A stretch of DNA of 64,000 nt from Arthrobacter sp. 131MFCol6.1 (GTDB lineage: Bacteria > Actinomycetota > Actinomycetes > Actinomycetales > Micrococcaceae), in contig NZ_KB895541.1 of the NCBI RefSeq assembly GCF_000374925.1, positions 248,001 through 312,000 on the forward strand, written 5' to 3'. Both the position numbers and the translations under genes were made by a program. This document shows positions 1-64,000 of this stretch, piece after piece (position 1 is the first letter of the stretch; every line of letters starts with the position of its first letter). The notes below the pieces were generated by a model, which was not told the DNA's origin, did not search any database, and was given only the letters and a program-made list of their open reading frames with translations.

Positions 1-311
1 CTGCAGGGCTAAGTTTGCCACGGGAACCCGCCGCGCAATCAGTTAGTTCCCTCGCTGCAACGGAGGTCGAGGTTTCAGGCATATCAGGGATTTCACCCGC
101 AGCGGGTGAGGCCCCTGCCTGGCCTGATGCCAACAATGGTCATACCCGCCACAGGCAGGGCCGAGGGACAGGGCCGTCGCGGAAACGAGAACGCATCTTT
201 GAGAGCAGGAAAAAAATGAGTTTCCGGGAGAACTATTGGGATATTTTGACGGAACCAAGAAACGGGTGCTGGTCTGACGGCGTTCGCGCCTTGAAGGACG
301 GTTAGGCAGCA
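1..311. other. Upstream region without a recognisable gene
   Basis: No reading frame here resembles a known protein on either strand; short open frames are out-of-phase noise. The last bases hold the ribosome-site-like AAGGACGG before the GTG start of the cardiolipin synthase gene, so the promoter of that gene probably lies here. Confidence 0.5.
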
Positions 312-1778
312 GTGCGCGGATTCTTCCAGGACGCTGAAACGTTTGCCTTGCTCCTGCTGGCGGCCCACATATTACTCGTGGCCGTCGCAGCTGTCCTGGT
401 GTCGATGAATCGCCGTCCGTCCTCTGCTATTGCCTGGGTGCTGGCAATAATTTTCATACCGATCCTTGGTGCCGTCGCGTTTTTCTTTGTCGGGTACTCG
501 AAACTGCCCAAGGCGCGGCGGGACAAACAGCGCGAAGTCAACGCTCTGGTCCTGGCGCGGACCGAAGGCAGCCCGCTCATTAGCCGCGGCCTTGACTGGC
601 CGGAATGGCTGCATTCGGCGGTGGTGTTGAACAGCAACCTGGGGGCGCTTCCGATGGTCACGGGCAACAGTGCGACCCTGTTGGGCGACTACAACGGAGC
701 TCTCGATGCCATGATCGCTGACATTGATTCGGCCACAAGTTATGTGCACGTAGAGTTTTACATCCTGGTGTTGGACGCAACCACGGAGCCGTATTTTCAG
801 GCGCTGGCCCGGGCAAGACAACGCGGCGTTGACGTCCGGGTCCTGTCCGATCATCTGGCTGGCCTGAAGTTCCCCGGCCGGAAAGAGACCTTGGAGTTCC
901 TCCAGGAGATAGGGGCGGAATATCGCCCCATGCTGCCGGTGCGGCCGTGGCGTGGCGAATGGCAGAGGCCGGACCTGCGCAATCACCGGAAGATCTGCGT
1001 TGTCGATGGCCGCGTGGGATTCACTGGGTCCCAGAACGTCATCGACGCGAGCTACGACACGAAGGGCAACCTGAAGCGCGGGCTCCAGTGGCACGAGCTG
1101 ATGATGCGCGTAGAGGGCCCCGTGGTCCGGGAACTGGATGCGGTCTTCGCGACAGACTGGTACAGCGAAACGGGTGTGATACTGCCACTGGATTCAAGCC
1201 CCACCGGCGTCAGCCATCATTCTGCGCTCGTCGACGCACAGGTCCTGCCCAGCGGTCCCAGCTTCGACAACGACAACAATTTGAAGCTCTACGCGACACT
1301 CATCCACAAAGCCGAGCGTCGCGTCAGCATCACCAGCCCTTACTTTGTCCCGGACGAATCCATCCTGATGGCTATTGTCACGGCAGCCGCGCGGGGGCTA
1401 AGCGTCGAGCTCTTTGTTTCCGAGGTCGGAGACCAGAGCATGGTCTACCATGCGCAGCGTTCCTACTACGAGGCACTGCTCCGCGCCGGCGTCAAGATCT
1501 ACCTCTACCGGGCGCCCAAGGTGCTGCACTCCAAGCACTTCACCATCGACGAGGAGGTTGCGGTGATCGGGTCCAGCAACATGGATGTCCGTTCTTTCAG
1601 CCTCAACATGGAGGTATCCGTACTTGTGCACGGCCGCGGTTTTGTGGACGCAATTCGCGGGATCGAAGACGGGTACCGCGTGGAAAGCCGTGAGCTGCAG
1701 CTCGAGGACTGGATCCGGCGGCCCATAGCCCAAAAAGTATTCGACAACCTGGCACGCCTGACCGCCTCCCTCCAATAG
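312..1778 (+). CDS. cls: Cardiolipin synthase (phospholipase D superfamily)
   Basis: The 488-residue product has two hydrophobic N-terminal segments (about residues 10-35 and 40-62), the usual membrane anchor of bacterial cardiolipin synthases. Two HKD motifs follow: HRKICVVDG near residue 225 and HSKHFTID near residue 406, each followed by a GSxN stretch (GSQN, GSSNMD). The family condenses phosphatidylglycerol, or PG with CDP-diacylglycerol, to cardiolipin at the membrane. The length is normal for the family. The GTG start is chosen because AAGGACGG lies just upstream and the first membrane segment would be lost from a later start. It appears monocistronic. Confidence 0.93.
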   Translation: MRGFFQDAETFALLLLAAHILLVAVAAVLVSMNRRPSSAIAWVLAIIFIPILGAVAFFFVGYSKLPKARRDKQREVNALVLARTEGSPLISRGLDWPEWLHSAVVLNSNLGALPMVTGNSATLLGDYNGALDAMIADIDSATSYVHVEFYILVLDATTEPYFQALARARQRGVDVRVLSDHLAGLKFPGRKETLEFLQEIGAEYRPMLPVRPWRGEWQRPDLRNHRKICVVDGRVGFTGSQNVIDASYDTKGNLKRGLQWHELMMRVEGPVVRELDAVFATDWYSETGVILPLDSSPTGVSHHSALVDAQVLPSGPSFDNDNNLKLYATLIHKAERRVSITSPYFVPDESILMAIVTAAARGLSVELFVSEVGDQSMVYHAQRSYYEALLRAGVKIYLYRAPKVLHSKHFTIDEEVAVIGSSNMDVRSFSLNMEVSVLVHGRGFVDAIRGIEDGYRVESRELQLEDWIRRPIAQKVFDNLARLTASLQ

Positions 1779-1984
1779 GGAACAGGTTCAGACCCGACGG
1801 CGCCGCACGCACCGCAGCCGTGGCGGGGGAAGCCATAGACGCGGTCAGGCTCAGTCGATGACAGTCGCTGACCATAGGGAGTCCGTTCCAGTATGGAATT
1901 GAACGCCGGATCGATGATGGCGGTCCGGTCCGGGTCCTTTCCCTTGACGGGGCCCGGTGGCGTATGGCGGCCCGTACCGTGCCG

Positions 1985-2833
1985 CTACCCGGGGAGCCGG
2001 TATTCCTCGGCCGTGAGGTGCCAGACGGTGCCGGTGGTGCTGACTATCAGTGTGTAGGTCCCCGGGGCCAGGGTGACGCCGATCGCCCCGGCACTGGCCT
2101 TGACCAGGGACAGCACGGTGAGCGCAGGTCCTTTCGAGGGTTGGAGGTAGGCGACGGCCGGCCCGGCGAAGGTGTATTCGATGTGCAGTCTGCCGGTGAG
2201 GGTCACGAGCGGCCCCGGGGGTTTCGTGCCGGAGGCCTCGGCCACGGTGATCCACTCTTTCACCGGGGGCGGCGGGGCCGGGTGGAGCAAGGCGTTTACT
2301 GCGGTGACGGTGGCGGTGACCGTCCCGGCGACGGGGGCGGCGCTGACGCAGACCACCGCACCGGCGAGGGCGACGACCAGGATAGTCGAGGTCAGGCGCA
2401 GGTCGCGGCGCAAGGAGTTGGTCCCGGCCAACGGCATGCATGCACCGTCGGCGGCGTATTCATTGGTGATCCGGAACAGGTCAATGAGCCACCAGATGCC
2501 GGCCCCGCCGAGCGTCAACAGCTTCAGGGTGCCGGTGACGGGCTTGTGGAGGTAGAACCGGTCGGCGCCGGTGAAGCCCAAAAGCAATGCCAGCAACCAC
2601 GCGGTGCGCAGGGAACGCATCGGAGGGAGATCACCGTCGAAGACAAGCCCGTATTGCTCGGTCAGGGGCACATTCCGATTCTGGAGCAGCCACGCCCGGA
2701 TGTCCACGGTCATCCGGTGCGCACTTGCGACGTGCCCCGGGCAACGCCGAGCCGACAGTCTGGCCATCTCCGCTCGCACATACCCGGGCACGGACGACCC
2801 CGAAAGCGCGTAAATCCCTACCTCCTGGGACAA
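1985..2833 (-). CDS. TM2-domain membrane protein
   Basis: The centre of the product (about residues 75-125) matches the TM2 domain: two membrane helices joined by a short turn, with GFTGADRFYLHK in the first half and WWLIDLFRI in the second. A further helix near residue 150 precedes a roughly 115-residue C-terminal region, presumably extracytoplasmic, which I do not recognise. TM2 proteins have no single known function. The start is uncertain: the frame opens at a TTG at 2833, but ATG codons at 2713 and 2620 are alternatives and none has a convincing ribosome site. No operon partner is evident. Confidence 0.65.
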   Translation of the reverse strand: MSQEVGIYALSGSSVPGYVRAEMARLSARRCPGHVASAHRMTVDIRAWLLQNRNVPLTEQYGLVFDGDLPPMRSLRTAWLLALLLGFTGADRFYLHKPVTGTLKLLTLGGAGIWWLIDLFRITNEYAADGACMPLAGTNSLRRDLRLTSTILVVALAGAVVCVSAAPVAGTVTATVTAVNALLHPAPPPPVKEWITVAEASGTKPPGPLVTLTGRLHIEYTFAGPAVAYLQPSKGPALTVLSLVKASAGAIGVTLAPGTYTLIVSTTGTVWHLTAEEYRLPG

Positions 2834-3085
2834 AACACCACGCCACTGGGCGACAGAAGCATGCCGTAGAAGAAGCGCTCGTCGGCTCCAATCAGATTGA
2901 CATTCTCAGAAGATGGCTCAAGCAGGGCGGAATGGCGTCCAAAAGGTGCCAGGCCTGGACGTGCGGTCACAACAAACGAGGTGCGTGGCGGTCTCTTGGC
3001 GCCGGTCGTTGACCGGGACGACGCCGAAGAACTTTACGACAGCTAGGTTCCCCGGACTGCCTGAGAGCAGGCGGCCATGTGCTGC

Positions 3086-3505
3086 CTAGCCGAGGAGCTC
3101 GGCGCGGTTCTTGACGGCGTTGACGAAATCGTTGAGGTCCTGTTCCGTGAAACTGAAGGGAGACCGGATGAGCCCGCGCAGCGGTCCTTTAGTCTCGTCC
3201 CAAACCCGCAGCCGTGTCATTCCGTCGTGACGCGACAGCGCAAAGGTCCGCACGATCTTCCCCAGCCCGAGTGACACGGCCCTTGTCCACGTCATGACCT
3301 CACCGGGGATCTGCTCCACGTGCACGCGAAAGCTTCGCCCGCCACCTGTCCGGGTGCGGAATCTGATGGTTGCTCCGGTCCGGACCGCACCGGAAACCGC
3401 TGTGATGCCGGAATCCCAGACTGTGAAATTCCGGGCATCGGTGATGATGTCCCGGACGGTGGGCCCGCACGCACTGATCAGATGCTGCGACTCGATGAGC
3501 GCCAT
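3086..3505 (-). CDS. SRPBCC (START-like) family protein
   Basis: The 139-residue product has the features of a polyketide-cyclase/START-type beta-barrel: an N-terminal strand, the pattern TVWDSGITAVSG, alternating strands ending in GMTRLRVWDET, and a long amphipathic C-terminal helix (FTEQDLNDFVNAVKNRAELL). Members bind small hydrophobic ligands or act as cyclases; the ligand cannot be predicted here. The start at 3505 gives MALIESQHL, matching where such domains begin; an earlier in-frame start at 3604 would add a low-complexity Arg/Pro leader that looks untranslated. Confidence 0.7.
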   Translation of the reverse strand: MALIESQHLISACGPTVRDIITDARNFTVWDSGITAVSGAVRTGATIRFRTRTGGGRSFRVHVEQIPGEVMTWTRAVSLGLGKIVRTFALSRHDGMTRLRVWDETKGPLRGLIRSPFSFTEQDLNDFVNAVKNRAELLG

Positions 3506-3686
3506 AGGCCAAAGAGTACCCCGCCCCGGTGAACGGGCGGGTGCCCGGATACGCCTCCCGGGACCGGCAGCGATGAGGCTACGGCCGGAGATGTCGTTAG
3601 CCAAGGAAGGCGCAGGCGCTGACCCTCGCCACTCTCCTTACCGTTCCGTCATACCTTGGCCTCCGTGCGCCCTGTGCGGGAAGGAT

Positions 3687-4211
3687 TCAGAGGTTGTGCG
3701 CCACCAATTCAAACCCGATTACCACGAGGCTCAAGACCACTTCGGCGAACATGATGGCCGTCTTGTACCGGAGCGGTATTTCAAGGCGCCGGATGGCTAG
3801 GAAACCGGCAATGCCGAGCGAAGCGACGAGGACGACAATCGCCCACGCGAGGGCCACTGCCGTCGTCCAGAGCCCGAGGCCAGCCCCGGCGAGTAGCAGC
3901 AGCGGAACCACCAGGACGCCCAGGCCGCTGGCGCTGACCGCTGTCATACGGCGGAGTTGTTCACGGGTGGGAAGCTGCGAATGAACAGTCAGGTGGCTCA
4001 GGAGATCGGCGACGAGAATTCCCAGCAGGGAACCGATGACGACGATGCTGAGAGTCGCAGCCGCGGCCCCGGGCGTTGTCTCGTCAGCGTGGCTCCGAAG
4101 CGCCAGCACGACAGCCAGACTCGTGAAGATGATGTAGATGCGCTCTTACAGGAGCGCCGCGCGCTGACGGGCCGAGGGCGAAGGAGCCACACCCGGTTCG
4201 ATAGCGTTCAT
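3687..4211 (-). pseudogene. Membrane protein interrupted by an in-frame TAA
   Basis: The open part (from a GTG at 4109) encodes about 140 residues with four hydrophobic segments and no recognised family. Reading upstream in the same frame gives ERIYIIFTSLAVV directly before it, then a TAA at 4146-4148, then 21 sense codons back to an ATG at 4211 (MNAIEPGVAPSPSARQRAALL minus its last residues). The sequence reads like one protein with a single nonsense codon at residue 22. Translation might restart downstream, so the main part could still be made. The function is unknown. Confidence 0.55.
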
Positions 4212-4609
4212 GAGAGGGGCCTTCCGGTCAGCGTTGCCAGGAGTCAATGAATTCGGGCCCCGCGGTATCTGGCCGGATCCATGCCATCCCATACTGCTCC
4301 TGAGGAACCCGTGGGGACCAGATCGCGGTGTCCGGACGCTGCTACCGGACTCCCAGTCACCCGCAGCGTCGGGGATCCCCGCACGCCCGCTATAGCCAGG
4401 ACGGGACGCGTGGCCCGGGGGCGTTGGGGCCCTTTTGTTGGAACGCCATTGGGTCTAGCGTGAAGGGCATCAGGCCCGCGCCGGCCTAATGCGCGGGCAG
4501 GGAACGCCTGGCGGGGGCCTGGCGGGATTGTCTTCGCGGCGCGGAGGTGGCCTCAATAATCAAATACAGCGCCTTTTGGGGGTCTCACGGGCGTGGGAAC
4601 GGAACAGCA
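4212..4609. other. Intergenic region before the response regulator
   Basis: About 400 bases with no convincing gene. Short frames here are Arg/Pro-rich noise. It must hold the promoter of the response-regulator gene and, on the other strand, that of the broken membrane-protein gene; I cannot assign -35/-10 boxes confidently. Confidence 0.4.
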
Positions 4610-5491
4610 ATGATGACGGACGCGGACGTTCTTCCGCTGCACCCGTTGACCGGCCGGGGTGTGTATCTGCTGGACGACCACGAGGTCATCCGACGGGGCT
4701 TGCGCCAAGTGTTGGTATCCGAGGGGTTGAGCATTGCCGGGGAATCAGGGTCCGCCCGCGAAGCGATCCGGCGCGTCCCGGCCCTTCGCCCGGAACTGGT
4801 GATTTTGGACGATGAACTTCCCGACGGATCCGGCGCCGAGGTATGCCGGGCCCTCGCCGCGGCCGGATCGGACATCCGGTGCGTGCTGATGACGGGAGAG
4901 GCCGACGAAGCCGTCCTGATCGACTCGATTCTGGCCGGCGCCTGGGGGTGCCTGTCCAAGCAGGATGACAGCAGCGAACAGCTCCGACTCATCTCACGGG
5001 CCTTGGCCGGGCACACCGCATACAGCGGACGGTTCCGGCCGGCGCTCCTGGCTCCGGTCGCGGCGCCCGACCGCCAGGATGAGAAACTCCGGAAGCTCAC
5101 CAGACAGGAAATGAATGTCGCCGTTCATCTGGGCAAGGGGCTGACGAACCGCCAGATCAGCCAGGAGATGGTGCTGGCCGAAAAAACGGTAAAGAACCTG
5201 GTTTCGTCCCTGCTGACAAAACTCGGTATGGCGGGCAGGACCCAGGTCGCGGTATTCATGTCCCGGGTGCTGAATTACCCGGAAGACCCCGGTCACGGCG
5301 ACTACCGGTTGTGTCCGTTCCCGGATTTGGTCGCCGAGGTCAGGGCAGCACTGCTGAACTGCACCAGCGAGACCCGCGCCGTGCCGCTCTCGGAGGCCGA
5401 GCGGGCATCCGACGCACTGCGGCTTGCCGGCGCCCTTGCGGCGGCGCGCCCCGGCCTGACAAGACGACGCCCGGCGCTCACTCGGGTTTAG
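4610..5491 (+). CDS. NarL/FixJ-family response regulator
   Basis: An N-terminal receiver domain shows the acidic pair in YLLDDHEVIRRGL, the phospho-acceptor region LVILDDELPDG (Asp near residue 67) and the Thr/Lys positions further on (LMTGEADEA, LSKQDD). A LuxR-type helix-turn-helix spans about residues 162-215 (LTRQEMNVAVHLGKGLTNRQ, then KTVKNLVSSLLTKLG). The layout resembles DevR/DosR-type regulators, with about 75 extra C-terminal residues of unknown role. No histidine kinase gene is adjacent, so it is an orphan in this window. The ATG at 4610 is preferred to an upstream GTG at 4547, because the extra residues do not belong to the receiver fold. Confidence 0.85.
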   Translation: MMTDADVLPLHPLTGRGVYLLDDHEVIRRGLRQVLVSEGLSIAGESGSAREAIRRVPALRPELVILDDELPDGSGAEVCRALAAAGSDIRCVLMTGEADEAVLIDSILAGAWGCLSKQDDSSEQLRLISRALAGHTAYSGRFRPALLAPVAAPDRQDEKLRKLTRQEMNVAVHLGKGLTNRQISQEMVLAEKTVKNLVSSLLTKLGMAGRTQVAVFMSRVLNYPEDPGHGDYRLCPFPDLVAEVRAALLNCTSETRAVPLSEAERASDALRLAGALAAARPGLTRRRPALTRV

Positions 5492-5519
5492 CCGCCCCGA
5501 ACAGCGGCGGCCTGATGGG

Positions 5520-5690
5520 GGTAGGCCGCCAGGCGGCGGCCGGACCAAAATGACACCCACGAAGGCCGAGCAGGCGCGGACGATGTACGACGAGAAGGTC
5601 TACACCGTGGAGCAGATCGCAGAGGCGTTCGGACTTTCCCGCGGCACGATCTACCGCCATCTCGGCCGAAGACGCCGGACACGAGCGACC
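5520..5690 (+). pseudogene. C-terminal fragment of a serine recombinase (resolvase)
   Basis: The frame reads GGGRTKMTPTKAEQARTMYD followed by TVEQIAEAFGLSRGTIYRHL, the typical linker and DNA-binding helix-turn-helix that end Tn3-type resolvases and invertases. The catalytic N-terminal domain is missing. The frame runs on to 5909 only as low-complexity sequence, so the real coding part probably ends near 5690. It is a scar of a mobile element next to the IS110 copy. Confidence 0.7.
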
Positions 5691-5739
5691 CCGGCCCTCC
5701 GTATCCTAGCTTCGCCCCGGCGGCGCCGGGGCAGGTTCC

Positions 5740-5798
5740 CGGACCTCGCTGCGCTCGGGCTGCATAAGCGTTTTTCTTGTCTTTTTTGCTGCTGTCCT
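5740..5798. repeat. Dispersed repeat, copy A (other copy at 23323-23379)
   Basis: This 59-base stretch starts CGGACCTCGCTGCGCTCGGG and ends GCTGCTGTCCT. It recurs at 23323-23379 with a few substitutions and small length changes in its T-rich part. Both copies follow closely after a resolvase remnant, which suggests a shared element end or a conserved downstream region of related resolvase genes. Confidence 0.65.
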
Positions 5799-6035
5799 TA
5801 TGGTGTTGTCGGGTGGTTCCGTGGCCGTTGTAGGGTCGTGGCTACCCAGGGGAGACGGGTATGGCTTTGTTGCTGTGGCCGGACGACTCGTGTCGTGACG
5901 GCTCCGTAGGATTGGCCACCCGCCGCCCCGCGATGACCCGACCGCTGATTGAGAGACGCGACATGATCGCCGGATAAGGACACGACGGCGCGGTTATCTG
6001 CCGGGTTCCACCCATCCGACAGACTGGAGGCTGTT
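5799..6035 (+). ncRNA. Candidate IS110 left-end non-coding (bridge-type) RNA region
   Basis: IS110-group elements encode a structured guide RNA in the non-coding end upstream of the transposase. The 237 bases between the resolvase scar and the TTG start of the IS110 transposase hold no gene and are the expected place. I see several short self-complementary stretches but did not fold them, so position and boundaries are inference from family knowledge only. Confidence 0.35.
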
Positions 6036-7241
6036 TTGGCGAAATTGTGGGCCGGTATCGACGCCGGCAAAGCCCATCATCACTGCGTCGTGATCGACAC
6101 CGACGGAAACCGTCTGCTCTCACAGAAAATCCCCAACGACGAACCAGCACTGCTCGATCTCATCGCCACCGTCCTCAAACTCGCCGACGGGGATCCGGTC
6201 ATCTGGGCAACGGACCTGAACCACGGCGGCCCCGCGCTGCTGATCGCCATCCTCGTCGGCCACGGCCAGAACATCCTCTACATTCCGGGCAGGATCGTCC
6301 ACCACGCCTCCAGGCTCTACCGCGGGGAAGGCAAAACGGACGCGAAAGATGCTGCTGTGATAGCGGACCAGGCCAGGATGCGCCGGGATCTGCAGCCCCT
6401 GCGGGCGGGGGATGAGATCAGCACGGGGCTGCGGATCCTCACCGCCCGCCGGGCCGATAAGTCCGCGGACCGGGTCCGGGCGATCAACCGCCTGCAGGCC
6501 CAACTGCTCGAATACTTTCCCGCGCTGGAGCGGGCCTTCGACTACAGCCGCTCCAAAGCCGCCCTGCTGCTGCTCACTAAACACCGGACTCCCGACGGGA
6601 TCCGCCGCACCGGACAGGCCAGGCTGCACGCCTGGTTGAAGAAACGCGGCACCCGCTCCTCCGCAGCGGTCGCCCAGGCCGCCGTGGACGCCGCGAAATC
6701 CCAGCACACCACCGTCCCGGCCCAGCACATGGGGGAGGGAATCGTCGCCGCCCTCGCCCGGGAAATCCTTGCCCTGAACGAGGAGCTGGCCGACCTCGAT
6801 GCGCTGATCAGCGAGAAAGTCACCGAACACCGGGACACCCGGGTGCTGCTGAGCATGCCCGGCTTCGGACCCGTCCTCGCCGCGGAATTCCTTGGCGCCA
6901 CCGGCGGAGACCTCACCGTCTTTCAAACCGCGGACCGGTTCGCCGGCGTCGCCGGCCTCGCTCCCGCACCCAGGGATTCCGGCCGGATCACCGGCAACCA
7001 CCACCGTCCCCGGCGCTACGACCGGCGGCTCCTGCGCGTGTTTTACCTCTCCGGGCTTTCGGCCCTGAAAAGCTGCGCCGCCTCCCGGGCCTACTACGAC
7101 CGCAAACGCGCCGAGGGCAAAACCCACATCCAGGCCATGCTCTCCCTGGCCCGCCGCCGCCTGAATGTTCTCTGGGCCATGCTCCGTGACGGGACCACCT
7201 ACACTCCGGTCCCGGCCCGGGCGGCCAGAATGGCTGCCTGA
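6036..7241 (+). CDS. IS110-family transposase (DEDD)
   Basis: The 401-residue protein has the two IS110 domains. The N-terminal RuvC-like DEDD domain begins WAGIDAGKAHHHCVVID and carries GKTDAKDAAVIADQ. The C-terminal Tnp_20 (IS116/IS110/IS902) domain carries SMPGFGPVLAAEFLGATGG and RFAGVAGLAPAPRDSG, where the serine of DSG matches the expected nucleophile. The length is normal and the frame has no lesion, so the enzyme may be active. Translation starts at TTG 6036, preceded by GGAGG at short spacing. A second, inactivated IS110-type gene lies at 23853-24983. Confidence 0.92.
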   Translation: MAKLWAGIDAGKAHHHCVVIDTDGNRLLSQKIPNDEPALLDLIATVLKLADGDPVIWATDLNHGGPALLIAILVGHGQNILYIPGRIVHHASRLYRGEGKTDAKDAAVIADQARMRRDLQPLRAGDEISTGLRILTARRADKSADRVRAINRLQAQLLEYFPALERAFDYSRSKAALLLLTKHRTPDGIRRTGQARLHAWLKKRGTRSSAAVAQAAVDAAKSQHTTVPAQHMGEGIVAALAREILALNEELADLDALISEKVTEHRDTRVLLSMPGFGPVLAAEFLGATGGDLTVFQTADRFAGVAGLAPAPRDSGRITGNHHRPRRYDRRLLRVFYLSGLSALKSCAASRAYYDRKRAEGKTHIQAMLSLARRRLNVLWAMLRDGTTYTPVPARAARMAA

Positions 7242-7596
7242 GCTGTCGTGGCTGGGGAAGCCTCATCTGGGTCCCCGGGAAGCGGGCCCTGCGCTGCCGG
7301 AGGGTCTGTTTTTCTCCGCATCCGCCGTGCCGGCCGGGTCCGGTGGTCTGAGAGAGCACCGCTGGGGGAGTTCCCGCAGGGTGCCTCATTGCGTGGGCGG
7401 AAGGCTGCACGGCCCGTGGTGCGGGTACCTCGGGAGGGCCGGGTTGTGCCGGGGGGCGCGGGGGACGACGGTGACCGCGGGGCCGGCGTAATGTGCGTGA
7501 ATTCCTGCCCTCAGGGGTTTCGACGCTGCGTAGGTTGGGGGATAATCGTCGCGGACCGGCACCACGCCGGCTTCCGGAGAGGGCGGGGAGGGACCG
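7242..7596. other. Gene-free stretch between IS110 and the copper locus
   Basis: About 355 bases follow the transposase stop. Open frames are present but are high-GC noise with no family resemblance. It contains the undefined right end of the IS and, near 7580-7592, a purine-rich ribosome site (GGGCGGGGAGGGA) for the next gene. Confidence 0.4.
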
Positions 7597-8214
7597 ATGA
7601 CGGCACGCGGGCTGCGCTTTGTGCGTGGCTGGGCCGCGGCCGTCGCGGCGACCTTCATCGCGGCCTTGTCCCATGTGCTTTCCGGCGGCCCTGCACCTGA
7701 AACCTCTGTCCTGGTGCTGTCTCTTGCGTTGTCGGGGCTCGTCTGCACTGCGCTGGCCGGCCGTGTGCTGTCATTGTGGCGGCTCTGCACCGCCGTCGTG
7801 GTGAGTCAGGGTCTGTTCCATGGACTGTTCAGCCTGGGCTCCGCTTCGTCTGCCGCCGGTACCGCTTTTCCCGCGCCGGGGCACGCCGGGCACACGGTGG
7901 CTTTCGCTTCCGGTTCCCGGCTGCCCGGGGCCATGGCGATGGATCAGGCCTCGCCGCTGATGTGGGCCGGGCATGCGCTGGCGGCCCTGGCCACGATCGT
8001 GGTGCTGCGGCACGGCGAAGTCACGGCGGTGCGTCTGATCAGGGCGCTTGGCCTGCGGGTGGTCGCTTTCCTCCCGTTCTTCCTGCCGCTGGCCGTTGAA
8101 TCCGGTGCCCCCGTCATTCCCGCGGACTGGCCGGTCAGGCCGCTGCGCAATCTGGGCGCCCCATTGCTGGTCATGCGCCATCGTGGACCGCCGCGGCTTC
8201 CCGTCGTGTCTTAG
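7597..8214 (+). CDS. Integral membrane protein of the copper locus
   Basis: The 205-residue product has about five hydrophobic segments, with His/Met-containing loops (GHAGHTVAF, GAMAMDQ) that could meet metal ions. It resembles the protein encoded at 12062-12652: similar length, similar helix spacing, an H-E/G-(A/L)-F motif after the third helix, and a LATxxVLxxGE stretch near the end. The two flank a PepSY/CopC/YcnI set, so a role in copper handling is likely but inferred from context. The function is otherwise unknown. GGGAGGGA lies just upstream of the ATG. Confidence 0.7.
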   Translation: MTARGLRFVRGWAAAVAATFIAALSHVLSGGPAPETSVLVLSLALSGLVCTALAGRVLSLWRLCTAVVVSQGLFHGLFSLGSASSAAGTAFPAPGHAGHTVAFASGSRLPGAMAMDQASPLMWAGHALAALATIVVLRHGEVTAVRLIRALGLRVVAFLPFFLPLAVESGAPVIPADWPVRPLRNLGAPLLVMRHRGPPRLPVVS

Positions 8215-8339
8215 GCGCACCGCGCCTTCACACCCATGAAGCCCACCGGGCCCTTTCGCGGGGCCGCGGGACGGGAAGCCGCCGAGGCACGGGTTTCCTT
8301 GCACTTCTCGTGAGGAACCCGGGACGAGGCGGATCTTCA

Positions 8340-8700
8340 TTTCCCTCTGTCGTCCTGCTGTGCCTTGTTTGGGCGTGGCCGGCGCACCGGCAGCTTCCGC
8401 CCATGACCAGCCCGTTTTCGTCAACCCCTGCCACCGGCGAACGCCTGTGCGCGGCGCCGTCGAGCGGCGCACTGAAATTCAATGCGCCACTGCTGACACT
8501 CGGCCACGAAATCCGTGGTGTCGATGCGGCGCCGGGGAACGGGGCGCCAGGGCGATCCTGTCCTGGCCCGGGAAACACTGCCCCGGCCGCCGGGGGACGC
8601 CCGGAGGACCAGTCTCAGGGGTTCTTCTGGCGGCCCTTCCACGACGGCGCCGACTCCGGTGCCGAGGTGTATCCGATTCCGGGTTGATCTTCGCCCCGTA
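8340..8700 (+). pseudogene. Decayed CopC-like gene
   Basis: The 710-base gap between 8214 and 8926 holds a broken copy of a CopC gene. One frame gives LGVAGAPAASAHDQPVFVNP, the end of a signal peptide plus the mature N-terminal His start typical of CopC. After a frameshift near 8425 another frame gives GALKFNAPLLTLGHEIRGVD, the second CopC strand pair. Downstream the similarity fades. An intact CopC is encoded at 10535-11110, so this is a redundant dead copy. The rest of the gap shows no gene. Confidence 0.55.
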
Positions 8701-8925
8701 ACGAGGGCTGGATCCGCTGAGCCCATGGACTACCCCGGTCGGCTTCATCGGCGACGACCTTTTCACCTGACACGACCAGCACTGTCAACGGGCAGCCGCA
8801 TCCGCACCGGCCCCCCGCCCCTTCCGGGGAGGGCGGCCGGCGCCGGGTGGTGCCTGCCCGTACCCACTTCACTCTCTTCGTGACGGCCGCGCGGCCGTCA
8901 CGAACCACCTTTTGAGGAAAATTTC

Positions 8926-10395
8926 ATGACAAGCACCATCACCACCGAACCCGCCGGGCCGGCCGGCCCGGCCGCACCCGAAACCACGAGGAACGCACGG
9001 GGCCCGCTGCGGGCACTGATCATGCGGCTGCACTTCTACGCCGGAGTCTTCGTTGGCCCGTTCCTGATCATCGCCGCCCTCTCCGGTGCGCTTTACGCCC
9101 TGACCCCGGCGTTGGAGGAAGGGATCTACGACAAGGAACTCCACGTCCCCGTCTCCCAGACCTCCGTTCCACTCGCTGAACAGATCCGCGCCGCACAGCA
9201 GATCGTCGGGGCCAAGGAACCCTCCGCCGTCCGCCCCGCCCCGAAACCCGGGGACACGACGAGGATCATGTTCGCCGATCCGGCCCTGGGCGAATCCGAG
9301 TCCCGGGCGATCTTCATCAACCCGGCCAACGCCGAGGTCCGCGGTGACCTGACCGTCTACGGCACCAGCGGAGTCCTGCCCTTCCGGACCTGGATCGATG
9401 ACCTGCACCGGACCCTGCACCTGGGCACCGCGGGCCGCTACTACAGCGAACTCGCCGCGTCCTGGCTCTGGGTCATCGCCCTCGCCGGACTCGCACTCTG
9501 GCTGACCAAACCCCGCCACAAGAACACCGCAGCAACCACCAACCCGGCGACGCGGACCGCTGCGGCACGGGCGGGCCGGTTCGGCCGCGCCGGAATCGCG
9601 AAAATCCACGGCATCGGGGGCGTCGTGCTTATCCTCGGGTTCCTGTTCCTCTCCGCGACGGGCCTGACCTGGTCCCAGTTCGCCGGGGACAACATCGCCA
9701 ACCTGAGGACATCCCTGGACTGGACCACCCCGAAACTGTCCACCGCCCTTAGCTCCGCGGCCGCCGCACCGGCGGCTGGCGGGGAACACGACCACAGCCA
9801 CGCCGGGACCGGAACCGGGACCGACCCGGCCATGTACGACCACGTCCTCGCCGCGGCACGGACGGAACCGGTCATCGATGCCGGAAAGGTAGAAATCAAG
9901 CCGCCCGTGAAGCAGGGCAAAGCCTGGACCGTGACCGAAATCGACCGGTCCTGGCCCACCCAGGCAGACGCGGTCGCCGCCGACCCCGCCACCATGACGG
10001 TGAGCGGGAAGCTCGTCTTCAACGACTTCAACCTCGCCGCGAAACTCACCCGCTGGGGCATCGACGCGCACATGGGCGTCCTCTTCGGACTCGCCAACCA
10101 GATCGTTCTCGCCGTGATCGCGCTCGGCCTGGCCGGAAGCGTCATCGGTGGCTACCTCATGTGGTGGAAGCGCCGTCCCACCCGCGGCACGTCCTGGGCG
10201 GCCGGCCGGCCCCCGGCCCGCCGCTTCCTTCGCACCGCCCCGTGGCCGTTGACCGCGGCCGTCGCCGTCGTTGCCCTCGCCGTCGGGATAGCCGTCCCCC
10301 TGCTGGGCATCAGCCTGGTGGCGTTCCTGGCCTTCGATACCGTTCTGGGCGTCGTCAAGAACCGCCGCCAGCGGGCCGGAACCGGCGCGCACTAA
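8926..10395 (+). CDS. PepSY-domain membrane protein
   Basis: The 489-residue protein belongs to the PepSY-associated membrane family. It has a first helix at about residues 35-58, a PepSY region (KELHVPVSQTSVPLAEQI), a second helix pair near 175-235, another PepSY-like domain near 310-370 and two helices near 385 and 440. A His-rich loop (EHDHSHAG, near residue 285) suggests metal contact. Such proteins often accompany copper or iron uptake and reduction genes. The ATG follows TTTTGAGGAAAATTTC, giving a GAGG ribosome site. Neighbours (CopC, YcnI) support a copper role. Confidence 0.85.
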   Translation: MTSTITTEPAGPAGPAAPETTRNARGPLRALIMRLHFYAGVFVGPFLIIAALSGALYALTPALEEGIYDKELHVPVSQTSVPLAEQIRAAQQIVGAKEPSAVRPAPKPGDTTRIMFADPALGESESRAIFINPANAEVRGDLTVYGTSGVLPFRTWIDDLHRTLHLGTAGRYYSELAASWLWVIALAGLALWLTKPRHKNTAATTNPATRTAAARAGRFGRAGIAKIHGIGGVVLILGFLFLSATGLTWSQFAGDNIANLRTSLDWTTPKLSTALSSAAAAPAAGGEHDHSHAGTGTGTDPAMYDHVLAAARTEPVIDAGKVEIKPPVKQGKAWTVTEIDRSWPTQADAVAADPATMTVSGKLVFNDFNLAAKLTRWGIDAHMGVLFGLANQIVLAVIALGLAGSVIGGYLMWWKRRPTRGTSWAAGRPPARRFLRTAPWPLTAAVAVVALAVGIAVPLLGISLVAFLAFDTVLGVVKNRRQRAGTGAH

Positions 10396-10534
10396 TCCGA
10401 GGAACTGATCAGAGGCGGGGCCGCCGTGGCCGGGACATGGTCCCGGCCACGGCAACCCGCGTCGTTTGGGGGGGCGCAACCTCACCCTGTCCGGCGCGTT
10501 CGGGCGGGACAGAGTGAGGCGATGTCGTGCCTGT

Positions 10535-11110
10535 CTAGCGGCCCGATTCCGGGCCGCGAAGCCGGCGCTTGATGAAGATACCCGCCACAACCAACGCAAT
10601 CACCAGGACGGCCGCTACCGCTCCCGCCGTGATCAGTTCTGTCTGGAGGCCAGTGCCGGTGCCTGCCGCAGACGGGGCCGGCGCCGGCGCCGGCGTCGCC
10701 GGGGCGGTCTTGTTCGCGGCGCCGGCGGTGAACGTGAAGGTTCCTTCGATGGGATGGCCGTCGGAGGAAACGACCCGCCAGATGACCGTGTATTTGCCGT
10801 CCGGGGCGTCGGCTTTGACGGCCTGGGTGACGTGGTTGTCGACGATGGTCACGGGCCCGTCGGCCTGATCGGTGCCGGTCGCATCTTCGACGCGGACGAT
10901 GGATCCGATGGCAATCGGGGTGTGGTCGAAGGTCAGGCCGATCTTCGCGGGAACGGTGCTGACCACGGAGCCGTTGGCCGGGTCGGTGGCCTCGAGGACA
11001 TCATGGGCCTGTGCCGCCGCGGCGGGAACCATCAGGAGCGCTGCCGTGACCAGGACCAGCAGGTACCGCGTGAGCCGGCCTCCCGGACCGGATCGGAATG
11101 TCGATCTCAT
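10535..11110 (-). CDS. copC: CopC-type copper-binding protein
   Basis: A Sec signal peptide (cleavage probably after AAAAQA) exposes the mature N-terminal His of HDVLEATDPANGS, which in CopC/YobA proteins forms the Cu(II) site together with a later His. The beta-sandwich core follows, with GKYTVIWRVVSSDGHPIEGTFTF (read in two parts) holding the second His. An Ala/Pro-rich linker leads to one C-terminal helix and a short Arg/Lys tail, so the domain is tethered outside the membrane. The start at 11110 has AAAGGA upstream. It lies downstream of the YcnI gene on the same strand, 78 bases apart, probably one transcript. Confidence 0.9.
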   Translation of the reverse strand: MRSTFRSGPGGRLTRYLLVLVTAALLMVPAAAAQAHDVLEATDPANGSVVSTVPAKIGLTFDHTPIAIGSIVRVEDATGTDQADGPVTIVDNHVTQAVKADAPDGKYTVIWRVVSSDGHPIEGTFTFTAGAANKTAPATPAPAPAPSAAGTGTGLQTELITAGAVAAVLVIALVVAGIFIKRRLRGPESGR

Positions 11111-11188
11111 GGGCGCGTCCTTTCAGGGTGTCGGCACCCGGGGCTGTGGCGGGACGTTGCCCGTCCCGCCACAGCCCCGGGATTGGTG

Positions 11189-11923
11189 CTACTTGGCTGC
11201 TGTGCGGCTGCGCCGGCCGGCGAGGACCAGTCCCAGCGCGGTTGCGCCGAGAACGAAGCCGGCGGCGCCCAGGACGATCCCCCACACGGCTGCCGAATCG
11301 CTGGACGTCTCCGAGGTCTGGCTCGCGGCCGCCGGGGACGCCGCAGCCGGAGAAGCGGAGGGGGCGGTTCCGTCTTCGGCGGTGGTGGTGAAGGACGGGG
11401 CCGGGTGCTGGGGCTCGGGCTGGCCCTCAGCGCTTTGTTCGTCCCAATTCACGACGGTCCCGTCGGTGTAGGTCTGGGCCGCCTTCAGGGTCACGGTCGT
11501 CCCCGCCGCGGGGAGTTTGCCCACGGAGAGTGAGAACGCCTGGTATTCGTTCTGCCCGAGCTGGTGTGCTGCGTCGGCGGTCCAGACCACGGAGCTCGGG
11601 GCCTTGGTCACGGTCGTACCGGACACGGTGACCGGCTTGGGCAGGTCGCTGGTGATGACCTGGGTGCTCCAGCCCTCGACGGGTTTGACCGAGACCGAGG
11701 TGAACGGGGTATCGGTGGGCAGCTTGACCTCGAGTTTGCTGGTCTTCGCGGTCGGGGATTCGTTCGGGACATTGAACGTCAGGTGCGTGTAGCCGTTGGC
11801 GCCGGTGTCATCGGGGTTCACGGTGACGTGGGCGGAGGCGGCCGCGGCGCTTAGGGCGATCATCCCCGCCGCCGCGGTGACGGCGGTCAGGGTCTTGAGG
11901 GGACGACGGATTGAGGTTTTCAT
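11189..11923 (-). CDS. ycnI: YcnI-family (DUF1775) copper-binding protein
   Basis: A signal peptide ending AAASA leaves mature HVTVNPDDTGANGYTHL, the hallmark start of the YcnI domain in which the first His and a nearby acidic residue bind copper. The domain continues with FTSVSVKPVEGWSTQV and ends near residue 160; a Ser/Ala-rich linker and one C-terminal helix (residues about 215-238) anchor it. Two ATG codons lie six bases apart; 11923 is chosen because GGAAGG sits 7 bases before it and only one base before 11929. YcnI proteins are thought to act as copper chaperones beside CopC/CopD-type proteins. Confidence 0.9.
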   Translation of the reverse strand: MKTSIRRPLKTLTAVTAAAGMIALSAAAASAHVTVNPDDTGANGYTHLTFNVPNESPTAKTSKLEVKLPTDTPFTSVSVKPVEGWSTQVITSDLPKPVTVSGTTVTKAPSSVVWTADAAHQLGQNEYQAFSLSVGKLPAAGTTVTLKAAQTYTDGTVVNWDEQSAEGQPEPQHPAPSFTTTAEDGTAPSASPAAASPAAASQTSETSSDSAAVWGIVLGAAGFVLGATALGLVLAGRRSRTAAK

Positions 11924-12061
11924 TAACATGCCTTCCAAAAATGGGTGCGCCAAGGGGCCGCTCGTGCGGCGGCGCAAGGGAGGGGAAACACGACGGATCC
12001 ACGGCAACGGAGTTTCCTGGGCAGGATCCGGCCGGGTCAGCGGCGTGAGGTCAGGTGCCGC

Positions 12062-12652
12062 TCAGAGAGCGGGCTGAATGAGCGGCGGCCCGCGCAGGGC
12101 CGGCAGCCTGAGGTTTCTCCACCGGGAAGGAATGACGATGCGGTGCGGGGCTGAAAGGTGCGGCCAGTCAGGAATGACCACCGCCGCCAGGATCCGGACC
12201 AGGGGGCGCAGCCAAGCTGCCAACGCCCACGCAGCCGCCTCTCCCCGGGCCAGAACCAGTGCGGTGGCCAGCGTCGCTGCGACGTGCAGGATCAGCATCA
12301 GCGACCCGGGAGCAGCAGCGTGCTCCGGCATCAGGGCCATCGCCGAAAGAGGCACCGGCCCGGTGCCGTGCACATGCCCGCGGGCAACGGGAATGAATCC
12401 TGCCGATACGGACAGGGCATTGAAGGCCTCGTGCAGGACCAGCTGGCCGGCGCCGAGAAGCCCGGCCATGACCGGTGCGGTGATCCTGATTTTGGCCAGG
12501 ATCATCACGGGTGCCAGCACCAGGGCCACGAGGCCGGCGAAGATGGCCGGCTCGGGCAGGGAACCGCCGGCCAGCACGTGGGCTCCGGCGGCCAGAGCGA
12601 ACATGGCGGCGGTAAAGGCAACGGCGCGGGGGAAGCGGAACGGCGCGCTCAT
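12062..12652 (-). CDS. Integral membrane protein, paralogue of the 7597-8214 product
   Basis: The roughly 196-residue product has about five hydrophobic segments and a His-containing loop (PVARGHVHGTGPVPLS), followed by MALMPEHAA and a final helix before a Pro/Arg tail. The helix spacing and the LVLARGE stretch match the protein at 7597-8214 across the copper genes. I know no assigned function. The ATG at 12652 (MSAPFRFPRAV) is favoured over a codon at 12676 because it places the first helix at a normal distance. It is the first of three same-strand genes with ycnI and copC, about 140 bases from ycnI. Confidence 0.7.
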   Translation of the reverse strand: MSAPFRFPRAVAFTAAMFALAAGAHVLAGGSLPEPAIFAGLVALVLAPVMILAKIRITAPVMAGLLGAGQLVLHEAFNALSVSAGFIPVARGHVHGTGPVPLSAMALMPEHAAAPGSLMLILHVAATLATALVLARGEAAAWALAAWLRPLVRILAAVVIPDWPHLSAPHRIVIPSRWRNLRLPALRGPPLIQPAL

Positions 12653-12895
12653 GCCAATCGCCACCCTTCCATCCAATGTTGCCGCTCTCCACTCTAGAGA
12701 AAGCGGAGGCGTGCAGGGTAATCGCGCCCCAGTGACTATGTCCGTCTGCTAGTAGGACGGTCCGAACGGTACCTAGGACTTTGAATGGCTGCTGATTCAC
12801 CTGCTGCGCCCATCGGTGCCTGGCCCGCGGCTGCAAGAGGAATGCCGCCCTGACGTGGTGCCGGACGAAGCCGGCGGGTTTAGCCTTGTTCTAAC
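12653..12895. other. Divergent intergenic region
   Basis: This 243-base stretch separates the leftward copper genes from the rightward fluoride-switch gene. No coding potential is convincing. It should hold promoters for both directions; AT-richer bases near 12690-12790 are the likeliest place. Confidence 0.4.
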
Positions 12896-12983
12896 GGTGA
12901 TGGATCCCACCGGGACCGGCTGGCGTGCCGGTTCGGACCGCCGAGGTGGCTGATGGGTCCTGCCCCGAAGGCGAAGGGCAGGG
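12896..12983 (+). promoter_or_regulatory. Candidate fluoride riboswitch (crcB motif), copy 1, with anti-ribosome-site hairpin
   Basis: The RNA starts GGTGATGGATCCCACC, where GGTG pairs with CACC around the conserved GATG. It continues GACCGCC-GAGGT-GGC-TGATGGGTCCTGCC, giving the GCC/GGC stem and the conserved second GATG-N-CCT-GCC end. GATC (12900-12903 region) can pair with GGTC near the 3' end as the motif's pseudoknot. Right after it, CCTGCCC (12959-12965) is the exact complement of GGGCAGG (12976-12982), the ribosome site of the next gene. Fluoride binding would hold CCTGCC in the aptamer and free the site, making this a translational ON switch. Confidence 0.75.
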
Positions 12984-12991
12984 CATGCGCT

Positions 12992-13852
12992 ATGACTGGA
13001 CATCGGAACGGGCCCGGTACCCCGGAGATGCGCGAACGGGATAGGCTCACCGGCGCCTTGCTGCCCGTTGGCCCGTTGGAACTGTCGGCGGAGGAAGTGC
13101 GGCAGCTCTGGTCGTTCATCCACGGGGACATCATGGACGGGAGCATGCGCCGTCTTCTGCGTGCCTCCCTCGGGTTGTGTCCCCGGCACACCTGGGCCTA
13201 CGTGGTCGTGGAGATTGAACTCTGGCAGGCCGGCGCCGGCGCCCGGGGCGGCCACCAGCCCTTCGACGTCACGGTCCTCTACGAAGACCTCCTCGAACAC
13301 GTCGCCGACGGGCTCGACCGGAAAGGCTCGCTGCTGCACCGCCACCCGGACGATGTGCTCCTGCCGGTGGGGCCGTGCCGGATCTGTGAGGATATGGCTT
13401 CCCCGTCCCTGACCGGTCTGCGGATGGGCTACGCGAACTCCAACACCGAGGCCCTCACGATTGAAGCGAACGGGCTGGCACACACCACAGCGTGGTGCAG
13501 GGAAACATTCCCGCTGTGGCGGGGCAGGGTCTGCCCCGCCTGTGATCCTGACACACCGGAAGGAGACGGTGATCCGGTGCTGTCGTGCCGTTTCCACCTG
13601 GCGTCGCGGCGTCCGTTGCCGGAACCGCTGCGGCATGCGGTGGCCTCGCGCTTGCGGGAGATCAGGGCACGAATGAGGCACCTGACCGAATCCATGACGG
13701 ACTATGGCGCCCCGGTCGGAGATGAGGAGAACGCGTCCTGGATTGAGGCTGTTGGCTTTTTCGCCGGCTGGGGCCTGCCCCTGTACTTGGCAGCGGCCGC
13801 CACCGAAACTGAGTCCGAACCGGACGTCCAAGGTGCGGAGCCCGCGGAATGA
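12992..13852 (+). CDS. Uncharacterised Cys/His-rich protein under a fluoride riboswitch
   Basis: The roughly 286-residue product matches no family I recognise. It is mostly helical, with scattered Cys/His pairs: LCPRHTW, PCRICED, HTTAWCRE, VCPACD and SCRFH. Some of these could form a metal site such as zinc. There is no signal peptide or membrane segment. An upstream ATG at 12953 lies inside the aptamer (TGATGG) and is rejected. The ATG at 12992 stands 9 bases after GGGCAGG, the site sequestered by the riboswitch hairpin. If the switch is right, the protein is made under fluoride stress, yet it is no known fluoride exporter. Confidence 0.75.
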   Translation: MTGHRNGPGTPEMRERDRLTGALLPVGPLELSAEEVRQLWSFIHGDIMDGSMRRLLRASLGLCPRHTWAYVVVEIELWQAGAGARGGHQPFDVTVLYEDLLEHVADGLDRKGSLLHRHPDDVLLPVGPCRICEDMASPSLTGLRMGYANSNTEALTIEANGLAHTTAWCRETFPLWRGRVCPACDPDTPEGDGDPVLSCRFHLASRRPLPEPLRHAVASRLREIRARMRHLTESMTDYGAPVGDEENASWIEAVGFFAGWGLPLYLAAAATETESEPDVQGAEPAE

Positions 13853-13903
13853 CTCCGTCATATGGTGGCGGCTGTCGCTGCTGTGCCTGTAGTCTCTGTT
13901 CAC

Positions 13904-14000
13904 GGTGATGGATCCCGCCGGAACAGCCCGCGCCTAAGGTGAGGGGCGTTCGAACCGCCTCCTGGCTAATGGTTCCTACCTTTGCTGATACGAAGGTAGG
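13904..14000 (+). promoter_or_regulatory. Candidate fluoride riboswitch (crcB motif), copy 2, with anti-ribosome-site hairpin
   Basis: The element repeats the copy-1 architecture: GGTGATGGATCCCGCC at the 5' end (GGTG/CGCC stem with one G-U), then GAACCGCC-TCCT-GGC-TAATGGTTCCTACC at the 3' end. Between them is a variable GC-rich segment. CCTACCTT (13975-13982) is the exact complement of AAGGTAGG (13993-14000), which is the ribosome site six bases before the ATG at 14007. The last strand of the aptamer therefore competes with the ribosome site. Differences between the two copies keep the stems (CACC against CGCC; GAGGT against TCCT loops), which supports an RNA rather than a chance repeat. Confidence 0.8.
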
Positions 14001-14006
14001 TTACCC

Positions 14007-14732
14007 ATGCCCGCACCCGGCACGCTCCTCCTGCTCCGCCACGGCCAAAGTGTCCTGAACGCCCAGGACCGGTTCACCGGCCTGCTGGACCCGCCCCTGA
14101 GTGCCACTGGTGAAGACGAAGCAGCCCGCGCTGGAGCGCTGCTGGCTTCCGCTTCCTTTTTCCCGGCCGTCGTTTACACCTCCACCCTCTCCCGCACCCG
14201 GGACACCGCACGCATTGTCCTGGACGTGCTGGGAGGCCCCGACGTGCCGGTCATACCTGCCTGGGAGTTGAACGAGCGCAGTTACGGTTCCCTCACCGGA
14301 GGATTGCGGCAGGAACTGCTGAGCGAGCTCGGGGCGGAGGTTTTCCACTTCTGGCGGCGCTCCTATTACGGGGCGCCCCCGCCGATGCCATCATCCCGGC
14401 TGACCGCACTAAGGCGCAGTCCAGCCTTCGCCGGGCTGCCTCCTGAAACGGTCAAGGCCACCGAATCCCTCTGCGGGGTGGTCAAACGGGTCCGGATCTT
14501 CTGGCACCAGCACCTCCGGCGCAGGCTTCGGGCGGGGGAAGACGTGTTGGTGGTCGGACACGGGAACTCGTTGCGGGCACTGTGTCGCGTCCTGGACCGG
14601 CTTTCCGATGCCGAGGTCGAGGCTCTGAAGCGCGCCTATTTGCGGCCGTCAGCCCGCAGCACCGCGACGACAACGCCCCGCAGCAGCCCAGCCCCAGCCA
14701 CACAGCCCCGACCAAGCCGGGACCGAAAGTGA
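14007..14732 (+). CDS. Phosphoglycerate-mutase-like histidine phosphatase
   Basis: The N-terminus carries the catalytic LRHGQSVLNAQDRFTGLLDP, close to 2,3-bisphosphoglycerate-dependent phosphoglycerate mutase (GpmA). ELNERSYGSLTGG, FWRRSYYGAPPP and VVGHGNSLRALCRVLDRLSD match the GpmA pattern, including the second catalytic His. The enzyme should interconvert 3- and 2-phosphoglycerate, or act as a phosphatase. The C-terminus differs: the usual NIPTG-type segment after LSDAEV is replaced by a Ser/Thr/Pro-rich tail, which could alter activity. Fluoride inhibits enolase, the next glycolytic enzyme, so control by a fluoride riboswitch makes metabolic sense. Confidence 0.85.
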   Translation: MPAPGTLLLLRHGQSVLNAQDRFTGLLDPPLSATGEDEAARAGALLASASFFPAVVYTSTLSRTRDTARIVLDVLGGPDVPVIPAWELNERSYGSLTGGLRQELLSELGAEVFHFWRRSYYGAPPPMPSSRLTALRRSPAFAGLPPETVKATESLCGVVKRVRIFWHQHLRRRLRAGEDVLVVGHGNSLRALCRVLDRLSDAEVEALKRAYLRPSARSTATTTPRSSPAPATQPRPSRDRK

Positions 14733-14736
14733 AGAA

Positions 14737-15009
14737 GTGAGCACCATAACCCAAGCCCTCCAAGACAGGACCTTTCTGGAACCGGACGCCGGCTGGTCGG
14801 CCGACCAGCTTCCAGACAGGCCTGGCACCGTCCTGCAGTATCTCAACGCCCGCGATGAGCGGATCATCGCCGTGCTGTGCGACACCGGCCTCTGGCGGGT
14901 CACCGCCGTCACCGGGCGCGGTGCCGTGCACCAGCTCTCCTGGACCCCGGCGGCCCTGGCCGCCGATCTGTGGCGGGTGACCTACTACGATGTCGTCCCG
15001 GAGCCCTGA
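14737..15009 (+). CDS. Small uncharacterised protein downstream of the mutase-like gene
   Basis: The 90-residue product is acidic, has no signal peptide or membrane segment, and contains VLCDTGLWRVTAVTGRGAVH and a C-terminal WRVTYYDVVPEP. I do not recognise the family. It begins with GTG only four bases after the stop of the mutase-like gene, so the two are almost certainly co-translated. It would then also be under the second fluoride riboswitch. Confidence 0.65.
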   Translation: MSTITQALQDRTFLEPDAGWSADQLPDRPGTVLQYLNARDERIIAVLCDTGLWRVTAVTGRGAVHQLSWTPAALAADLWRVTYYDVVPEP

Positions 15010-15046
15010 CCAGCGGTAACACGGCGACAATCGCCACGCCAGGCAC

Positions 15047-15098
15047 TACGATCTGCTATGGGGCAGCCGGGGACCGGCTCGAAAACTTGGGGGAACAA
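15047..15098 (+). promoter_or_regulatory. Shared leader and promoter, copy 1
   Basis: TACGAT (15047-15052) is a good -10 box. It is followed by GGGGACCGG-(C)TCGAAAACT-GGGGGAA before the TTG start. The same arrangement recurs at 16135-16183 before the next gene, with TACGAT, GGGGACCGG and GGGGGAA conserved. The likeliest reading is a duplicated promoter plus a strong ribosome site. Confidence 0.5.
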
Positions 15099-16085
15099 TT
15101 GAAAACACCTGCCGTCCGCCTCGGCATCGCCGGAGCATTCGCCGCGCTCTTGATGGCCGGCCTCGCTGTCCCGGCCCATGCCGATGAAATATCCCAACCT
15201 GCCCCGCCCGTCACGACCTACCCCACGGCGCCGGCCGGGCCTGCGGCCGCGGACGCGGAGCTGAAGCCGCTGACGAACGACACCGAGCCGGTCGTTACCG
15301 GGACCTTCATCACCGGCTCTGTGATGAAGGTGACGGCCGGCACCTGGTCGGAACCGTCCGACCCGCTGACGTTCACCTACAGCTGGTTTTCCCCGGACGG
15401 GAAGGTGCTGGCCAGCGGCCCGAGGTTCACGCCCGGCGTGTCCGACGTCGGCGCGACCGTCACAGTCCTCGTGACGGCCACAGCACCGGGTTACGACACC
15501 GCCGAGGTGCGGGTCACGGCACCCAAGCCCGTGACCTTGCGTGACCCGGCCCAGACCAGGCCGCCTTACATCCAAGGGACGCCGACCGTGGGGAAAGCCC
15601 TGACCGTCGTCCCCGGCCTCTGGGCACGTAATGAAATGAACGTGGTGCGCGAATCCTACCTATGGATGCGCGACGGCGTGACGATCCCCGGGGCCACTGG
15701 CCGCCACTACACGCCTGTGGCTGCCGACTTGGGCAGGAAGATCGACATCTGGGTCACCTCGACGCTGAATGACAGGATCCTGAAGACCCAGGGGGCCTTC
15801 TCTTCGGCGAAGGTGGCTGCCGGGACTCTGACTTCGTCCACGCCGACGATCGTCGGCACCGTCAAAGCCGGAAATGTCCTGACCGTGAAGCGGGGCACGT
15901 GGACCCGGGGCACGTCCTTCAAATACCGCTGGCTGCGCAACGGCGTCCCGATCTCAGGCGCCTGGTATTCGACCTACAAGGTCCGGACCGCCGACAGGGG
16001 CACCAAGCTCACCGTCAGCGTCACCGGTTCCAAGGCCGGCTACAAGACCATCACCACGACCAGCAGCGAGTATCCCGCCAGCTGA
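15099..16085 (+). CDS. Secreted tandem-repeat (Ig-like) protein 1
   Basis: A signal peptide (VRLGIAGAFAALLMAGLAVP, cleaved near AHA) is followed by three repeats of about 90 residues. Each has the pattern PTVxGxxxVGxxLTVxPGxW, then YxWLRxGxxIxGA, then ADxGxxIxVxVTxxxxGY. This immunoglobulin-like repeat is common in secreted and cell-wall proteins of actinobacteria and is typically structural or adhesive. There is no LPXTG motif or C-terminal helix, so the protein is probably released or held non-covalently. TTG at 15099 is chosen because GGGGGAA precedes it and the signal peptide begins there. Confidence 0.8.
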   Translation: MKTPAVRLGIAGAFAALLMAGLAVPAHADEISQPAPPVTTYPTAPAGPAAADAELKPLTNDTEPVVTGTFITGSVMKVTAGTWSEPSDPLTFTYSWFSPDGKVLASGPRFTPGVSDVGATVTVLVTATAPGYDTAEVRVTAPKPVTLRDPAQTRPPYIQGTPTVGKALTVVPGLWARNEMNVVRESYLWMRDGVTIPGATGRHYTPVAADLGRKIDIWVTSTLNDRILKTQGAFSSAKVAAGTLTSSTPTIVGTVKAGNVLTVKRGTWTRGTSFKYRWLRNGVPISGAWYSTYKVRTADRGTKLTVSVTGSKAGYKTITTTSSEYPAS

Positions 16086-16134
16086 CCCGGGCCGCGCCGT
16101 TCAACGGCAGCGTCCAAAGGGGGCTTCCAGACAT

Positions 16135-16183
16135 TACGATCATCTGCGGGGCCGGGGGACCGGTCCGAAGACTGGGGGAAGAA
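16135..16183 (+). promoter_or_regulatory. Shared leader and promoter, copy 2
   Basis: It has TACGAT (16135-16140), then GGGGGACCGG, CCGAAGACT and GGGGGAA before the TTG start, matching the leader at 15047-15098 base for base over most of its length. The distance from the -10 box to the start codon is 43-46 bases in both copies. Confidence 0.5.
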
Positions 16184-18034
16184 TTGAACAAGAAGACTGT
16201 CCGCCTCGCCGCGGGCGGGGCACTCGCCCTGTTGCTGGCCGGGCTGGCCGTTCCTGCGCAGGCCGATACCGGGGTGTGCGGCCCGGTGGTTGACTGGGTC
16301 AAATACTGCACCGCAGCGGACGGCTCCGCCTACCCGGTGTTGATCAATGAGGCGGCGACCGGTCCCCGCCCGGTCGCCGCCGGCGCGCTGCTGGTCGGCA
16401 ACACGCTCACCGTCTTCGACGGCGCCTGGCAACCGGCTGACGCAACACTTACACACCAATGGGTCCGCAACGATGTTCCCATCCTCGGTGCCACGGGGGC
16501 CACGTACACGCTCACAAGGGCGGACGCCGGCAAGTACGTCCGGGTCACGACCACCGCGACGGCGCCCGGCTACGCGACGTCAACCATGTGGTCCCTCAAG
16601 GGCGTGCCTGTTTCGAATGCCTCCGGCCCCATCAAGTCACTCCAGCCGGCCGTCACTTTCAGGGTCGAGCCCGCGACCACGTACCCGGCCCTGCCGAGCC
16701 CCATCATGGTTGCCCGCACGGGCAGATGGATCGACTGGGGTCTTGCCCGGGACGTCCAGTTCAACTACCAGTGGCTGCGCGACGGCGAGCCCATCCCGGG
16801 TGCCACCGGCCGAACGTTCGACCGCACAGGCTGGGGACCGACGGGGTCGCTCAGCGTCCGGGTCAACGCCTACGCCGCCGGCTACGATCCGGTCACCGTC
16901 ATCGGACACGCCGGATCCGGCTCATTCTCCCCGGCGACTCCCGGCGCCGTGGTCACCGGCGGAACCGGCCTCGGGGAAGTCCTGACCGGCACCGACGATG
17001 TACCTTGGCATGACAGCATCCTGGGCCCGAACCGGTACCCGCATGCCTACCAGTGGCTGCGAGACGGTGTCGCGGTTCCCGACGCGACCGGCCGGACCTA
17101 CACCATCACGGCCGAGGACCAGGGCCACACCCTGGTCCTGTTCACTGACACCGATAAATACGACGCCTACTCCAACGCGGTGGCAGTACCGGCGGCCGCA
17201 GGAGTCGAGCTGAAGCAGTTGACGAACGTCGCCAAGCCCGTCCTGACCGGCGAAGCTCTGATCGGGCGGGCCATGTCCGTGACGCCCGGCACTTGGTCCG
17301 CGCCGTCCGAAACCCTGACCGTCACCTATAACTGGCTGTCCCCGGACGGAAAAGTGTCCGGCACCGGCTCGACCTACAGCCCCGACGCGAACGACGTCGA
17401 TACCACGGTCACCGTCCTCGTGACCGCCTTAGCACCCGGCTACGCCACCGCCCGGGTCAGGGTCACCGCTCCGAAGCCCGTGACGCTTCCTGAACCGACC
17501 CAAAAGGTGCCACCGGCTATTAGCCGAGGAACGTTGAGGGTGGGGGGAATTCTCTACGTCGGATTCGGCGTCTGGGCCGATTCTCGTCCGGGACTCGCCC
17601 AGTCCTACCAGTGGTTGCGTAACGGCGTCCCGATCAACGGCGCCACCAACGCCGGGTACCAACTGAAGCATGCGGACTTCGCAACGAATATCTCCGTCAA
17701 GGTCACTTCCACGCTGGAGGGCCGGACCTTGAAGACCCAGACCATCAAGGCCGCGCAGAATATAGGGCCCGCCACCCTGAGGGCCTCGACGCCCACGATC
17801 GCCGGCACAGCCAAGGCGGGAAGGATCGTGACGGCGAAGCCGGGGCTCTGGACGCACGGAACCAAATTCACGTACCGATGGCTGCGCAACGGGAGCCCGA
17901 TCTCCGGGGCGACGGCTTCGACCTACAAAGTCCGGACTGCTGATCGGGACAAGAAGATTTCTGTGCAGGTCACGGGCACCCGGTACGGGTACACGACCGT
18001 GACCACGGGCAGTGGGGTCCTATTCGCCCGCTAA
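16184..18034 (+). CDS. Secreted tandem-repeat (Ig-like) protein 2
   Basis: This 616-residue paralogue of the preceding gene has a signal peptide (VRLAAGGALALLLAGLAVPA, cleaved near QADT). About six repeats follow, with recurrent YQWLRDG/NGVPI-GAT, AD-G and VT-TA-GY motifs. A pair of Cys soon after the signal peptide (VCGPVVDWVKYC) could form a disulfide. The last three repeats are close to the three repeats of protein 1, so the genes arose by duplication with repeat gain or loss. It starts at TTG after GGGGGAA. No cell-wall anchor is seen. Confidence 0.8.
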   Translation: MNKKTVRLAAGGALALLLAGLAVPAQADTGVCGPVVDWVKYCTAADGSAYPVLINEAATGPRPVAAGALLVGNTLTVFDGAWQPADATLTHQWVRNDVPILGATGATYTLTRADAGKYVRVTTTATAPGYATSTMWSLKGVPVSNASGPIKSLQPAVTFRVEPATTYPALPSPIMVARTGRWIDWGLARDVQFNYQWLRDGEPIPGATGRTFDRTGWGPTGSLSVRVNAYAAGYDPVTVIGHAGSGSFSPATPGAVVTGGTGLGEVLTGTDDVPWHDSILGPNRYPHAYQWLRDGVAVPDATGRTYTITAEDQGHTLVLFTDTDKYDAYSNAVAVPAAAGVELKQLTNVAKPVLTGEALIGRAMSVTPGTWSAPSETLTVTYNWLSPDGKVSGTGSTYSPDANDVDTTVTVLVTALAPGYATARVRVTAPKPVTLPEPTQKVPPAISRGTLRVGGILYVGFGVWADSRPGLAQSYQWLRNGVPINGATNAGYQLKHADFATNISVKVTSTLEGRTLKTQTIKAAQNIGPATLRASTPTIAGTAKAGRIVTAKPGLWTHGTKFTYRWLRNGSPISGATASTYKVRTADRDKKISVQVTGTRYGYTTVTTGSGVLFAR

Positions 18035-18088
18035 TTGAGGGCCGCCGGCCTGCGGTAACGGCGCCCCTCCAGAGCAGGGACGAGCCGC

Positions 18089-18555
18089 TCAGGCTGCCGC
18101 CCGGGCTACGATCCTGCTTGCCAGATCGCGGTCTGCTCCGCCGATCTGTTCCACCGTTGCGCGCGCCTCAGTGTCATCCACCCAGTCGAACACCGAACCT
18201 CCGGCATCCCGCACGGCCACGGTGAGTTCCCCGTAGCGCCCGCCGAGGACCTGGTCCCGGCCTGTGAGGGCCCGGATGCCGCGGCGCAGCTGCGCGAGGT
18301 CGTCCTTGAACTGGCCGTCCAAGGTGGCCGGCGGGTTCCGGCGCACGAAGGTGCGGACCAGGTCGGTGCCGAGGAGGTGGTTGTCCTTGGCGTAGCCGAG
18401 CCGGTCCAGGGAGATCGCGAACCGGCCGGCCGGGTCGGATTCGCCGCCCGGTAACAGTTTTGGAAAGCATCGACGCTCTCGCTTACACCCACCCGCGGAT
18501 GGCCTCCGTTCCGGTCACCCATCATCTGGAAGAACTGCCGCCAAGCACCAGCCAC
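18089..18555 (-). pseudogene. Frameshifted gene of unknown function
   Basis: Two frames on the minus strand read as one protein. The upstream part gives MAGAWRQFFQMMGDRNGG and GVSESVDAFQ; then the frame must change by one base near a run of A (18465) to give KLLPGGESDPAGRFAISLDR, HLLGTDLVRTF and a C-terminus ending DLASRIVARAAA. A one-base loss in the A run explains this. Each part alone would be truncated. The family is not recognised. The true start may lie slightly upstream of 18555. Confidence 0.5.
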
Positions 18556-18722
18556 GACCAGGTTCCGATTGGGAACGCACCGCGAGACATGATCGGCCGG
18601 ACGATCGAACGGGACTGAGATGTGCCACCTTAGGGCTATGGCGGCTCCCTGCCGTCATAACGGCCAATTCCGTTAGCCGGCCCCGTTGTTGGTAGCCGCG
18701 GCGGGGACTAGGATCTGGTCCC

Positions 18723-19496
18723 ATGGAGCCTACCCGCGTACTCCTCCTTCCCGGCAGCGTGCTCCCGGCGGAGCTTGCCTACGGTGCCCTGCTAGCCTCT
18801 CTAGGTCCCGGTGTCGATGCGGTCGCCAAGGATCTGGAGGTGTATGCGGGGCCCCAACCGCCCACCGGTTACACCCTGGATACCGAGATCGACGGCGTGA
18901 CCCGGTTTGCCGATGAGAAAGGCTGGGACGCCTTCCACTTTGCAGGCTACTCCGGCGGCGGCGCCGCCGCCCTAGCCTTTACGGCCAGATATCCCGAACG
19001 TGTTCAGAGCCTGGCCCTGTTGGAGCCGGCCTGGGCCGGAAGCTGGGACTGGAGCCCGGAACACCGACGGGTCTGGGAACGATACCGACAGCTGCGGACG
19101 CTACCCCCGGACGAATTCATGGCGGGCTTCATGCGGCTCGGACTCAGGGACGGGGTGGACGTGCCGCCCCCTCCCGGCGGTGATCCGGCACCCTGGATGA
19201 CGAAACGACCTGCCGGGATCGCCGCGTTCCTGGACACCTTTGAAACCTACGATTTGAACCGCTCCGCCCTGGCGGCCTATACGCGTCCTGTCTACTTCGC
19301 CCTGGGCGCGCTCAGCAACCCGCATGACTATGGTGAAATCGCGCAGCGACTGGCCGAGGTCTTTCCGGATTTCCGGCTGGACGTCTTTGCAGAGCGGCAT
19401 CACTTCGATCCGCCGCACCGGGTCGAGCCGGACCGGCTTGCCGCGTCGTTGCTCGCCCTGTGGAAGCGGGCCGAAGCGCAGTTCCCGGACGCCTGA
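18723..19496 (+). CDS. Alpha/beta hydrolase
   Basis: The 257-residue protein has the nucleophile elbow GYSGG near residue 80 (FHFAGYSGGGAAALAFTARY), followed by the usual helix and LALLEPAW strand. The catalytic His is probably in FAERHHFDPPHR near the C-terminus and the acid near the preceding strand. This is the common esterase/haloperoxidase-like fold; the substrate is unknown. It begins with ATG 18723, directly after a weak AGGATCTGG site, and stands alone with no operon partner. Confidence 0.85.
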   Translation: MEPTRVLLLPGSVLPAELAYGALLASLGPGVDAVAKDLEVYAGPQPPTGYTLDTEIDGVTRFADEKGWDAFHFAGYSGGGAAALAFTARYPERVQSLALLEPAWAGSWDWSPEHRRVWERYRQLRTLPPDEFMAGFMRLGLRDGVDVPPPPGGDPAPWMTKRPAGIAAFLDTFETYDLNRSALAAYTRPVYFALGALSNPHDYGEIAQRLAEVFPDFRLDVFAERHHFDPPHRVEPDRLAASLLALWKRAEAQFPDA

Positions 19497-19762
19497 GGCA
19501 GCACTGGGCCGGTCCGTCGCGTGAGCCCCGCGTGTCGGTGGGCCACGCGGCGCGGCGCCAAACCAGCGACCGGGCGTCGTAGGTCGAAGTTAACAGTCAC
19601 ATGCACCAGGTCGCTCCACGGCGTTTCGCAACGGGCGTCCGTAAAGAAGCGACGCATCGCCCCGTAAGCCGGCCGAGCACGGGCGCCACCGCGCCGCTGC
19701 ACGCCCGATGCCTGAACCGGACGTGGCGGCACGGTGTGCACGGATCCAAGGAGACCGGCAAG

Positions 19763-20180
19763 ATGACGGCCGTGAAGTCCACCCGGCGCAGCACCGAACT
19801 CCTGGGCCTGCAGGCGCTCATGGTCCTGCTCACCCTCGGTCTCTACGCCGTGACGCTGACCATCATCCCGCTGCTCATGGAGAAAGGCGCCGACCACACC
19901 GTGGCCGCGCTCGGCCTCGGACTCGTCGACGCCGGACAGGACGGCGGCCGGTTGCCCTTCGCCGACATCCCCGCCACGGCACGCATCGTCATCATCAGCG
20001 GAACCGCCACCAGGGACGTCCTTCTGCTCGCGCTCCTGCCAGGACCGGTGCCCCTGGTCATTGCCGCCGGCATGCTCGCCGGTGCCGGCCGCGGCTGCAG
20101 ACCACCATCGTCGCCGACCGCTGGGGCGGGATCCGTCTCGGCACCCTGCAGGGCGTCTTCGCCGCGCCCCCGTTGCTCCG
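19763..20180 (+). pseudogene. Truncated MFS transporter gene
   Basis: The start is intact, with AAGGAG upstream of ATG and the first membrane helix (LLGLQALMVLLTLGLYAVTL). After about 50 residues it jumps to a later part of such a transporter (DVLLLALLPGPVPLVIAAGM), implying an internal deletion. A frameshift near 20095 then leads into LQTTIVADRWGGIRLGTLQG, a typical MFS loop. Sequence after 20180 is unrelated. The gene cannot make a working transporter. Confidence 0.6.
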
Positions 20181-20226
20181 GAGCGGGGGCAGTGGCATTC
20201 TTTGGCGCAAGAAATGGGCAAAGGCG

Positions 20227-20251
20227 AAGGTGTTGACAGTGTCAACACCTT
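20227..20251. promoter_or_regulatory. Perfect 12+1+12 palindrome
   Basis: The half-site AAGGTGTTGACA is followed by one G and its exact complement, giving TGTTGACA-G-TGTCAACA at the core. Such symmetry is typical of a dimeric repressor operator or a recombination/partition site. No intact regulator gene is adjacent. Confidence 0.5.
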
Positions 20252-20340
20252 GGGCGTCGGATTGGGTCCTACAACTGTGGGACTGGCCCGGATTCCGTAT
20301 GTTTCCGTGGGTTCTCAGTGTTTGCAAGGCCGGGAATGCA

Positions 20341-20362
20341 GTTCGAGTCCCACCTCGGGCAC
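20341..20362 (+). other. tRNA 3'-end remnant, possible attachment site
   Basis: GTTCGAGTCCCACCTCGGGC plus AC reads as the T-loop, 3' T-stem and acceptor strand of a tRNA. The matching 5' T-stem, anticodon arm and D-arm are absent upstream, so it is not a functional tRNA. Such 3' fragments are left when integrative elements use a tRNA gene as attachment site. Confidence 0.45.
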
Positions 20363-20417
20363 GTGCTTTTCCTGTTCAGGGGCTTGTGGGCCTCTGAATG
20401 TGTACAAATCTCCTTTT

Positions 20418-20443
20418 ATGGGCCCCTGCGGGGGCCCATTTTT
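20418..20443 (+). terminator. Rho-independent terminator
   Basis: ATGGGCCCC (20418-20426) pairs exactly with GGGGCCCAT (20431-20439) over a four-base loop and is followed by TTTTTG. It fits the terminator expected after the tRNA whose 3' remnant lies just upstream. Confidence 0.8.
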
Positions 20444-20810
20444 GTTGGTGGTCGTTGCCTCCTCTCGTGTTTGGGTAAGGGTGTCGCTGGTTACACGTTC
20501 ATGGCGGGGAGGGCCGTTAAATGCATGACGTGACGCTGGCTGGGGGAGTGGGTTGCCTTGGCTGGCTTGCACTCATTGATGTCTCTACTGTTCATGGCTA
20601 CTTACCCGGGTAAGCGCATGACCGTGCTCGACTTGTTGGCGGGTTCTGCCCGGCGTGACTGCAGACCCCGGCCAACCGGCTGAACCAGCCGCTGCAAGCG
20701 GCGGCTTAAACCCCGGCGTTGCTCCGACTCCTTGACTTTGCCCCGGCAACGCCGCCGAATCTGATAACGCAAAGGGTGCCTGGCTGCCGGACGTGGGACA
20801 GAATGGGTCT

Positions 20811-21470
20811 ATGACCCGAATCGCAATCATCGGCGGCCACTGAAAAGTGGCTAGGGAACTCTCCAAAGCCCTGGCTGCGGACGGGCAGGAGGTCACCGCC
20901 ATCTTCCGCAACCCCGAACACGCGTCCGAAGTCGCGGCGACCGGCGCCACCCCAGTCGTCCTGGACGTGGAAAATGCGACGACGGCGGAAATCGCGGAGG
21001 CGCTCTCGGGTCACGACGCCGTCGTATGGTCGGCCGGTGCCGGCGGCGGAAACCCCGGGAGGACCTACGCCGTGGACCGTGACGCCGCGATCCGCTCGAT
21101 GGACGCTGCTGCCCAGTCCGGCGTCGGCCGCTACGTTATGGTGTCCTATCTTGGAGCCGGACCGGACCACGGAGTGCCCCGGGACAACCCCTTCTTCCAC
21201 TACGCGGAGGCCAAGGCCGCCGCTGACTCCTACCTGCGCGGCACCAGCCTGGACTGGACCATCCTCGGCCCCGGCGCGCTCACGGACAAGCCGGGCAGCG
21301 GCCTGATAGACATCCACGTCAACGAGCCCTGGCAGGCTGCCGAAACCGCCCGCGCCAACGTCGCCCCCGTCGCCGCGGCCGTCCTGGAGCTGCCCGCCGC
21401 AATCGGCCGGACTATCGGGTTCCGCGACGGCAGCCAGCCCATCGCTGCAGCCCTGCAGGCGGTGGCCTAG
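20811..21470 (+). pseudogene. NAD(P)H-binding (NmrA/SDR-like) gene with one nonsense codon
   Basis: The frame begins MTRIAIIGGH, meets TGA at 20841-20843, and continues KVARELSKAL and onward with no further lesion to 21470. The expected motif is GGHGKVA, so a single G-to-T change (GGA to TGA) destroyed a glycine of the nucleotide-binding loop. The rest (VVWSAGAGG, RYVMVSYLGAG, YAEAKAAADSYLRGTSLDWT) is a normal atypical SDR of the NAD(P)H-binding family. Restart at GTG 20847 would give a protein lacking its dinucleotide loop. The loss looks recent. Confidence 0.75.
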
Positions 21471-22255
21471 CCCGTTCGGGGAAAGTGGGCACAAGGAGCA
21501 GCTGGCACTCATTATGGAATGCTGCTCGCCACGGTGGTCGCTGAAAAGCATCACCGTCATCCACCACAACCTCATGGTGTCCGCGGAGAACGGCGCCTCG
21601 GGCAGCTAGCGCACGGTTCAAGGGTGGATTGGCGGCAGTTCACCACTGAGGGCAGCATACTTGACGCCCCATCCGTGGCGAACCGCAGCATTTCACCTCC
21701 TCAAAGCTGATGTGCTGGGTCGCCGCTGATGGCTCGGCAACCCAGATTCCGAGCGCGCACGTGGTGATGCAGAGGATCAGGAATTTGACCACGTCGGGCG
21801 GGCAGTGTGCACAATCACGGCAGACGCCCCCCAGCTCAAGAGGCAGCATCGCGGCGGCGTTGGCCGCTGTCAGTCGCGTCTTGGGTGCTTCATGAAGGGA
21901 ATGTGAAGAAGCCGATCGTGCATCCGGTATTTTGAAGGGTTTCCAGCAGCCCGGGTGCACCTTTGGACATATCGCTGGAATCACATCATGGGTCCACTGG
22001 AGGGCGGACGAGTGGTTGTTCCGAATGTCGCGAAGAAACGCTTGACCGTGCTCCAGGCGACATGCATCGGGGTCGGGTCGATGATTGGTAGCTGATGGCG
22101 GAACTCACTATTTACTGTTTCGTCCCATTAGCTGCAAATCTTGCCAAAATCCCGAGCAAATGGTGAGCTTCAAACATTGCCATGGCCGAGATGCTCTGGG
22201 ATACTTTCCTTGCCGTAACCGCATCAAGGTTTAGGTATCTAACATTGGGGGAATA
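21471..22255. other. Gene-poor stretch
   Basis: About 785 bases with somewhat lower GC. A minus-strand frame (21640-21984) encodes a Cys-rich hydrophobic stretch but has no family resemblance or clear ribosome site, and I do not call it. The sequence looks like eroded mobile-element DNA. GGGGGAA just before 22256 serves the next gene. Confidence 0.35.
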
Positions 22256-22693
22256 TTGTTCAAAATCTATCAGCTCGATTCCAAAGATCCGCTCCTCGGG
22301 CGCCGATACGTTGCCGATGAGGATCGAAATATCAAACTGCAACGGGTCGCTGGACTGGCCTACCGCCCCGGCGGTGCCTTCAAGTTGACCGCAGGTGAGG
22401 CAGTGATTCCTTTTGAAGTCGACGACAAAGATTTGATAGATCCAACCACGGGTCAGGAGTACATACTCCGAAGCTTTGACACGTTCGGTGTGAGTCCCAC
22501 GGCCAAACTGCTCGGGAAAATTGAATCATACGATTTCTCGGATGCGGCAACAAAACAAAGTCTACTTCTGGCTGCAGCTGAGGCGCTAATCATATTCGGT
22601 TGGAATTATGACGGACCCTCCCGGGAGGACGGCTATATCCGTGTCGATGTAGACGGGCGGATTCTGACTCTGCGGGATATTCCTCACGAATAA
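22256..22693 (+). CDS. Hypothetical protein of lower GC than its neighbours
   Basis: The 145-residue product starts MFKIYQLDSKDPLLGRRYVA (TTG start after GGGGGAA) and contains SFDTFGVSPTAKLLGKIESY and a C-terminal DGYIRVDVDGRILTLRDIP. It is acidic, with no signal peptide or membrane segment. By eye, codon use is less GC-biased than elsewhere, which suggests transfer from another source. Size and style recall immunity or antitoxin-type proteins, but no family is recognised. It sits alone among mobile-element debris. Confidence 0.6.
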   Translation: MFKIYQLDSKDPLLGRRYVADEDRNIKLQRVAGLAYRPGGAFKLTAGEAVIPFEVDDKDLIDPTTGQEYILRSFDTFGVSPTAKLLGKIESYDFSDAATKQSLLLAAAEALIIFGWNYDGPSREDGYIRVDVDGRILTLRDIPHE

Positions 22694-22971
22694 CGAAGGT
22701 CATCCATTATTAAATTCGAAGTCGCGAAGCCCACAATCTTGTTGCGGCAACAGTGTCGAGAGAGTTGACGAGCTGCTGCCGGCTGGCCGCGAAGCCTCAT
22801 TCGGGGCGCGCTGTCTTGGAATGCAACAGCTTTCCAAGACACTGACCCACGACCGGATGAGCCGGTCAAGCGGCTGAGAAAGTGGGGCTCGCCGATGTCT
22901 CGCTAACTCGTCTCACCATGAATCGTCTCGGCGAGGGGCATTCCGGGGCCTTTCCGAGTCAGAATGGCTGA
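22694..22971. other. Intergenic stretch before the recombinase remnant
   Basis: About 280 bases between two island genes with no recognisable coding sequence. Short frames show no family resemblance. Nothing functional can be assigned. Confidence 0.35.
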
Positions 22972-23250
22972 GTGAGACAACTGGGATATACGCGCGTCAG
23001 TACGTCCAGCCAGGACGCCCAGCTCGTCGAGCGCGTCAACGCCGGCATCGCAGTCGCCAGGCAGAACGGAGCACGCTTCGGCCGGCCGGTGTCCGACCCG
23101 GCCGTCATCGCGGAGAAGCTGGCGATCGCTCAGGACGCCCGCGCGAAGGGACGCACCGCGGAAGACGCCGCCCGCCTCGTCGGCTGGAGCCGCGCAACGC
23201 TCTACCGCCACCAGCAAGCTTTCGCTGCACGCGAGAGCACCAAACAATAG
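22972..23250 (+). pseudogene. Serine recombinase with its catalytic core deleted in frame
   Basis: The 92-residue frame starts RQLGYTRVSTSSQDAQL, the N-terminus of a resolvase including the nucleophilic Ser of RVST. It then passes without a break to ERVNAGIAVARQNGARFGRP, which normally lies about 120 residues later. The C-terminal helix-turn-helix (AEDAARLVGWSRATLYRHQQ) is complete. The deletion removes most of the catalytic domain, so recombination activity is lost, but a DNA-binding mini-protein could still be made from the GTG start. It matches the other resolvase scar at 5520-5690 in position relative to the dispersed repeat. Confidence 0.75.
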
Positions 23251-23322
23251 GTTCTCCTGAAGGGCGGGTGACGGGCGCCATCGTTATCCAGCCTCGTCCA
23301 GGTAGCGCCCGAGTTAGGCCCT

Positions 23323-23379
23323 CGGACCTCGCTGCGCTCGGGCTGTACAAGCGTCTTTTCTGTTTTTTGCTGCTGTCCT
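23323..23379. repeat. Dispersed repeat, copy B (other copy at 5740-5798)
   Basis: It begins CGGACCTCGCTGCGCTCGGG and ends GCTGCTGTCCT, like copy A; differences cluster in the T-rich middle. It lies about 70 bases after the deleted recombinase gene, mirroring copy A. Confidence 0.65.
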
Positions 23380-23852
23380 GTGGATCGTACGTGTCCGCTC
23401 CACCGGCTCAACCGTCCTGCGGACGGCAGCGCAGCGGATGGACTGTGTCGGCGCTGCGCTTATTTCCTCCCACAATCCATCCGCTGCTTGCCCTTCGGGT
23501 TGCGCCAGCTCCGTCGGGCACAGCTACGCGAAGCTCCGCCAGCAGCCAAAAAACAACTGTGAGTCTTTACGTGGCTGGTCTGGGACTAGCTGGCAATGTT
23601 GATGCCGGTCGTTCTTCCTGGTGCGTGACTCGAAAAAACAATTGCCCCTCGAGGGTGCGTTTCCCCCGATTTGTCCGCCCTGGGTGGAGCGGCCGGCGCT
23701 GACCTGTTCCACGTCGGTGGCTTGATTAGAAGCTTGCCCAGCCTCTGAGGTTGTGGCTCATCACAGTTTTGCCTCGGGGTGACTCTTCCCAGGTCCGGCG
23801 CCGGTCGTGCTGCGGCCATTCTTGCCCGTTCGAAAGGAAGGAGGGTGGTGCG
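23380..23852. other. Non-coding stretch with a long imperfect hairpin
   Basis: No gene is recognised. GCAGCGGATGGACTGTG (23431-23447) and CACAATCCATCCGCTGC (23471-23487) are complementary at 16 of 17 positions across a 23-base loop, a structure that could be an element end or terminator. The segment ends with AAGGAAGGAGGG, the ribosome site of the following transposase remnant. Confidence 0.4.
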
Positions 23853-24983
23853 TTGACTATCGTTTCGCAGACCCGCCCGTTCGTCATCGGCGTGGACTGT
23901 CACGCCCGCACCCACACTTACGCCATCATCGAGGCCAGCACTAAGCGACAGGTCGCGTGCTTGCAGTTCCCGACCACCTCGGCAGGGATTTCACGCGCAC
24001 TCGCCTGGGTAGGTCGAAGGACAGACGGCGATATGGGGTGTCTGTGGGCTGTTGGGGGTATCGGCTCATATGGGGCCCGTCTGGCCAGGGCAGTATCGGA
24101 CGCCGGCTATGACGTTGCCGAAGCTCCACGGATGAACGCCCGAGGGCGCCGGGGGCTGGGCAAATCCGACCCGCTGGACGCCGCCGCCATCGGAGCCGCT
24201 GTCCTGGGCTTGGAGGAGTCCCAGCTTCGAGCCCCGCGCCGGGATGAAGGAACCCGTGCCGGGCTCAGGATCCTGAGTGCGGCACGGGATCGGCTGACGC
24301 GGGAACGAACAATGAACGTAAATGCACTCATCGCCCTCCTCCGGGCACATGACCTTGGAGTCGACGCCCGTAAGCCTCTGGTTCCCGCCCAGATCGCCAC
24401 GATCACTAGATGGGGGAACGGCAGGAGCAGATCGAACTAGCGATCGCGCGAGAGGAAGCGGTTCGGTTGGCGCGCCGCGCTCTCGAAGTGACCACTCTGC
24501 TGGGGGCTAATCAGAAGCGCATGACTGAGCTGATTCAGCAAAGTCCGCCGCCCCGCTGCTGGAGATGGTGGGCGCTGGCGCCGTTTCAGTCGCTGCCGTC
24601 CTGACGGCCTGGTCGCATCCAGGAAGGGTTCGAAGCGAAGCTGCTTTCGCGTCACTGGCAGGGGTAAATCCCTTGCCGGCTTCAAGCGGTACTACTGTCC
24701 GTCACCGGCTCAACAGGGGCGGTGACAGGCGCCTCAATCGTGCCTTGCACACCATCACCATGACCCGGATGGTTCACCATCCCGGAACGCGGGAGTACGT
24801 CGCCAAACGCACCTAAGAAGCCCGCGGCTATCGCGAAATCCGAAGATCCCTCAAGCTCTACCTTGCCCGAACCCTCTACCGTCAGCTCAACACCCTTTCC
24901 GCCTCTATGGATCCAGCCCGCCCCAGTGTTGCAGGGGCAGAGCCCAGCCACCTCGTCGGAGCGTATCGCGATTCCGCGCCATG
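23853..24983 (+). pseudogene. Inactivated IS110-family transposase
   Basis: The TTG start gives TIVSQTRPFVIGVDCHARTH, the DEDD domain start, and GLGKSDPLDAAAIGAAVLGL. Near 24410 the reading frame shifts to EERQEQIELAIAREEAVRLA, then near 24560 to EMVGAGAVSVAAVLTAWSHP with the Tnp_20 domain (FASLAGVNPLPASSGT). A TAA at 24817 interrupts the tail (EARGYREIRRSLKLYLARTL). At least two frameshifts and one stop make it dead. It is clearly different in sequence from the intact IS110 gene at 6036. Confidence 0.8.
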
Positions 24984-24984
24984 C

Positions 24985-25296
24985 CTAGGCCTCATCGCTG
25001 CCCCAGCGTCCTAGCGCGATGATCGCCTCACGCAAGGCAAGCCCGCGGTCGGTCAGCGCATAGGCCCGGGTGTTGTGCCGGAGGGGCAGACGGGACAATA
25101 CCCCGGCCCCCTCGAGCTCGCGCAGGCGGGTCGCGAGAATGTTCGTCGGCACTCCGAGGTCGCGCTGCAGATCGCCGTAGCGCTGCGGCCCGTCGAGCAG
25201 CCGCTCCACGATGAGCAGGGCCCACCGTGCTCCCACGACATCGAGGGCCGCGGCGAGGTCGCTCACTCGGTCGGATCGGCGTCCGGTTTCATCCAA
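24985..25296 (-). CDS. HxlR-family transcriptional regulator
   Basis: The 103-residue protein is a complete HxlR winged helix: DVVGARWALLIVERLLDGPQ, RYGDLQRDLGVPTNILATRL, GAGVLSRLPLRHNTRAYALT. Family members bind palindromic sites and often sense electrophiles or small metabolites. Its start overlaps the end of the VOC-protein gene by 34 bases, so the two are translated as a pair. It probably acts on the 23-bp palindrome upstream of that gene, giving autoregulation. No Cys sensor residue is present, which argues against thiol-based sensing. Confidence 0.88.
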   Translation of the reverse strand: MDETGRRSDRVSDLAAALDVVGARWALLIVERLLDGPQRYGDLQRDLGVPTNILATRLRELEGAGVLSRLPLRHNTRAYALTDRGLALREAIIALGRWGSDEA

Positions 25297-25676
25297 AACG
25301 GCGAATAGTGGTAGCCGTCAGGGTCGTCGAATTGGCGCTGGTACATGAAGGGGTAGTCGTCGGTTTCACCGATCCGCCCGCCGGCGGCGCCGGCGCGTTC
25401 GGTGAGCTCGTCGACCGCCTGACGGCTGCCGAGGTCGAACGAGACTGTGACCTTCGAGGGCGTATCGGGTCCGCCGACCAGCTCCTCGGCGCCGCCGACG
25501 CTCGCGTACATCTCGCGGCTGCCGAGCATGACGTACTGCTCGGGCGCGATCGCGAAGCATGACACGTTGTGATCGGACATTTCTGGGTTGAGGGTCCAGC
25601 CCAGGGCGGTGTAGAAGGCGGTCGCGCGCTCGACGCTCTCGACCGGGCAGGTGATGAAAAGGCTCATGCGGCTCAT
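25263..25676 (-). CDS. VOC-family (glyoxalase/bleomycin-resistance-like) protein
   Basis: The product (about 137 residues from MSRMSLFITCPVESVERATA) shows the VOC beta-alpha-beta-beta-beta repeat: FYTALGWTLNPEMSDHNVSC in the first half and VSFDLGSRQAVDELTERAGA then FDDPDGYHYSPFW in the second. The FDDPDGY ending is typical of PhnB-like or glyoxalase proteins, which act on small ligands, often with a metal. ATG codons at 25676 and 25667 are both possible; neither has a ribosome site. The first lies inside the operator palindrome, so a leaderless message is likely. It forms an operon with the HxlR gene. Confidence 0.82.
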   Translation of the reverse strand: MSRMSLFITCPVESVERATAFYTALGWTLNPEMSDHNVSCFAIAPEQYVMLGSREMYASVGGAEELVGGPDTPSKVTVSFDLGSRQAVDELTERAGAAGGRIGETDDYPFMYQRQFDDPDGYHYSPFWMKPDADPTE

Positions 25677-25696
25677 ACTTGCAAAATGCAAGTATG
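25674..25696. promoter_or_regulatory. Perfect 10+3+10 palindrome, probable HxlR operator
   Basis: CATACTTGCA and TGCAAGTATG flank AAA exactly at the start of the VOC/HxlR operon. HxlR-type operators commonly have an ACTT...AAGT form, as here. It overlaps the first ATG, so a bound repressor would block initiation. Confidence 0.7.
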
Positions 25697-26231
25697 ACGT
25701 CAAGATCTCGGCCGCACGGTCCGCAACCTGCAGGCGTGTAGGAGCACGTTCAGAAGGTACGGGCGAGTAATAGGGACCAGACCGTGCGTAAAGCATTGGC
25801 GCAGAGAGGGATCCCTCCGCGTGCATTTGAGGACGCCAACGATGGGCCCTGGTGAGACTTCTGCCGTGCTCGTCGGATAAATGAGGGTCTCGAAGCGGCT
25901 GGCGTGGATTACGGCGATAAGTGGCGTCGTCTTCGCAGGGCTAAAGGTCACCCTTGATTCCCGGCAGTTGTCAGGCCTTCCTGAGAGCCTTAGGTAGCAA
26001 GGCGCCGATAGGGAGTCCAGTGTATGCAGGGCTGGAATACGCTGCGCATCCCCACGTTGGGCGCAGCACGTCCCCTCGTCAGAGAGAGTTTCCGACACAG
26101 CCCACGTCCCCATATATCGGTATGGGCGACTGTCTCCGAGCTGTACCCATCCGCAGCACCGCATATGGAGCTGGCCGCGCTGCTGCGCGGCCAGCTCCTG
26201 GCATTTGATACCGAAGCCCGTACCGTCAGGC
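25697..26231. other. Gene-free region between the HxlR operon and the aryl-ketone locus
   Basis: No convincing gene is seen in about 535 bases; the long minus-strand frame (25700-26281) has no family features. It contains the terminator hairpin at 26167-26198 and must include the promoter of the leftward VOC/HxlR operon at its left edge. Confidence 0.4.
26167..26198 (-). terminator. Strong hairpin at the end of the kinase/carboxylase operon
   Basis: GGAGCTGGCCGCGC (26167-26180) pairs perfectly with GCGCGGCCAGCTCC (26185-26198) over a TGCT loop. It lies 34 bases beyond the stop of the last gene in the leftward operon. No long U tract follows, as is common in high-GC actinobacteria. Confidence 0.65.
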
Positions 26232-27317
26232 TCAGTGCTGGTGTGAGGCGTCGTGCGCGTGGGCAGGCGGAGCGGTAGCACCGGAGATGCTGCCGGTGAT
26301 CCAGGACATCATGCCCGCCGTTGCGTCGAACGCCGGTTTGCGGTCGGCATTGGACCAGACGGTCTCCGGACGGCACTGGAGCAGGATCAGGTTGCTGCCC
26401 TCGGGGAGCTCTTCGTCCACCGCGAATTCAATGTCCTGAGGTGCCTGATGGATGCGCTCCAGCTTCTTGCCGAGCGTAGCCAGCGCCACCACCTCGTCAT
26501 CCTGCAGGCACAACACATCGCGGCGTTCGGCAGGGACGTCCACCGGCGCGTCACCGCGGCGGTACTCGATGATCTTGTTGCCCACCACCCGGTCCGCGAT
26601 GCCGAGGCCGACCTTGTCCACCACAAAGCGGTCCGGTGTCACTTCACCGCCCACCACTGACAAGCCCAGGCCCCAGCTGGCTTCCATCACGATCTTGGAC
26701 CGGTCGCCGCTGGTGGGGCTAAGTGTGAACATCACGCCCGCGGCGCGGGCGCGCACGGTCTTCTGGATCACCACGGCCATCTCGATGGCATGCGGATCGA
26801 TCTCCTTCTCGGCGAGGTAGGAGAGGACCCGGCCGGCAAAGACGCTGACATAGCATTTGTGCACGTATTCGAGCACGGCATCCGCGCCGACGATGTCCAC
26901 CCACGTTTCGAACTCGCCGGCAAAGCTGGCGCCCACCGAGTCTTCCGCGGTGGCGCTGGACCGTACGGCGACGGCGATGTTGTCCACGCCGGTGTCCTCG
27001 CAGAGCTTGGCGTACGCTGCACGTATCGCGTTCGCTACCGAGTCGGGTAGGGGCATCCGGGTGAACCGTTCGCTAATGGCGCGGTCGGCGTCGTCGAACG
27101 CTGACTGCTCCCTGCTGGTACCCAGGCCGTCGAGCACCCCGCGGGTGAATTCCTGCAGGCCCCCTGTCTGGAGGTAGGCACGGTAGGCGGCCGCGGTCAC
27201 TGCAAAGCCGGGGGCAACGGGCAGCCCGGCGGCGGTCATTTGGGCCAGGCCCGCGGCCTTGCCGCCCACTTCCCGGACGTCCTGGCAGGCGGGGTCGTTG
27301 AATTCTCGGGTAAACAC
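26232..27317 (-). CDS. PEP-synthase-like aryl-ketone kinase, ATP-binding subunit
   Basis: The roughly 361-residue protein is the N-terminal (PPDK_N) ATP-grasp part of PEP synthase as a separate subunit: GGKAAGLAQMTAAGLPVAPG, VAVRSSATAEDSVGASFAGE, QKTVRARAAGVMFTLSP and a final LILLQCRPETVW. It ends in a His-rich tail (HAHDASHQH). Together with the next gene product it should phosphorylate an acceptor with ATP, as phenylphosphate synthase does and as HpeHI/AcvAB do with 4-hydroxyacetophenones. GTG at 27317 is chosen because AGGAG lies 8 bases before it; the large-subunit stop is 10 bases upstream. It is the last gene of the operon. Confidence 0.85.
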   Translation of the reverse strand: MFTREFNDPACQDVREVGGKAAGLAQMTAAGLPVAPGFAVTAAAYRAYLQTGGLQEFTRGVLDGLGTSREQSAFDDADRAISERFTRMPLPDSVANAIRAAYAKLCEDTGVDNIAVAVRSSATAEDSVGASFAGEFETWVDIVGADAVLEYVHKCYVSVFAGRVLSYLAEKEIDPHAIEMAVVIQKTVRARAAGVMFTLSPTSGDRSKIVMEASWGLGLSVVGGEVTPDRFVVDKVGLGIADRVVGNKIIEYRRGDAPVDVPAERRDVLCLQDDEVVALATLGKKLERIHQAPQDIEFAVDEELPEGSNLILLQCRPETVWSNADRKPAFDATAGMMSWITGSISGATAPPAHAHDASHQH

Positions 27318-27327
27318 GGTCAAACTC

Positions 27328-29217
27328 CTAGCGGACCGCTGCGGCGGTGTCAGTTGCACGGGTGGTGTCGGGGGCCGGTTCGAGGACGACGACGGTGCCC
27401 GCCTTGCCGTCGATCCGGACCCTTTGGCCGGTGGTCAGGCGGGCGGTGGCAAAGCCGGTTCCCACCACGGCGGGAATGCCGTATTCGCGGCAGACGATGG
27501 CGGCGTGGCACATCATGCCGCCGATGTCGGTAATGACTCCGGTGGCCACTGCGAAGGCCGCCGCCCAGGACGGAGCGGTAATCGGAGCCACCAGGATTTC
27601 ACCCGGCTGCAGGAGCGGCAGGTCTTTTTCGGAACGCAACACCCGGACGGGGCCCTCGACAATGCCGAGGGAGCCCGGGATGCCGTTGAGCTTGTCAGTG
27701 GCGCCGTCGGAGGCCCCGAGCCAGTCCTGCACGCGTTCGGTGGTCACGCCGTAGTTCATCACGGCGAACGGGTCCGTGACCTGCTGCGGCGGGATGCCGT
27801 AGGCGGGCGGGGCACTGGCGGCCTGGAGCGCCGCAACAATCGGGCGGCGGCGGGCGATTTCGGCCTGCCAGCGCTTCTTGCCACGTGCCGGGACGCCGAT
27901 CGCCCAGGAGTCCACGACATCGAACAGTGCGGTGTCCAGCTCGAAGCGGTTCAGGTAGAACATGTCCTCGGCAGTGTCGAGGAAGCCGGCATCCACCAGG
28001 AAACGGGCCAGGTCCCACGCCTTTTCCCAGAAAACCTTGTGGGACCAGTGCTCCACGTAGATGTTGTGCTCTTCGATGTAGGGGAAGACCTTCCGGGCGA
28101 GGCCGAGCAGTTCGTCGAACTGCCGTGCCTCATCGCCGGTGAGGAGGGCGCGGTATTCGTCCACGATCTCGTCCCGTTCGTCGCGGAGCCGCTCGATGGG
28201 CCGGGAGATGTCTTCGCCCGCGGCGATCTTGACCGCATACCGGGAGATGCCTTGCAGGGGGATGGAGAGGTCGCTTGCCCAGGTTTCCTGGTCGTGGGTG
28301 AAACCGTACTCGGCAAAGTAGTTGAACCAGGGGTCCTTGGCCTCTTCGAACGCGGCCAGCCAGGTCCGGCCGTTGGTTGTTTCGGCCAGAGCGGCCAGGA
28401 TGGCTTCCGGGCCGCTGTCGCCGGTGATGATGCTGTTCAGGTCGAGTTCGTGGGAGAGCGCGGCGAGCTTGCGCAGTTCGTCGTCCGGGCGGAAGGCGAG
28501 GACATCGACGCCGGCCACCATGCGGGAGATGGACTGCTCGCTGATGAGCGGGAAGGCCTGCTTGCAGAACTGGAAGAAGGTGATGTAGCCGCCGTAGCCC
28601 AGGTTCAGGAATTCGAAGTGGTACTGCCAGATGGAGAAGAATTCATCGATCAGCCGGTGGTAGTTCTCGATGACAGCCATGGCCGAGGACCGGCCGCGCG
28701 CTTCGGTGACAACCTCGGCGGGGTCGTATTCGGTCAGGCGGGGGAACTCGATGGTGCGCAGGGAATCGATGGCGCCTTCCATCTTGGTCTTCCACTTGCC
28801 GTACAGCTCGTCCCAGTTGGCGTAGTAGTAGCCGGCGCGTTCCTGGAAAATGGCCACGCGCTCCTGGATCCGCGCGGGGTCCTCAACGCCCAGCGGCGAG
28901 ATGTAGACATACCCGTTGACCACGCGGACGTCCAGGCCCAGCGACACCGGCAGGGCGAAGATGCGGGTGCTGAACGTTCCGACGCCCAGGTACACGGCTT
29001 CGGCGCCGATGCTGTCGAAGGGGTGGCAGCCGCGGGACCAGTGCATGGTGTCAGCGAACCAGAACTGGGCGTTCTCGTGCTCGGTGGTTTCCTCCGAGGG
29101 GACCAGGTAGTACGGGTACATCGACTCCCAGCCTTCCCCTCCGGCCGGGGCCTGGGATTCGTTGAAGAAGGGGAAACGTGCTGTGCTGCCCGGGGTGGTT
29201 CCTGCGGTGTCGGTCAT
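27328..29217 (-). CDS. PEP-synthase-like aryl-ketone kinase, phosphohistidine subunit
   Basis: The 629-residue product has a long helical N-terminal substrate region (GWESMYPYYLVPSEETTEHE, QYHFEFLNLGYGGYITFFQF) and a C-terminal PEP-utiliser mobile domain. In that domain GGMMCHAAIVCREYGIPAVV holds the phosphorylated His. About 70 kDa here plus 40 kDa in the partner is the same split as phenylphosphate synthase and the HpeHI/AcvAB kinases, which attach phosphate to the phenolic OH before carboxylation. The gene overlaps the upstream phosphatase gene by ATGA. It shows no similarity to the pyruvate-binding part of true PEP synthase. Confidence 0.85.
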   Translation of the reverse strand: MTDTAGTTPGSTARFPFFNESQAPAGGEGWESMYPYYLVPSEETTEHENAQFWFADTMHWSRGCHPFDSIGAEAVYLGVGTFSTRIFALPVSLGLDVRVVNGYVYISPLGVEDPARIQERVAIFQERAGYYYANWDELYGKWKTKMEGAIDSLRTIEFPRLTEYDPAEVVTEARGRSSAMAVIENYHRLIDEFFSIWQYHFEFLNLGYGGYITFFQFCKQAFPLISEQSISRMVAGVDVLAFRPDDELRKLAALSHELDLNSIITGDSGPEAILAALAETTNGRTWLAAFEEAKDPWFNYFAEYGFTHDQETWASDLSIPLQGISRYAVKIAAGEDISRPIERLRDERDEIVDEYRALLTGDEARQFDELLGLARKVFPYIEEHNIYVEHWSHKVFWEKAWDLARFLVDAGFLDTAEDMFYLNRFELDTALFDVVDSWAIGVPARGKKRWQAEIARRRPIVAALQAASAPPAYGIPPQQVTDPFAVMNYGVTTERVQDWLGASDGATDKLNGIPGSLGIVEGPVRVLRSEKDLPLLQPGEILVAPITAPSWAAAFAVATGVITDIGGMMCHAAIVCREYGIPAVVGTGFATARLTTGQRVRIDGKAGTVVVLEPAPDTTRATDTAAAVR

Positions 29218-30071
29218 GATGTGGCTCCTTGCGACAGTGAAAGGGAGGGTGTGAGGAATTCAAGCAGTTCGGCGACGTCGGCCAGGGCGAGATCCGGCCT
29301 GGCGGCGCCTTCGAGCGTGGCGAGCAGTCCGGGAGATGTTGCTCCGGAGAGCACCAGGGCGCTGTTGGCACCCATGGACCTGGCCAGGTCGATTTCGACG
29401 GTGGCGTCGCCCACCACGGTGACCTCGGCGGCGGGAAGGCCCAGCCGGCGCAGCAGGGTTTCGCCCAGGGCGGCAGAGGGTTTTCCGACGACCTGCGGAA
29501 CGGCGCCGGCAGCCCAGCCGACGGCGTTGGCAATGGCTGCCGAGACGCACACGGATTTGCCGAGGCCGCCATGGAACCAGGGCACGTCCACGGTGGTGTA
29601 GAGCGGGGCACCGGCGTCGACGGCCAGGCTGGCCGCGTTGATCTGTTCAGTGCTGTACCCGTTTGCGGCCCCGACCACCACGACGTCGGCCAGTTCCGGT
29701 TGCGCGGGATCGGCCAGATTGACGCCCAGGCTGCGCAATGGGGCGGTCAGACCCTCCGCTCCGAGCGCCAGCACCCGGGCCCCAGGGTGGCGGTGGGCAA
29801 TATAGTCGGCGGCTGCGCTGCCAGCGGTAGCGAAATCCTCGTCGCGGATATCGATTCCCTGAGAGCGGAGATGGGCGGCGTATTCGGCCGGGGTCTTCTC
29901 CGAGGCGTTGGTGCAGACAACGACGGCGTGTCCGGCAGCGTACAGCGCTGCCACCAGCCCCGCGGCGCCCGGCATGGCCTCCCCGCCGGCACCGCCGGCG
30001 CGCTTTGTGCGCATCAGGCAACCGTCGACATCCAGTACCCAGCCGTGGGAATGTTCAATGGCGTTGCTCAT
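29214..30071 (-). CDS. HAD-family phosphatase of the aryl-ketone locus (HpeD-like)
   Basis: The 285-residue protein is a NagD/p-nitrophenyl-phosphatase-type HAD enzyme: LDVDGCL (catalytic Asp pair), VVVCTNASEKTPAEYAAHL (second motif), VVGKPS (Lys) and VGDATVEIDLARSMGANS (Mg-binding acids). In the Hpe/Acv route a phosphatase (HpeD, AcvF) removes the temporary phosphate after, or around, the carboxylation step; operon position between kinase and carboxylase supports that role. Its ends overlap both neighbours by ATGA, so translation is coupled. Assignment to HpeD function is by context, not by direct sequence comparison. Confidence 0.82.
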   Translation of the reverse strand: MSNAIEHSHGWVLDVDGCLMRTKRAGGAGGEAMPGAAGLVAALYAAGHAVVVCTNASEKTPAEYAAHLRSQGIDIRDEDFATAGSAAADYIAHRHPGARVLALGAEGLTAPLRSLGVNLADPAQPELADVVVVGAANGYSTEQINAASLAVDAGAPLYTTVDVPWFHGGLGKSVCVSAAIANAVGWAAGAVPQVVGKPSAALGETLLRRLGLPAAEVTVVGDATVEIDLARSMGANSALVLSGATSPGLLATLEGAARPDLALADVAELLEFLTPSLSLSQGATS

Positions 30072-31585
30072 GCCGTGACCTCCTGTGCGGCGCTGCCGCC
30101 TGTTGTACCAACTACTGCGGCACCAACGTTGTCGGAAGGGCCGCGTTGAATGGAAAATTTCGTGGTGCCGTCGGTGATGGACACCGAGGTGGAGGGCCGG
30201 TCATTCACTGCTGCGAGCAGCCGCTGCAGCGTTGACGTGGCCGAATACTTCTTCGCGGCGTACATGGTGTCCACCTGCTCGGCCGGCATGACCGCCCGGA
30301 GCAGCAGTTCCTCGTCGCTGATGGTGGCGCCGAAGCGCCGCCGCAAGTCCGCGATGGTCACGTCGCCGCCGTCGTTGATGGGCTGTTGTCCGCGCTTGGT
30401 GGCCATGGCACGGTCCATCAGCTCAGGGTTCACCGCCCCGGGCAACGGGCCGAAATCGCCGCGCAGCAGGTCGATGACCTCATCGGAAAGCTGCTTGTAC
30501 CGTTCACCCGTGATGACGTTCAGAGTGGCCTGGGTGACGATGTATTGGGCAAAAGGTGTCATCACGATCGGCCAGCCAAGGTCCTCGCGGACCTGGACGG
30601 ATTCCTCGATCACCTGGTCGAACAGGTCAGCGCGCCGGATTTCACCGAGCTGCCGCCGGGTGGTGGACTGCACCCCGCCGGGAATGGTGTGCCGGTAATA
30701 GGCCTCGTCGTACTCATTGGGGCTGCCGGCGGGCAGGTTCTTGATCCGCCCCTGGCGCTGCAGGTAGGCCGACGCTTTGGCCATGGCGTCCAGGTCCACG
30801 TTGACGTTGTGGCCGCGGGCCCGAAGGTTATGGACCAGGCGCTGGGCTTCCGGGTGCGAACTCCCGTTGGCGAGCGGGGGCAGGGCGCAGTGGATAGTGT
30901 CGATGCCCAAGTCTGCCGCGTCCAGGACGGTGATGGGGGACAGGCCAGTGGTGCTGTGCGAGTGGATCTCATTCAGACGGGTGGAAGTCAGGCTGGACTG
31001 CAGCAGCGGGACCAGGCTCTTCACCCGGTCCGGCGTCAGCAGCCCTGCCGGGTCCTTCAGGTAGACGCTGTCGATGGCGTCGCAGTCGTCGAGTTCCTTG
31101 GCCTTGGTGGCGAAGTATTCGTCCGTGTGGACGGGGCTCGTGGTGTAGCAGATCCCGCCGATGACTTCTTCGAAGCCGACGCGCTTGGCCATCTCGGCAG
31201 TACGCTTGGCACCGTCCATGTCATGCATGGGATCGATTACCCAGAGCCGCTTGACGCCGTTGCGGACCAGCAGCCGGAAGGCAAGTTCGAACACGGCGTC
31301 CGGGGTGCGGTGGAACGAGATGAACCGTTTGCCCGTTGTGAGGAAGCCTAGCTGCGTGTTGGGCATCAGGTCGCGAGCGGCCCGCAACCGTTCCCAGGGA
31401 TCCTCCTGGTGGTACCGCACGGCGGTGGCCATGAGGGTGCTGGAGACCAGTTCGATGGCATGGTAGCCCACCTGGTCCAGCAGGGGAGCAACGCCCTGGA
31501 CCATGCGTGTGGTGACTCCGGTGGCACCCCAGATGCTTTGGTTGCCGTCCCGCAGGGAGACGTCGACGAGTTTGACGTCGGTCAT
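30068..31585 (-). CDS. Biotin-dependent carboxylase, carboxyltransferase subunit
   Basis: The 505-residue protein is a pyruvate-carboxylase/oxaloacetate-decarboxylase-type carboxyltransferase TIM barrel: VDVSLRDGNQSIWGATGVTT, metal-binding HSHSTTGL, and YLKDPAGLL with the expected carbamylated Lys. A C-terminal helical part (GDFGPLPGAVNPELMDRAMA) follows. It lacks the biotin domain, which is a separate subunit here. In HpeCBA/AcvCDE the equivalent subunit carboxylates the methyl group of the phosphorylated aryl ketone, giving a beta-keto acid. ATGA overlaps join it to the phosphatase and biotin-carboxylase genes. Confidence 0.88.
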   Translation of the reverse strand: MTDVKLVDVSLRDGNQSIWGATGVTTRMVQGVAPLLDQVGYHAIELVSSTLMATAVRYHQEDPWERLRAARDLMPNTQLGFLTTGKRFISFHRTPDAVFELAFRLLVRNGVKRLWVIDPMHDMDGAKRTAEMAKRVGFEEVIGGICYTTSPVHTDEYFATKAKELDDCDAIDSVYLKDPAGLLTPDRVKSLVPLLQSSLTSTRLNEIHSHSTTGLSPITVLDAADLGIDTIHCALPPLANGSSHPEAQRLVHNLRARGHNVNVDLDAMAKASAYLQRQGRIKNLPAGSPNEYDEAYYRHTIPGGVQSTTRRQLGEIRRADLFDQVIEESVQVREDLGWPIVMTPFAQYIVTQATLNVITGERYKQLSDEVIDLLRGDFGPLPGAVNPELMDRAMATKRGQQPINDGGDVTIADLRRRFGATISDEELLLRAVMPAEQVDTMYAAKKYSATSTLQRLLAAVNDRPSTSVSITDGTTKFSIQRGPSDNVGAAVVGTTGGSAAQEVTA

Positions 31586-32934
31586 GAGTTCACCTTTTCC
31601 GTCAGCAGTTCATTGAGCCAGTGGGTGGTGACCGTGTTGTGCTGGAAGACTGGATGGGCCAGAATCCGGGACAGCAGCGGCAAGGAGGTGGTAACGCCTT
31701 CGATTTCGAAGGCTGCCAGGGCCTGTTCCATCCGTTCGATGGCGGCGGCGCGGTCCGGTGCCCAGGCGATCTGCTTGGCCATCAGCGCGTCGTAGAACGG
31801 CGGGAAGCGGTAGCCCTCATAGATATGCGTGTCGAGCCTGAGTCCGCCGGCGGCAGAAGGGCGCCAGCGCGTGACGGTTCCCGGTGAGGGCCGCAAGTCG
31901 TTTTCCGGGTCCTGAGCTGTGATGCGGCATTCGATGGCATTTCCGGTCAGGGTGATGTCTGACTGGGTGAAGGACAGTGGCTCACCCAGGGCCGCGAGCA
32001 GCTGTTCTCGGACCAGGTCGACGCCGGTGATCGCCTCGGTGACAGGGTGCTCCACCTGCACCCGCGGATTTACTTCCAGGAAGGCCAGCGAATCACGCTG
32101 TACGTCGTAGAGGAACTCCACGGTTCCCAGGCCAACATAATCCAGGGCCTCGGCGATCCGGAGGGCACTCTGGTAGAGGAGTGCGCGGGTGGCCTCGGGG
32201 AGGGCGGTGCAGGGTGCTTCCTCCACGACCTTCTGGTAGCGGTATTGCACCGAACATTCCCGCTCGCCGAGGTGGACGCGGTGGCCGTGGCGGTCTCCGA
32301 GGATCTGGACCTCCACGTGCTTGGCGTCCTGGACGAACCGTTCAAGGAACACTGTGCCGTCCCCGAAGGAGGCTTCCGCCTCGGAGGATGCCAGCTGCCA
32401 GGCCTCGGCCAGTTCCATTGTGCTTTCCACGAGTTTCATGCCGCGGCCGCCGCCGCCGTGGGCTGCCTTGATGAGTACCGGGTAGCCGATGCGTTCGGCC
32501 AGCTGCTGGACTTCCTCGGCCGTTTGGGCGGTGCCGCCTGCAGAGACGGGGACGTCCACGGATTCGGCCAGCCGCCGGGCCGTCAGCTTGTCTCCCAGCG
32601 CTCGCAGGGCTTCGGGTGACGGACCCACGAAGGTCAGCCCGTTCTCGGCACATATTTCGGCGAAGGCCGGTCGTTCGGAGAGGAAGCCGTAGCCAGGGTG
32701 GATCGCGGTGCAGCCGGTTGAGATGGCGGCCTGGACGACGGCGTTCATGTTCAGGTAGCTGTCTGCGGGCCGGGGCCCTCCAATGGTGACCACGCGGCCG
32801 GCCCGCCGGGCACCCAGGGTGTCTTTGTCCGCGGAGGAGACGCCGAGGACGGTGTCGTAGCCGAGCCGGTCGCAGGCCTCAATGATGCGGACAGCTATCT
32901 CTCCGCGGTTTGCCACGAAGATGCGGTGCTTCAT
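31582..32934 (-). CDS. Biotin carboxylase subunit
   Basis: The product from MKHRIFVANRGEIAVRIIEA is a standard 450-residue biotin carboxylase: AIHPGYGFLSERPAFAEICA, the ATP-loop HGGGGRGMK, and EVNPRVQVEHPVTEAITGVD with the catalytic Arg. It carboxylates biotin on the carrier protein with ATP and bicarbonate. The ATG at 32934 overlaps the stop of the carrier gene (ATGA), which fixes the start; the longer frame to 33066 is only the overlapping carrier-gene region. It acts with the transferase and carrier encoded on either side. Confidence 0.92.
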   Translation of the reverse strand: MKHRIFVANRGEIAVRIIEACDRLGYDTVLGVSSADKDTLGARRAGRVVTIGGPRPADSYLNMNAVVQAAISTGCTAIHPGYGFLSERPAFAEICAENGLTFVGPSPEALRALGDKLTARRLAESVDVPVSAGGTAQTAEEVQQLAERIGYPVLIKAAHGGGGRGMKLVESTMELAEAWQLASSEAEASFGDGTVFLERFVQDAKHVEVQILGDRHGHRVHLGERECSVQYRYQKVVEEAPCTALPEATRALLYQSALRIAEALDYVGLGTVEFLYDVQRDSLAFLEVNPRVQVEHPVTEAITGVDLVREQLLAALGEPLSFTQSDITLTGNAIECRITAQDPENDLRPSPGTVTRWRPSAAGGLRLDTHIYEGYRFPPFYDALMAKQIAWAPDRAAAIERMEQALAAFEIEGVTTSLPLLSRILAHPVFQHNTVTTHWLNELLTEKVNS

Positions 32935-33476
32935 GAGGTGGCCCGGATGGCGAACAGCGGCTGCTCGAATTCCACCAGGTCGCCGTCCTTCACGAAGACG
33001 GCAGCCACCTCGCCTGCTGCACCTGCGGTCACGGAGTTCATGAGCTTCATGACTTCGACAATGCACAGCACGGCATCGGCGGACACCGCATCGCCCACCT
33101 GGACGAACGAGGGCTCGCCCGGTTTGGGTGCCCCATAGTACGTGCCGAGCATCGGCGAGGTGACCAGGATGTGTCCGGCCGGAAGCGCGTCAGGGCTCAT
33201 GGCGGGGGAGTGTCCGTTTGATGTGACGACGGCGGGAGCTGGCGCCGCAGGCGAAGGTGCGGCTGCCGGCTCTGCTGGCTGCGCGGCCACCGGCGGCGTT
33301 GCAGCGGGGGCCGCGACCGCGACGGCGGCAGCAGGGGACTGGATTGCGCCCTCCGGAATATGGCCGCCCCTGCGTACGTGCAGCCGCAGTTCACCTTTCT
33401 CATACAAAAAATCTGTGAACTCGGTCTTGTCCAGCTGCTCGATAATCGCAGCCAGTTCCTCCAGGTCAATGTCCAT
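32931..33476 (-). CDS. Biotin carboxyl carrier protein
   Basis: The roughly 181-residue protein starts MDIDLEELAAIIEQLDKTEF, has an Ala/Pro linker and a C-terminal biotinyl domain with the biotin-accepting Lys in VEVMKLMNSVTAG (EVMKL instead of the usual EAMKM). The N-terminal region matches acetyl-CoA-carboxylase-type AccB carriers. AGAAGGAC lies upstream of ATG 33476. It is the first gene of the leftward operon, directly after the IclR gene and its downstream palindrome, so operon control starts here. Confidence 0.9.
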   Translation of the reverse strand: MDIDLEELAAIIEQLDKTEFTDFLYEKGELRLHVRRGGHIPEGAIQSPAAAVAVAAPAATPPVAAQPAEPAAAPSPAAPAPAVVTSNGHSPAMSPDALPAGHILVTSPMLGTYYGAPKPGEPSFVQVGDAVSADAVLCIVEVMKLMNSVTAGAAGEVAAVFVKDGDLVEFEQPLFAIRATS

Positions 33477-33569
33477 GTGCGGAATGTCCTTCTGTAACGC
33501 CTGTCCTCGTTGATCAGGCCCGAATGTGGTGTGTGCCACTTATTCAAAGCGTAGGAAGGCGTCCCGGTA

Positions 33570-33605
33570 TGCGCAACGGAATCTGAAGAGATTCCGCTGT
33601 GCGCA
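33570..33605. promoter_or_regulatory. Inverted repeat before the carboxylase operon, probable IclR operator
   Basis: TGCGCA-A-CGGAATCT and AGATTCCG-CTG-TGCGCA form a large, slightly asymmetric inverted repeat about 94 bases upstream of the carrier gene, just after the stop of the IclR gene. IclR-family regulators bind such palindromes in the promoters of catabolic operons. Confidence 0.55.
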
Positions 33606-33607
33606 AT

Positions 33608-34387
33608 TTATCCCCGCATTGCGGCTCCTTCCAACAGGCCCTTCTCTGTCATCGCTGCGGCCTCGTGGAGCGACCGCACGTGGTCGGCAACCATCGACTT
33701 CTGGAACCGTGCGGTGGGGATGGCTGTGGTGTAGGCGGCGATGGGCTTTCCGGAGGGGTCCCTGATGCACACGCCAAGGCCGCTGACCCCCTGCTCCGTT
33801 TCCTCGAAATTCGTTGCATAGCCTGCCTTGCGGACTGTCGCGAGCTGCCGCTTGAGAGCAGACATGGCATGGATCCGGGCTGTGGGCCACGGCGTCAGGC
33901 CGCCGCGGTAGATTTTCTCCAGCTCGACGTTGCCGAGTTCGGCGAGGATGGCCTTGCCCCCGGCGGAGCAGTAGGCCGGCATGAGGTCGCCCATCCTGGC
34001 TTTGACGTGGAGTGCCTCTTCTGACTCGATGCCATCAATGAAGCGGATGTGGGGCCCGGTCAGAATCATGAGCTGGACGGTGTCGTTGATGTCGCTATAG
34101 AGCTTCTGCAAGGCCGGGCGGCCTACCTGACGCAGCTGGTTCACGGAGAAATTGGCCTCGCCATGGGGAGTCAGCTGTGGGCCTGCCCGGTAGCGCCGCT
34201 CCCGGTCCTGGATGGCAAAGTCCCTTGCGACCAGCGAGCCAAGGAGTCGGTGGGCCGTGGATGGTGCCACGCCGAGGCGCTCCCCGGCTGCCTTGACGCT
34301 GATGGATTCGCCGCCGCGCAGGATGATCAGCAGCTGGAGCGCCCGGTCAACGGATTCGAGCTTGGAAGGACTTTCTGTATTTTGCAT
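33608..34387 (-). CDS. IclR-family transcriptional regulator
   Basis: The 259-residue protein has the N-terminal winged helix (VDRALQLLIILRGGESISVK, LGVAPSTAHRLLGSLVARDF) and the C-terminal effector domain (MPAYCSAGGKAILAELGNVE, GVSGLGVCIRDPSGKPIAAY). IclR regulators commonly control aromatic catabolism and respond to the substrate. The gene stands between the leftward kinase/carboxylase operon and the rightward transporter/ligase operon, so it probably controls both. The ATG at 34387 places the winged helix at the normal distance. Confidence 0.9.
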   Translation of the reverse strand: MQNTESPSKLESVDRALQLLIILRGGESISVKAAGERLGVAPSTAHRLLGSLVARDFAIQDRERRYRAGPQLTPHGEANFSVNQLRQVGRPALQKLYSDINDTVQLMILTGPHIRFIDGIESEEALHVKARMGDLMPAYCSAGGKAILAELGNVELEKIYRGGLTPWPTARIHAMSALKRQLATVRKAGYATNFEETEQGVSGLGVCIRDPSGKPIAAYTTAIPTARFQKSMVADHVRSLHEAAAMTEKGLLEGAAMRG

Positions 34388-34595
34388 AGCAGAATGGTGA
34401 CACGGTTCTCTGGCGCCTGACTAGCCCACGGATTCCGCCTGCCCGGCTGCCAAAGAGCTGCAACTTCGGGCCGCAGCCGGGCCAGCGGATGATTTCGCTA
34501 GGAGAAATCTCCAACATTTTTATGGACGCGTCCAGGGCGTGTGACTAGGCTCACTGCATACCTCTCCCACATCTTTAGGCAGCAAGAAAGAAGAC
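34388..34595. promoter_or_regulatory. Divergent IclR/transporter promoter region with two inverted repeats
   Basis: GCCCGGCTGC (34441-34450) is the exact complement of GCAGCCGGGC (34473-34482), a 10-bp arm hairpin with a 22-base loop. Further right, GATTTC (34491-34496) and GAAATC (34504-34509) form a small palindrome in AT-richer DNA. Either could be the operator for the rightward operon. AAGAAAGAAG precedes the transporter ATG. Confidence 0.45.
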
Positions 34596-35948
34596 ATGGA
34601 CGTCTTGACCCAGATCCGCCAGTCACCGATGACACGATTCCAGGTAATGGCCGTAGTGATCGCTCTGACACTGATCCTCATTGACGGATTCGACGTAGCC
34701 GTGATGGCCTATGCAGCGCCCAGCCTCTCCAGGGCTTGGGGGCTGGACCCGGTCACCCTCGGCTTCCTGCTCAGCGCCAGCCTGTTCGGGATGGCCGCGG
34801 GTTCGATCTTCCTGACTCCGCTCGCGGACAAGATCGGCCGCCGGAAGCTGGCCCTGATCTCGCTGGTCATCATCAGCGTTGGTATGGTGCTCTCCGTTTT
34901 CGCCGTTGATGCCATGCAGCTGATGGCTTTCCGGGTCATCACCGGACTTGGTGTGGGCGGCATGATGGCCAACCTGAACGTCCTGGTGTCGGAATACTCC
35001 TCGGACAAGCGTCGGGGCACCATCATCGGCATCTACGCCGCCGGTTATCCGATCGGTGCCACTATAGGCGGACTGGTAGCTGCCCCGTTGATTCCGGTCT
35101 ACGGCTGGCATTCAGTGTTCATCGTGGGGGCGGCACTGACGGTCCTGATGCTGGCGATCTCCTGGCGCTTCCTTCCGGAGTCCCTCGACTACCTGCTGAC
35201 CCGTCGCCCGTCAGGTGCCCTGCCCAAGGTCAACGGAATCCTCGCGAAGATCGGCCGGCCGGCTTTGGCCAAACTGCCAGCCCTTCCGGCTGCCGTCCGC
35301 CACCAGAGCGCGGTGGGCGAGATCCTGAGCCGGCCCACCCGTTTCCGGACGCTGGCTTTGTGGATCGGCTACGCCTGCCTCGTCGCGGCCTACTACTTCG
35401 CGAACACCTGGACTCCAAAGATCGTTGCGGCAGCCTCCGGCAATGACTCCCTCGGGGTGACCATCGGTGTGATCGCCAACGCGGGCGGCATCCTCGGCTG
35501 CTTCATCTTCAGCGCACTCGCCATCAAGTACCGCAGCCGGCCCCTGCTCGTCTGGGCCCTGGTTCTGGCCGCCGTCGCCTACCTGCTCTTCGGCGTGGTC
35601 TTCACCCACGTCAACGTCGCCCTCGGCGTCGCACTGTTCCTCGGGATCCTCACCACCGCCGCGATTGCCGGCTTCTACGCTGTGGCACCCGATGTTTACA
35701 CCGCGAGGGCACGGGCCACCGGTATCGGCTGGATGATCGGGCTGGGCCGCTTGGTCTCCATCGTGGCCCCCATCCTGGTGGGTTACCTGATCTCCGGCGG
35801 CTGGCAGCCGGAGCGCATCTTCTTCCTGTTCGCAATCCCGCTGGCGACCTCCGCCCTGTGCATCGTTTCCCTCGGCATGTCGCTCAAGCGCACCCAGCCG
35901 CCGGCCCTGGCGGACACCGCCCTGGCTCCCACTTCGCCTGCCGCGTAA
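34596..35948 (+). CDS. MFS transporter, aromatic acid:H+ symporter type
   Basis: The 450-residue protein has 12 predicted helices. Helix 1 carries LILIDGFDVAVMAYAAPSLS, matching the DGFD motif of the aromatic-acid symporters (PcaK, BenK type). The loop after helix 2 has PLADKIGRRKLALI. It should import an aromatic compound, such as a hydroxyphenyl ketone or its acid. It is the first gene of the rightward operon, divergent from iclR, and its family is the best internal clue that the locus substrate is aromatic. Confidence 0.88.
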   Translation: MDVLTQIRQSPMTRFQVMAVVIALTLILIDGFDVAVMAYAAPSLSRAWGLDPVTLGFLLSASLFGMAAGSIFLTPLADKIGRRKLALISLVIISVGMVLSVFAVDAMQLMAFRVITGLGVGGMMANLNVLVSEYSSDKRRGTIIGIYAAGYPIGATIGGLVAAPLIPVYGWHSVFIVGAALTVLMLAISWRFLPESLDYLLTRRPSGALPKVNGILAKIGRPALAKLPALPAAVRHQSAVGEILSRPTRFRTLALWIGYACLVAAYYFANTWTPKIVAAASGNDSLGVTIGVIANAGGILGCFIFSALAIKYRSRPLLVWALVLAAVAYLLFGVVFTHVNVALGVALFLGILTTAAIAGFYAVAPDVYTARARATGIGWMIGLGRLVSIVAPILVGYLISGGWQPERIFFLFAIPLATSALCIVSLGMSLKRTQPPALADTALAPTSPAA

Positions 35949-35991
35949 GCGGAACCCATACTCTCCCTGTCAAGACATCGAAGGAAAATCC

Positions 35992-37980
35992 ATGCGTTCA
36001 GTTGAAACCGGCGCCCTGCTGCGAGCCGCCCCCAAGCGTGAAGAATGGTCCGGCTCCCGGATGGGCCGCTTCCTGGCCGCCGTCGAGCAGAAGACCGGCC
36101 GGACCTTCGCCGGTTACGAGGACGCGTGGCAGTGGTCCGTGGACAACCTCGAAGAGTTCTGGGCCGAGGTCTGGGACCATTTCGAGATCATCTCCCACAC
36201 CCCCTACGAGGCAGTCCTGGGCGACCGCAAGATGCCGGGGGCGGAGTGGTTCCCGGGTTCCACGATCAACTACACAGAACACATAGTGCGTGCAGTCCGC
36301 AGCCGCCAGGACGACATCATGGTTAAGTCCCGGAGCCAGACTGCCGGCCGTTCCGAATGGACCGGCGGCCGGCTGCTGGAGGAGATCGGGCGCATCCAGC
36401 AGGGGCTGGTCCGCCAGGGCATCATGGCGGGGGACCGCGTGGCCGGCTATCTGCCGAACATTCCGCAGACCCTCGCGGCCTACCTGGCCACGACGGCGCT
36501 GGGCGCCATCTGGTGCTCCGTGCCGCCCGAAATGGGCCCCAAATCCGTGGTCGACCGGATCAGCCAGCTCGAACCCAAACTGATCATCGCCGTCGACGGC
36601 TACCGGTGGGGAAAGAAGGACCTGTCCCGGGCGGATGACCTGGTGCGGATCCGGATGGAACTGCCGGACACCCAGGTGGTGCTGCTCCCGTATCTCGACC
36701 AGGACTGCCAGGTGCCGGCCAACACCATTGCCTACCGCGACTTCACCGCTGAGAGCGCCGGCATCCGCTTCGAGGCCGTGCCGTTCTCCCACCCGCTGAC
36801 CGTCCTGTTCTCCTCCGGAACCACGGGCAAACCCAAGGCGATCGTCCACTCGCACGGCGGCCTGCTGCTGGAACACTTCAAGGCCATGGGGCTGCACTTC
36901 GACATGGGCCCGAAGGACACCGCGTTCTGGTTCACCACCACCGGCTGGATGGTGTGGACCCTGGGCATCTCCACCCTACTGACCGGCGCCGCCGTCGTCC
37001 TCATGGACGGGGACCCCAACTGGCCAACGCTCGACGGCGAATGGTCCCAGTGGGCGGTACTGGCCGAGACCGAAGCCACCTACCTGGGCACGGGTTCTGC
37101 CTATCTCGCCGCCTGCGCCCACGCCGGACTTACGCCGGGTGCCACCTGGGACCTCAGCCGGCTCCGCGAGATCCAGTGCTCCGGCTCGCCGCTCGCGGCC
37201 GACGTCGCGGCCTGGGTGTACGACGACGTCAGCCCGGACTTGGTGCTTGCCCCCACTTCCGGGGGTACTGATATCTGTGCCGCGTTCCTGGGCGCCAGCC
37301 CGCTGACCGGAGTCTATGCAGGTGAAATGTCCTGCCGGCCCCTGGGCGTGTCGGTGGAGTCCTGGGACCGGGACGGACATCCGTTGCACGGCATAGCCGG
37401 CGAGCTTGTAGCCACGAAGCCCATGCCCTCCATGCCTGTCTTCTTCTGGGGCGACACGGACAACGAGCGTTACACCGACAGCTACTTCAGCGCGTATCCG
37501 GGTGTCTGGCGGCACGGTGACTGGCTCATCGAGACCGAACGCGGGACCTGGGTGATTTCGGGCCGGTCGGACGCCACCCTGAACCGGGGCGGCGTACGCC
37601 TGGGAACGGCCGAGTTCTACGCCGTTCTCGATGGCCTGCCACAGGTCAACGACAGCATGGTGCTGCACTTTGAGGACCCGGCAGGGGGAATGGGCCGCCT
37701 GGCGCTGCTCGTTGAAGCCCAGGAAGGTGCCGATACCGCACAGCTGGAGGCGGCGGTCCGCCGGGCGCTCCGAACGGAACTGTCACCCCGCCACGTCCCC
37801 GACGACGTCGTCTTCGTTCCCAGCATTCCCCGCAACCCCTCAGGAAAGCGGCTGGAAATCCCGCTCAAGCGGGTCATCCAGGGCGCCGTGCTGGGCGAGG
37901 CCATGGACCCGGGCGTGCTCGTCAAACCGGAAGATGTTGGCGAGACAGTGCGGCTCATCCAGAAGGCGTTCGCCGCGTGA
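35992..37980 (+). CDS. Acetoacetyl-CoA-synthetase-like beta-keto acid CoA ligase
   Basis: The 662-residue adenylate-forming enzyme has the acetoacetyl-CoA synthetase N-terminus (GYEDAWQWSVDNLEEFWAEV), the P-loop-like LFSSGTTGKPKAIVHSHGG and the C-terminal domain with NPSGKRLEIPLKRV holding the catalytic Lys. In this locus the natural substrate is likely an aryl beta-keto acid made by the carboxylase, activated to its CoA thioester before thiolysis; acetoacetate itself is possible if the ketone were acetone. GAAGGA precedes the ATG. The next gene overlaps its stop (GTGA). Confidence 0.88.
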   Translation: MRSVETGALLRAAPKREEWSGSRMGRFLAAVEQKTGRTFAGYEDAWQWSVDNLEEFWAEVWDHFEIISHTPYEAVLGDRKMPGAEWFPGSTINYTEHIVRAVRSRQDDIMVKSRSQTAGRSEWTGGRLLEEIGRIQQGLVRQGIMAGDRVAGYLPNIPQTLAAYLATTALGAIWCSVPPEMGPKSVVDRISQLEPKLIIAVDGYRWGKKDLSRADDLVRIRMELPDTQVVLLPYLDQDCQVPANTIAYRDFTAESAGIRFEAVPFSHPLTVLFSSGTTGKPKAIVHSHGGLLLEHFKAMGLHFDMGPKDTAFWFTTTGWMVWTLGISTLLTGAAVVLMDGDPNWPTLDGEWSQWAVLAETEATYLGTGSAYLAACAHAGLTPGATWDLSRLREIQCSGSPLAADVAAWVYDDVSPDLVLAPTSGGTDICAAFLGASPLTGVYAGEMSCRPLGVSVESWDRDGHPLHGIAGELVATKPMPSMPVFFWGDTDNERYTDSYFSAYPGVWRHGDWLIETERGTWVISGRSDATLNRGGVRLGTAEFYAVLDGLPQVNDSMVLHFEDPAGGMGRLALLVEAQEGADTAQLEAAVRRALRTELSPRHVPDDVVFVPSIPRNPSGKRLEIPLKRVIQGAVLGEAMDPGVLVKPEDVGETVRLIQKAFAA

Positions 37981-38873
37981 CTACTACCAGAAACGTGAAT
38001 CCGATGAATATTTCCGACCTCGTTGCCATCGACATGCATGTCCATATTGAAGCCGACGGCCATGGCCACACCGACATGCCGGAAGACTTCCGCGAAGCTG
38101 CCCGCAAGCACTTCGGCACCTCGCACGAACCGTTGAACGTCGACAGCGTGGCCGCCCATTACCGCGAGCGCAATATGGCCGCCGTCGTCTTCACGGTGGA
38201 TCATGAATCCCAGACCGGCCATCCGCCGATCTCCAACCGCGAGATTGCCCGCCAGGCTGCGGAGCATTCGGATGTGCTCATTCCCTTTGCCAGCATCAAC
38301 CCTGCCCGCGGTGAGGAGGGTGTGCGGGAAGCGAAGATCCTGGTGGAGGAATTTGGTGTCAAGGGGTTCAAGTTCCACCCCAACCTGCAGGGATTCTTCC
38401 CGAACGATCCCATGGCCTACCCCCTCTATGAGGCAATTCAGGAACTGGGGGTTCCTGCGCTCTTCCATACGGGGCAGAGCGGGATCGGTTCGGGCATGCC
38501 GGGCTCAGGCGGGATCAGGCTGAAATACTCCAACCCGCTCGTGCTCGATGACGTGGCCGTGGACTTCCCGGACTTGAAGATCATCATGGCCCACCCGTCG
38601 TTTCCCTGGCAGGACGAGGCGCTGGCGGTCGCGGCGCGCCACACTAACGTCTACATCGACCTCTCCGGCTGGTCCCCGAAGTACTTCCCGCCGCAGCTGG
38701 TGCAGTACGCGAACTCACTGCTGCGAACCAAGGTCCTTTTCGGCTCCGACTACCCCATGATTCCGCCGGACCGCTGGATCGCCGACTTTGAGAAACTGGC
38801 CATCAAACCGGAAGTCCGTCCGCTGATCATGCGCGAAAACGCCATCCGGCTGCTTGGCCTGGGCGTAGCCTGA
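37977..38873 (+). CDS. Amidohydrolase (ACMSD-like, amidohydro_2 family)
   Basis: The protein begins its barrel with VAIDMHVHIE (HxH metal ligands), has LFHTGQSG (third His), MAHPSFPWQDEA (fourth His) and FGSDYPMIPP (Asp). This is the set of the gamma-resorcylate decarboxylase/ACMSD and lactonase group, which perform decarboxylation or C-C/C-O hydrolysis on ring acids. In this operon it may cleave or decarboxylate a pathway intermediate; hydrolysis of the aryl beta-keto acid is one idea. GTG 37977 overlaps the ligase stop (GTGA); ATG 38004 is a possible alternative start. Confidence 0.85.
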   Translation: MTTTRNVNPMNISDLVAIDMHVHIEADGHGHTDMPEDFREAARKHFGTSHEPLNVDSVAAHYRERNMAAVVFTVDHESQTGHPPISNREIARQAAEHSDVLIPFASINPARGEEGVREAKILVEEFGVKGFKFHPNLQGFFPNDPMAYPLYEAIQELGVPALFHTGQSGIGSGMPGSGGIRLKYSNPLVLDDVAVDFPDLKIIMAHPSFPWQDEALAVAARHTNVYIDLSGWSPKYFPPQLVQYANSLLRTKVLFGSDYPMIPPDRWIADFEKLAIKPEVRPLIMRENAIRLLGLGVA

Positions 38874-38904
38874 GCCTGACCCAACCACCGACTAGGAAAC
38901 ATCA

Positions 38905-39666
38905 ATGTCACAACGCGTACTCATCACCGCCGGAGCCAGCGGGATCGGCCTTGCCGCCGCCAAGGCCTTCACAGCTGCCGGCGCCCGGGTTCACATCGCC
39001 GACATCAATGCCGAGGCGGTGGCCGCAGCCAGCGCCGGTAACCCGGACATCACCGGATCAGTGACGGACGTCAGCAACCCCGACGCCGTCGCCGCCCTGT
39101 TCCAGGACGTCAAGAAGGAGCTTGGCGGTCTGGATGTGCTGGTCAACAACGCCGGCATCGCGGGCCCCACGACCCCGGTCGAGGAATACGACGCCGGCGC
39201 TTTCGCCGCGGTCATTGGAGTCAACCTGCAGGGCACGTTTAATGTCACGCAGCGGGCTATCCCTTTGCTGAAGGAATCCGACGCCGCGTCCATCGTGACC
39301 ATGTCTTCCCTGGCCGGCCGGTTCGGCTACCCGAACCGGGTTGCTTATTCCACTACCAAGTGGGGCCTGGTCGGATTCGCAAAGACGCTCGCCATGGAAC
39401 TGGGACCGTTTGGCATTACCTCGAACACTATCCACCCGGGCGCCGTGGACGGCCCGCGCATCATGAGCGTCTTCGAGGGCCGTGCGTCCATCTCCGGCCG
39501 CACTGTTCAGGAGGAAGTCGACTCCGCGATGGCCAACCAGTCGGTGAAGCAATTCATCAACCCCGACGACATCGCCGCCCTGATCCTCTTCCTCGCCGGC
39601 CCGCACGCCCGCACCATCTCCGGCCAGATGTTCCCCATCGACGGCGACTCCAAAGCCGCAGTCTAA
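38905..39666 (+). CDS. Short-chain dehydrogenase/reductase
   Basis: The 253-residue classical SDR shows TAGASGIGLAAAKAF (cofactor loop), VNNAGIAG, the catalytic Ser of VTMSSLAG and YSTTK. An Asp after the second strand (VHIADINAE) favours NAD(H). It may oxidise the 1-arylethanol form of the substrate (for example the alcohol of 4-hydroxyacetophenone) to the ketone, feeding the kinase/carboxylase. It is the last gene of the rightward operon, 31 bases after the amidohydrolase. Confidence 0.88.
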   Translation: MSQRVLITAGASGIGLAAAKAFTAAGARVHIADINAEAVAAASAGNPDITGSVTDVSNPDAVAALFQDVKKELGGLDVLVNNAGIAGPTTPVEEYDAGAFAAVIGVNLQGTFNVTQRAIPLLKESDAASIVTMSSLAGRFGYPNRVAYSTTKWGLVGFAKTLAMELGPFGITSNTIHPGAVDGPRIMSVFEGRASISGRTVQEEVDSAMANQSVKQFINPDDIAALILFLAGPHARTISGQMFPIDGDSKAAV

Positions 39667-39970
39667 TGAGCGCGAGGCATATTGCCGCGCAGGCGCCAGC
39701 CATCGGCCGCCCCGCCGGGACAAACGCACTCCCCGTTATCGTCGCAATCTATCCCGGCTTTGCCCGGGGAATCCTGGCCTGGACGGTTCCGCATATACCC
39801 GTCTGACATGCGTTTTGCGGCGCTTCCGCCACAACGAAGAGCACGACAAGCGATTCTTGGTAGCTGGCCCTTCCGGAGTCCTGGAATCCGTCGCTGGGGG
39901 AGAAGAGTTCCCTGCCTCTTTTGGGCGCCGGACGGATCTGTCAGCCGAGGGCCGGAATCTTTTTCGGGTT
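39667..39970. other. Convergent intergenic region
   Basis: About 300 bases between the SDR stop and the stop of the leftward DinB-like gene. No gene or clear hairpin with a T run was found. Confidence 0.4.
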
Positions 39971-40513
39971 TCAAGACGCTCCCTGTTCTCCCGGGAGGCG
40001 GAGCGTGAGTTGCCGGGCGTGGAAGTCGAAGTGCTGCGTGGGGTAGGCGTAGACGGCGTTGAGCGTCATCTGGGGTTGGAAGAACGGGTCCCACCGGTCG
40101 GGGAACGCCATGGACCGGAGGAGGGACCCGGCGCTCTCGTGGTCGAGCCGGCGGGACAGGGCGGCGATGGTTCGGTCCAGTTTCCGGCCCATCCGCTCTC
40201 TGTTGTAGACCAGTGCGGCGGCACGGGAGCCCCAGTAATTGACGACATCAAACGGGCGCGTTCCGGCGTTCAGGACCGCGGCGAACGCCCGGCCCGCCGG
40301 TGGGGGAAGACGGCTGACGACGCGGACCAGGGGGAGTAGGGCACGAACCACCATGTAGCCGAAGACCATGTGGAAGAGCAGCTCTTCATTGGTCCATCGC
40401 GTGCCGTCGCTCTTATGGTGAAGACCGGCGGGCGATGCGCCCTCCAGCCACATACGGAGTTCGCGGCGGGCACGGCCGTACCCGGCCAGGATCTCTTGTT
40501 TCGTTGGCTCCAT
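39971..40513 (-). CDS. DinB-like protein
   Basis: The 180-residue protein looks like a DinB/YfiT-type four-helix bundle: RWTNEELLFHMVFGYMVVRA with a His near residue 48, a middle helix with RERMGRKLDRTIAALSRRLD, and a C-terminal YPTQHFDFHARQLTLRL with two His that would complete a metal site. Such proteins are often thiol-dependent (mycothiol or bacillithiol) transferases; the substrate is unknown. It is unconnected with the neighbouring operons. Confidence 0.72.
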   Translation of the reverse strand: MEPTKQEILAGYGRARRELRMWLEGASPAGLHHKSDGTRWTNEELLFHMVFGYMVVRALLPLVRVVSRLPPPAGRAFAAVLNAGTRPFDVVNYWGSRAAALVYNRERMGRKLDRTIAALSRRLDHESAGSLLRSMAFPDRWDPFFQPQMTLNAVYAYPTQHFDFHARQLTLRLPGEQGAS

Positions 40514-40789
40514 GCCGGGCCCCTCGCACTCTCAGATCCACAATCGGCCGCAGCCTGGTGGCCGGACAGCCTTCATTATGCCTTCACCGGCCAATTGCGG
40601 CTCTGATGCCGGTTCCGGGCAAGCCGGGGCGGCCTTGCCCGCTGCCAAAACCACGTGGCAGCGTGGCGATCAGGTGCTGCGGGACCTGTATGTATGCGCG
40701 TGGCATCACCGAGGCGATGATGACGGGCGTTCGACGATGGACGAGCTCGCTGGCCGGACCCTGGCGGCCGGCAGGGTACTCGTCTTTTG
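40514..40789. other. Degenerate sequence without a gene
   Basis: Open frames on both strands lack family features. A minus-strand frame (HRRTPVIIASVMPRAYIQVP) reads protein-like for a short stretch but has no recognisable relatives. Confidence 0.3.
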
Positions 40790-41104
40790 AGGCTCGTGCG
40801 TTGGTGGCCAGGAAACTCACGGTGCCGTGGGGGACGGTGGCATGATCCGCGGTCAAGCGCATGCCTCCCATCCTTCCCGGGCGGCCCATCATGGGACCGC
40901 CCATGTCGGTCGCGGCGACGTTGACGACGGTTCCGGCCAGGCCGGGAACCGCGCAGCCGCCCGGGCGAAGCCGCCGCCTGTCCGCGGGACGGCCAAGACC
41001 GCGACGGCGGCGAGGGAAGCCACGCCGCCCCAGAAGATCAGCATCATCAGCGCCATCAGCACCCACCCCCAGACGCCCCAGCCGCCATTCCATCCATACA
41101 TCAT
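40790..41104 (-). pseudogene. Decayed membrane-anchored cupredoxin-like gene
   Basis: GGAGG lies 7 bases before ATG 41104, and the first 40 residues are intact (MMYGWNGGWGVWGWVLMALM and a membrane helix). A frameshift near 40950 then leads to GTVVNVAATDMGGPMMGRPG and MRLTADHATVPHGTVSFLAT, the start of a cupredoxin-like domain common in actinobacteria. The expected copper-ligand region (HELVVL) is absent; sequence diverges after SFLATNA. It is therefore both frameshifted and truncated. Confidence 0.55.
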
Positions 41105-41196
41105 GCGAAGACCTCCATCCTTGTGACGAGCTTTCTTGGTACCGGCCCTGTGAACGGCGCTTGTGCCTTCATTGCGGCGGCAGGGCAGTGATGTAT

Positions 41197-41871
41197 CTAG
41201 GCGGCGGCTTCCACGGGCAGGCCGCCGAGGCGCCATTCGAGCATTCCCTCGTTCAGCCGTCTGGCCCTCCGGCCGGTGGAGCGCAGCAGGTCTACCGCTT
41301 CGTAGGCCAGGACGCAGTAGGCGCCGCGGCAGTAGGCGACGATCTCCCGGTCCCTGGGCAGCTCGGCGAGCCTGTCGCGGAGCTGGTCGAGCGGGATGGA
41401 GAGGGCTCCGGGGATGTGGGCGGCGTGATACTCCTCGTCGGGGCGCACGTCCAGGACTGTCACGGTTCCGGCGCCGGCACGCACGAGCAGGTCTTCCCGG
41501 GTGACTTCCTCGTCGTGGGCCCGCGCGCCCTCCAGCCCCAGGTAGGCGATGCGTTTGGCTTCGACGTCCGCCACGTGCTCCTGCGCGACGGACCGGAGCA
41601 GGCTGTAGAGCCGGAGGATGTCCGGGCCGGCGAGGTCGTAGTGGATCCGGTTGCCGTCCCGCCTGGTGGTGACCAGTCCTGCCTGGCGCAAGGCCTGCAG
41701 GTGCGCCGAGGCCGTGCTGAGCCCCAGTCCGGCGGCGGCGGCGAGGGTTTCCACGCTGCGTTCCCCCTGGGTTAGCAGGTCCAGCAGCTCCAGGCGCTTG
41801 CCGTTGGCCAGGGCCTTGCCCACTCTGGCGAACTCCTCGAAGAGTTCCGATTTCCTGGCTTTGTCGCCCAC
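41197..41871 (-). CDS. ArsR-type regulator fused to a rhodanese domain
   Basis: Residues about 10-95 form an ArsR winged helix (LFEEFARVGKALANGKRLEL, GLGLSTASAHLQALRQAGLV). Residues about 115-215 form a rhodanese domain (VTVLDVRPDEEYHAAHIPGA) with active-site YCRGAYC. The DNA-binding part has no Cys, so sulfur sensing probably uses the rhodanese Cys. GTG 41871 follows GGAGGAG; an in-frame TTG at 41883 would put that ribosome site inside the gene. It is divergent from the MBL/rhodanese gene, with two TTCCA-N8-TGGAA palindromes between them, presumably its operators. Confidence 0.88.
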   Translation of the reverse strand: MGDKARKSELFEEFARVGKALANGKRLELLDLLTQGERSVETLAAAAGLGLSTASAHLQALRQAGLVTTRRDGNRIHYDLAGPDILRLYSLLRSVAQEHVADVEAKRIAYLGLEGARAHDEEVTREDLLVRAGAGTVTVLDVRPDEEYHAAHIPGALSIPLDQLRDRLAELPRDREIVAYCRGAYCVLAYEAVDLLRSTGRRARRLNEGMLEWRLGGLPVEAAA

Positions 41872-41885
41872 TTGCTCCTCCAAAG

Positions 41886-41932
41886 TTCCATGTAATACTG
41901 GAACAAATACTATTCCACGTTTATCTGGAATA
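41886..41932. promoter_or_regulatory. Two tandem TTCCA-N8-TGGAA operators
   Basis: TTCCATGTAATACTGGAA (41886-41903) and TATTCCA-CGTTTATC-TGGAATA (41911-41932) have the same half-sites and the same eight-base spacer, 27 bases centre to centre. They sit between the divergent ArsR-rhodanese and MBL-rhodanese genes. Confidence 0.75.
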
Positions 41933-41941
41933 CCACTCTAC

Positions 41942-41957
41942 CGCCGGTATACCGGCG
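41942..41957. promoter_or_regulatory. 16-bp perfect palindrome before the MBL-rhodanese gene
   Basis: CGCCGGTATACCGGCG lies directly upstream of the AAGGAGA ribosome site. It may be another operator or a small leader hairpin. Confidence 0.5.
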
Positions 41958-41974
41958 TGGAAGGAGATGAAGTC

Positions 41975-43369
41975 ATGGGCCTCTTGAATCTGATCCCCGT
42001 CGTCGACGAAGGACTGGGCAACTCCACCTACCTCCTGGACCTTGGCGAGGGCCGCGCCCTCGTCATGGACCCCGAACGGGACCTGCGGCAGGTACGCGCC
42101 GAGTCCTCCTCGCGCGGATTGAGCATCGCCTTCGCGGTGGAAACCCACCTGCACGCCGACTTCATCTCCGGCGTCGCCGAACTCGCCGAGATTGAGGGCG
42201 CCACCGTACTGGCCCCCGAGGTCGGCTCCCGCAGCTTCGCCCACACCGGGCTCAGCGACGGGCAGAGCGTCGAGATGGGCCGTTTCACCCTGCAGGCCCT
42301 GCACACCCCCGGGCACTCGCCCGAGCACCTGTCCTATGTCCTGTTCGAGGACGGGGACCTGGCCGGGATCTTCACAGGAGGTTCCCTGATGGTCGGCACC
42401 GCCGGGCGCACCGACCTGGTCAGCCCGGACATGACGGTACGCCTGGCCCGGGCCCAGTACCGGTCCCTGCAGCGGCTGATGGAATTCCCCGACACCACCC
42501 CGGTCTGGCCCACCCACGGAGCCGGTTCCTTCTGCTCCGCAGGCGGCAGCGGCGAACGGGTCACCACCATCGGCGCCGAACGGGCCACCAACCCGCTGCT
42601 GCAGGTCGACGGCGAGGACGCCTTCGTCGACGCGCTCCTGGACACCCTGGGAACCTTCCCCGAGTATTTCCTCCGCCTGGGAGAAATCAACAAACGCGGC
42701 CCCGCCGTCCTGCGCGAACAGCCCCGTCTCACACCGCTGTCCGCAGACTCCGTCGAGGAACTCACCGCAGACGGTGCGCAGGTCATCGACGCACGCCAGC
42801 CCGCAGACTTCGCCGCCGGGCACATCCCCGGTGCACTCTCGATCCCGTTCCGCCCGGTCTTCGCCACCTGGCTCGGATGGCTCGCCACCCCGGACCGGCC
42901 CGTCGTCATCGTCCGAGGCCCGGAACAGGACCCCGCCGACATCGTCACAGCCTCGGCGAAGGTCGGCTTCGACGCCCTCGCCGGGGAACTGGACGGCGGC
43001 TACCCCGCCTGGACCCGGGAACACGCCGGAGCCGACGCCGTACGCCTGATCGGGTCCGGGCAAATGATGGACCGGCTGCAGGCAGGGGCCGCCGTGCTCG
43101 ACATCCGCCAGACCGGCGAATACGATGCAGGCCACGTCCCCGGTGCCGTGAACATCGAACTCGGCTACCTCGCCAGAAATCTCGCCGACGCGCCCGAAGG
43201 CCCGGTCATCGTGATGTGCGGTCACGGTGAACGCGCGATGGGCGGGGCGAGCATCCTCGCCGCATCCGGCCGCACCGGCATCGCCGTCTTCAACGGCGGA
43301 CCGGCCGACTGGGCGGCCGCCGCCGGCCGCGCCGTGGAAACCGGCACGGACCTGGAGGCTGCCAAATGA
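41975..43369 (+). CDS. Metallo-beta-lactamase-fold persulfide-dioxygenase-like enzyme with two rhodanese domains
   Basis: The N-terminal half is an ETHE1-type MBL fold: ETHLHADFISG (metal motif), LHTPGHSPEHLSYVL and a later THGAGSFC. Two rhodanese repeats follow (about residues 255-350 and 365-455). The first has VRGPEQ where the active Cys loop should be, so it is inactive; the second has MCGHGER with Cys. Such proteins oxidise glutathione-type persulfides to sulfite or move sulfane sulfur. AAGGAGA precedes ATG 41975. The following MFS gene overlaps it by ATGA. Confidence 0.88.
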   Translation: MGLLNLIPVVDEGLGNSTYLLDLGEGRALVMDPERDLRQVRAESSSRGLSIAFAVETHLHADFISGVAELAEIEGATVLAPEVGSRSFAHTGLSDGQSVEMGRFTLQALHTPGHSPEHLSYVLFEDGDLAGIFTGGSLMVGTAGRTDLVSPDMTVRLARAQYRSLQRLMEFPDTTPVWPTHGAGSFCSAGGSGERVTTIGAERATNPLLQVDGEDAFVDALLDTLGTFPEYFLRLGEINKRGPAVLREQPRLTPLSADSVEELTADGAQVIDARQPADFAAGHIPGALSIPFRPVFATWLGWLATPDRPVVIVRGPEQDPADIVTASAKVGFDALAGELDGGYPAWTREHAGADAVRLIGSGQMMDRLQAGAAVLDIRQTGEYDAGHVPGAVNIELGYLARNLADAPEGPVIVMCGHGERAMGGASILAASGRTGIAVFNGGPADWAAAAGRAVETGTDLEAAK

Positions 43370-44652
43370 GCAACCGCGACACCAGCGCAGAGACCGGCAC
43401 CGCCGCACGGCCCGCGCTCACCCTGGGCCTGCGCCAGAACCTGGCCCAGTTCATGCTCCTGGTGGCAGTCAACGCGCTCGTCGGGGGCACCCTCGGCCAG
43501 GAACGCACAGTCCTGCCGCTGCTGGCGGACCAGGTCTTCCACCTGGACCTCTACACGTCCGCCCTGACCTACATCCTGGCCTTCGGACTCGCCAAGGCCG
43601 GCACGAACTACTTCGCAGGCACCCTCTCGGACCGCTACGGCCGAAAGCCCGTCCTCGTGACCGGCTGGCTCGTCGCCGTGCCCGTGCCGCTGCTGCTGAT
43701 CTTCGGACCTTCCTGGGGCTGGATCGTCGCCGCCAACGTCATCCTCGGCATCAGCCAGGGACTGACGTGGTCCACCACAGTGGTGATGAAGATGGACCTC
43801 GTCGGCCCGTCCCGGCGAGGCCTGGCCATGGGCCTGAACGAGGCCGCCGGCTACCTCGGCGTCGCCGGGACCGCCCTGGCCACCGGCTACATCGCCGCCA
43901 GCTACGGGCTGCGGCCAGGGCCCTTCCTGCTCGGCGCGGCCTACATCGCGCTGGGCCTGGGCCTGTCCGTGTTCGCGGTGAAGGAAACCCGGGGCCATGC
44001 CCGGCTCGAGGCCGCCAGCCACACGGCGGCCCATGCTGGCGCCCACGGGGAGCTGAGCAACCGGGAAATCTTTACCCTCACCAGCTTCCGGGACAAATCG
44101 CTATCCTCGGTCAGCCAGGCCGGCTTGGTCAACAACCTCAACGACGGCCTCGCCTGGGGCCTGTTCCCGCTCCTTTTCGCCGCAGCGGGACTGAGCATCG
44201 AAAAGATCGGGATCCTCGCCGCCGTCTACCCCGCCGTCTGGGGAGCCGCGCAACTCGTCACCGGCGCGATGTCGGACCGATACGGTCGGAAATGGCTGAT
44301 CGTCGGCGGCATGCTCGTCCAGGCCGCAGCCCTAAGCATGGTCGCCTTCGGAACCGGCTTCGGGATCTGGCTTGCCGCCGCCATCCTCCTGGGCCTGGGA
44401 ACCGCCATGGTCTACCCCACCCTGCTGGCCGCCATCGGCGACGTCGCGCACCCGGAATGGCGGGCACGCTCGGTGGGCATCTACCGGCTCTGGCGCGACG
44501 GCGGATTCGCCGTCGGCGCCCTGCTCGCCGGCATTCTGGCGGACGCCTTCGGCATCCCGGCAGCAGTTGCCGTCGTCGGCGCCCTCACCGCACTGTCCGG
44601 GATCCTCGTCGCGGTACGCATGCGCGGTTCGGACCACATCTCCACCAGGTAG
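43366..44652 (+). CDS. MFS transporter of the ArsR-rhodanese unit
   Basis: The 428-residue protein has about 12 helices and the MFS loop motif twice (GTLSDRYGRKPVLV after helix 2 and GAMSDRYGRKWLIV after helix 8). The substrate is not evident from sequence; translational coupling to the MBL-rhodanese enzyme suggests export or import of a sulfur compound such as sulfite or thiosulfate. A His-rich cytoplasmic loop (HTAAHAGAHGE) separates the two halves. Confidence 0.82.
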   Translation: MSNRDTSAETGTAARPALTLGLRQNLAQFMLLVAVNALVGGTLGQERTVLPLLADQVFHLDLYTSALTYILAFGLAKAGTNYFAGTLSDRYGRKPVLVTGWLVAVPVPLLLIFGPSWGWIVAANVILGISQGLTWSTTVVMKMDLVGPSRRGLAMGLNEAAGYLGVAGTALATGYIAASYGLRPGPFLLGAAYIALGLGLSVFAVKETRGHARLEAASHTAAHAGAHGELSNREIFTLTSFRDKSLSSVSQAGLVNNLNDGLAWGLFPLLFAAAGLSIEKIGILAAVYPAVWGAAQLVTGAMSDRYGRKWLIVGGMLVQAAALSMVAFGTGFGIWLAAAILLGLGTAMVYPTLLAAIGDVAHPEWRARSVGIYRLWRDGGFAVGALLAGILADAFGIPAAVAVVGALTALSGILVAVRMRGSDHISTR

Positions 44653-44874
44653 TCCCACGACGCAGACTGAGGTCACCGGTATATTCGCGCTGTGCTCAGT
44701 CTGCGCCGATATTGCCGGCGGCCAATGGGCCCGCCTGATGAATGCGGCGGCACCAAAGTTTTCCACCGCACCCTTTGCCCTGCCGCCAGCCTCCATGCTC
44801 AGGTGAATAAAGGATTAGCCCCATAGGTTTTGCCCGGGCCCAAGGTCGGCCCGGCCGATGTTGAAGGAGCCCTC
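44653..44874 (+). terminator. Terminator-like inverted repeat and spacer
   Basis: CGCAGACTGAG (44661-44671) is the exact complement of CTCAGTCTGCG (44695-44705), nine bases after the MFS stop, with a 23-base loop. The remaining sequence up to 44874 shows no gene and ends with the AAGGAG site of the small frame that follows. Confidence 0.5.
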
Positions 44875-45006
44875 ATGCCAGACAAGGAATCTCAGAACGC
44901 TAGCCCGGAGGAAAGTGCCTCGCGGGGGCTGGTTGTCCATGTCGCCGGACCGGCCGAGGGCGCCGGGCTCGCTGCAGCACGGGTTCAACGCTGGGGGCTC
45001 GATTAG
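44875..45006 (+). CDS. Short open frame with a good ribosome site (43 residues)
   Basis: ATG 44875 follows TTGAAGGAGCCCTC, giving AAGGAG at 5-6 bases. The predicted peptide starts MPDKESQNASPEESASRGLV and ends AARVQRWGLD. It is acidic at the front and has no membrane segment. I recognise no family, and it may be a real small protein or the start of a truncated gene. Confidence 0.35.
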   Translation: MPDKESQNASPEESASRGLVVHVAGPAEGAGLAAARVQRWGLD

Positions 45007-45181
45007 CGAAGCTCTTGGTCAAGGCATCCGGATCCAAGCTTGCGGGAACAGCCTGAGTTCGGTGGAACTGACCCCGGGGCAGCTTCTTCCCGGGGTCAGG
45101 TCCGTCCCGGCGGCGATAGCCTATCTCGCGACGCGGCAGTGGGAAGGTTGGGCATACATCCGCTTGTGAGATCCACTGCCA
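45007..45181. other. Intergenic stretch
   Basis: No gene is recognised. The inverted pair ACCCCGGGG...CCCCGGGGT-like around 45070-45100 could form a hairpin between the convergent genes. Confidence 0.35.
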
Positions 45182-45784
45182 TCAGGCGGACGGGCTGCCC
45201 GCTGATCCCGGCCGGGTGGGAAACAGCGGCCGGCAGGTCGTGCACACATCCCCGCTATCCCCGTCGGGGGAGGCTGAAACGGCCTTCCGCTCGAGTTCGA
45301 GGCGCTCCCGCAACTCCCAGCGCAACAAGGCAACGGAGAGGAGCGCGAAGGCAGGCTGGATCACGCCGGCCAGCACTGCGGGGGTGGCGCCGGCAAACAG
45401 GTGTGCCGCGAGGCTCCCCTGGCCGGGGGACGTTGCGAGCACCAGTCCGGTGAGGCCAAGGACAGGCCATCGGAGGTCGCAGAGGGTGGCCTCGGCACCG
45501 ATGGGGGCGCCGATGTAACTGCCTGCCACCAGGCCGGTCAGGAGGGACCCCGCCGCGAGGACCACAAAAGACCACCAGATGGCAGCCGTTTGTGTCATCA
45601 TGCCGTTCGCGGCAACGACGACAGCCGCTGCGGCGGCAGCGGCGACGGCTGCCACCGCCACCCGTGACGACTGCCAGCGGCGAATCTGGCCCCAGTCACG
45701 GCTCATGGACCACAACGGTGTGTGGACCCTTCCACTGTGATCGTCGCCCGGGATTTCTTGCTCGATCCGGCTGTCCGCATCCAT
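45182..45784 (-). CDS. Membrane protein of unknown function
   Basis: The 200-residue product has four to five hydrophobic segments starting near residue 42 (VAVAAVAAAAAAAVVVAANG, SFVVLAAGSLLTGLVAGSYI, WPVLGLTGLVLATSP, AVLAGVIQPAFALLSVALL). A charged C-terminal tail ends with two Cys (VCTTC). AGGAAG precedes the ATG. No family is recognised. The gene directly upstream on the same strand is an MFS remnant. Confidence 0.6.
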   Translation of the reverse strand: MDADSRIEQEIPGDDHSGRVHTPLWSMSRDWGQIRRWQSSRVAVAAVAAAAAAAVVVAANGMMTQTAAIWWSFVVLAAGSLLTGLVAGSYIGAPIGAEATLCDLRWPVLGLTGLVLATSPGQGSLAAHLFAGATPAVLAGVIQPAFALLSVALLRWELRERLELERKAVSASPDGDSGDVCTTCRPLFPTRPGSAGSPSA

Positions 45785-45795
45785 GACTCTTCCTA

Positions 45796-46067
45796 GCTGT
45801 GCTCTGGTTGTGGGTTCGCTGAGCCGGCGCGAGAGTGCAGCCCGGTCCAGATGACCACAACACCCACGAGGGTCATCGCGATAAAACCGAGGCCGGAGTA
45901 TCCCATCGAGGCAAGAACCGGGCCGGCCAGGGCCCCGCCGAGCGCCTGCGGCATTCATGCTGAGATCCGAGACGCCCTGGATGGCGGGACGATCCTGGAT
46001 ATGGACGGACTCGGCCACCATGGCCGCGCGCGGCCGGGTATGGCGCGGATGATGCCCGCGTTCCAAG
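45796..46067 (-). pseudogene. C-terminal remnant of an MFS transporter
   Basis: Two minus-strand frames join to one MFS C-terminus: AMVAESVHIQDRPAIQGVSD and LSMNA in one, then, after a one-base shift near 45955, GALGGALAGPVLASMGYSGL and a last helix ending RAGSANPQPEHS before the stop at 45796. The rest of the transporter is missing upstream. It is a truncated and frameshifted gene. Confidence 0.6.
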
Positions 46068-46084
46068 CCGTGGCGTGCTGGAGC

Positions 46085-46575
46085 CTAGGGGTTGGCGTTC
46101 GTCCATCCGGGGTCGACGGCCAAGGCCACCGAGATCTCAGGGACTGTTGTCAGTGAGTTGTGCACCGTGCAGTGGGAAGCGACGGCGAGCAGGGCCTCGT
46201 GCCGCTCAACAGGCACGTCGGCGGGGATGGTGAGGTGCACGTCGATCCGGGCGACGCGTGCAGGGCGTGCGCCCATGTGGAATTCCGCCTCCACGGCCAG
46301 GCCCCCGGTGGGCAGGTTGTGCCGGTTGAGGTAGCGGCGGGCGTAAAACGCGACGCAGCTTGCGAGGCTCGCAACGAACAGCTCAGTGGGGGTGGGGCCG
46401 GTGTCCTCCCCGCCGTCGCCGTCCGGCTGGTCGGTCCGGATGACATGGCCGCGGACGTTGATGTCGAAGCGGTCACCGCCCCGGTGTACGACGTGTACCG
46501 GCTGCTGTCTCCGGACGCGGGGCCACTGGCCGGCGTTGTACTGCCGGGGACTGTGATGACTGGTTGGCTGCTCAT
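46085..46575 (-). pseudogene. OsmC-family gene with one frameshift
   Basis: ATG 46575 opens MSSQPVITVPGSTTPASG; near 46499 the frame must change by one base to reach VHVVHRGGDRFDINVRGHVI, TELFVASLASCVAFYARRYL (catalytic Cys) and a complete OsmC C-terminus (VASHCTVHNSLTT, second Cys) ending at 46085. OsmC proteins reduce organic peroxides and can act on persulfides, which fits this sulfur region. No start codon exists in the downstream frame before the domain, so the single-base loss probably inactivates it. Confidence 0.65.
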
Positions 46576-46646
46576 GTGTGCTTCTCGATCCGTCGGTGGG
46601 GCATGGCCCGGAAGACCCCGTCCGGGGCCGGGGGTCGGGTGGCTTC

Positions 46647-47012
46647 CTAGGATGCCGGGGCGGCTGCCATTTTCGCCCGGACCTCGTCCATGTCCAGCTC
46701 CTTGATGCCCTTCATGAGCTGTTCCAGTCCGGTTGCGTTCATTGCCCCCGGCTGGGAGAAGACGAGGATCCCTTCCCGGAAGGCCATCAGGGTGGGGATG
46801 GAGGTGATGCGGGCGGCGGCAGAGAGGCCGGGCTCGGCCTCGGTGTCCACCTTGGCGAAGACGACGTCCGCGTGGTTCTCGGAGGCCTTGCTGAAAGTGG
46901 GGGCGAACATCCGGCACGGGCCGCACCAGGCAGCCCAGAAGTCCACCAGGACAATGTCGTTGCCGGTGATGGTGTCATTGAAGGTCGCTTCGGAAATATC
47001 GATGGTTGCCAT
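46647..47012 (-). CDS. trxA: Thioredoxin
   Basis: The 121-residue thioredoxin has the active site WAAWCGPCRMFAPTF and the cis-Pro region ITSIPTLMAFREG. It would reduce disulfides or release sulfane sulfur from rhodaneses and persulfides. The ATG lies 12 bases from a CstR-type palindrome (47024-47039), so the gene belongs to the sulfur-responsive regulon together with the divergent rhodanese gene. Confidence 0.92.
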   Translation of the reverse strand: MATIDISEATFNDTITGNDIVLVDFWAAWCGPCRMFAPTFSKASENHADVVFAKVDTEAEPGLSAAARITSIPTLMAFREGILVFSQPGAMNATGLEQLMKGIKELDMDEVRAKMAAAPAS

Positions 47013-47023
47013 AGGAAAACATT

Positions 47024-47039
47024 ATACCCCCGGGGGTAT
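47024..47039. promoter_or_regulatory. CstR-type operator (trx side)
   Basis: ATACCCCCGGGGGTAT is a perfect 16-bp palindrome of the type bound by CsoR-family persulfide sensor CstR, adjacent to the thioredoxin start. Confidence 0.8.
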
Positions 47040-47079
47040 TTTGGCAATAGAGAAGACCGCCCGGCGCCAGTTTGCATTA

Positions 47080-47095
47080 ATACCCCCCGGGGTAT
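47080..47095. promoter_or_regulatory. CstR-type operator (rhodanese side)
   Basis: ATACCCCCCGGGGTAT lies about 58 bases before the rhodanese ATG. It differs from the other copies only in the central C/G balance. Confidence 0.78.
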
Positions 47096-47152
47096 CATTA
47101 TGGAAGGGTAACTACCCGCCCGGGTTGCCGGACATCGTGAAAGGACACCAGC

Positions 47153-47467
47153 ATGAAGAGCATTTCAGTGGACGATCTGGCCGCACTCGGGCCTGATGTT
47201 TCCGTCATCGACGTCCGGGAAGAGGAAGAATACGCGCAGGCCTGCGTTCCCGGGACCAGGAACATTCCACTCTCACGTTTCCAGCAGTCCCTCGGTGATG
47301 TTCCCATCGGGCGGACCGTGTACGTGATGTGCGCCTCCGGCGGCCGCAGCTCCCGCGCCACCGCACACCTCACGGCAGGAGGCTATGACGCGGTGAACGT
47401 CATGGGCGGCATTACGGAGTGGTACCGCAGCGGGCACCCGGTCAACTACCAGGCCGGCGGCAAATGA
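47153..47467 (+). CDS. Single-domain rhodanese 1
   Basis: The 104-residue rhodanese has VSVIDVREEEEYAQACVPGT and the active-site loop MCASGGRSS, so the catalytic Cys is present. An extra Cys lies in the first half (QACVPG). It transfers sulfane sulfur between thiols. AAAGGA lies upstream of ATG 47153, and the following cstR gene overlaps its stop by ATGA. Confidence 0.9.
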   Translation: MKSISVDDLAALGPDVSVIDVREEEEYAQACVPGTRNIPLSRFQQSLGDVPIGRTVYVMCASGGRSSRATAHLTAGGYDAVNVMGGITEWYRSGHPVNYQAGGK

Positions 47468-47790
47468 ACATGTCCACCACCCTCAGCCCGCACCTCCAAC
47501 CCGACTCCGGCAGGCGCCGCACCACCGGCCGCCTCAAGCGCGCCAACGGACAGCTCACCGCCCTGATTGCCGCCGTCGAATCGGGGGCAGACTGCCGGAA
47601 CGTCGTCACCCAGCTGTCGGCGGTCCGCGGCGCGCTGGACAAGGCCGGATTCGAACTGATCTCGACGGCGATGCGCGACTGCCTCACCGAGCCGGTGGAC
47701 ATCCTCGCGGCGGGTGGCGTACAGCCCGGGTTGCCCGGCCAGAAGGCCACCCTCGAGGAAATCCGCACCCTCTTCCTGCGCCTGACCTAG
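47464..47790 (+). CDS. cstR: CstR-like persulfide-sensing repressor 1 (CsoR family)
   Basis: The 108-residue protein is an all-helical CsoR/RcnR repressor: RLKRANGQLTALIAAVESGA, CRNVVTQLSAVRGALDKAGF, STAMRDCL. Both conserved Cys are present. The copper-ligand His that stands four residues before the second Cys in CsoR is Ala here, as expected for the persulfide sensor CstR. ATG 47464 overlaps the rhodanese stop. It should bind the ATACCC..GGGTAT sites and release them when its Cys pair is modified by persulfide. Confidence 0.85.
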   Translation: MNMSTTLSPHLQPDSGRRRTTGRLKRANGQLTALIAAVESGADCRNVVTQLSAVRGALDKAGFELISTAMRDCLTEPVDILAAGGVQPGLPGQKATLEEIRTLFLRLT

Positions 47791-47874
47791 TACGGCGTCA
47801 GCCGCAGTCCCGGGAAGCCCCTAAGTCCCCATTTTCGCAGCACCCCAGCCCCGTCCTACCGAAAGGTCCAGCCC

Positions 47875-48177
47875 ATGGAAATCACCCCGCAACAGCTCGC
47901 GGAACAGCTCAAGAGCGGCAGCGATGCCCAGATTGTGGATGTCCGCGAACCGGCTGAAGTCGCCGAAGGCATGATCCCCGGCGCGACGCATATAGCCCTG
48001 GGCGAACTGGCCGGCCGCCTCAACGAGCTGGACAAGTCCCGCACCGTCATCGCCGTGTGCCGCAGCGGACGGCGCAGCGCAGCTGCCGCGGACCAGCTGG
48101 CCGCCGCAGGCTACACGGCGTACACCGTGCCCGGCGGAATGCTCGACTGGACAGCCGCAGGGTTCCCCGTCAGCTGA
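47875..48177 (+). CDS. Single-domain rhodanese 2
   Basis: The 100-residue protein has QIVDVREPAEVAEGMIPGAT and the active-site loop VCRSGRRSA with Cys. It is a second stand-alone sulfurtransferase of the CstR cluster. GAAAGG lies about 10 bases before ATG 47875. Confidence 0.9.
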   Translation: MEITPQQLAEQLKSGSDAQIVDVREPAEVAEGMIPGATHIALGELAGRLNELDKSRTVIAVCRSGRRSAAAADQLAAAGYTAYTVPGGMLDWTAAGFPVS

Positions 48178-48333
48178 CCCCATCAGACTGCCCGGGCGGC
48201 GCGCCCCCAAGCGCAGCCCGGGCTTCCACTTGCCCGGACCGTGTCCCTGACATGGCGAACGGGGCGGTGGAGGACGGTTACCGCAAGCGCGGAGCCGCCA
48301 CAAGAAATGCTCCAAGATATACCGAAAGAGATC

Positions 48334-48942
48334 ATGACTTCCTTGAAGACGACCAATGCCCTTGATACCGCTCCCAAATCCATCGATGCCTCGACCCTGA
48401 AGGCTTGGGAAGACAACCACGATGATCTGATGATCATCGACGTGCGCAGCGGCGCTGAGTTCGATGCCCTGCACATCAATGGCTCCTACCATGTGCCGCT
48501 GGCCCTGCTCAGCGAACACACCGAAGAGTTCGCTGCCAAGATGGGTACCCGCGTGGTCCTCGTCTGCCAGTCCGGCAACCGGGCCGAGCAGGCCCGCAAG
48601 CATCTGGACTCTGTCGGCCTGGCCAGTGCGAGTGTCCTGTCCGGCGGTGTGCCCGCCTACGCAGCGGCCGGCGGAAACGTGGTCCGCGGCCGTGGCGCCT
48701 GGGCCCTGGAGCGCCAGGTCCGGATGACCGCCGGCTCCCTGGTCCTGGCCGGCGTGCTCGGCAGCAAGTTCATCTCGCCCAAACTCGGCCTGATTGCCGG
48801 CGGTATCGGCGCCGGCCTGACGTTCTCCGCCGCCACCAACAGCTGTGCTATGGGTCAGATGCTCTCCAAGATGCCGTGGAACCGCTCCGCGAACGAGCCC
48901 ACCGCGCACCAGGCCCTGAAGAACCTGGACGCCCGGGCATGA
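48334..48942 (+). CDS. Membrane-anchored rhodanese (YgaP-like, rhodanese + DUF2892)
   Basis: Residues about 18-110 form a rhodanese domain (LMIIDVRSGAEFDALHINGS) with active-site VCQSGNRAEQ. Residues about 125-175 form a DUF2892-type two-helix membrane part (RQVRMTAGSLVLAGVLGSKF, GLIAGGIGAGLTFSAATNSC). This layout is that of E. coli YgaP. The ATG at 48334 has AAAGAG upstream; longer frames lack a ribosome site. Its stop overlaps the ATG of the TauE gene, so sulfur handling and transport are translated together. Confidence 0.88.
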   Translation: MTSLKTTNALDTAPKSIDASTLKAWEDNHDDLMIIDVRSGAEFDALHINGSYHVPLALLSEHTEEFAAKMGTRVVLVCQSGNRAEQARKHLDSVGLASASVLSGGVPAYAAAGGNVVRGRGAWALERQVRMTAGSLVLAGVLGSKFISPKLGLIAGGIGAGLTFSAATNSCAMGQMLSKMPWNRSANEPTAHQALKNLDARA

Positions 48943-49703
48943 TCATCTCCGCGGCGGCCTTCGGGCTGATCGTCGGTGGCCTGCTGGGCCTGGTCGGAGG
49001 CGGCGGATCCATCCTCGCCGTGCCCGCCCTGGTCTATGGCGTGGGGCTGCCGCTTGCGGCGGCAATCCCGACGTCGCTGGTCGTCGTCGGCGCTTCCTCC
49101 GCCGTCGCGGTGCTGCCCCGGCTGCGGCACGGGGTGAACTGGAGGCTGGCCCTGATCATCGGCGCGGCAGGAACAGTCACGGCGTACCTTGGCGCGGCGG
49201 TCAACCGGCTTCTGGACCCGAAGATCCTGCTGCTGGCTTTTGCCGCGATCATGGTCTTCGCCGGCATCCGGATGCTGATGCCGTCCAAATCCTTAGGCGG
49301 CGCCTGCGCACTGCCCGGCGGCGGCGTCAACTGGCGCAGCTGCCTGCCCAAGGCAATCGCCACCGGCGCCGTCGTCGGGTTCCTGACCGGTCTGCTGGGC
49401 GTGGGCGGCGGCTTCCTGATCGTCCCGGCGCTCACCCTGGTGCTCGGGCTACCGATGGCGTTGACCGTCGGGACCTCACTGGTGATCATCGTGATCAACT
49501 CGGCCGCCGGCTTCGCCGCCCACCTCGGGGACCTGCAGATCAATTGGGCCGTCACGGCGGCCTTCGCGGTCACCGCGATGGCCGCATCACTCGCGGCCGG
49601 ACGGATCGGCACCAGGATCCCGGACAGGGTCCTTAAACGCGGCTTCGGAATCCTGGTCTTGGCTGTCGCCGCCTACGTCGCCGCACAGGCACTCCTGTCC
49701 TGA
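48939..49703 (+). CDS. TauE/SafE-family sulfur-compound permease
   Basis: The 254-residue protein has about eight helices in two repeated halves, each with the family glycine pattern (LGLVGGGGSILAVPALVYGV and LLGVGGGFLIVPALTLVLG). Family members export sulfite or organosulfonates. Coupling by ATGA to the rhodanese gene and its place in the CstR regulon support sulfite export. A strong hairpin follows its stop. Confidence 0.88.
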   Translation: MIISAAAFGLIVGGLLGLVGGGGSILAVPALVYGVGLPLAAAIPTSLVVVGASSAVAVLPRLRHGVNWRLALIIGAAGTVTAYLGAAVNRLLDPKILLLAFAAIMVFAGIRMLMPSKSLGGACALPGGGVNWRSCLPKAIATGAVVGFLTGLLGVGGGFLIVPALTLVLGLPMALTVGTSLVIIVINSAAGFAAHLGDLQINWAVTAAFAVTAMAASLAAGRIGTRIPDRVLKRGFGILVLAVAAYVAAQALLS

Positions 49704-49716
49704 GAGCGACTGCAGG

Positions 49717-49764
49717 GGAACAGGGAAGCGCCGGAGGAGATATCCTCCGGCGCTTCCCTGTTCC
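49717..49764. terminator. 22-bp perfect hairpin between convergent genes
   Basis: GGAACAGGGAAGCGCCGGAG and GA (49717-49738) pair perfectly with their complement at 49743-49764 over a GATA loop. It sits between the TauE stop and the stop of the leftward Cys-rich gene, so it probably ends transcription in both directions. Confidence 0.82.
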
Positions 49765-49790
49765 TCAACGCCTGTGCCGGGAGAGTCGAC

Positions 49791-49958
49791 CTACCGTCCG
49801 AACAACTTCGCGAAGAAGCCCTTGCCGGTCGGCTTCTCCTGCTCGTGCCCGCGGCAGCGCTGGGAGACCGGGACCCCGCGCATGACCTGGTCAACGTGTT
49901 GACCGCATCCCGCCCACGTCGTCTTCTGGCATTTCTTGCATGTCACTGCACGGCACAT
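49791..49958 (-). CDS. Small Cys-rich protein under a CstR operator
   Basis: The 55-residue protein begins MCRAVTCKKCQKTTWAGCGQ and ends KGFFAKLFGR. The pattern C-x4-C-x2-C-x8-C-x2-H resembles a small zinc- or redox-active Cys cluster. GGGGAG lies 6 bases before ATG 49958, and a CstR-type palindrome lies about 40 bases upstream. The role is unknown; its control suggests persulfide response, perhaps as a sulfur or zinc carrier. Confidence 0.75.
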   Translation of the reverse strand: MCRAVTCKKCQKTTWAGCGQHVDQVMRGVPVSQRCRGHEQEKPTGKGFFAKLFGR

Positions 49959-49997
49959 CTGGTTGCTCCCCTTACCTGGCTGGACTGTCCCATCAGT

Positions 49998-50013
49998 ATA
50001 CCCCATGGGGTAT
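49998..50013. promoter_or_regulatory. CstR-type operator (Cys-rich protein)
   Basis: ATACCCCATGGGGTAT is a 16-bp palindrome with the same ATACCC/GGGTAT ends as the other sulfur-regulon sites, upstream of the leftward small Cys-rich gene. Confidence 0.78.
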
Positions 50014-50371
50014 TTTGGTGAGGGAATACTTCCCCCTGAAGCTGGAGGGGCAGTCCGGCGTGCCGGGGCGGGTGCGGCCAAAGGGCGGCTCGGTGTCGGC
50101 GGGGCAGGGTTTCTTCACCTGTTCTGGACGCCCGGTTCACAGGTCGACCTTGACGACGCATGAAGGCGCTGGACAGTCTCGCCTCGTCACAAGGCCGCGG
50201 GCTGCGTCAGGGATAGCGTCTCCGCTCTCTGATGTGCCAGGGGGTGCGAGGCGTCCTCACCGCGTCGGCCTCCGGCAGGAAAATCCTCTTGATTCGGCTG
50301 CTCATCGGGAGCATTGTTGGCCCTGCGGAACGGCGTAGTGCCGCGAGGACGGGGTTTCCGTAGCGGGAGGC
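50014..50371. other. Intergenic region
   Basis: About 360 bases with no recognisable gene; plus-strand frames are low-complexity. It carries the promoter of the universal stress protein gene, and GGGAGG lies just before its ATG. Confidence 0.4.
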
Positions 50372-50821
50372 ATGATGGCGGCAGGCATGGTTTTCCGGAT
50401 TGTGGTCGGGGTCGACGGGTCGGATTCTTCACTGGCGGTCCTGGATTGGGCCCTTGAAGAGGCCCGGCTGCGGTCAGGGCAGGTTCACGTTGTCACAGCA
50501 TGGCACTACCCCGTTATCGGGGACGCTGCCGGCAAAGCTGAGGACCATGATTCATTCGGAGACAATGCCCGGCGCGCACATGCTGATGCGCTGCGGCGCG
50601 CATCTGGAACCGGCCTTGCGGTCACCGGTGAAGTGATGGAGGGGCACCCCGCCGACGTGCTCCTGAAGGCTGCGAGCGGGGCGGACCTGCTGGTGGTCGG
50701 ATCGCGGGGTCACGGCGGCTTCGCCGGAATGCTTCTGGGCTCGGTATCGAGCCACGCGGTGCACCGCGCCCAGTGCCCCGTGCTGGTCGTCCGTACCGGC
50801 GCCGAAACGGTTCAAGGCTGA
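50372..50821 (+). CDS. Universal stress protein (UspA family)
   Basis: The 149-residue protein has the Usp fold: VVGVDGSDSSLAVLDWALEE at the start and the ATP-binding GSRGHGGFAGMLLGSVSSHA near the end, then CPVLVVR. ATP-binding type Usp proteins help survival under stress. The start may be ATG 50372, 50375 or 50387; GGGAGG is closest to the first two. The P-type ATPase remnant follows directly. Confidence 0.88.
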   Translation: MMAAGMVFRIVVGVDGSDSSLAVLDWALEEARLRSGQVHVVTAWHYPVIGDAAGKAEDHDSFGDNARRAHADALRRASGTGLAVTGEVMEGHPADVLLKAASGADLLVVGSRGHGGFAGMLLGSVSSHAVHRAQCPVLVVRTGAETVQG

Positions 50822-51220
50822 GGGCAGGTACCCGAGCCTCAAGGGCCTTCTTCCGCACAGGCAACCCGGCTTCTGGAGACTATCGGCCCCAACGCGGTCC
50901 CCCTGAAGCGGACCCGGCTCGCGGAGCGCATCCTCAGGAAGCTCTGGGCGCCCGTGCCCTGGATGCTGGAAGCAACCATCATCCTTGAGTTCGCACTCGC
51001 CAAATGGCTCGACGCGACCATCATCCTGGCCGTCCTGACCCTGAACACGGTGTTGGGAATCATCCAGGAGAGACGGGCCGAGGCGGCAGTGGATTTGTTA
51101 CGCAGCCGGCTGGAAATCAATGCCCGCGTGCTGCGGGACGGGACGTGGACGCTGCTGCCGGCCTCCCGGGTGGTTCCCGGCGTTCAGGAAACTGAAGCTG
51201 CACACTGGCTGAGCACATGA
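50822..51220 (+). pseudogene. N-terminal remnant of a P-type H+-ATPase-like gene
   Basis: Directly after the stress-protein stop the frame reads SSAQATRLLETIGPNAVPLK, RILRKLWAPVPWMLEATIIL, AVLTLNTVLGIIQERRAEAA and LRDGTWTLLPASRVVPG. This is the cytoplasmic N-terminus and first helix pair of a plasma-membrane-type cation ATPase. It then leaves the family and stops at 51220. The phosphorylation and ATP domains (about 600 residues) are missing. Confidence 0.72.
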
Positions 51221-51408
51221 AGTATTGCCCACAGGGACGATGCAACCGTCTCACGGCCGACGTCCGCGGCATCGACGTCGTTCACGATGATGTCTCGGAA
51301 CAGGACGGCGAAACCCCCGCCCGCGACCGGGGACAAAACGTTGGCGGTGGCCCGGTGTCCCGGACCGCCGCCAACGCTGTCAATCAATCAGTTCAATTAT
51401 TTCCAGGA
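51221..51408. other. Convergent spacer
   Basis: About 190 bases between the ATPase remnant and the stop of the leftward CstB-like gene, with no recognisable gene. It may be further debris of the deleted ATPase. Confidence 0.35.
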
Positions 51409-52818
51409 TCAGTTGCTGGCAACGGATTCCCGTGCCTGCTGCCAGGCGGCCCATCCGGCGTAGCTGCCGTCGAGTTCAACGACGTCGTACCCGGCCCGGC
51501 GCAGCGCGCTGGCCGCGACGGAGTTCCGGACGCCGCTCTGGCAGTAGGAGACGATGGTGCCCTCGGCGGGGAGCTGGTCCAGGTTCCACATCACGCGGCC
51601 GCCGCTGAGCTGGTGGGAGCCGGGGATGTGTCCTGCGGCGTGCTCGGTGCGGTTGCGGACGTCCAGGACCATCGCGGCGTCGAAGCCGTCCAGTTCTTCA
51701 GGCTGGATCAGCTGCGGGGTGCTGGCGGGCAGTCCCTCGATGCTGGTGACGTAGCCGGCGACCTTGTCGATGCCGACCCGGACAAGGTGGTCCCACATCT
51801 CCTGCGCGGCGGCCTGACTGGGGGCCAGCAGCACGAGCGGGTTCTTGTCGGTTTCCGGGTTGACCACCCAGGCGCCGAAGCTGGCGGTGGACTTCCCGGC
51901 CGGGATGTTCAGGGACCGGGCGACCGTGCCTTCGTGGACCTCGGCGTTGGAGCGGGTGTCCACAAACGTCACGGTGTCGTCGGCGAGGCCGGCCACGACG
52001 TCGGCGGTGGCGAGTTCGGTCAGGGGAGTACGTTCGCCCATGACGGTGGGGCCCTCCCGGTTTTCGCGCTTCATCCGGCCGAAGTAGGCGTGCGCGTCGG
52101 GCTGGCCATCGAGGAGTTCGGCGACGAAGCCGTCCTCGTCATTGGCGGCCAGGTAGGGGCCCCACCAGGAGTACAGCCGTTCGTAGCCGACCGTGGAGGA
52201 GGGGATGGCGCCCAGGGCCTTGCCGCAGGCGCTGCCGGCGCCATGGCCGGGGTGGACCTGGACATGGTCGGGCAGGGTCAGGAACTTATCCCGCAGGCTC
52301 GCGAAGAGCTGACGGGCGCCGGCGAAGCGGGTGTCGACGCCGCCGGCGGCCTCGTCCAGCAGGTCCGGGCGGCCCAGGTCGCCGGAGAAGACGAAGTCAC
52401 CGGAGAGCAGGTAGCCGGGGGCGTCGGCGAACGCGCCGTCGGTGATCAGGAAGGACAGGTGCTCCGGCGTGTGGCCCGGGGTGTGCAGAGCCTTGACGGT
52501 GATGTTGCCAAGGGTGATTGAGTCGTTGTCGTTCAGCCGCTCGGCCTCGAACCCGTACTGCCAGTCCGCGCCGCCCTCGCCGGAAACGTACGCGGTGGCG
52601 CCGGTCGCGGCGGCCAGTTCACGGGTGCCGGAGAGGAAGTCTGCGTGGATGTGGGTTTCGGTGACGGCCACGATCGTCATCCCGTTGGCTGCCGCCAGGT
52701 TGCGGTAGACGTCGATATCGCGGCGGGGGTCAACGACGACCGCCTCACCCTTTGCCTGGCAGCCGATGAAGTAGCTGGCCTGGGCGAGGTCTTCATCGTA
52801 AATACGCTCGATAAGCAT
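51409..52818 (-). CDS. CstB-like persulfide dioxygenase-rhodanese fusion
   Basis: The 469-residue protein starts MLIERIYDEDLAQASYFIGC and carries the ETHE1-type metal motif ETHIHADFLSG, LHTPGHTPEHLSFLI, LSGDFVFSGDLGRPDLL and VHPGHGAGSACGK. A rhodanese-like domain without a catalytic Cys (residues about 260-350) and a C-terminal rhodanese with SYCQSGVRN follow. This domain order is that of CstB, which oxidises persulfides and yields thiosulfate. A CstR-type operator at 52890-52905 precedes the gene. AAAGAGAG lies before ATG 52818. Confidence 0.9.
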   Translation of the reverse strand: MLIERIYDEDLAQASYFIGCQAKGEAVVVDPRRDIDVYRNLAAANGMTIVAVTETHIHADFLSGTRELAAATGATAYVSGEGGADWQYGFEAERLNDNDSITLGNITVKALHTPGHTPEHLSFLITDGAFADAPGYLLSGDFVFSGDLGRPDLLDEAAGGVDTRFAGARQLFASLRDKFLTLPDHVQVHPGHGAGSACGKALGAIPSSTVGYERLYSWWGPYLAANDEDGFVAELLDGQPDAHAYFGRMKRENREGPTVMGERTPLTELATADVVAGLADDTVTFVDTRSNAEVHEGTVARSLNIPAGKSTASFGAWVVNPETDKNPLVLLAPSQAAAQEMWDHLVRVGIDKVAGYVTSIEGLPASTPQLIQPEELDGFDAAMVLDVRNRTEHAAGHIPGSHQLSGGRVMWNLDQLPAEGTIVSYCQSGVRNSVAASALRRAGYDVVELDGSYAGWAAWQQARESVASN

Positions 52819-52889
52819 GATGCTCTCTTTCGTTGGGCGGTGGGGGAGTTTCCGGGAGGGGATCCTCCATCGGTCTACTCCCAACGATA

Positions 52890-52905
52890 ATACCCCCGGG
52901 GGTAT
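52890..52905. promoter_or_regulatory. CstR-type operator (CstB-like gene)
   Basis: ATACCCCCGGGGGTAT, identical to the site at 47024-47039, about 70 bases before the leftward CstB-like start. Confidence 0.82.
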
Positions 52906-52957
52906 GTTGCAAGCCGCACTCAACGGGCCTGGTGCTGACTTCCCGCCGCTAGCCGTT

Positions 52958-52973
52958 ATACCCTCCGGGGTAT
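52958..52973. promoter_or_regulatory. CstR-type operator (second cstR gene)
   Basis: ATACCCTCCGGGGTAT, with one mismatch in the left arm, about 38 bases before the second cstR ATG; it implies autoregulation. Confidence 0.75.
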
Positions 52974-52975
52974 AG

Positions 52976-53269
<294 letters not shown>

Positions 53270-53298
53270 GACCACCGACTATCCGCGCAGGAGCAGCC

Positions 53299-53742
53299 AT
53301 GAGCTATACGCATACCGTTACGGTCCCGCTGGGTTGGGAAGAAGCAGTGCAGCGCACCCGCGAAGCCCTCGCCGGACAGGGGTTCGGCATTCTCTCGGAA
53401 ATCAACGTCCGTGCCACCTTTGAGGCCAAGCTCGGCGCTGGTGCCGCCGAGGACCTCGGCGACTACGTGATCCTGGGCGCCTGCAACCCGGCCCTCGCCA
53501 GCCGGGCCCTCGCCGCGGAACCGGACATGGGCGCCCTGCTGCCCTGCAACGTCGTGGTCCGCCGGGGCAAGGACGCCGTCGAGACAACCATCCAGGCCAT
53601 CGACCCGCAGACCATGGTCAAGCTCAGCGACAGCCCGGCCGTCCGGGACGTGGCCAATGACGCCGACGCCCGGCTCCGTGCCGCCCTGCGCACACTCAAC
53701 GGCGCAGAAATCCCGGGAACTGAAGCCCCCGACCCCCGATAG
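53299..53742 (+). CDS. DUF302-family protein
   Basis: The 147-residue product has the DUF302 core: YTHTVTVPLGWEEAVQRTRE, LAGQGFGILSEINVRATFEA, YVILGACNPALASRALAAEP, GALLPCNVVVR. The two Cys (GACNP, LLPCN) are the conserved ones of the family. The function is unknown, but it recurs beside CsoR/CstR genes in sulfur-stress loci. AGGAG precedes ATG 53299, 29 bases after the cstR stop; same operon. Confidence 0.85.
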   Translation: MSYTHTVTVPLGWEEAVQRTREALAGQGFGILSEINVRATFEAKLGAGAAEDLGDYVILGACNPALASRALAAEPDMGALLPCNVVVRRGKDAVETTIQAIDPQTMVKLSDSPAVRDVANDADARLRAALRTLNGAEIPGTEAPDPR

Positions 53743-53868
53743 CAGGGCGAAGCCCTGCCGCGCGGCCGATAGGCGCTGAGACATCAACCCTACGGTTTCT
53801 ATGTCAGCCTCTGGAGTTGTTCCGGGTGAGGAGCTGTCCGGCGGGGCCCCTGCCGGTCAGTCGTTGGA

Positions 53869-54276
53869 TTACGGCGAGGCCGGCCGGTGTTCCGGGTCAG
53901 TGCTCTTCCAGGAGCCCGTGGCCCGCTTGCGGATGACCGAGCGCAGCACCAGGGCGAGGCCTGTGGCAATGACGATGGCGAGCTGGATGAGAAGGTAGGC
54001 GGCGAGGACGGCGAAGGCCGTCCCGATCAGGCGCATCGCCCGGGTCTCCCGGTCCGCGTGGATGCCTTTGAGCTGCCAGACCGCCACGGGGAGGCGAAGA
54101 TTTCGATGAGGGAGTCCAGGCCGAACCCGGCCAGGGCCGGTGATCCGGCGCGGAGGGGGGCGGCGGCCAGGACGCCGAGGCCGATGATGTTCCAGCCCAG
54201 GGTGGTGTATTCAAGGCGCACCCTCGGCGCAGCAGGAGCCCGGGGTCTTTGCTGGTTGCGGTACCTTCTGCGCTGC
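53869..54276 (-). pseudogene. Broken cation-transporter (CDF-like) gene
   Basis: ATG 54276 opens MSSAEGTATSKDPGLLL. A shift leads to RVRLEYTTLGWNIIGLGVLA and AGFGLDSLIEIFASPW, the first helices of a small CDF-type transporter, and another shift leads to VAVWQLKGIHADRETRAMRL and IGTAFAVLAAYLLIQLAIVI. Sequence after 53920 departs from the family. At least two frameshifts and a lost C-terminus mean it is dead. Confidence 0.6.
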
Positions 54277-54298
54277 TCATCGGCCTTTCTTTCTGGCC

Positions 54299-54516
54299 TC
54301 TGGTGGGGAGGTGTACCTGGTTGCGGTGGGCGGCCGGTTCGAGCTGGAAGGTGGAGTGTTCGACGGGGACGTCGAAGTGTTCGGCCATGCACTGCTGCCG
54401 CTCCGCCAGAATCGTGGCGGCGTGACCGTCGGTCAGACACCCTTCCTCAAGGTCACATGCCCGGTGATGATCGGGGTGCCGGAAGCGATGAGGGAGGCAT
54501 GCAGGTCGTGGCCATC
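54299..54516 (-). pseudogene. C-terminal remnant of a CDF metal-efflux gene
   Basis: Minus-strand frames read HDLHASLIASGTPIITGHVT and, after a one-base shift near 54452, LEEGCLTDGHAATILAERQQ and FDVPVEHSTFQLEPAAHR. This is the cytoplasmic domain end of a CzcD/ZitB-type exporter. Its membrane part is missing; upstream sequence belongs to the unrelated 54453-54825 frame. Confidence 0.6.
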
Positions 54517-54825
54517 ATTCCGAAGTCCAGGATGGCCCCGTCAAGCTTTCCCGCGAGTTCATGGCTCACGCTGATCGCGATGTCGCTGGTCTCGTCCCGG
54601 TGGTCTTCCCCGGGGACCACGGGAGTGCCGTCGCCGGTGGCTGTTTTCTCGTGGAGCGTGCAGAGCAGATATTTCTTCGGTTCCGTGCGGGCGAAGTAGA
54701 GTCCCTGCCGACGGCAACCCCCTGCACCCTGATAGCAGTGCAGGGTTCCGCCGAAGACGCCGATCATGGCGGCGGCCTCGGCGGCCACCGTGAAGCTGCC
54801 CTGGCCCGGGATGCGCGCTCGCATG
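54453..54825 (-). CDS. Hypothetical protein, probably truncated
   Basis: From ATG 54825 the frame reads MRARIPGQGSFTVAAEAAAM, TLHCYQGAGGCRRQGLYFAR, TEPKKYLLCTLHEKTATGDG and SVSHELAGKLDGAILDFGMM. Protein-like sequence ends about residue 103, where the frame runs into the CDF remnant. I do not recognise the family. Four Cys are present in the first half. It was probably cut by the rearrangement that left the CDF fragment. Confidence 0.45.
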
Positions 54826-54868
54826 TCACGGCCTTTCCCCCGATCGTCCACGGGAGTGCGGGCTGGGG

Positions 54869-56041
54869 TCATTCGTGCCCGTGCGCGGACGTTGACCGTG
54901 CCAGCTCCCCGCCACCGTACGTTGTCCCGGTGGTTGTCTGGATCGCGATGCCGTCCAGGTTCGGCAGAGCATGGCCGAGACGGTGCCTGGCAACCGCGGC
55001 GATCTGTTCTGCTGCCGAGACCGGCATGTCGGCGACCTGGATGCTGGCGTTGCCCTGTAGGCGGTGGCCGATCCAACGCAGTTGCAGGGCTGGGACGGCT
55101 TCCACGCCGGGGGTCCCGGCGAGGGCGGACCGGGCACGGTCTAGGAGGTCAGGGTCGATGCCGTCCATCAGGCGCCGGCCGATGCTCCGCATCGTGCCCC
55201 AGAGCAGGATGATGATGGCGGCGGCGATCAGTAGCCCCACGATCGGGTCGGCCAGAGGGAACCCTAGCCAGACTCCGATCACGCCCAGCACCACGGCAAG
55301 AGAGGTGAAGCCGTCCATCCGGGCGTGGACGCCGTCGGCCACCAGCGCGGCCGAGCCGATCTTCCGGCCGATCCGGATCCGGTAGATGGCCACGGCCTCG
55401 TTGCCGGCGAAGCCGATCAGGCCGGCAACGGCGACCCATCCCAGATTGTGGATGGGCTGGGGGTGGATCAGACGGTCGACCGCTTGCCATCCGGCCACGA
55501 GGGCCGAGAGGGCGACGACGCCGACGATGAAGAGTCCGGCCAGGTCTTCGGCCCGGCCGAAGCCGTAAGTGTAGCGTCGGGTCGCGGGCCGGCGGGCCAG
55601 CAGGAACGCGATCCACAGCGGCACGGCCGTCAGGGCGTCGGAGAAGTTATGGATCGTGTCAGCGAGGAGGGCCACGGATCCGCTGATCAGCACCACGAGG
55701 AATTGAAGGATGGTGGTGCCAAGCAGCATGAAGAGGCTGATCTTCACCGCCCTGACGCCCTGTTCACTTGCCTCAAGGGCGTCGTCGACAGAGTCCGCGG
55801 CGTCGTGGGTGTGCGGGACGAACAACCCGTACAGGAAGCCCTTGATCCCCGTCGGATGCTCATGGGAATGGCCGTGGGCGTGCTCGTGGCCGTGCTCGTG
55901 GCCGTCGTGGTCGTGCCCCTGGCCGTGGTCATGGTGCTCATGTGTCTGGGCCCCTGACCCGTGACCATGACTGCCGGCGTCCTGGGGTGTGTGGACGGGC
56001 GCGGTCGCCCCGGGACGGTGGAGATCTCGGGGTTCGGTCAC
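54869..56041 (-). CDS. Cation diffusion facilitator metal exporter
   Basis: The 390-residue protein has a very His-rich N-terminus (HEHHDHGQGHDHDGHEHGHE) and six helices with the CDF metal sites: LLADTIHNFSDALTAVPLWI (HxxxD in helix 2) and LVADGVHARMDGFTSLAVVL (HxxxD in helix 5). A cytoplasmic C-terminal domain follows. It should export Zn(II), Co(II) or Ni(II) by proton exchange. GTG 56041 overlaps the stop of the upstream ArsR gene (GTGA), so the two are co-translated and the ArsR protein is its likely metal-responsive repressor. Confidence 0.92.
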   Translation of the reverse strand: MTEPRDLHRPGATAPVHTPQDAGSHGHGSGAQTHEHHDHGQGHDHDGHEHGHEHAHGHSHEHPTGIKGFLYGLFVPHTHDAADSVDDALEASEQGVRAVKISLFMLLGTTILQFLVVLISGSVALLADTIHNFSDALTAVPLWIAFLLARRPATRRYTYGFGRAEDLAGLFIVGVVALSALVAGWQAVDRLIHPQPIHNLGWVAVAGLIGFAGNEAVAIYRIRIGRKIGSAALVADGVHARMDGFTSLAVVLGVIGVWLGFPLADPIVGLLIAAAIIILLWGTMRSIGRRLMDGIDPDLLDRARSALAGTPGVEAVPALQLRWIGHRLQGNASIQVADMPVSAAEQIAAVARHRLGHALPNLDGIAIQTTTGTTYGGGELARSTSAHGHE

Positions 56042-56403
56042 GACGGGTCCGCGCTTTCGGTGTGGTGGTGGCGGGGGATTCCGCCGAGGGAGTGTTCGGC
56101 CTGGAAAATGGCGTCGGTGACGAGCTGGCGGGCGTGTTCGTTCTCCAGCCGGTAGAAGACGCGTGTTCCGTCTTGCCTGGTGGTTACCATACGTGCGAGG
56201 CGCATCTTTGCCAGATGCTGGGAAACGGCCGCCGGGGATTTGTGGACGATCTCGGCCAGCTGGTTGACCGGCAGTTCACCCTCGCGCAGGGCAAGGATAA
56301 TCCGGACACGGGTGGCGTCTGCGAGCATGGCAAAGACCTCGACGGCAAGTTCCACATACTGGCTGTCCGGTTCAAGTCCGCATAGCTGTTTATCTGCATC
56401 CAT
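56038..56403 (-). CDS. ArsR/SmtB-family metal-responsive repressor
   Basis: The 121-residue repressor has LADATRVRIILALREGELPV and KSPAAVSQHLAKMRLARMVT (recognition helix). Its C-terminal helix and tail (DAIFQAEHSLGGIPRHHH) supply Asp/His ligands like those of CzrA/NmtR/KmtR sensors of Zn, Ni or Co. A single Cys near the N-terminus (QLCGLEPDS) could contribute. It controls the CDF exporter gene that overlaps its stop. Confidence 0.88.
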   Translation of the reverse strand: MDADKQLCGLEPDSQYVELAVEVFAMLADATRVRIILALREGELPVNQLAEIVHKSPAAVSQHLAKMRLARMVTTRQDGTRVFYRLENEHARQLVTDAIFQAEHSLGGIPRHHHTESADPS

Positions 56404-56756
56404 ACGCAGATTATTTCACACCGCGTCAATGGTGTCGCGGAGCGGGCGGCTTCACGCGCAGCATCACAGCTACTGGAAGACGAGGGCAGTCGACTGTGGT
56501 CCATAGAATCGGGGACGCATGCCGTCACGCCCGTGCCGGTTCACGCCGGGGATGCTCCGACGAAGGGCGTCGATCGGCCGACGCAGTATGTTGCTTCTTC
56601 GGTAGTTCTGATCACGTATCAGGAACCGGAACGCATGATGCGTTCGCAGCCCTTCTCGCCCCGTGTGAGGGGCGCCAGAAGTGGCGTCCGCTTCCAAGAG
56701 AGCGAGATGCGGCTTGTCCTGCGTGCAGTGTCTGCCTGTTTCGACAAGCCGGCCGT
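56404..56756. other. Gene-free stretch between the metal and arsenic loci
   Basis: About 350 bases without a recognisable gene. The first 20 bases (CGCAGATTATTTCACACC) are AT-richer and probably belong to the promoter and operator of the leftward ArsR-CDF operon. Confidence 0.4.
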
Positions 56757-57281
56757 TCAGATGGCGGGGGAGCGGCGTTCGATCAGGATAGTGTCGCGCC
56801 ACTGCCCGGTGAGCGGCCCGTAGGTCATCCTGGCGATGCGCTGCCTGCGACCGACAACGAAATACCCGTTGGCGAGGTGGAGTCTGAGGCTGGCTTCGTT
56901 TTCGGGAAAGACGCTGGCCTGGATCGTCCAGATCCCGTCACTCTCCGTGGAGTCTGCAAGGTCATGAAGCAGCGCTGCGCCCAGGCCGCGCCCGCGCGCA
57001 ACGGCTGCGATGTAGACGGAATGCTCGACCACGCCGGAGTAGGCGGGGCGGGCCGAGACGGGGGAGACGGCGGCCCAACCAAGGATCCTGCCGTCTGTTG
57101 TTTCGGCGACGAGGCGGTGGCGGGGCAGTTTGGAGCTGTTGAACCGTTCCCAGTCGGGTGCCTCTGCTTCGAAGGTGGCGTGGCCGGTGGCGATTCCTTC
57201 ACGGTAGATCCGTTGAACGGCCGGCCAGTCGCCGTCGCGCATGGGGCGGATCGTGACAGCGGAGGGTTCCGCCGCGGTCAC
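56757..57281 (-). CDS. GNAT acetyltransferase, ArsN1/phosphinothricin-acetyltransferase-like
   Basis: The 174-residue protein starts its domain VTIRPMRDGDWPAVQRIYRE and GIATGHATFEAEAPDWERFN, as phosphinothricin acetyltransferases do, and has the acetyl-CoA site VARGRGLGAALL and a C-terminal LANGYFVVGRRQRIARMTYG. In arsenic operons this subgroup is ArsN1, which acetylates the antibiotic arsinothricin. Its GTG overlaps the stop of the arsR gene (GTGA), which supports arsenic control. The substrate is inferred from context. Confidence 0.82.
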   Translation of the reverse strand: MTAAEPSAVTIRPMRDGDWPAVQRIYREGIATGHATFEAEAPDWERFNSSKLPRHRLVAETTDGRILGWAAVSPVSARPAYSGVVEHSVYIAAVARGRGLGAALLHDLADSTESDGIWTIQASVFPENEASLRLHLANGYFVVGRRQRIARMTYGPLTGQWRDTILIERRSPAI

Positions 57282-57628
57282 AGGGTCGCCAGGAGTCCGG
57301 CCGCCTGTTCCAGGGCGCCGGGAACCAGGGAGTAATACGCCCAGGTGCCACGCTTTTCGCGGTGCAGCAGACCCGCATCGACCAGGACCTTCAGGTGGTG
57401 GGAAACGGTGGGCTGGCCCAGGTCCAGTGGCTCGGTCAGGTCGCAGACGCAGGATTCACCGGAGGGGCCGGCCTTGACGATGGAGAGCAGTCGCAGTCGG
57501 TTCGGGTCGGCCAGCGCCTTGAAGACCAGGGCCTTCTGCTTCGCCTCTTCAGCGCCCAGGGCAGGGGGCCCTGCCGGGGTGCAGCAGGCTTCATCCGTGG
57601 CCGGCTCGAGGATAGGCAGCGAGTTCAT
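57278..57628 (-). CDS. arsR: ArsR arsenite-responsive repressor
   Basis: The roughly 116-residue protein carries the As(III)-binding CVCD in SGESCVCDLTEPLDLGQPTV and the recognition helix QPTVSHHLKVLVDAGLLHRE. A Cys pair near the N-terminus (EACCTPAG) may give a third ligand. ATG 57628 (MNSLPIL) fits the promoter and lies about 18 bases from the ACATTGA-N6-TCAATGT palindrome, its likely operator. It forms an operon with the acetyltransferase. Confidence 0.9.
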   Translation of the reverse strand: MNSLPILEPATDEACCTPAGPPALGAEEAKQKALVFKALADPNRLRLLSIVKAGPSGESCVCDLTEPLDLGQPTVSHHLKVLVDAGLLHREKRGTWAYYSLVPGALEQAAGLLATL

Positions 57629-57645
57629 GTACCTATTATGCCCTG

Positions 57646-57665
57646 ACATTGACAATCATCAATGT
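57646..57665. promoter_or_regulatory. Probable ArsR operator
   Basis: ACATTGA (57646-57652) and TCAATGT (57659-57665) form a perfect 7-bp-arm palindrome with a six-base spacer immediately upstream of arsR. Confidence 0.7.
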
Positions 57666-57732
57666 ATGGGCGGGTGGGAGTGACCCGGCGCAAGCCCTGC
57701 CGACGAGGATCCCCAGGTGGGCCCGAGAATGG

Positions 57733-58473
57733 CTACGCGCTGGCTCCTTCGGAACTGTGCGCCAGGACGACGTCGTCCGCGGCGCGGGCCGCGGAGGGGA
57801 ACAGGACGAGGAAGAGGCAAAGGCCCACTGCTGCGCCGACCAGCTGCGCCACGACGAAGCCGGGAACGGAGGACGGTGCGATGCCGGCGAAGGTGTCAGT
57901 GAAGATGCGGCCCACGGTTACGGCCGGGTTTGCGAACGACGTCGAGGACGTGAACCAGTAGGCGGCGCCGATGTAGGCGCCCACCGCCGGCGCGGCGAGA
58001 ACGCCACGCTTGGTGGCAGCCAGGGCGAAGATCAGCAGAACGAGGCCCGCGGTGGCGACGACCTCACCCAGGAGATGCCCGGTGGTTGCCCGGTCCTTGA
58101 CCGAAATGGAGGTGCCCACCGCAAACATGGCGTTCGCCACGACGCTGCCGCTGACTGCACCCACGGTCTGGGCGGCGACATAGGTGACGAGCTGGGGGAG
58201 GGTGATCCCGGTGCCGCGGCGCCGGCCCAGGATCCAGTCGGCGAGGGAGACCACGGGGTTGAAGTGGGCGCCGCTCACGGGCCCGAGCACCAGGATCAGC
58301 ACCGTCAGTCCTAGCACCGTGGCGGTGCTGTTCTGGAGAAGCTGCAGGCCAACGTCATTCGGAGAAAGCTGCTGCGCGGCGATCCCGGAGCCGACGACGA
58401 TGGTCACGAGCAGGCTGGTGCCGAGCAGTTCGGCGACGGCACGACGCCACAACGGCGGTTGTTGAGAAGTCAT
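57733..58473 (-). CDS. Aquaporin (AqpS/GlpF-like) of the arsenic locus
   Basis: The protein has six helices and two NPA-type loops: GAHFNPVVSLADW (NPV) and SFANPAVTVGRIFT (NPA). In several bacteria an aquaglyceroporin such as AqpS replaces an arsenite pump and lets As(III) made by ArsC leave down its gradient. The start ATG 58473 has no clear ribosome site; the mRNA may be leaderless. It is divergent from the ArsR-ArsC fusion gene. Confidence 0.88.
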   Translation of the reverse strand: MTSQQPPLWRRAVAELLGTSLLVTIVVGSGIAAQQLSPNDVGLQLLQNSTATVLGLTVLILVLGPVSGAHFNPVVSLADWILGRRRGTGITLPQLVTYVAAQTVGAVSGSVVANAMFAVGTSISVKDRATTGHLLGEVVATAGLVLLIFALAATKRGVLAAPAVGAYIGAAYWFTSSTSFANPAVTVGRIFTDTFAGIAPSSVPGFVVAQLVGAAVGLCLFLVLFPSAARAADDVVLAHSSEGASA

Positions 58474-58518
58474 ACCAACAGCTTGACCCAAGATATTTAC
58501 TCAGTCAAAATTGAATCA

Positions 58519-59193
58519 ATGAATACTGACCCAGTTGAAGTCTTTCGGGCGCGGGTCGCCAAGCACGCGGCCCTCGCCGACTCTGCGCGGTTGCGAATCG
58601 TGGACCTGCTGATCCTGGGAGACTTTTCCCCCACGGAGCTGCAGGCCGAACTCGGAATGCCGTCGAACCTGCTGTCTCACCACCTGCGCACGCTGGAAGG
58701 AGCGGGCCTGGTGATCCGCCATCGTTCGGAGGCGGATAAGCGCCGCAGCTACATCCGGCTCGCCGAAGGGGCCCTGGAGGGATTGGCTCCCGGGGCCGAA
58801 CACGGAGCCCGCCGCGTCCTCTTCGTCTGCACCCGGAACAGCGCCCGGTCCCAACTGGCCGTCGCACTCTGGAACCAGCTCAGCGAAATCCCCTCGGCCT
58901 CCGCGGGTACGCACCCCGCGGACCATATCGCCCCGGGCGCTATTGAGGTCGCCCGCCGCCACGGCGTCCCACTCGCGGACCTTCCCCCGCGCCGGCTGGA
59001 AGAGGTGGCGCACGATGAAGACTTCGTCGTGACCGTGTGCGACAACGCCCACGAGGAAATCCCCAACCTGGGAGGAATCCACTGGTCCGTTCCGGATCCG
59101 CTCCGGCTGAACACCGAGGACGCCTTCGAAGGCGCCTTCACTGACATCGCCCGCCGCGTCAGCGACCTCGCACCCCGCCTGCACGCGGCCTAA
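58519..59193 (+). CDS. ArsR-arsenate reductase (ArsC) fusion
   Basis: Residues about 8-85 form an ArsR winged helix (HAALADSARLRIVDLLILGD, MPSNLLSHHLRTLEGAGLVI). Residues about 97-220 form a low-molecular-weight phosphatase-type arsenate reductase (RRVLFVCTRNSARSQLAVAL with the catalytic Cys-Thr-Arg loop; VVTVCDNAHEE with a second Cys). The regulator part lacks the CVCD As(III) site, so its inducer may differ. ATG 58519 has no ribosome site upstream; TTTACTCAGTCAAAATTG before it suggests a compact promoter and operator. Confidence 0.88.
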   Translation: MNTDPVEVFRARVAKHAALADSARLRIVDLLILGDFSPTELQAELGMPSNLLSHHLRTLEGAGLVIRHRSEADKRRSYIRLAEGALEGLAPGAEHGARRVLFVCTRNSARSQLAVALWNQLSEIPSASAGTHPADHIAPGAIEVARRHGVPLADLPPRRLEEVAHDEDFVVTVCDNAHEEIPNLGGIHWSVPDPLRLNTEDAFEGAFTDIARRVSDLAPRLHAA

Positions 59194-59212
59194 AACCCGA
59201 AACCCCGCAAAT

Positions 59213-59265
59213 ATTGACAAGTATCGATTTATTGCCCGATACTTCATGCATCGATAAACATCAAT
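59213..59265. promoter_or_regulatory. Pair of inverted ArsR-type sites before arsC
   Basis: ATTGACAAGTATCGAT (59213-59228) and, on the other strand, ATTGATGTTTATCGAT (59250-59265) share ATTGA-N5-ATCGAT. AAGTATCG and CGATACTT also form an inverted repeat between them. They fit two facing repressor sites in the arsC promoter. Confidence 0.6.
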
Positions 59266-59337
59266 GTCTAGTCGATGGTGCGGGGACGACGACCTCATCA
59301 ATTCCGATCCACACCTAACTGATTTCAGGAGAAACCC

Positions 59338-59760
59338 GTGAGCACCGAAACCGCCAAGAAGCCCTCCGTCCTGTTCGTCTGCGTCCACAATGCCGGGCGT
59401 TCCCAGATGGCCGCCGCGTTCCTGACCACCCTCGGGGAGGGTCGGATCGAGGTCCGTTCCGCCGGGTCCCAGCCCGCGGATAAGGTCAACCCGGCCGCCG
59501 TCGAGGCCATGGCGGAACTCGGCATCGACATGTCCGCCGAAATCCCGAAGATCCTCACCACCGAGGCCGTAAAGGAATCCGACGTCGTGATCACAATGGG
59601 CTGCGGCGACGAATGCCCCTACTTCCCCGGCAAGCGCTACGAGGACTGGGTCCTGGAGGATCCGGCCGGGCAGGGCGTGGACTCCGTCCGCCCGATCCGC
59701 GACGAGATCAAAACCCGCATCGAGGCCCTGATCGCCTCCCTCACGTCCGTCGTCAAGTAA
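59338..59760 (+). CDS. arsC: Arsenate reductase (LMW-PTP type)
   Basis: The 140-residue enzyme has [20 protein letters not shown] (P-loop with catalytic Cys and Arg) and [20 protein letters not shown] with two further Cys, then [18 protein letters not shown] with the acid. It reduces arsenate to arsenite, regenerated by thioredoxin or mycothiol systems; a thioredoxin reductase gene follows directly. Start codon GTG 59338 follows CAGGAGAAACCC. Confidence 0.92.
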
Positions 59761-59786
59761 TCCGTACCGAGCACCAGGAGACCTTC

Positions 59787-60779
59787 GTGAGCGTCGACAG
59801 CCGAAACCCTGAACAGCTGATCATCATCGGGTCCGGCCCCGCCGGGTACACCGCGGCGATCTACGCCGCCCGGGCCGGGCTGAAGCCCCTGGTCCTGGCC
59901 GGGTCGGTCACCGCGGGAGGTGCGCTGATGAACACCACCGAGGTGGAGAACTTCCCCGGTTTCCCGGGCGGGATCCAGGGTCCGGAGCTGATGGACGGGC
60001 TGCAGCAGCAGGCGGAGAAGTTTGGCGCGCGGGTGGTGTTCGACGACGCCACCGAAGTGACGCTGACCGGGCACCTGAAGCGTGTGGTCACCGGCGCCGG
60101 GGAGACCCATGAAGCTCCCGCGGTCATCCTGGCCACGGGCTCGGCGTACAAGGAACTCGGACTTCCGGAGGAGAAGAAGTTCAGCGGCCACGGTGTCTCC
60201 TGGTGTGCCACCTGCGACGGCTTCTTCTTCCGGGATCAGGACATCATCGTGGTCGGCGGCGGAGACTCCGCCATGGAGGAGGCTACGTTCCTGACCCGCT
60301 TCGGCAAATCAGTGACCGTGGTGGTCCGCAAGGGCGAACTGCGCGCCTCCCGCATCATGGCCCAGCGCGCCAAGGACAACCCCAAGATCAGCTTCGCCTG
60401 GAACTCCGCCGTCACCGCGATCCACGGCAACGGCAAGGTCACCGGTGTGACCCTGACCGACACCCGCACCGGCGAAACACGCGAACAGCCGGCCACCGGG
60501 ATCTTCGTCGCAATCGGCCACGTGCCGCGGACCGACCTCGTGGCCGGGCAGGTGGAGCTGGACGCCGAGGGCTACATCAAGGTCGACGCGCCCACCACGG
60601 TCACCAACCTTTCCGGCGTGTTCGCCTGCGGCGACGCCGTGGACCACCGCTACCGCCAGGCCATCACCGCCGCCGGAACCGGCTGCGCCGCCGCCCTCGA
60701 CGCCGAACGCTACCTCGCCGCGCTCGAGGACGCGGACAGCATCGCCACCGCCCTGGTGGAAGAACCCACCCACGCCTAA
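59787..60779 (+). CDS. trxB: Thioredoxin reductase
   Basis: The roughly 330-residue flavoprotein has the FAD motif [20 protein letters not shown], the redox site [12 protein letters not shown], the NADPH motif [15 protein letters not shown] and the C-terminal [20 protein letters not shown]. It supplies electrons for ArsC recycling. GTG 59787 has AGGAG six bases upstream and 26 bases separate it from arsC, so it is in the same operon. Confidence 0.92.
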
Positions 60780-60806
60780 ACCCGGGAAAGGGAGGGGGTG
60801 AGCTGA

Positions 60807-60863
60807 ATGAGCACAGGATGCTGCGGCGACGGTTGCTGCGACGACGATCAGGATTGCTGCTGA
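60807..60863 (+). CDS. 18-residue six-cysteine peptide in the arsenic operon
   Basis: ATG 60807 follows GGGAGGGGGTGAGCTGA, a strong ribosome site, 27 bases after trxB. The peptide is MSTGCCGDGCCDDDQDCC: three Cys pairs separated by acidic residues. Three adjacent dithiols are the classic way to bind As(III). It could buffer arsenite or hand it to the next gene product, whose C-terminus also ends with Cys motifs. Peptides of this size are missed by normal gene callers; the evidence is the ribosome site, position and composition. Confidence 0.6.
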   Translation: MSTGCCGDGCCDDDQDCC

Positions 60864-60945
60864 CACCCTCCCGCCTGCCGGCCCCACAGGACCGGCAGGC
60901 ACCCCCAGTAAGAACCGCCACACCTACGGATGAACAGAGGAAACC

Positions 60946-62331
60946 ATGGATTCAGCGAAGAACCTTTCCGTTGCCGTGATCGGCGCCGGCCCCGTGGGCC
61001 TGGCCGCCGCGGCCCACCTGATCGAACGCGGCCTGGAACCGCTGATCTTCGAAGCCGGCCCCTCCGCGGGCGCGGCCATCGAGCAGTGGCGCCACATCCG
61101 GCTGTTCTCCCCGTGGCGGTACAACCTCGATGCCGCCGCCGTCCGACTCCTCGAAGCCTCCGACTGGGAATCTCCCCGACCCACGGCCCTTCCCTACGGC
61201 GGAGAACTTATCGATAACTACCTCACCCCGCTGGCAGCGCTCCCGGCCATCAGCCCGCGGCTGCAGACCGGTGCCAGGGTCATCTCCGTGACCCGCGCCG
61301 GCATGGACAAGACCCACACCCGCGGCCGTGAGGGCACACCGTTCATCGTCCGGGTGGAGCACGGGGACGGCGAAACCCGCGACCACACCGTGGCCGGGGT
61401 CATTGACGCCTCCGGCACCTGGTCCAGCCGTAATCCGCTGGGGACGTCCGGACTGCCGGCCATCGGCGAAGATTCCGCCGCCGGCCGGATCTCCTCGCCG
61501 CTGCCGGACGTCATCGGCCGTGACCGGAAGGTGTTCGCCGGACGCCGTGTCCTGGTGGTCGGCGCGGGACACTCCGCCGCCAACACCCTGATCAGCCTCG
61601 CCGACCTGGCCAAGGACGAACCGGACACCCGGATCCTCTGGGCCGTCCGCGGCGCGTCCGCCGACAAGGTCTACGGCGGCGGCGACGCCGACGGGCTCCC
61701 AGCCCGCGGCCAGCTCGGCGCCCGCCTGCGGCGCCTCGTCGAGGCAGGAACCATCGAACTGCACACCGGCTTCGGCATCGCTTCGCTGACGCCCCTCGCC
61801 TCGCACGTCACCGTCGAATCCGTGGACGGCCGTATCCTGGAGGCCGACGTCGTCGTGCCCTGCACCGGCTTCCGCCCGGACCTGGACATCCTCCGTGAAC
61901 TCCGGCTGAACCTGGACCCCGCCGTCGAGGCACCCACCGAGCTCGGCCCGCTGATCGACCCGGAATTCCACTCCTGCGGCACCGTCCCCCCGCACGGCGC
62001 GACAGTGCTGGCCCACCCGGACAAGGACTTCTACATCGTCGGCATGAAATCCTACGGACGGGCGCCGACCTTCCTGCTCGCCACCGGCTACGAACAGGTC
62101 CGCTCCGTCGCCGCAGCCCTGGCCGGGGACCGCGAAGCGGCGGACACCGTTCAGCTCGAACTCCCCGAAACCGGTGTCTGCTCATCCGACGCAGGCACCA
62201 GCTGCGACGTCCCGGCAGCAGCCGACGGGCTTGTGGCTGAAACCTCCGGCGGCTGTTGCGGAGCCCCCGAACCTGTCCTCGTCGGGTTCCCCACCGGGCT
62301 GGCCCACGGCCGCTCCGGCGACAACAACTGA
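60946..62331 (+). CDS. FAD-dependent oxidoreductase of the arsenic operon (ArsO-like)
   Basis: The 461-residue flavoprotein has VAVIGAGPVGLAAAAHLIER (FAD), a second dinucleotide motif VLVVGAGHSAANTLISLADL and VVVPCTGFRPDLDILREL, as in flavin monooxygenases and ArsO-type proteins found with ars genes. The C-terminal 60 residues are unusual, with Cys in GVCSSDAGTSCDVP and SGGCCGAPEP, which could bind arsenite. The substrate is unknown; oxidation of As(III) or of an organoarsenical is a guess. ATG 60946 follows AGAGGAAACC. Confidence 0.82.
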   Translation: MDSAKNLSVAVIGAGPVGLAAAAHLIERGLEPLIFEAGPSAGAAIEQWRHIRLFSPWRYNLDAAAVRLLEASDWESPRPTALPYGGELIDNYLTPLAALPAISPRLQTGARVISVTRAGMDKTHTRGREGTPFIVRVEHGDGETRDHTVAGVIDASGTWSSRNPLGTSGLPAIGEDSAAGRISSPLPDVIGRDRKVFAGRRVLVVGAGHSAANTLISLADLAKDEPDTRILWAVRGASADKVYGGGDADGLPARGQLGARLRRLVEAGTIELHTGFGIASLTPLASHVTVESVDGRILEADVVVPCTGFRPDLDILRELRLNLDPAVEAPTELGPLIDPEFHSCGTVPPHGATVLAHPDKDFYIVGMKSYGRAPTFLLATGYEQVRSVAAALAGDREAADTVQLELPETGVCSSDAGTSCDVPAAADGLVAETSGGCCGAPEPVLVGFPTGLAHGRSGDNN

Positions 62332-62373
62332 TCCGGACTTCCCTTCCATGAATCACGTCCTTGGAGTGCTGAA

Positions 62374-62517
62374 ATGACTGAACCGCACGAAAACCGGCAA
62401 GGAACCAGTCGGGGGCTGGTAGAAAACACGGAGCTGCTGCACCGCATCAGCAAGCGACTCACCGACAACATCAAAGCCCGGGTCCAGACGCTTCATGCGG
62501 AGCTGACCGGAAACTAG
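62374..62517 (+). CDS. Small protein at the end of the arsenic operon (47 residues)
   Basis: ATG 62374 has GGAG about 8 bases upstream. The product starts MTEPHENRQGTSRGLVENTE and ends RLTDNIKARVQTLHAELTGN, a single amphipathic helix. No family is recognised. It is 42 bases after the flavoprotein stop, so it may be co-transcribed. Confidence 0.4.
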   Translation: MTEPHENRQGTSRGLVENTELLHRISKRLTDNIKARVQTLHAELTGN

Positions 62518-62699
62518 GCACTTGCCGCGCGTGAAGTGTTCGCTGCAGCGATTGCCTTTGCATCGGTGAAGTCCTCGGTTCGAGTGAGCCACCCAGGCGT
62601 ATCCAAGACCGGTCGAGAACGTTCAAGTGGGCTGACGGAGCGGAGGAGGATCCGAGGAATGGGCCGGTCAGTAACGACCCTTATCGGGCAGACCGTGGA
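62518..62699. other. Spacer
   Basis: No convincing gene. A plus-strand frame runs through it into the SDR remnant but reads as noise here. Confidence 0.35.
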
Positions 62700-63260
62700 A
62701 CGGGCAAACGGACTGCTCTGGGTCTGCGTGTGGCGGGTGAGGCAGCTGCACGCCCAGCAACTCCTGCCGTGGAAACCGTCCCTGTTCGACCAGAATCACC
62801 AATCAAAGGCGGCAGTCATCGATTCAGTCGCCGAGGAGCTCGGGGGACTGGACGGCTTGATCAACAATCTCGGCCCGGGCGACGGGATCAGGTTCCTGAA
62901 CCTGGACATCGAAACCTGGGCCAGGACCCTTGAGGTGAACCTCAACGGCGCCTTCGAGTGTTTGCAGGCCGCGGCCCGCCGTATGGTCAATGCAGGCACA
63001 GGTGGGCGCATCGTTGCGGTCATCAGCTCCCATGAAATCCAGCCGCAGGTTGGTGCTGCCGCATGAGACGCCTCGAAGCATGCACTCGGGGATTGATCAA
63101 GACAATGGCGTTGGAGCTGGCCGAGTTTGGCGTTACGGCCAACAGCATGGCGCCGGGAGAGATCGTCACCCCCATGATCGGGCAGACCGATCAGAATCCC
63201 ACGACCACGGGTCGGCTTGGAGTTCCCATGGGGAGGCCGGGGGACGGGTGGGGGAAGTGC
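62700..63260 (+). pseudogene. Decayed short-chain dehydrogenase
   Basis: The frame gains family features at VAEELGGLDGLINNLGPGDG and TLEVNLNGAFECLQAAARRM, then GGRIVAVISSHEIQPQVGAA. The catalytic YDASK is hit by TGA (A-stop-DASKHAL at 63063-63065). After a further shift GLIKTMALELAEFGVTANSM and APGEIVTPMIGQTDQNP follow. The N-terminal cofactor loop is absent. Missing start, stop at the active Tyr and a frameshift make it a clear pseudogene. Confidence 0.7.
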
Positions 63261-63403
63261 AGTTTCGGAGGCTGCCCGGGTTGCCGCCAACTCGCATCTC
63301 GTCCTTTCCCTTCCGCGAGAGCCTGGATACTCGGCTTAGTCTCCGGACACCTTGCCGACTCGTTTAGTAATTTGCAGGGGCCGGCCACGCTCCGGCCGGG
63401 CCC

Positions 63404-63991
63404 CTAAGCCCATGCCCTGGCCACCAGGTCTCCTGCAGGACCGAGGATGAAGTCAACATTGAGGGAGGAGCTGGGCCCCTCACCCATGGAGATCTTCTCG
63501 TCGAAAGACCCAAAGGTGGCCGGCAAGAAGTACCCCACGTTGTCCCAGTAATACTGGAAGATATACAGGAGGGGATCTTCGATCGTATCCAGGTCCTCCC
63601 CAAGGCGATACACAACGATGGCCTTCTGGCGGACCTCTCGTGAATTCGAGCACCAGGGCAGAATCAGCCCGCCCGCATTAGCCATATTTCCATGCGGTAC
63701 CTGATCCGTGTCCCTCGGAAGGATCCCCGAGGGATCGCCCGGGCCAAAGAGGGGATTCCACTCAAGGTCCTCGTAGTACAGGTTCATGCCCGCATCGGCT
63801 GGCTGCCCCGGACGACGGGTCTGGTTGGTGAGCTTTTCCAGGCCTGAATTCCACAGGAGTGGTCCTCTACGGTCCTGGGCGCCGTACGAAACTTTCTTCC
63901 GGGACGCGGAAATGGACGCCCGCTCCGCGTCTTTGGCGGCCCTGGTCGCCGTTGCCGTCTTTGGGCTTGTGGGCGGTTTTTCGAGATCCAT
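63404..63991 (-). CDS. Hypothetical protein
   Basis: The 195-residue product starts MDLEKPPTSPKTATATRAAK with a charged, disordered-looking N-terminus. It then has LLWNSGLEKLTNQTRRPGQP, MNLYYEDLEWNPLFGPGDPS, YRLGEDLDTIEDPLLYIFQY and a C-terminal SSSLNVDFILGPAGDLVARA. Aromatic residues are frequent. No signal peptide, membrane helix or known family is seen. It ends the window on the minus strand; the ATG at 63991 is near the window edge, so a longer upstream start cannot be excluded. Confidence 0.55.
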   Translation of the reverse strand: MDLEKPPTSPKTATATRAAKDAERASISASRKKVSYGAQDRRGPLLWNSGLEKLTNQTRRPGQPADAGMNLYYEDLEWNPLFGPGDPSGILPRDTDQVPHGNMANAGGLILPWCSNSREVRQKAIVVYRLGEDLDTIEDPLLYIFQYYWDNVGYFLPATFGSFDEKISMGEGPSSSLNVDFILGPAGDLVARAWA

Positions 63992-64000
63992 TCTTACTTC

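Follow-up and report, generated by a model that had tools for sequence, protein, structure and literature searches.

Probable tandem crcB/fluoride riboswitches before a Cys/His protein gene and a mutase gene in Arthrobacter, and a candidate swapped-pair form of the aptamer in Actinobacteria

Why should two leaders that resemble the crcB/fluoride riboswitch stand in tandem, each before a gene that encodes no fluoride transporter? The question arises from a 64,000-nucleotide stretch of the Arthrobacter sp. 131MFCol6.1 genome (here, the window), in which a first-pass annotation had proposed two tandem fluoride riboswitches controlling an unfamiliar Cys/His protein and a phosphoglycerate mutase-like enzyme.

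Location and class of the two leaders

Both proposed elements were recovered where they had been placed, from the sequence and as matches to the Rfam model RF01734 (Table 1). At gathering thresholds, cmscan of the whole window returned a single match, copy 2 (35.6 bits, with a curated cut-off of 34 bits; E = 3.7e-6). When a 1.4-kb stretch was searched alone, copy 2 reached E = 8e-8 and copy 1 scored 24.0 bits (E = 4.9e-4), under the cut-off, and the Rfam check suggested for the pair thus passes copy 2 only. Against the 4.43-Mb genome, copies 2 and 1 ranked at the top (E = 6e-8 and 3.7e-4) among 17 matches listed, with the third-ranked match at E = 0.25; the two are the sole credible crcB/fluoride aptamers of this genome. 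In a further genome, G137, copy 1 has an orthologue that likewise stands before gene X and scores 34.7 bits, above the cut-off; copy 1 is therefore homologous to RF01734 even though it fails by its own score. The pair belongs to a known riboswitch class, copy 1 by homology and not by score.

The conserved crcB layout that had been claimed holds, with corrections. Letters A6, U7, G8, U38, A40, U41, G42, and U48 are kept in both copies; outside the tertiary pairs, the numbers are those that we take the remaining aptamer letters to have in Thermotoga petrophila. The letters of both tertiary pairs, A6-U38 (reversed Watson-Crick) and A40-U48 (reversed Hoogsteen), as described in an excerpt of PMC11586693, are present in both window copies. 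Like the RF01734 class, the window copies have P1, P2, the pseudoknot, the AUG and UGAUG elements, A40, U48, and, in relatives, the gene context. They differ from it in an insert between P1 and P2 that folds as an extra hairpin in both copies, in a pseudoknot that is imperfect (five of five pairs in copy 1, one being U.G; four of five in copy 2, with one U.U mismatch), in control at the ribosome site, in the presence of two copies, one per gene, and in the sub-cut-off score of copy 1. Copy 2 also carries A at position 39, where copy 1 has G39. The annotation had further held that stem differences between the copies preserve pairing, which is borne out for P1 (GGUG/CACC versus GGUG/CGCC).

Table 1. 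Features of the tandem leaders and their genes in the window, and variant aptamers at three related loci
Feature	Position	Strand	Basis or remark
Copy 1, fluoride riboswitch aptamer	12887..12969	+	RF01734 over the full model, 24.0 bits
Copy 1, P1 (GGUG/CACC) around A6-U7-G8 and 5' pseudoknot strand	12896..12911	+	Sequence, cmscan alignment
Copy 1, GGTG	12896-12899	+	
Copy 1, extra hairpin (P1/P2 insert)	12913..12934	+	cmscan alignment insert, minimum-energy fold
Copy 1, C37-U38-G39-A40-U41-G42, 3' pseudoknot strand, U48	12950..12961	+	Sequence; tertiary pairs as in an excerpt of PMC11586693
Copy 1, anti-ribosome-site strand CCTGCCC (CCUGCCC)	12959..12965	+	Sequence, fold; CCU doubles as pseudoknot and U48
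Gene X, ribosome site GGGCAGG	12976..12982	+	Sequence, helix comparison
Gene X, 286-aa Cys/His protein	12992..13852	+	ATG start; no Pfam or NCBIfam family
Copy 2, fluoride riboswitch aptamer	13895..13985	+	RF01734, 35.6 bits, above cut-off
Copy 2, P1 (GGUG/CGCC) with A6-U7-G8 and 5' pseudoknot strand	13904..13919	+	Sequence, cmscan alignment
Copy 2, GGTG	13904-13907	+	
Copy 2, C37-U38-A39-A40-U41-G42, 3' pseudoknot strand, U48	13966..13977	+	Sequence
Copy 2, anti-ribosome-site strand CCTACCTT (RNA form CCUACCUU)	13975..13982	+	Sequence, fold
Mutase gene, ribosome site AAGGTAGG (also written AAGGUAGG)	13993..14000	+	Sequence
2,3-Bisphosphoglycerate-dependent phosphoglycerate mutase-like gene	14007..14732	+	ATG start; TIGR01258, 174.7 bits, cut-off 81.7
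Variant aptamer	L088:5872-5930	+	Before X
Variant aptamer	L090:5847-5900		Before X
Variant aptamer	L089:748-803		MutS gene 1.8 kb away

Genes behind the leaders and their islands

The product of gene X had been called a Cys/His protein other than CrcB or ClC-F, a description that agrees with its conserved motifs (C63xxH66, C129xxC132, C181xxC184, and C199xxH202) and with family searches. For the window protein no NCBIfam match was found and Pfam matches were sub-threshold only, as were all matches of an 11-member alignment to family databases; the FmdE treble-clef zinc finger (PF23475) scored 16.2 bits, below its cut-off of 23.2, in one of the 11 family members. An AlphaFold2 model from 15 diverse sequences is all-helical (pLDDT 77, pTM 0.78); an earlier alignment of 8 close sequences gave a model that was discarded (pLDDT 32). 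Compared with solved structures, the model had no Foldseek match with E <0.001 (best VIA Z, 3.7), and a sequence search of solved structures gave chance matches only. The Cys/His pattern alone (two CxxC and two CxxH) prompts the tentative and rather doubtful suggestion that X may be a metal-binding, helical cytoplasmic protein supporting metalloenzymes or metal balance under fluoride.

X is rare, occurring in 10 of 150 Arthrobacter genomes and in 3 of 396 genomes of the order, the window genome being counted in both, and it is broken in places (truncated in G047, split in G137 and in the second G082 copy). An aptamer lies directly upstream of X in 14 of 16 related loci (12 canonical and 2 variant, judged by eye). 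The other two are L087 and L089, the latter with X in a MutS-MutS-X-enolase run (enolase by eye). A search of plasmids added pZXY21 and three Burkholderia records, and on the two Burkholderia plasmids fetched (L092 and L093) canonical aptamers of 50.7 and 50.9 bits lie just upstream of X. Like the window, these islands have an X relative that immediately follows a canonical aptamer of its own, and MutS, enolase, and pyrophosphatase genes are annotated in them; unlike the window, they have an X that is only ~27% identical, a dynamin-family gene next to it, and no mutase annotated in the stretch shown. Occurrence in two phyla at ~27% identity makes the link of X to fluoride solid, and X appears to be the first described member of a fluoride-response protein family.

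The mutase falls well within TIGR01258 and scored 184.9 bits with the PRK14120 equivalog (cut-off 366). It is without ~21 conserved residues of the C-terminal region, including the segment aligning to IPTGxPLxY of relatives, and its tail diverges (window 14630-14732), which is possibly a sign of decay. The genome has a second mutase (G000:C4; 42% identical over query residues 7-207) and a single enolase gene, located elsewhere. Both controlled genes are non-transporter genes, as had been claimed, with the qualification that a link between the mutase and fluoride is already published: according to an excerpt of PMC5533749, gpmA of Enterobacter cloacae FRM belongs to a riboswitch operon (ppaC-uspA-eno-gpmA-crcB-orf5249) shown to be fluoride induced. 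What the two systems share is fluoride-riboswitch control of a mutase and of the same companion genes. They differ in that the FRM operon, in the same excerpt, has one riboswitch, upstream of ppaC, whereas the window has one per gene, plus X, and no adjoining crcB. Next to the pair, CopC-domain and DUF1775-domain genes form a copper-type cluster (window 10535-12007, minus strand), and the mutase is followed by two adjoining large frames (14877-18034) that have weak Ig-like matches and, judged by eye, similar repeats.

RF01734 matches above the cut-off occur in 17 of the 150 sampled Arthrobacter genomes; at most loci the downstream genes were identified with phmmer and queries of our choice (E 1e-4 or 1e-5) rather than with Pfam. 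In Arthrobacter cryoconiti the order is aptamer-X-pyrophosphatase-aptamer-mutase-enolase-Usp-CrcB-CrcB, and on plasmid pZXY21, typed as conjugative, X and gpmA each stand behind an aptamer and are followed by an enolase-Usp fusion gene. This island and its conjugative counterpart indicate that the module moves between replicons. The G082 genome has six RF01734 matches, and on its contig 7 (L055) four fluoride aptamers lie within 12 kb, before X, the mutase, a split pyrophosphatase gene, and a MutS pair; the third is followed by the pyrophosphatase gene in two pieces and an MFS-like gene, and crcB was not found there. The association with fluoride-resistance genes is a feature of relatives, the mutase being the sole known companion within the window.

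Two side observations concern the build of these islands. Behind the X leader of G047 (L066), X is cut short and an enolase fragment stands in place, followed by Usp, two CrcB genes, and an MFS gene; this is an island being reshuffled. At L026, L018, L024, L028, and others, genes as unlike as mutase and Usp open with almost the same codons behind the switch (ATG or GTG CCCGCACCCGG), which gives the impression of a copied cassette made up of switch and start region.

Erosion of this kind raises the question of whether the window leaders are relics of an island that has decayed in this strain, switches that may bind fluoride yet control little of use. No crcB, enolase, or Usp gene adjoins the pair (Usp judged by eye), the mutase has lost its conserved C-terminal segment, and X is broken in some other genomes. 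However, the frame of the window X is intact with every conserved Cys/His residue kept, both switch helices are exact, and the P1 differences between the copies preserve pairing. We regard this reading as unlikely, though far from negligible.

The ligand is best judged from the relatives. Near-identical leaders precede usp-crcB-crcB in all 10 fetched leaders of the genus that lack X or the mutase (an MFS gene is next in three), which makes fluoride the likely ligand of the window leaders, and this assignment is strengthened further by the canonical aptamer before the distant Burkholderia X. In the window genome itself, crcB is absent beside the pair, and the two crcB genes sit on another contig without an RF01734 match. 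One might suppose crcB-fold aptamers that have shifted to another ligand, given the sub-cut-off Rfam score of copy 1 and, in copy 2, the A39 and the mismatched pseudoknot pair, but the same subtype precedes usp-crcB-crcB in sister genomes, all eight of the letters listed above are in both copies, and the Burkholderia X sits behind canonical aptamers; such a shift is very improbable. We therefore hold with high confidence that the leaders are tandem crcB/fluoride switches of an Arthrobacter subtype, each acting on its own gene, within a mobile and here eroded fluoride-resistance island with a second mutase and X.

A probable switch at the ribosome site

In both copies the strand that follows the aptamer is exactly complementary to the ribosome site of the gene behind it, just as the first-pass annotation had said, and its CCU is shared with the aptamer, where it closes the pseudoknot and supplies U48. 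The translational ON layout proposed from this complementarity stands as well. Without fluoride, the post-aptamer strand (CCUGCCC or CCUACCUU) would pair with the ribosome site and block initiation, so that each of the two tandem same-strand switches would control translation of its own gene. Transcriptional control through a terminator overlapping the aptamer, an arrangement of many crcB RNAs in an excerpt of Weinberg 2010 (PMC2864571), is highly improbable here: the ribosome site itself is the partner of the competing strand, and a search of 12700-14100 turned up no terminator-like site. A promoter scan of the same interval also found none; such scans say little in Actinobacteria.

Folding agrees with this layout more fully for copy 1. 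In the unconstrained fold both ribosome sites are closed (unpaired probability, ≤0.02). When the anti-site strand was barred from pairing, three of seven ribosome-site positions opened in copy 1 (0.92 to 0.99), and in copy 2 opening reached at most 0.38, since other pairings take over in the pseudoknot-free fold.

Covariation was examined in 37 distinct leaders of Arthrobacter and close relatives, collected by a motif (regex) search of the fetched loci that omitted leaders not fitting it, such as the L081 leader and two on the minus strand of G082. The anti-site/ribosome-site helix has on average 8.19 pairs, versus 6.61 with partners swapped (2000 swaps; highest, 7.46), a lenient comparison because the leaders are kin and each site was picked as the best partner of its own strand; the mean includes L049, whose chosen helix is not at its real ribosome site. 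The fourth pair is G-C in 16 leaders, A-U in 18, and G.U in 3, and the seventh is C-G in 12, U-A in 23, and broken in 2. These compensatory exchanges are better evidence than the swap test.

The aptamers, the exact competing helix, its covariation, and the gene associations are all established from the sequences and their comparison. From them we infer fluoride binding and the ON direction of the window switches. In Bacillus cereus, according to an excerpt of PMC8752731, A40-U48 is the fluoride-dependent linchpin, and one mutation that breaks it abolishes the fluoride-locked state; a CCU coupled to both structures would therefore make a credible ON switch.

A candidate swapped-pair form of the aptamer

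The two variant leaders of X, in Curtobacterium flaccumfaciens (L088) and an Actinomycetales MAG (L090), read GGUG-GUG...CAACG, with A6 changed to G, U38 to C, G39 to A, and U41 to C, and they score 10.8 and 21.0 bits with RF01734. At L088 a canonical aptamer (5703-5775, minus strand, 39.2 bits) is divergent from the variant (5872-5930, plus strand), ~100 bases away. The Levitt pair 15-48 of tRNA undergoes a like exchange, from A-U to G-C in trans Watson-Crick geometry. An exact-pattern search for the variant found it in 0 of 394 genomes, because the pattern, built on L088 and L090, required GGTGGTGG..CTCACC and the copies in Streptomyces have GGCGGTGG..C(T/C)CGCC.

A covariance model (R1) built from these two sequences only gave 63 matches at E 1e-6 in a Streptomyces-like genus, spread over 60 of its 150 sampled genomes; in the same genus RF01734 is above its cut-off in 1 of 150 genomes and reaches E 0.001 in 5 (stricter filters). 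All 63 matches were fetched and 57 parsed, of which 56 are G6-C38 and 1 is A6-U38, all with five of five pseudoknot pairs. By eye, the six unparsed matches all have C38 and five have G6; the 5' strand of L199 is a G run. A crcB gene lies downstream of 61 of the 63 (56 of 57 parsed, 5 of 6 unparsed), the exceptions being L128 (DUF190 only) and L143 (A6-U38 form, none).

From part of the collected loci, 71 distinct aptamers were parsed, 40 with A6-U38 and 31 with G6-C38; the count of 0 mixed pairs is partly ascertainment, because the loci were brought in by the canonical model or by R1. Among the 31 variants, 26 have a downstream complement of the CCU strand of at least six pairs. The G6-C38 loci (L097-L102, L117-L142, L149-L152, L154, L155, L165, L166, and L168) stand mostly before crcB operons, with L102 preceding enolase. 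A fluoride-island gene (crcB, DUF190, X, enolase, dynamin-like, or MutS) lies downstream in 42 of 43 loci of an overlapping set from all sources, L143 having none. The 17 G6-C38 loci tested with RF01734 all stay under the cut-off of 34, 9 of them at 10.8 to 22.9 bits and 8 without a match at the E limit. Two A6-U38 forms with C41, L103 (before a dynamin-like gene) and L143, were found by R1, and L103 passes the Rfam cut-off.

In the phylum sample, R1 matched 50 of 396 genomes at E 0.01. Among the best ten loci, L097-L103 look real and L104-L106 do not on reading; weaker matches are taken for chance. In the order sample, R1 matched 11 of 198 genomes at 1e-4, with the element before crcB in six of the 11 loci read (L149-L152, L154, and L155); L153 is by its coordinates the L089 element of Table 1, and L156-L159 look false on reading. 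Streptomyces sp. F8 pFRL5, S. nigrescens SNP1, and an Embleya sp. also carry the variant (18.2 to 21.5 bits with the Rfam model). On plasmid p1 of S. fungicidicus a crcB operon is present and the variant element was not found, and plasmids searched at the DNA level with the L090 leader yielded only short chance matches.

We infer that the variant still senses fluoride. Taken together, it is probable that Actinobacteria have a form of the fluoride riboswitch, missed by Rfam, that keeps the pseudoknot, A40, U48, and the ribosome-site switch but has G6-C38 for A6-U38, along with C41 and in most cases A39. In a sizeable fraction of Streptomyces this form would govern crcB operons, and in other bacteria enolase and X; X would be a new fluoride-response family of Actinomycetota and Burkholderia. 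Full-text literature searches returned no paper whose title or opening abstract lines describe X or the G6-C38 variant; the gene lists or alignments of Baker 2012 and Ren 2012 may include parts. An excerpt of PMC11139923 reports extensive riboswitch-based fluoride regulation in Streptomyces cattleya, and some Streptomyces switches are therefore already known, of whichever form; it also notes that the fluorinating enzyme was first identified from this group.

Riboswitches are a sure guide to genes that counter fluoride toxicity. Beyond the window pair, the analysis would add a new protein family linked to fluoride, together with a swapped-pair riboswitch form common in Streptomyces. Its association with fluoride aptamers in two phyla makes X a candidate new resistance factor. 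The variant, if true, would mean that the fluoride sensor of many Streptomyces has been overlooked by present annotation, and it would supply, in nature, a double change in a tertiary pair next to the fluoride site, with which the way that RNA holds on to an anion could be tested directly.
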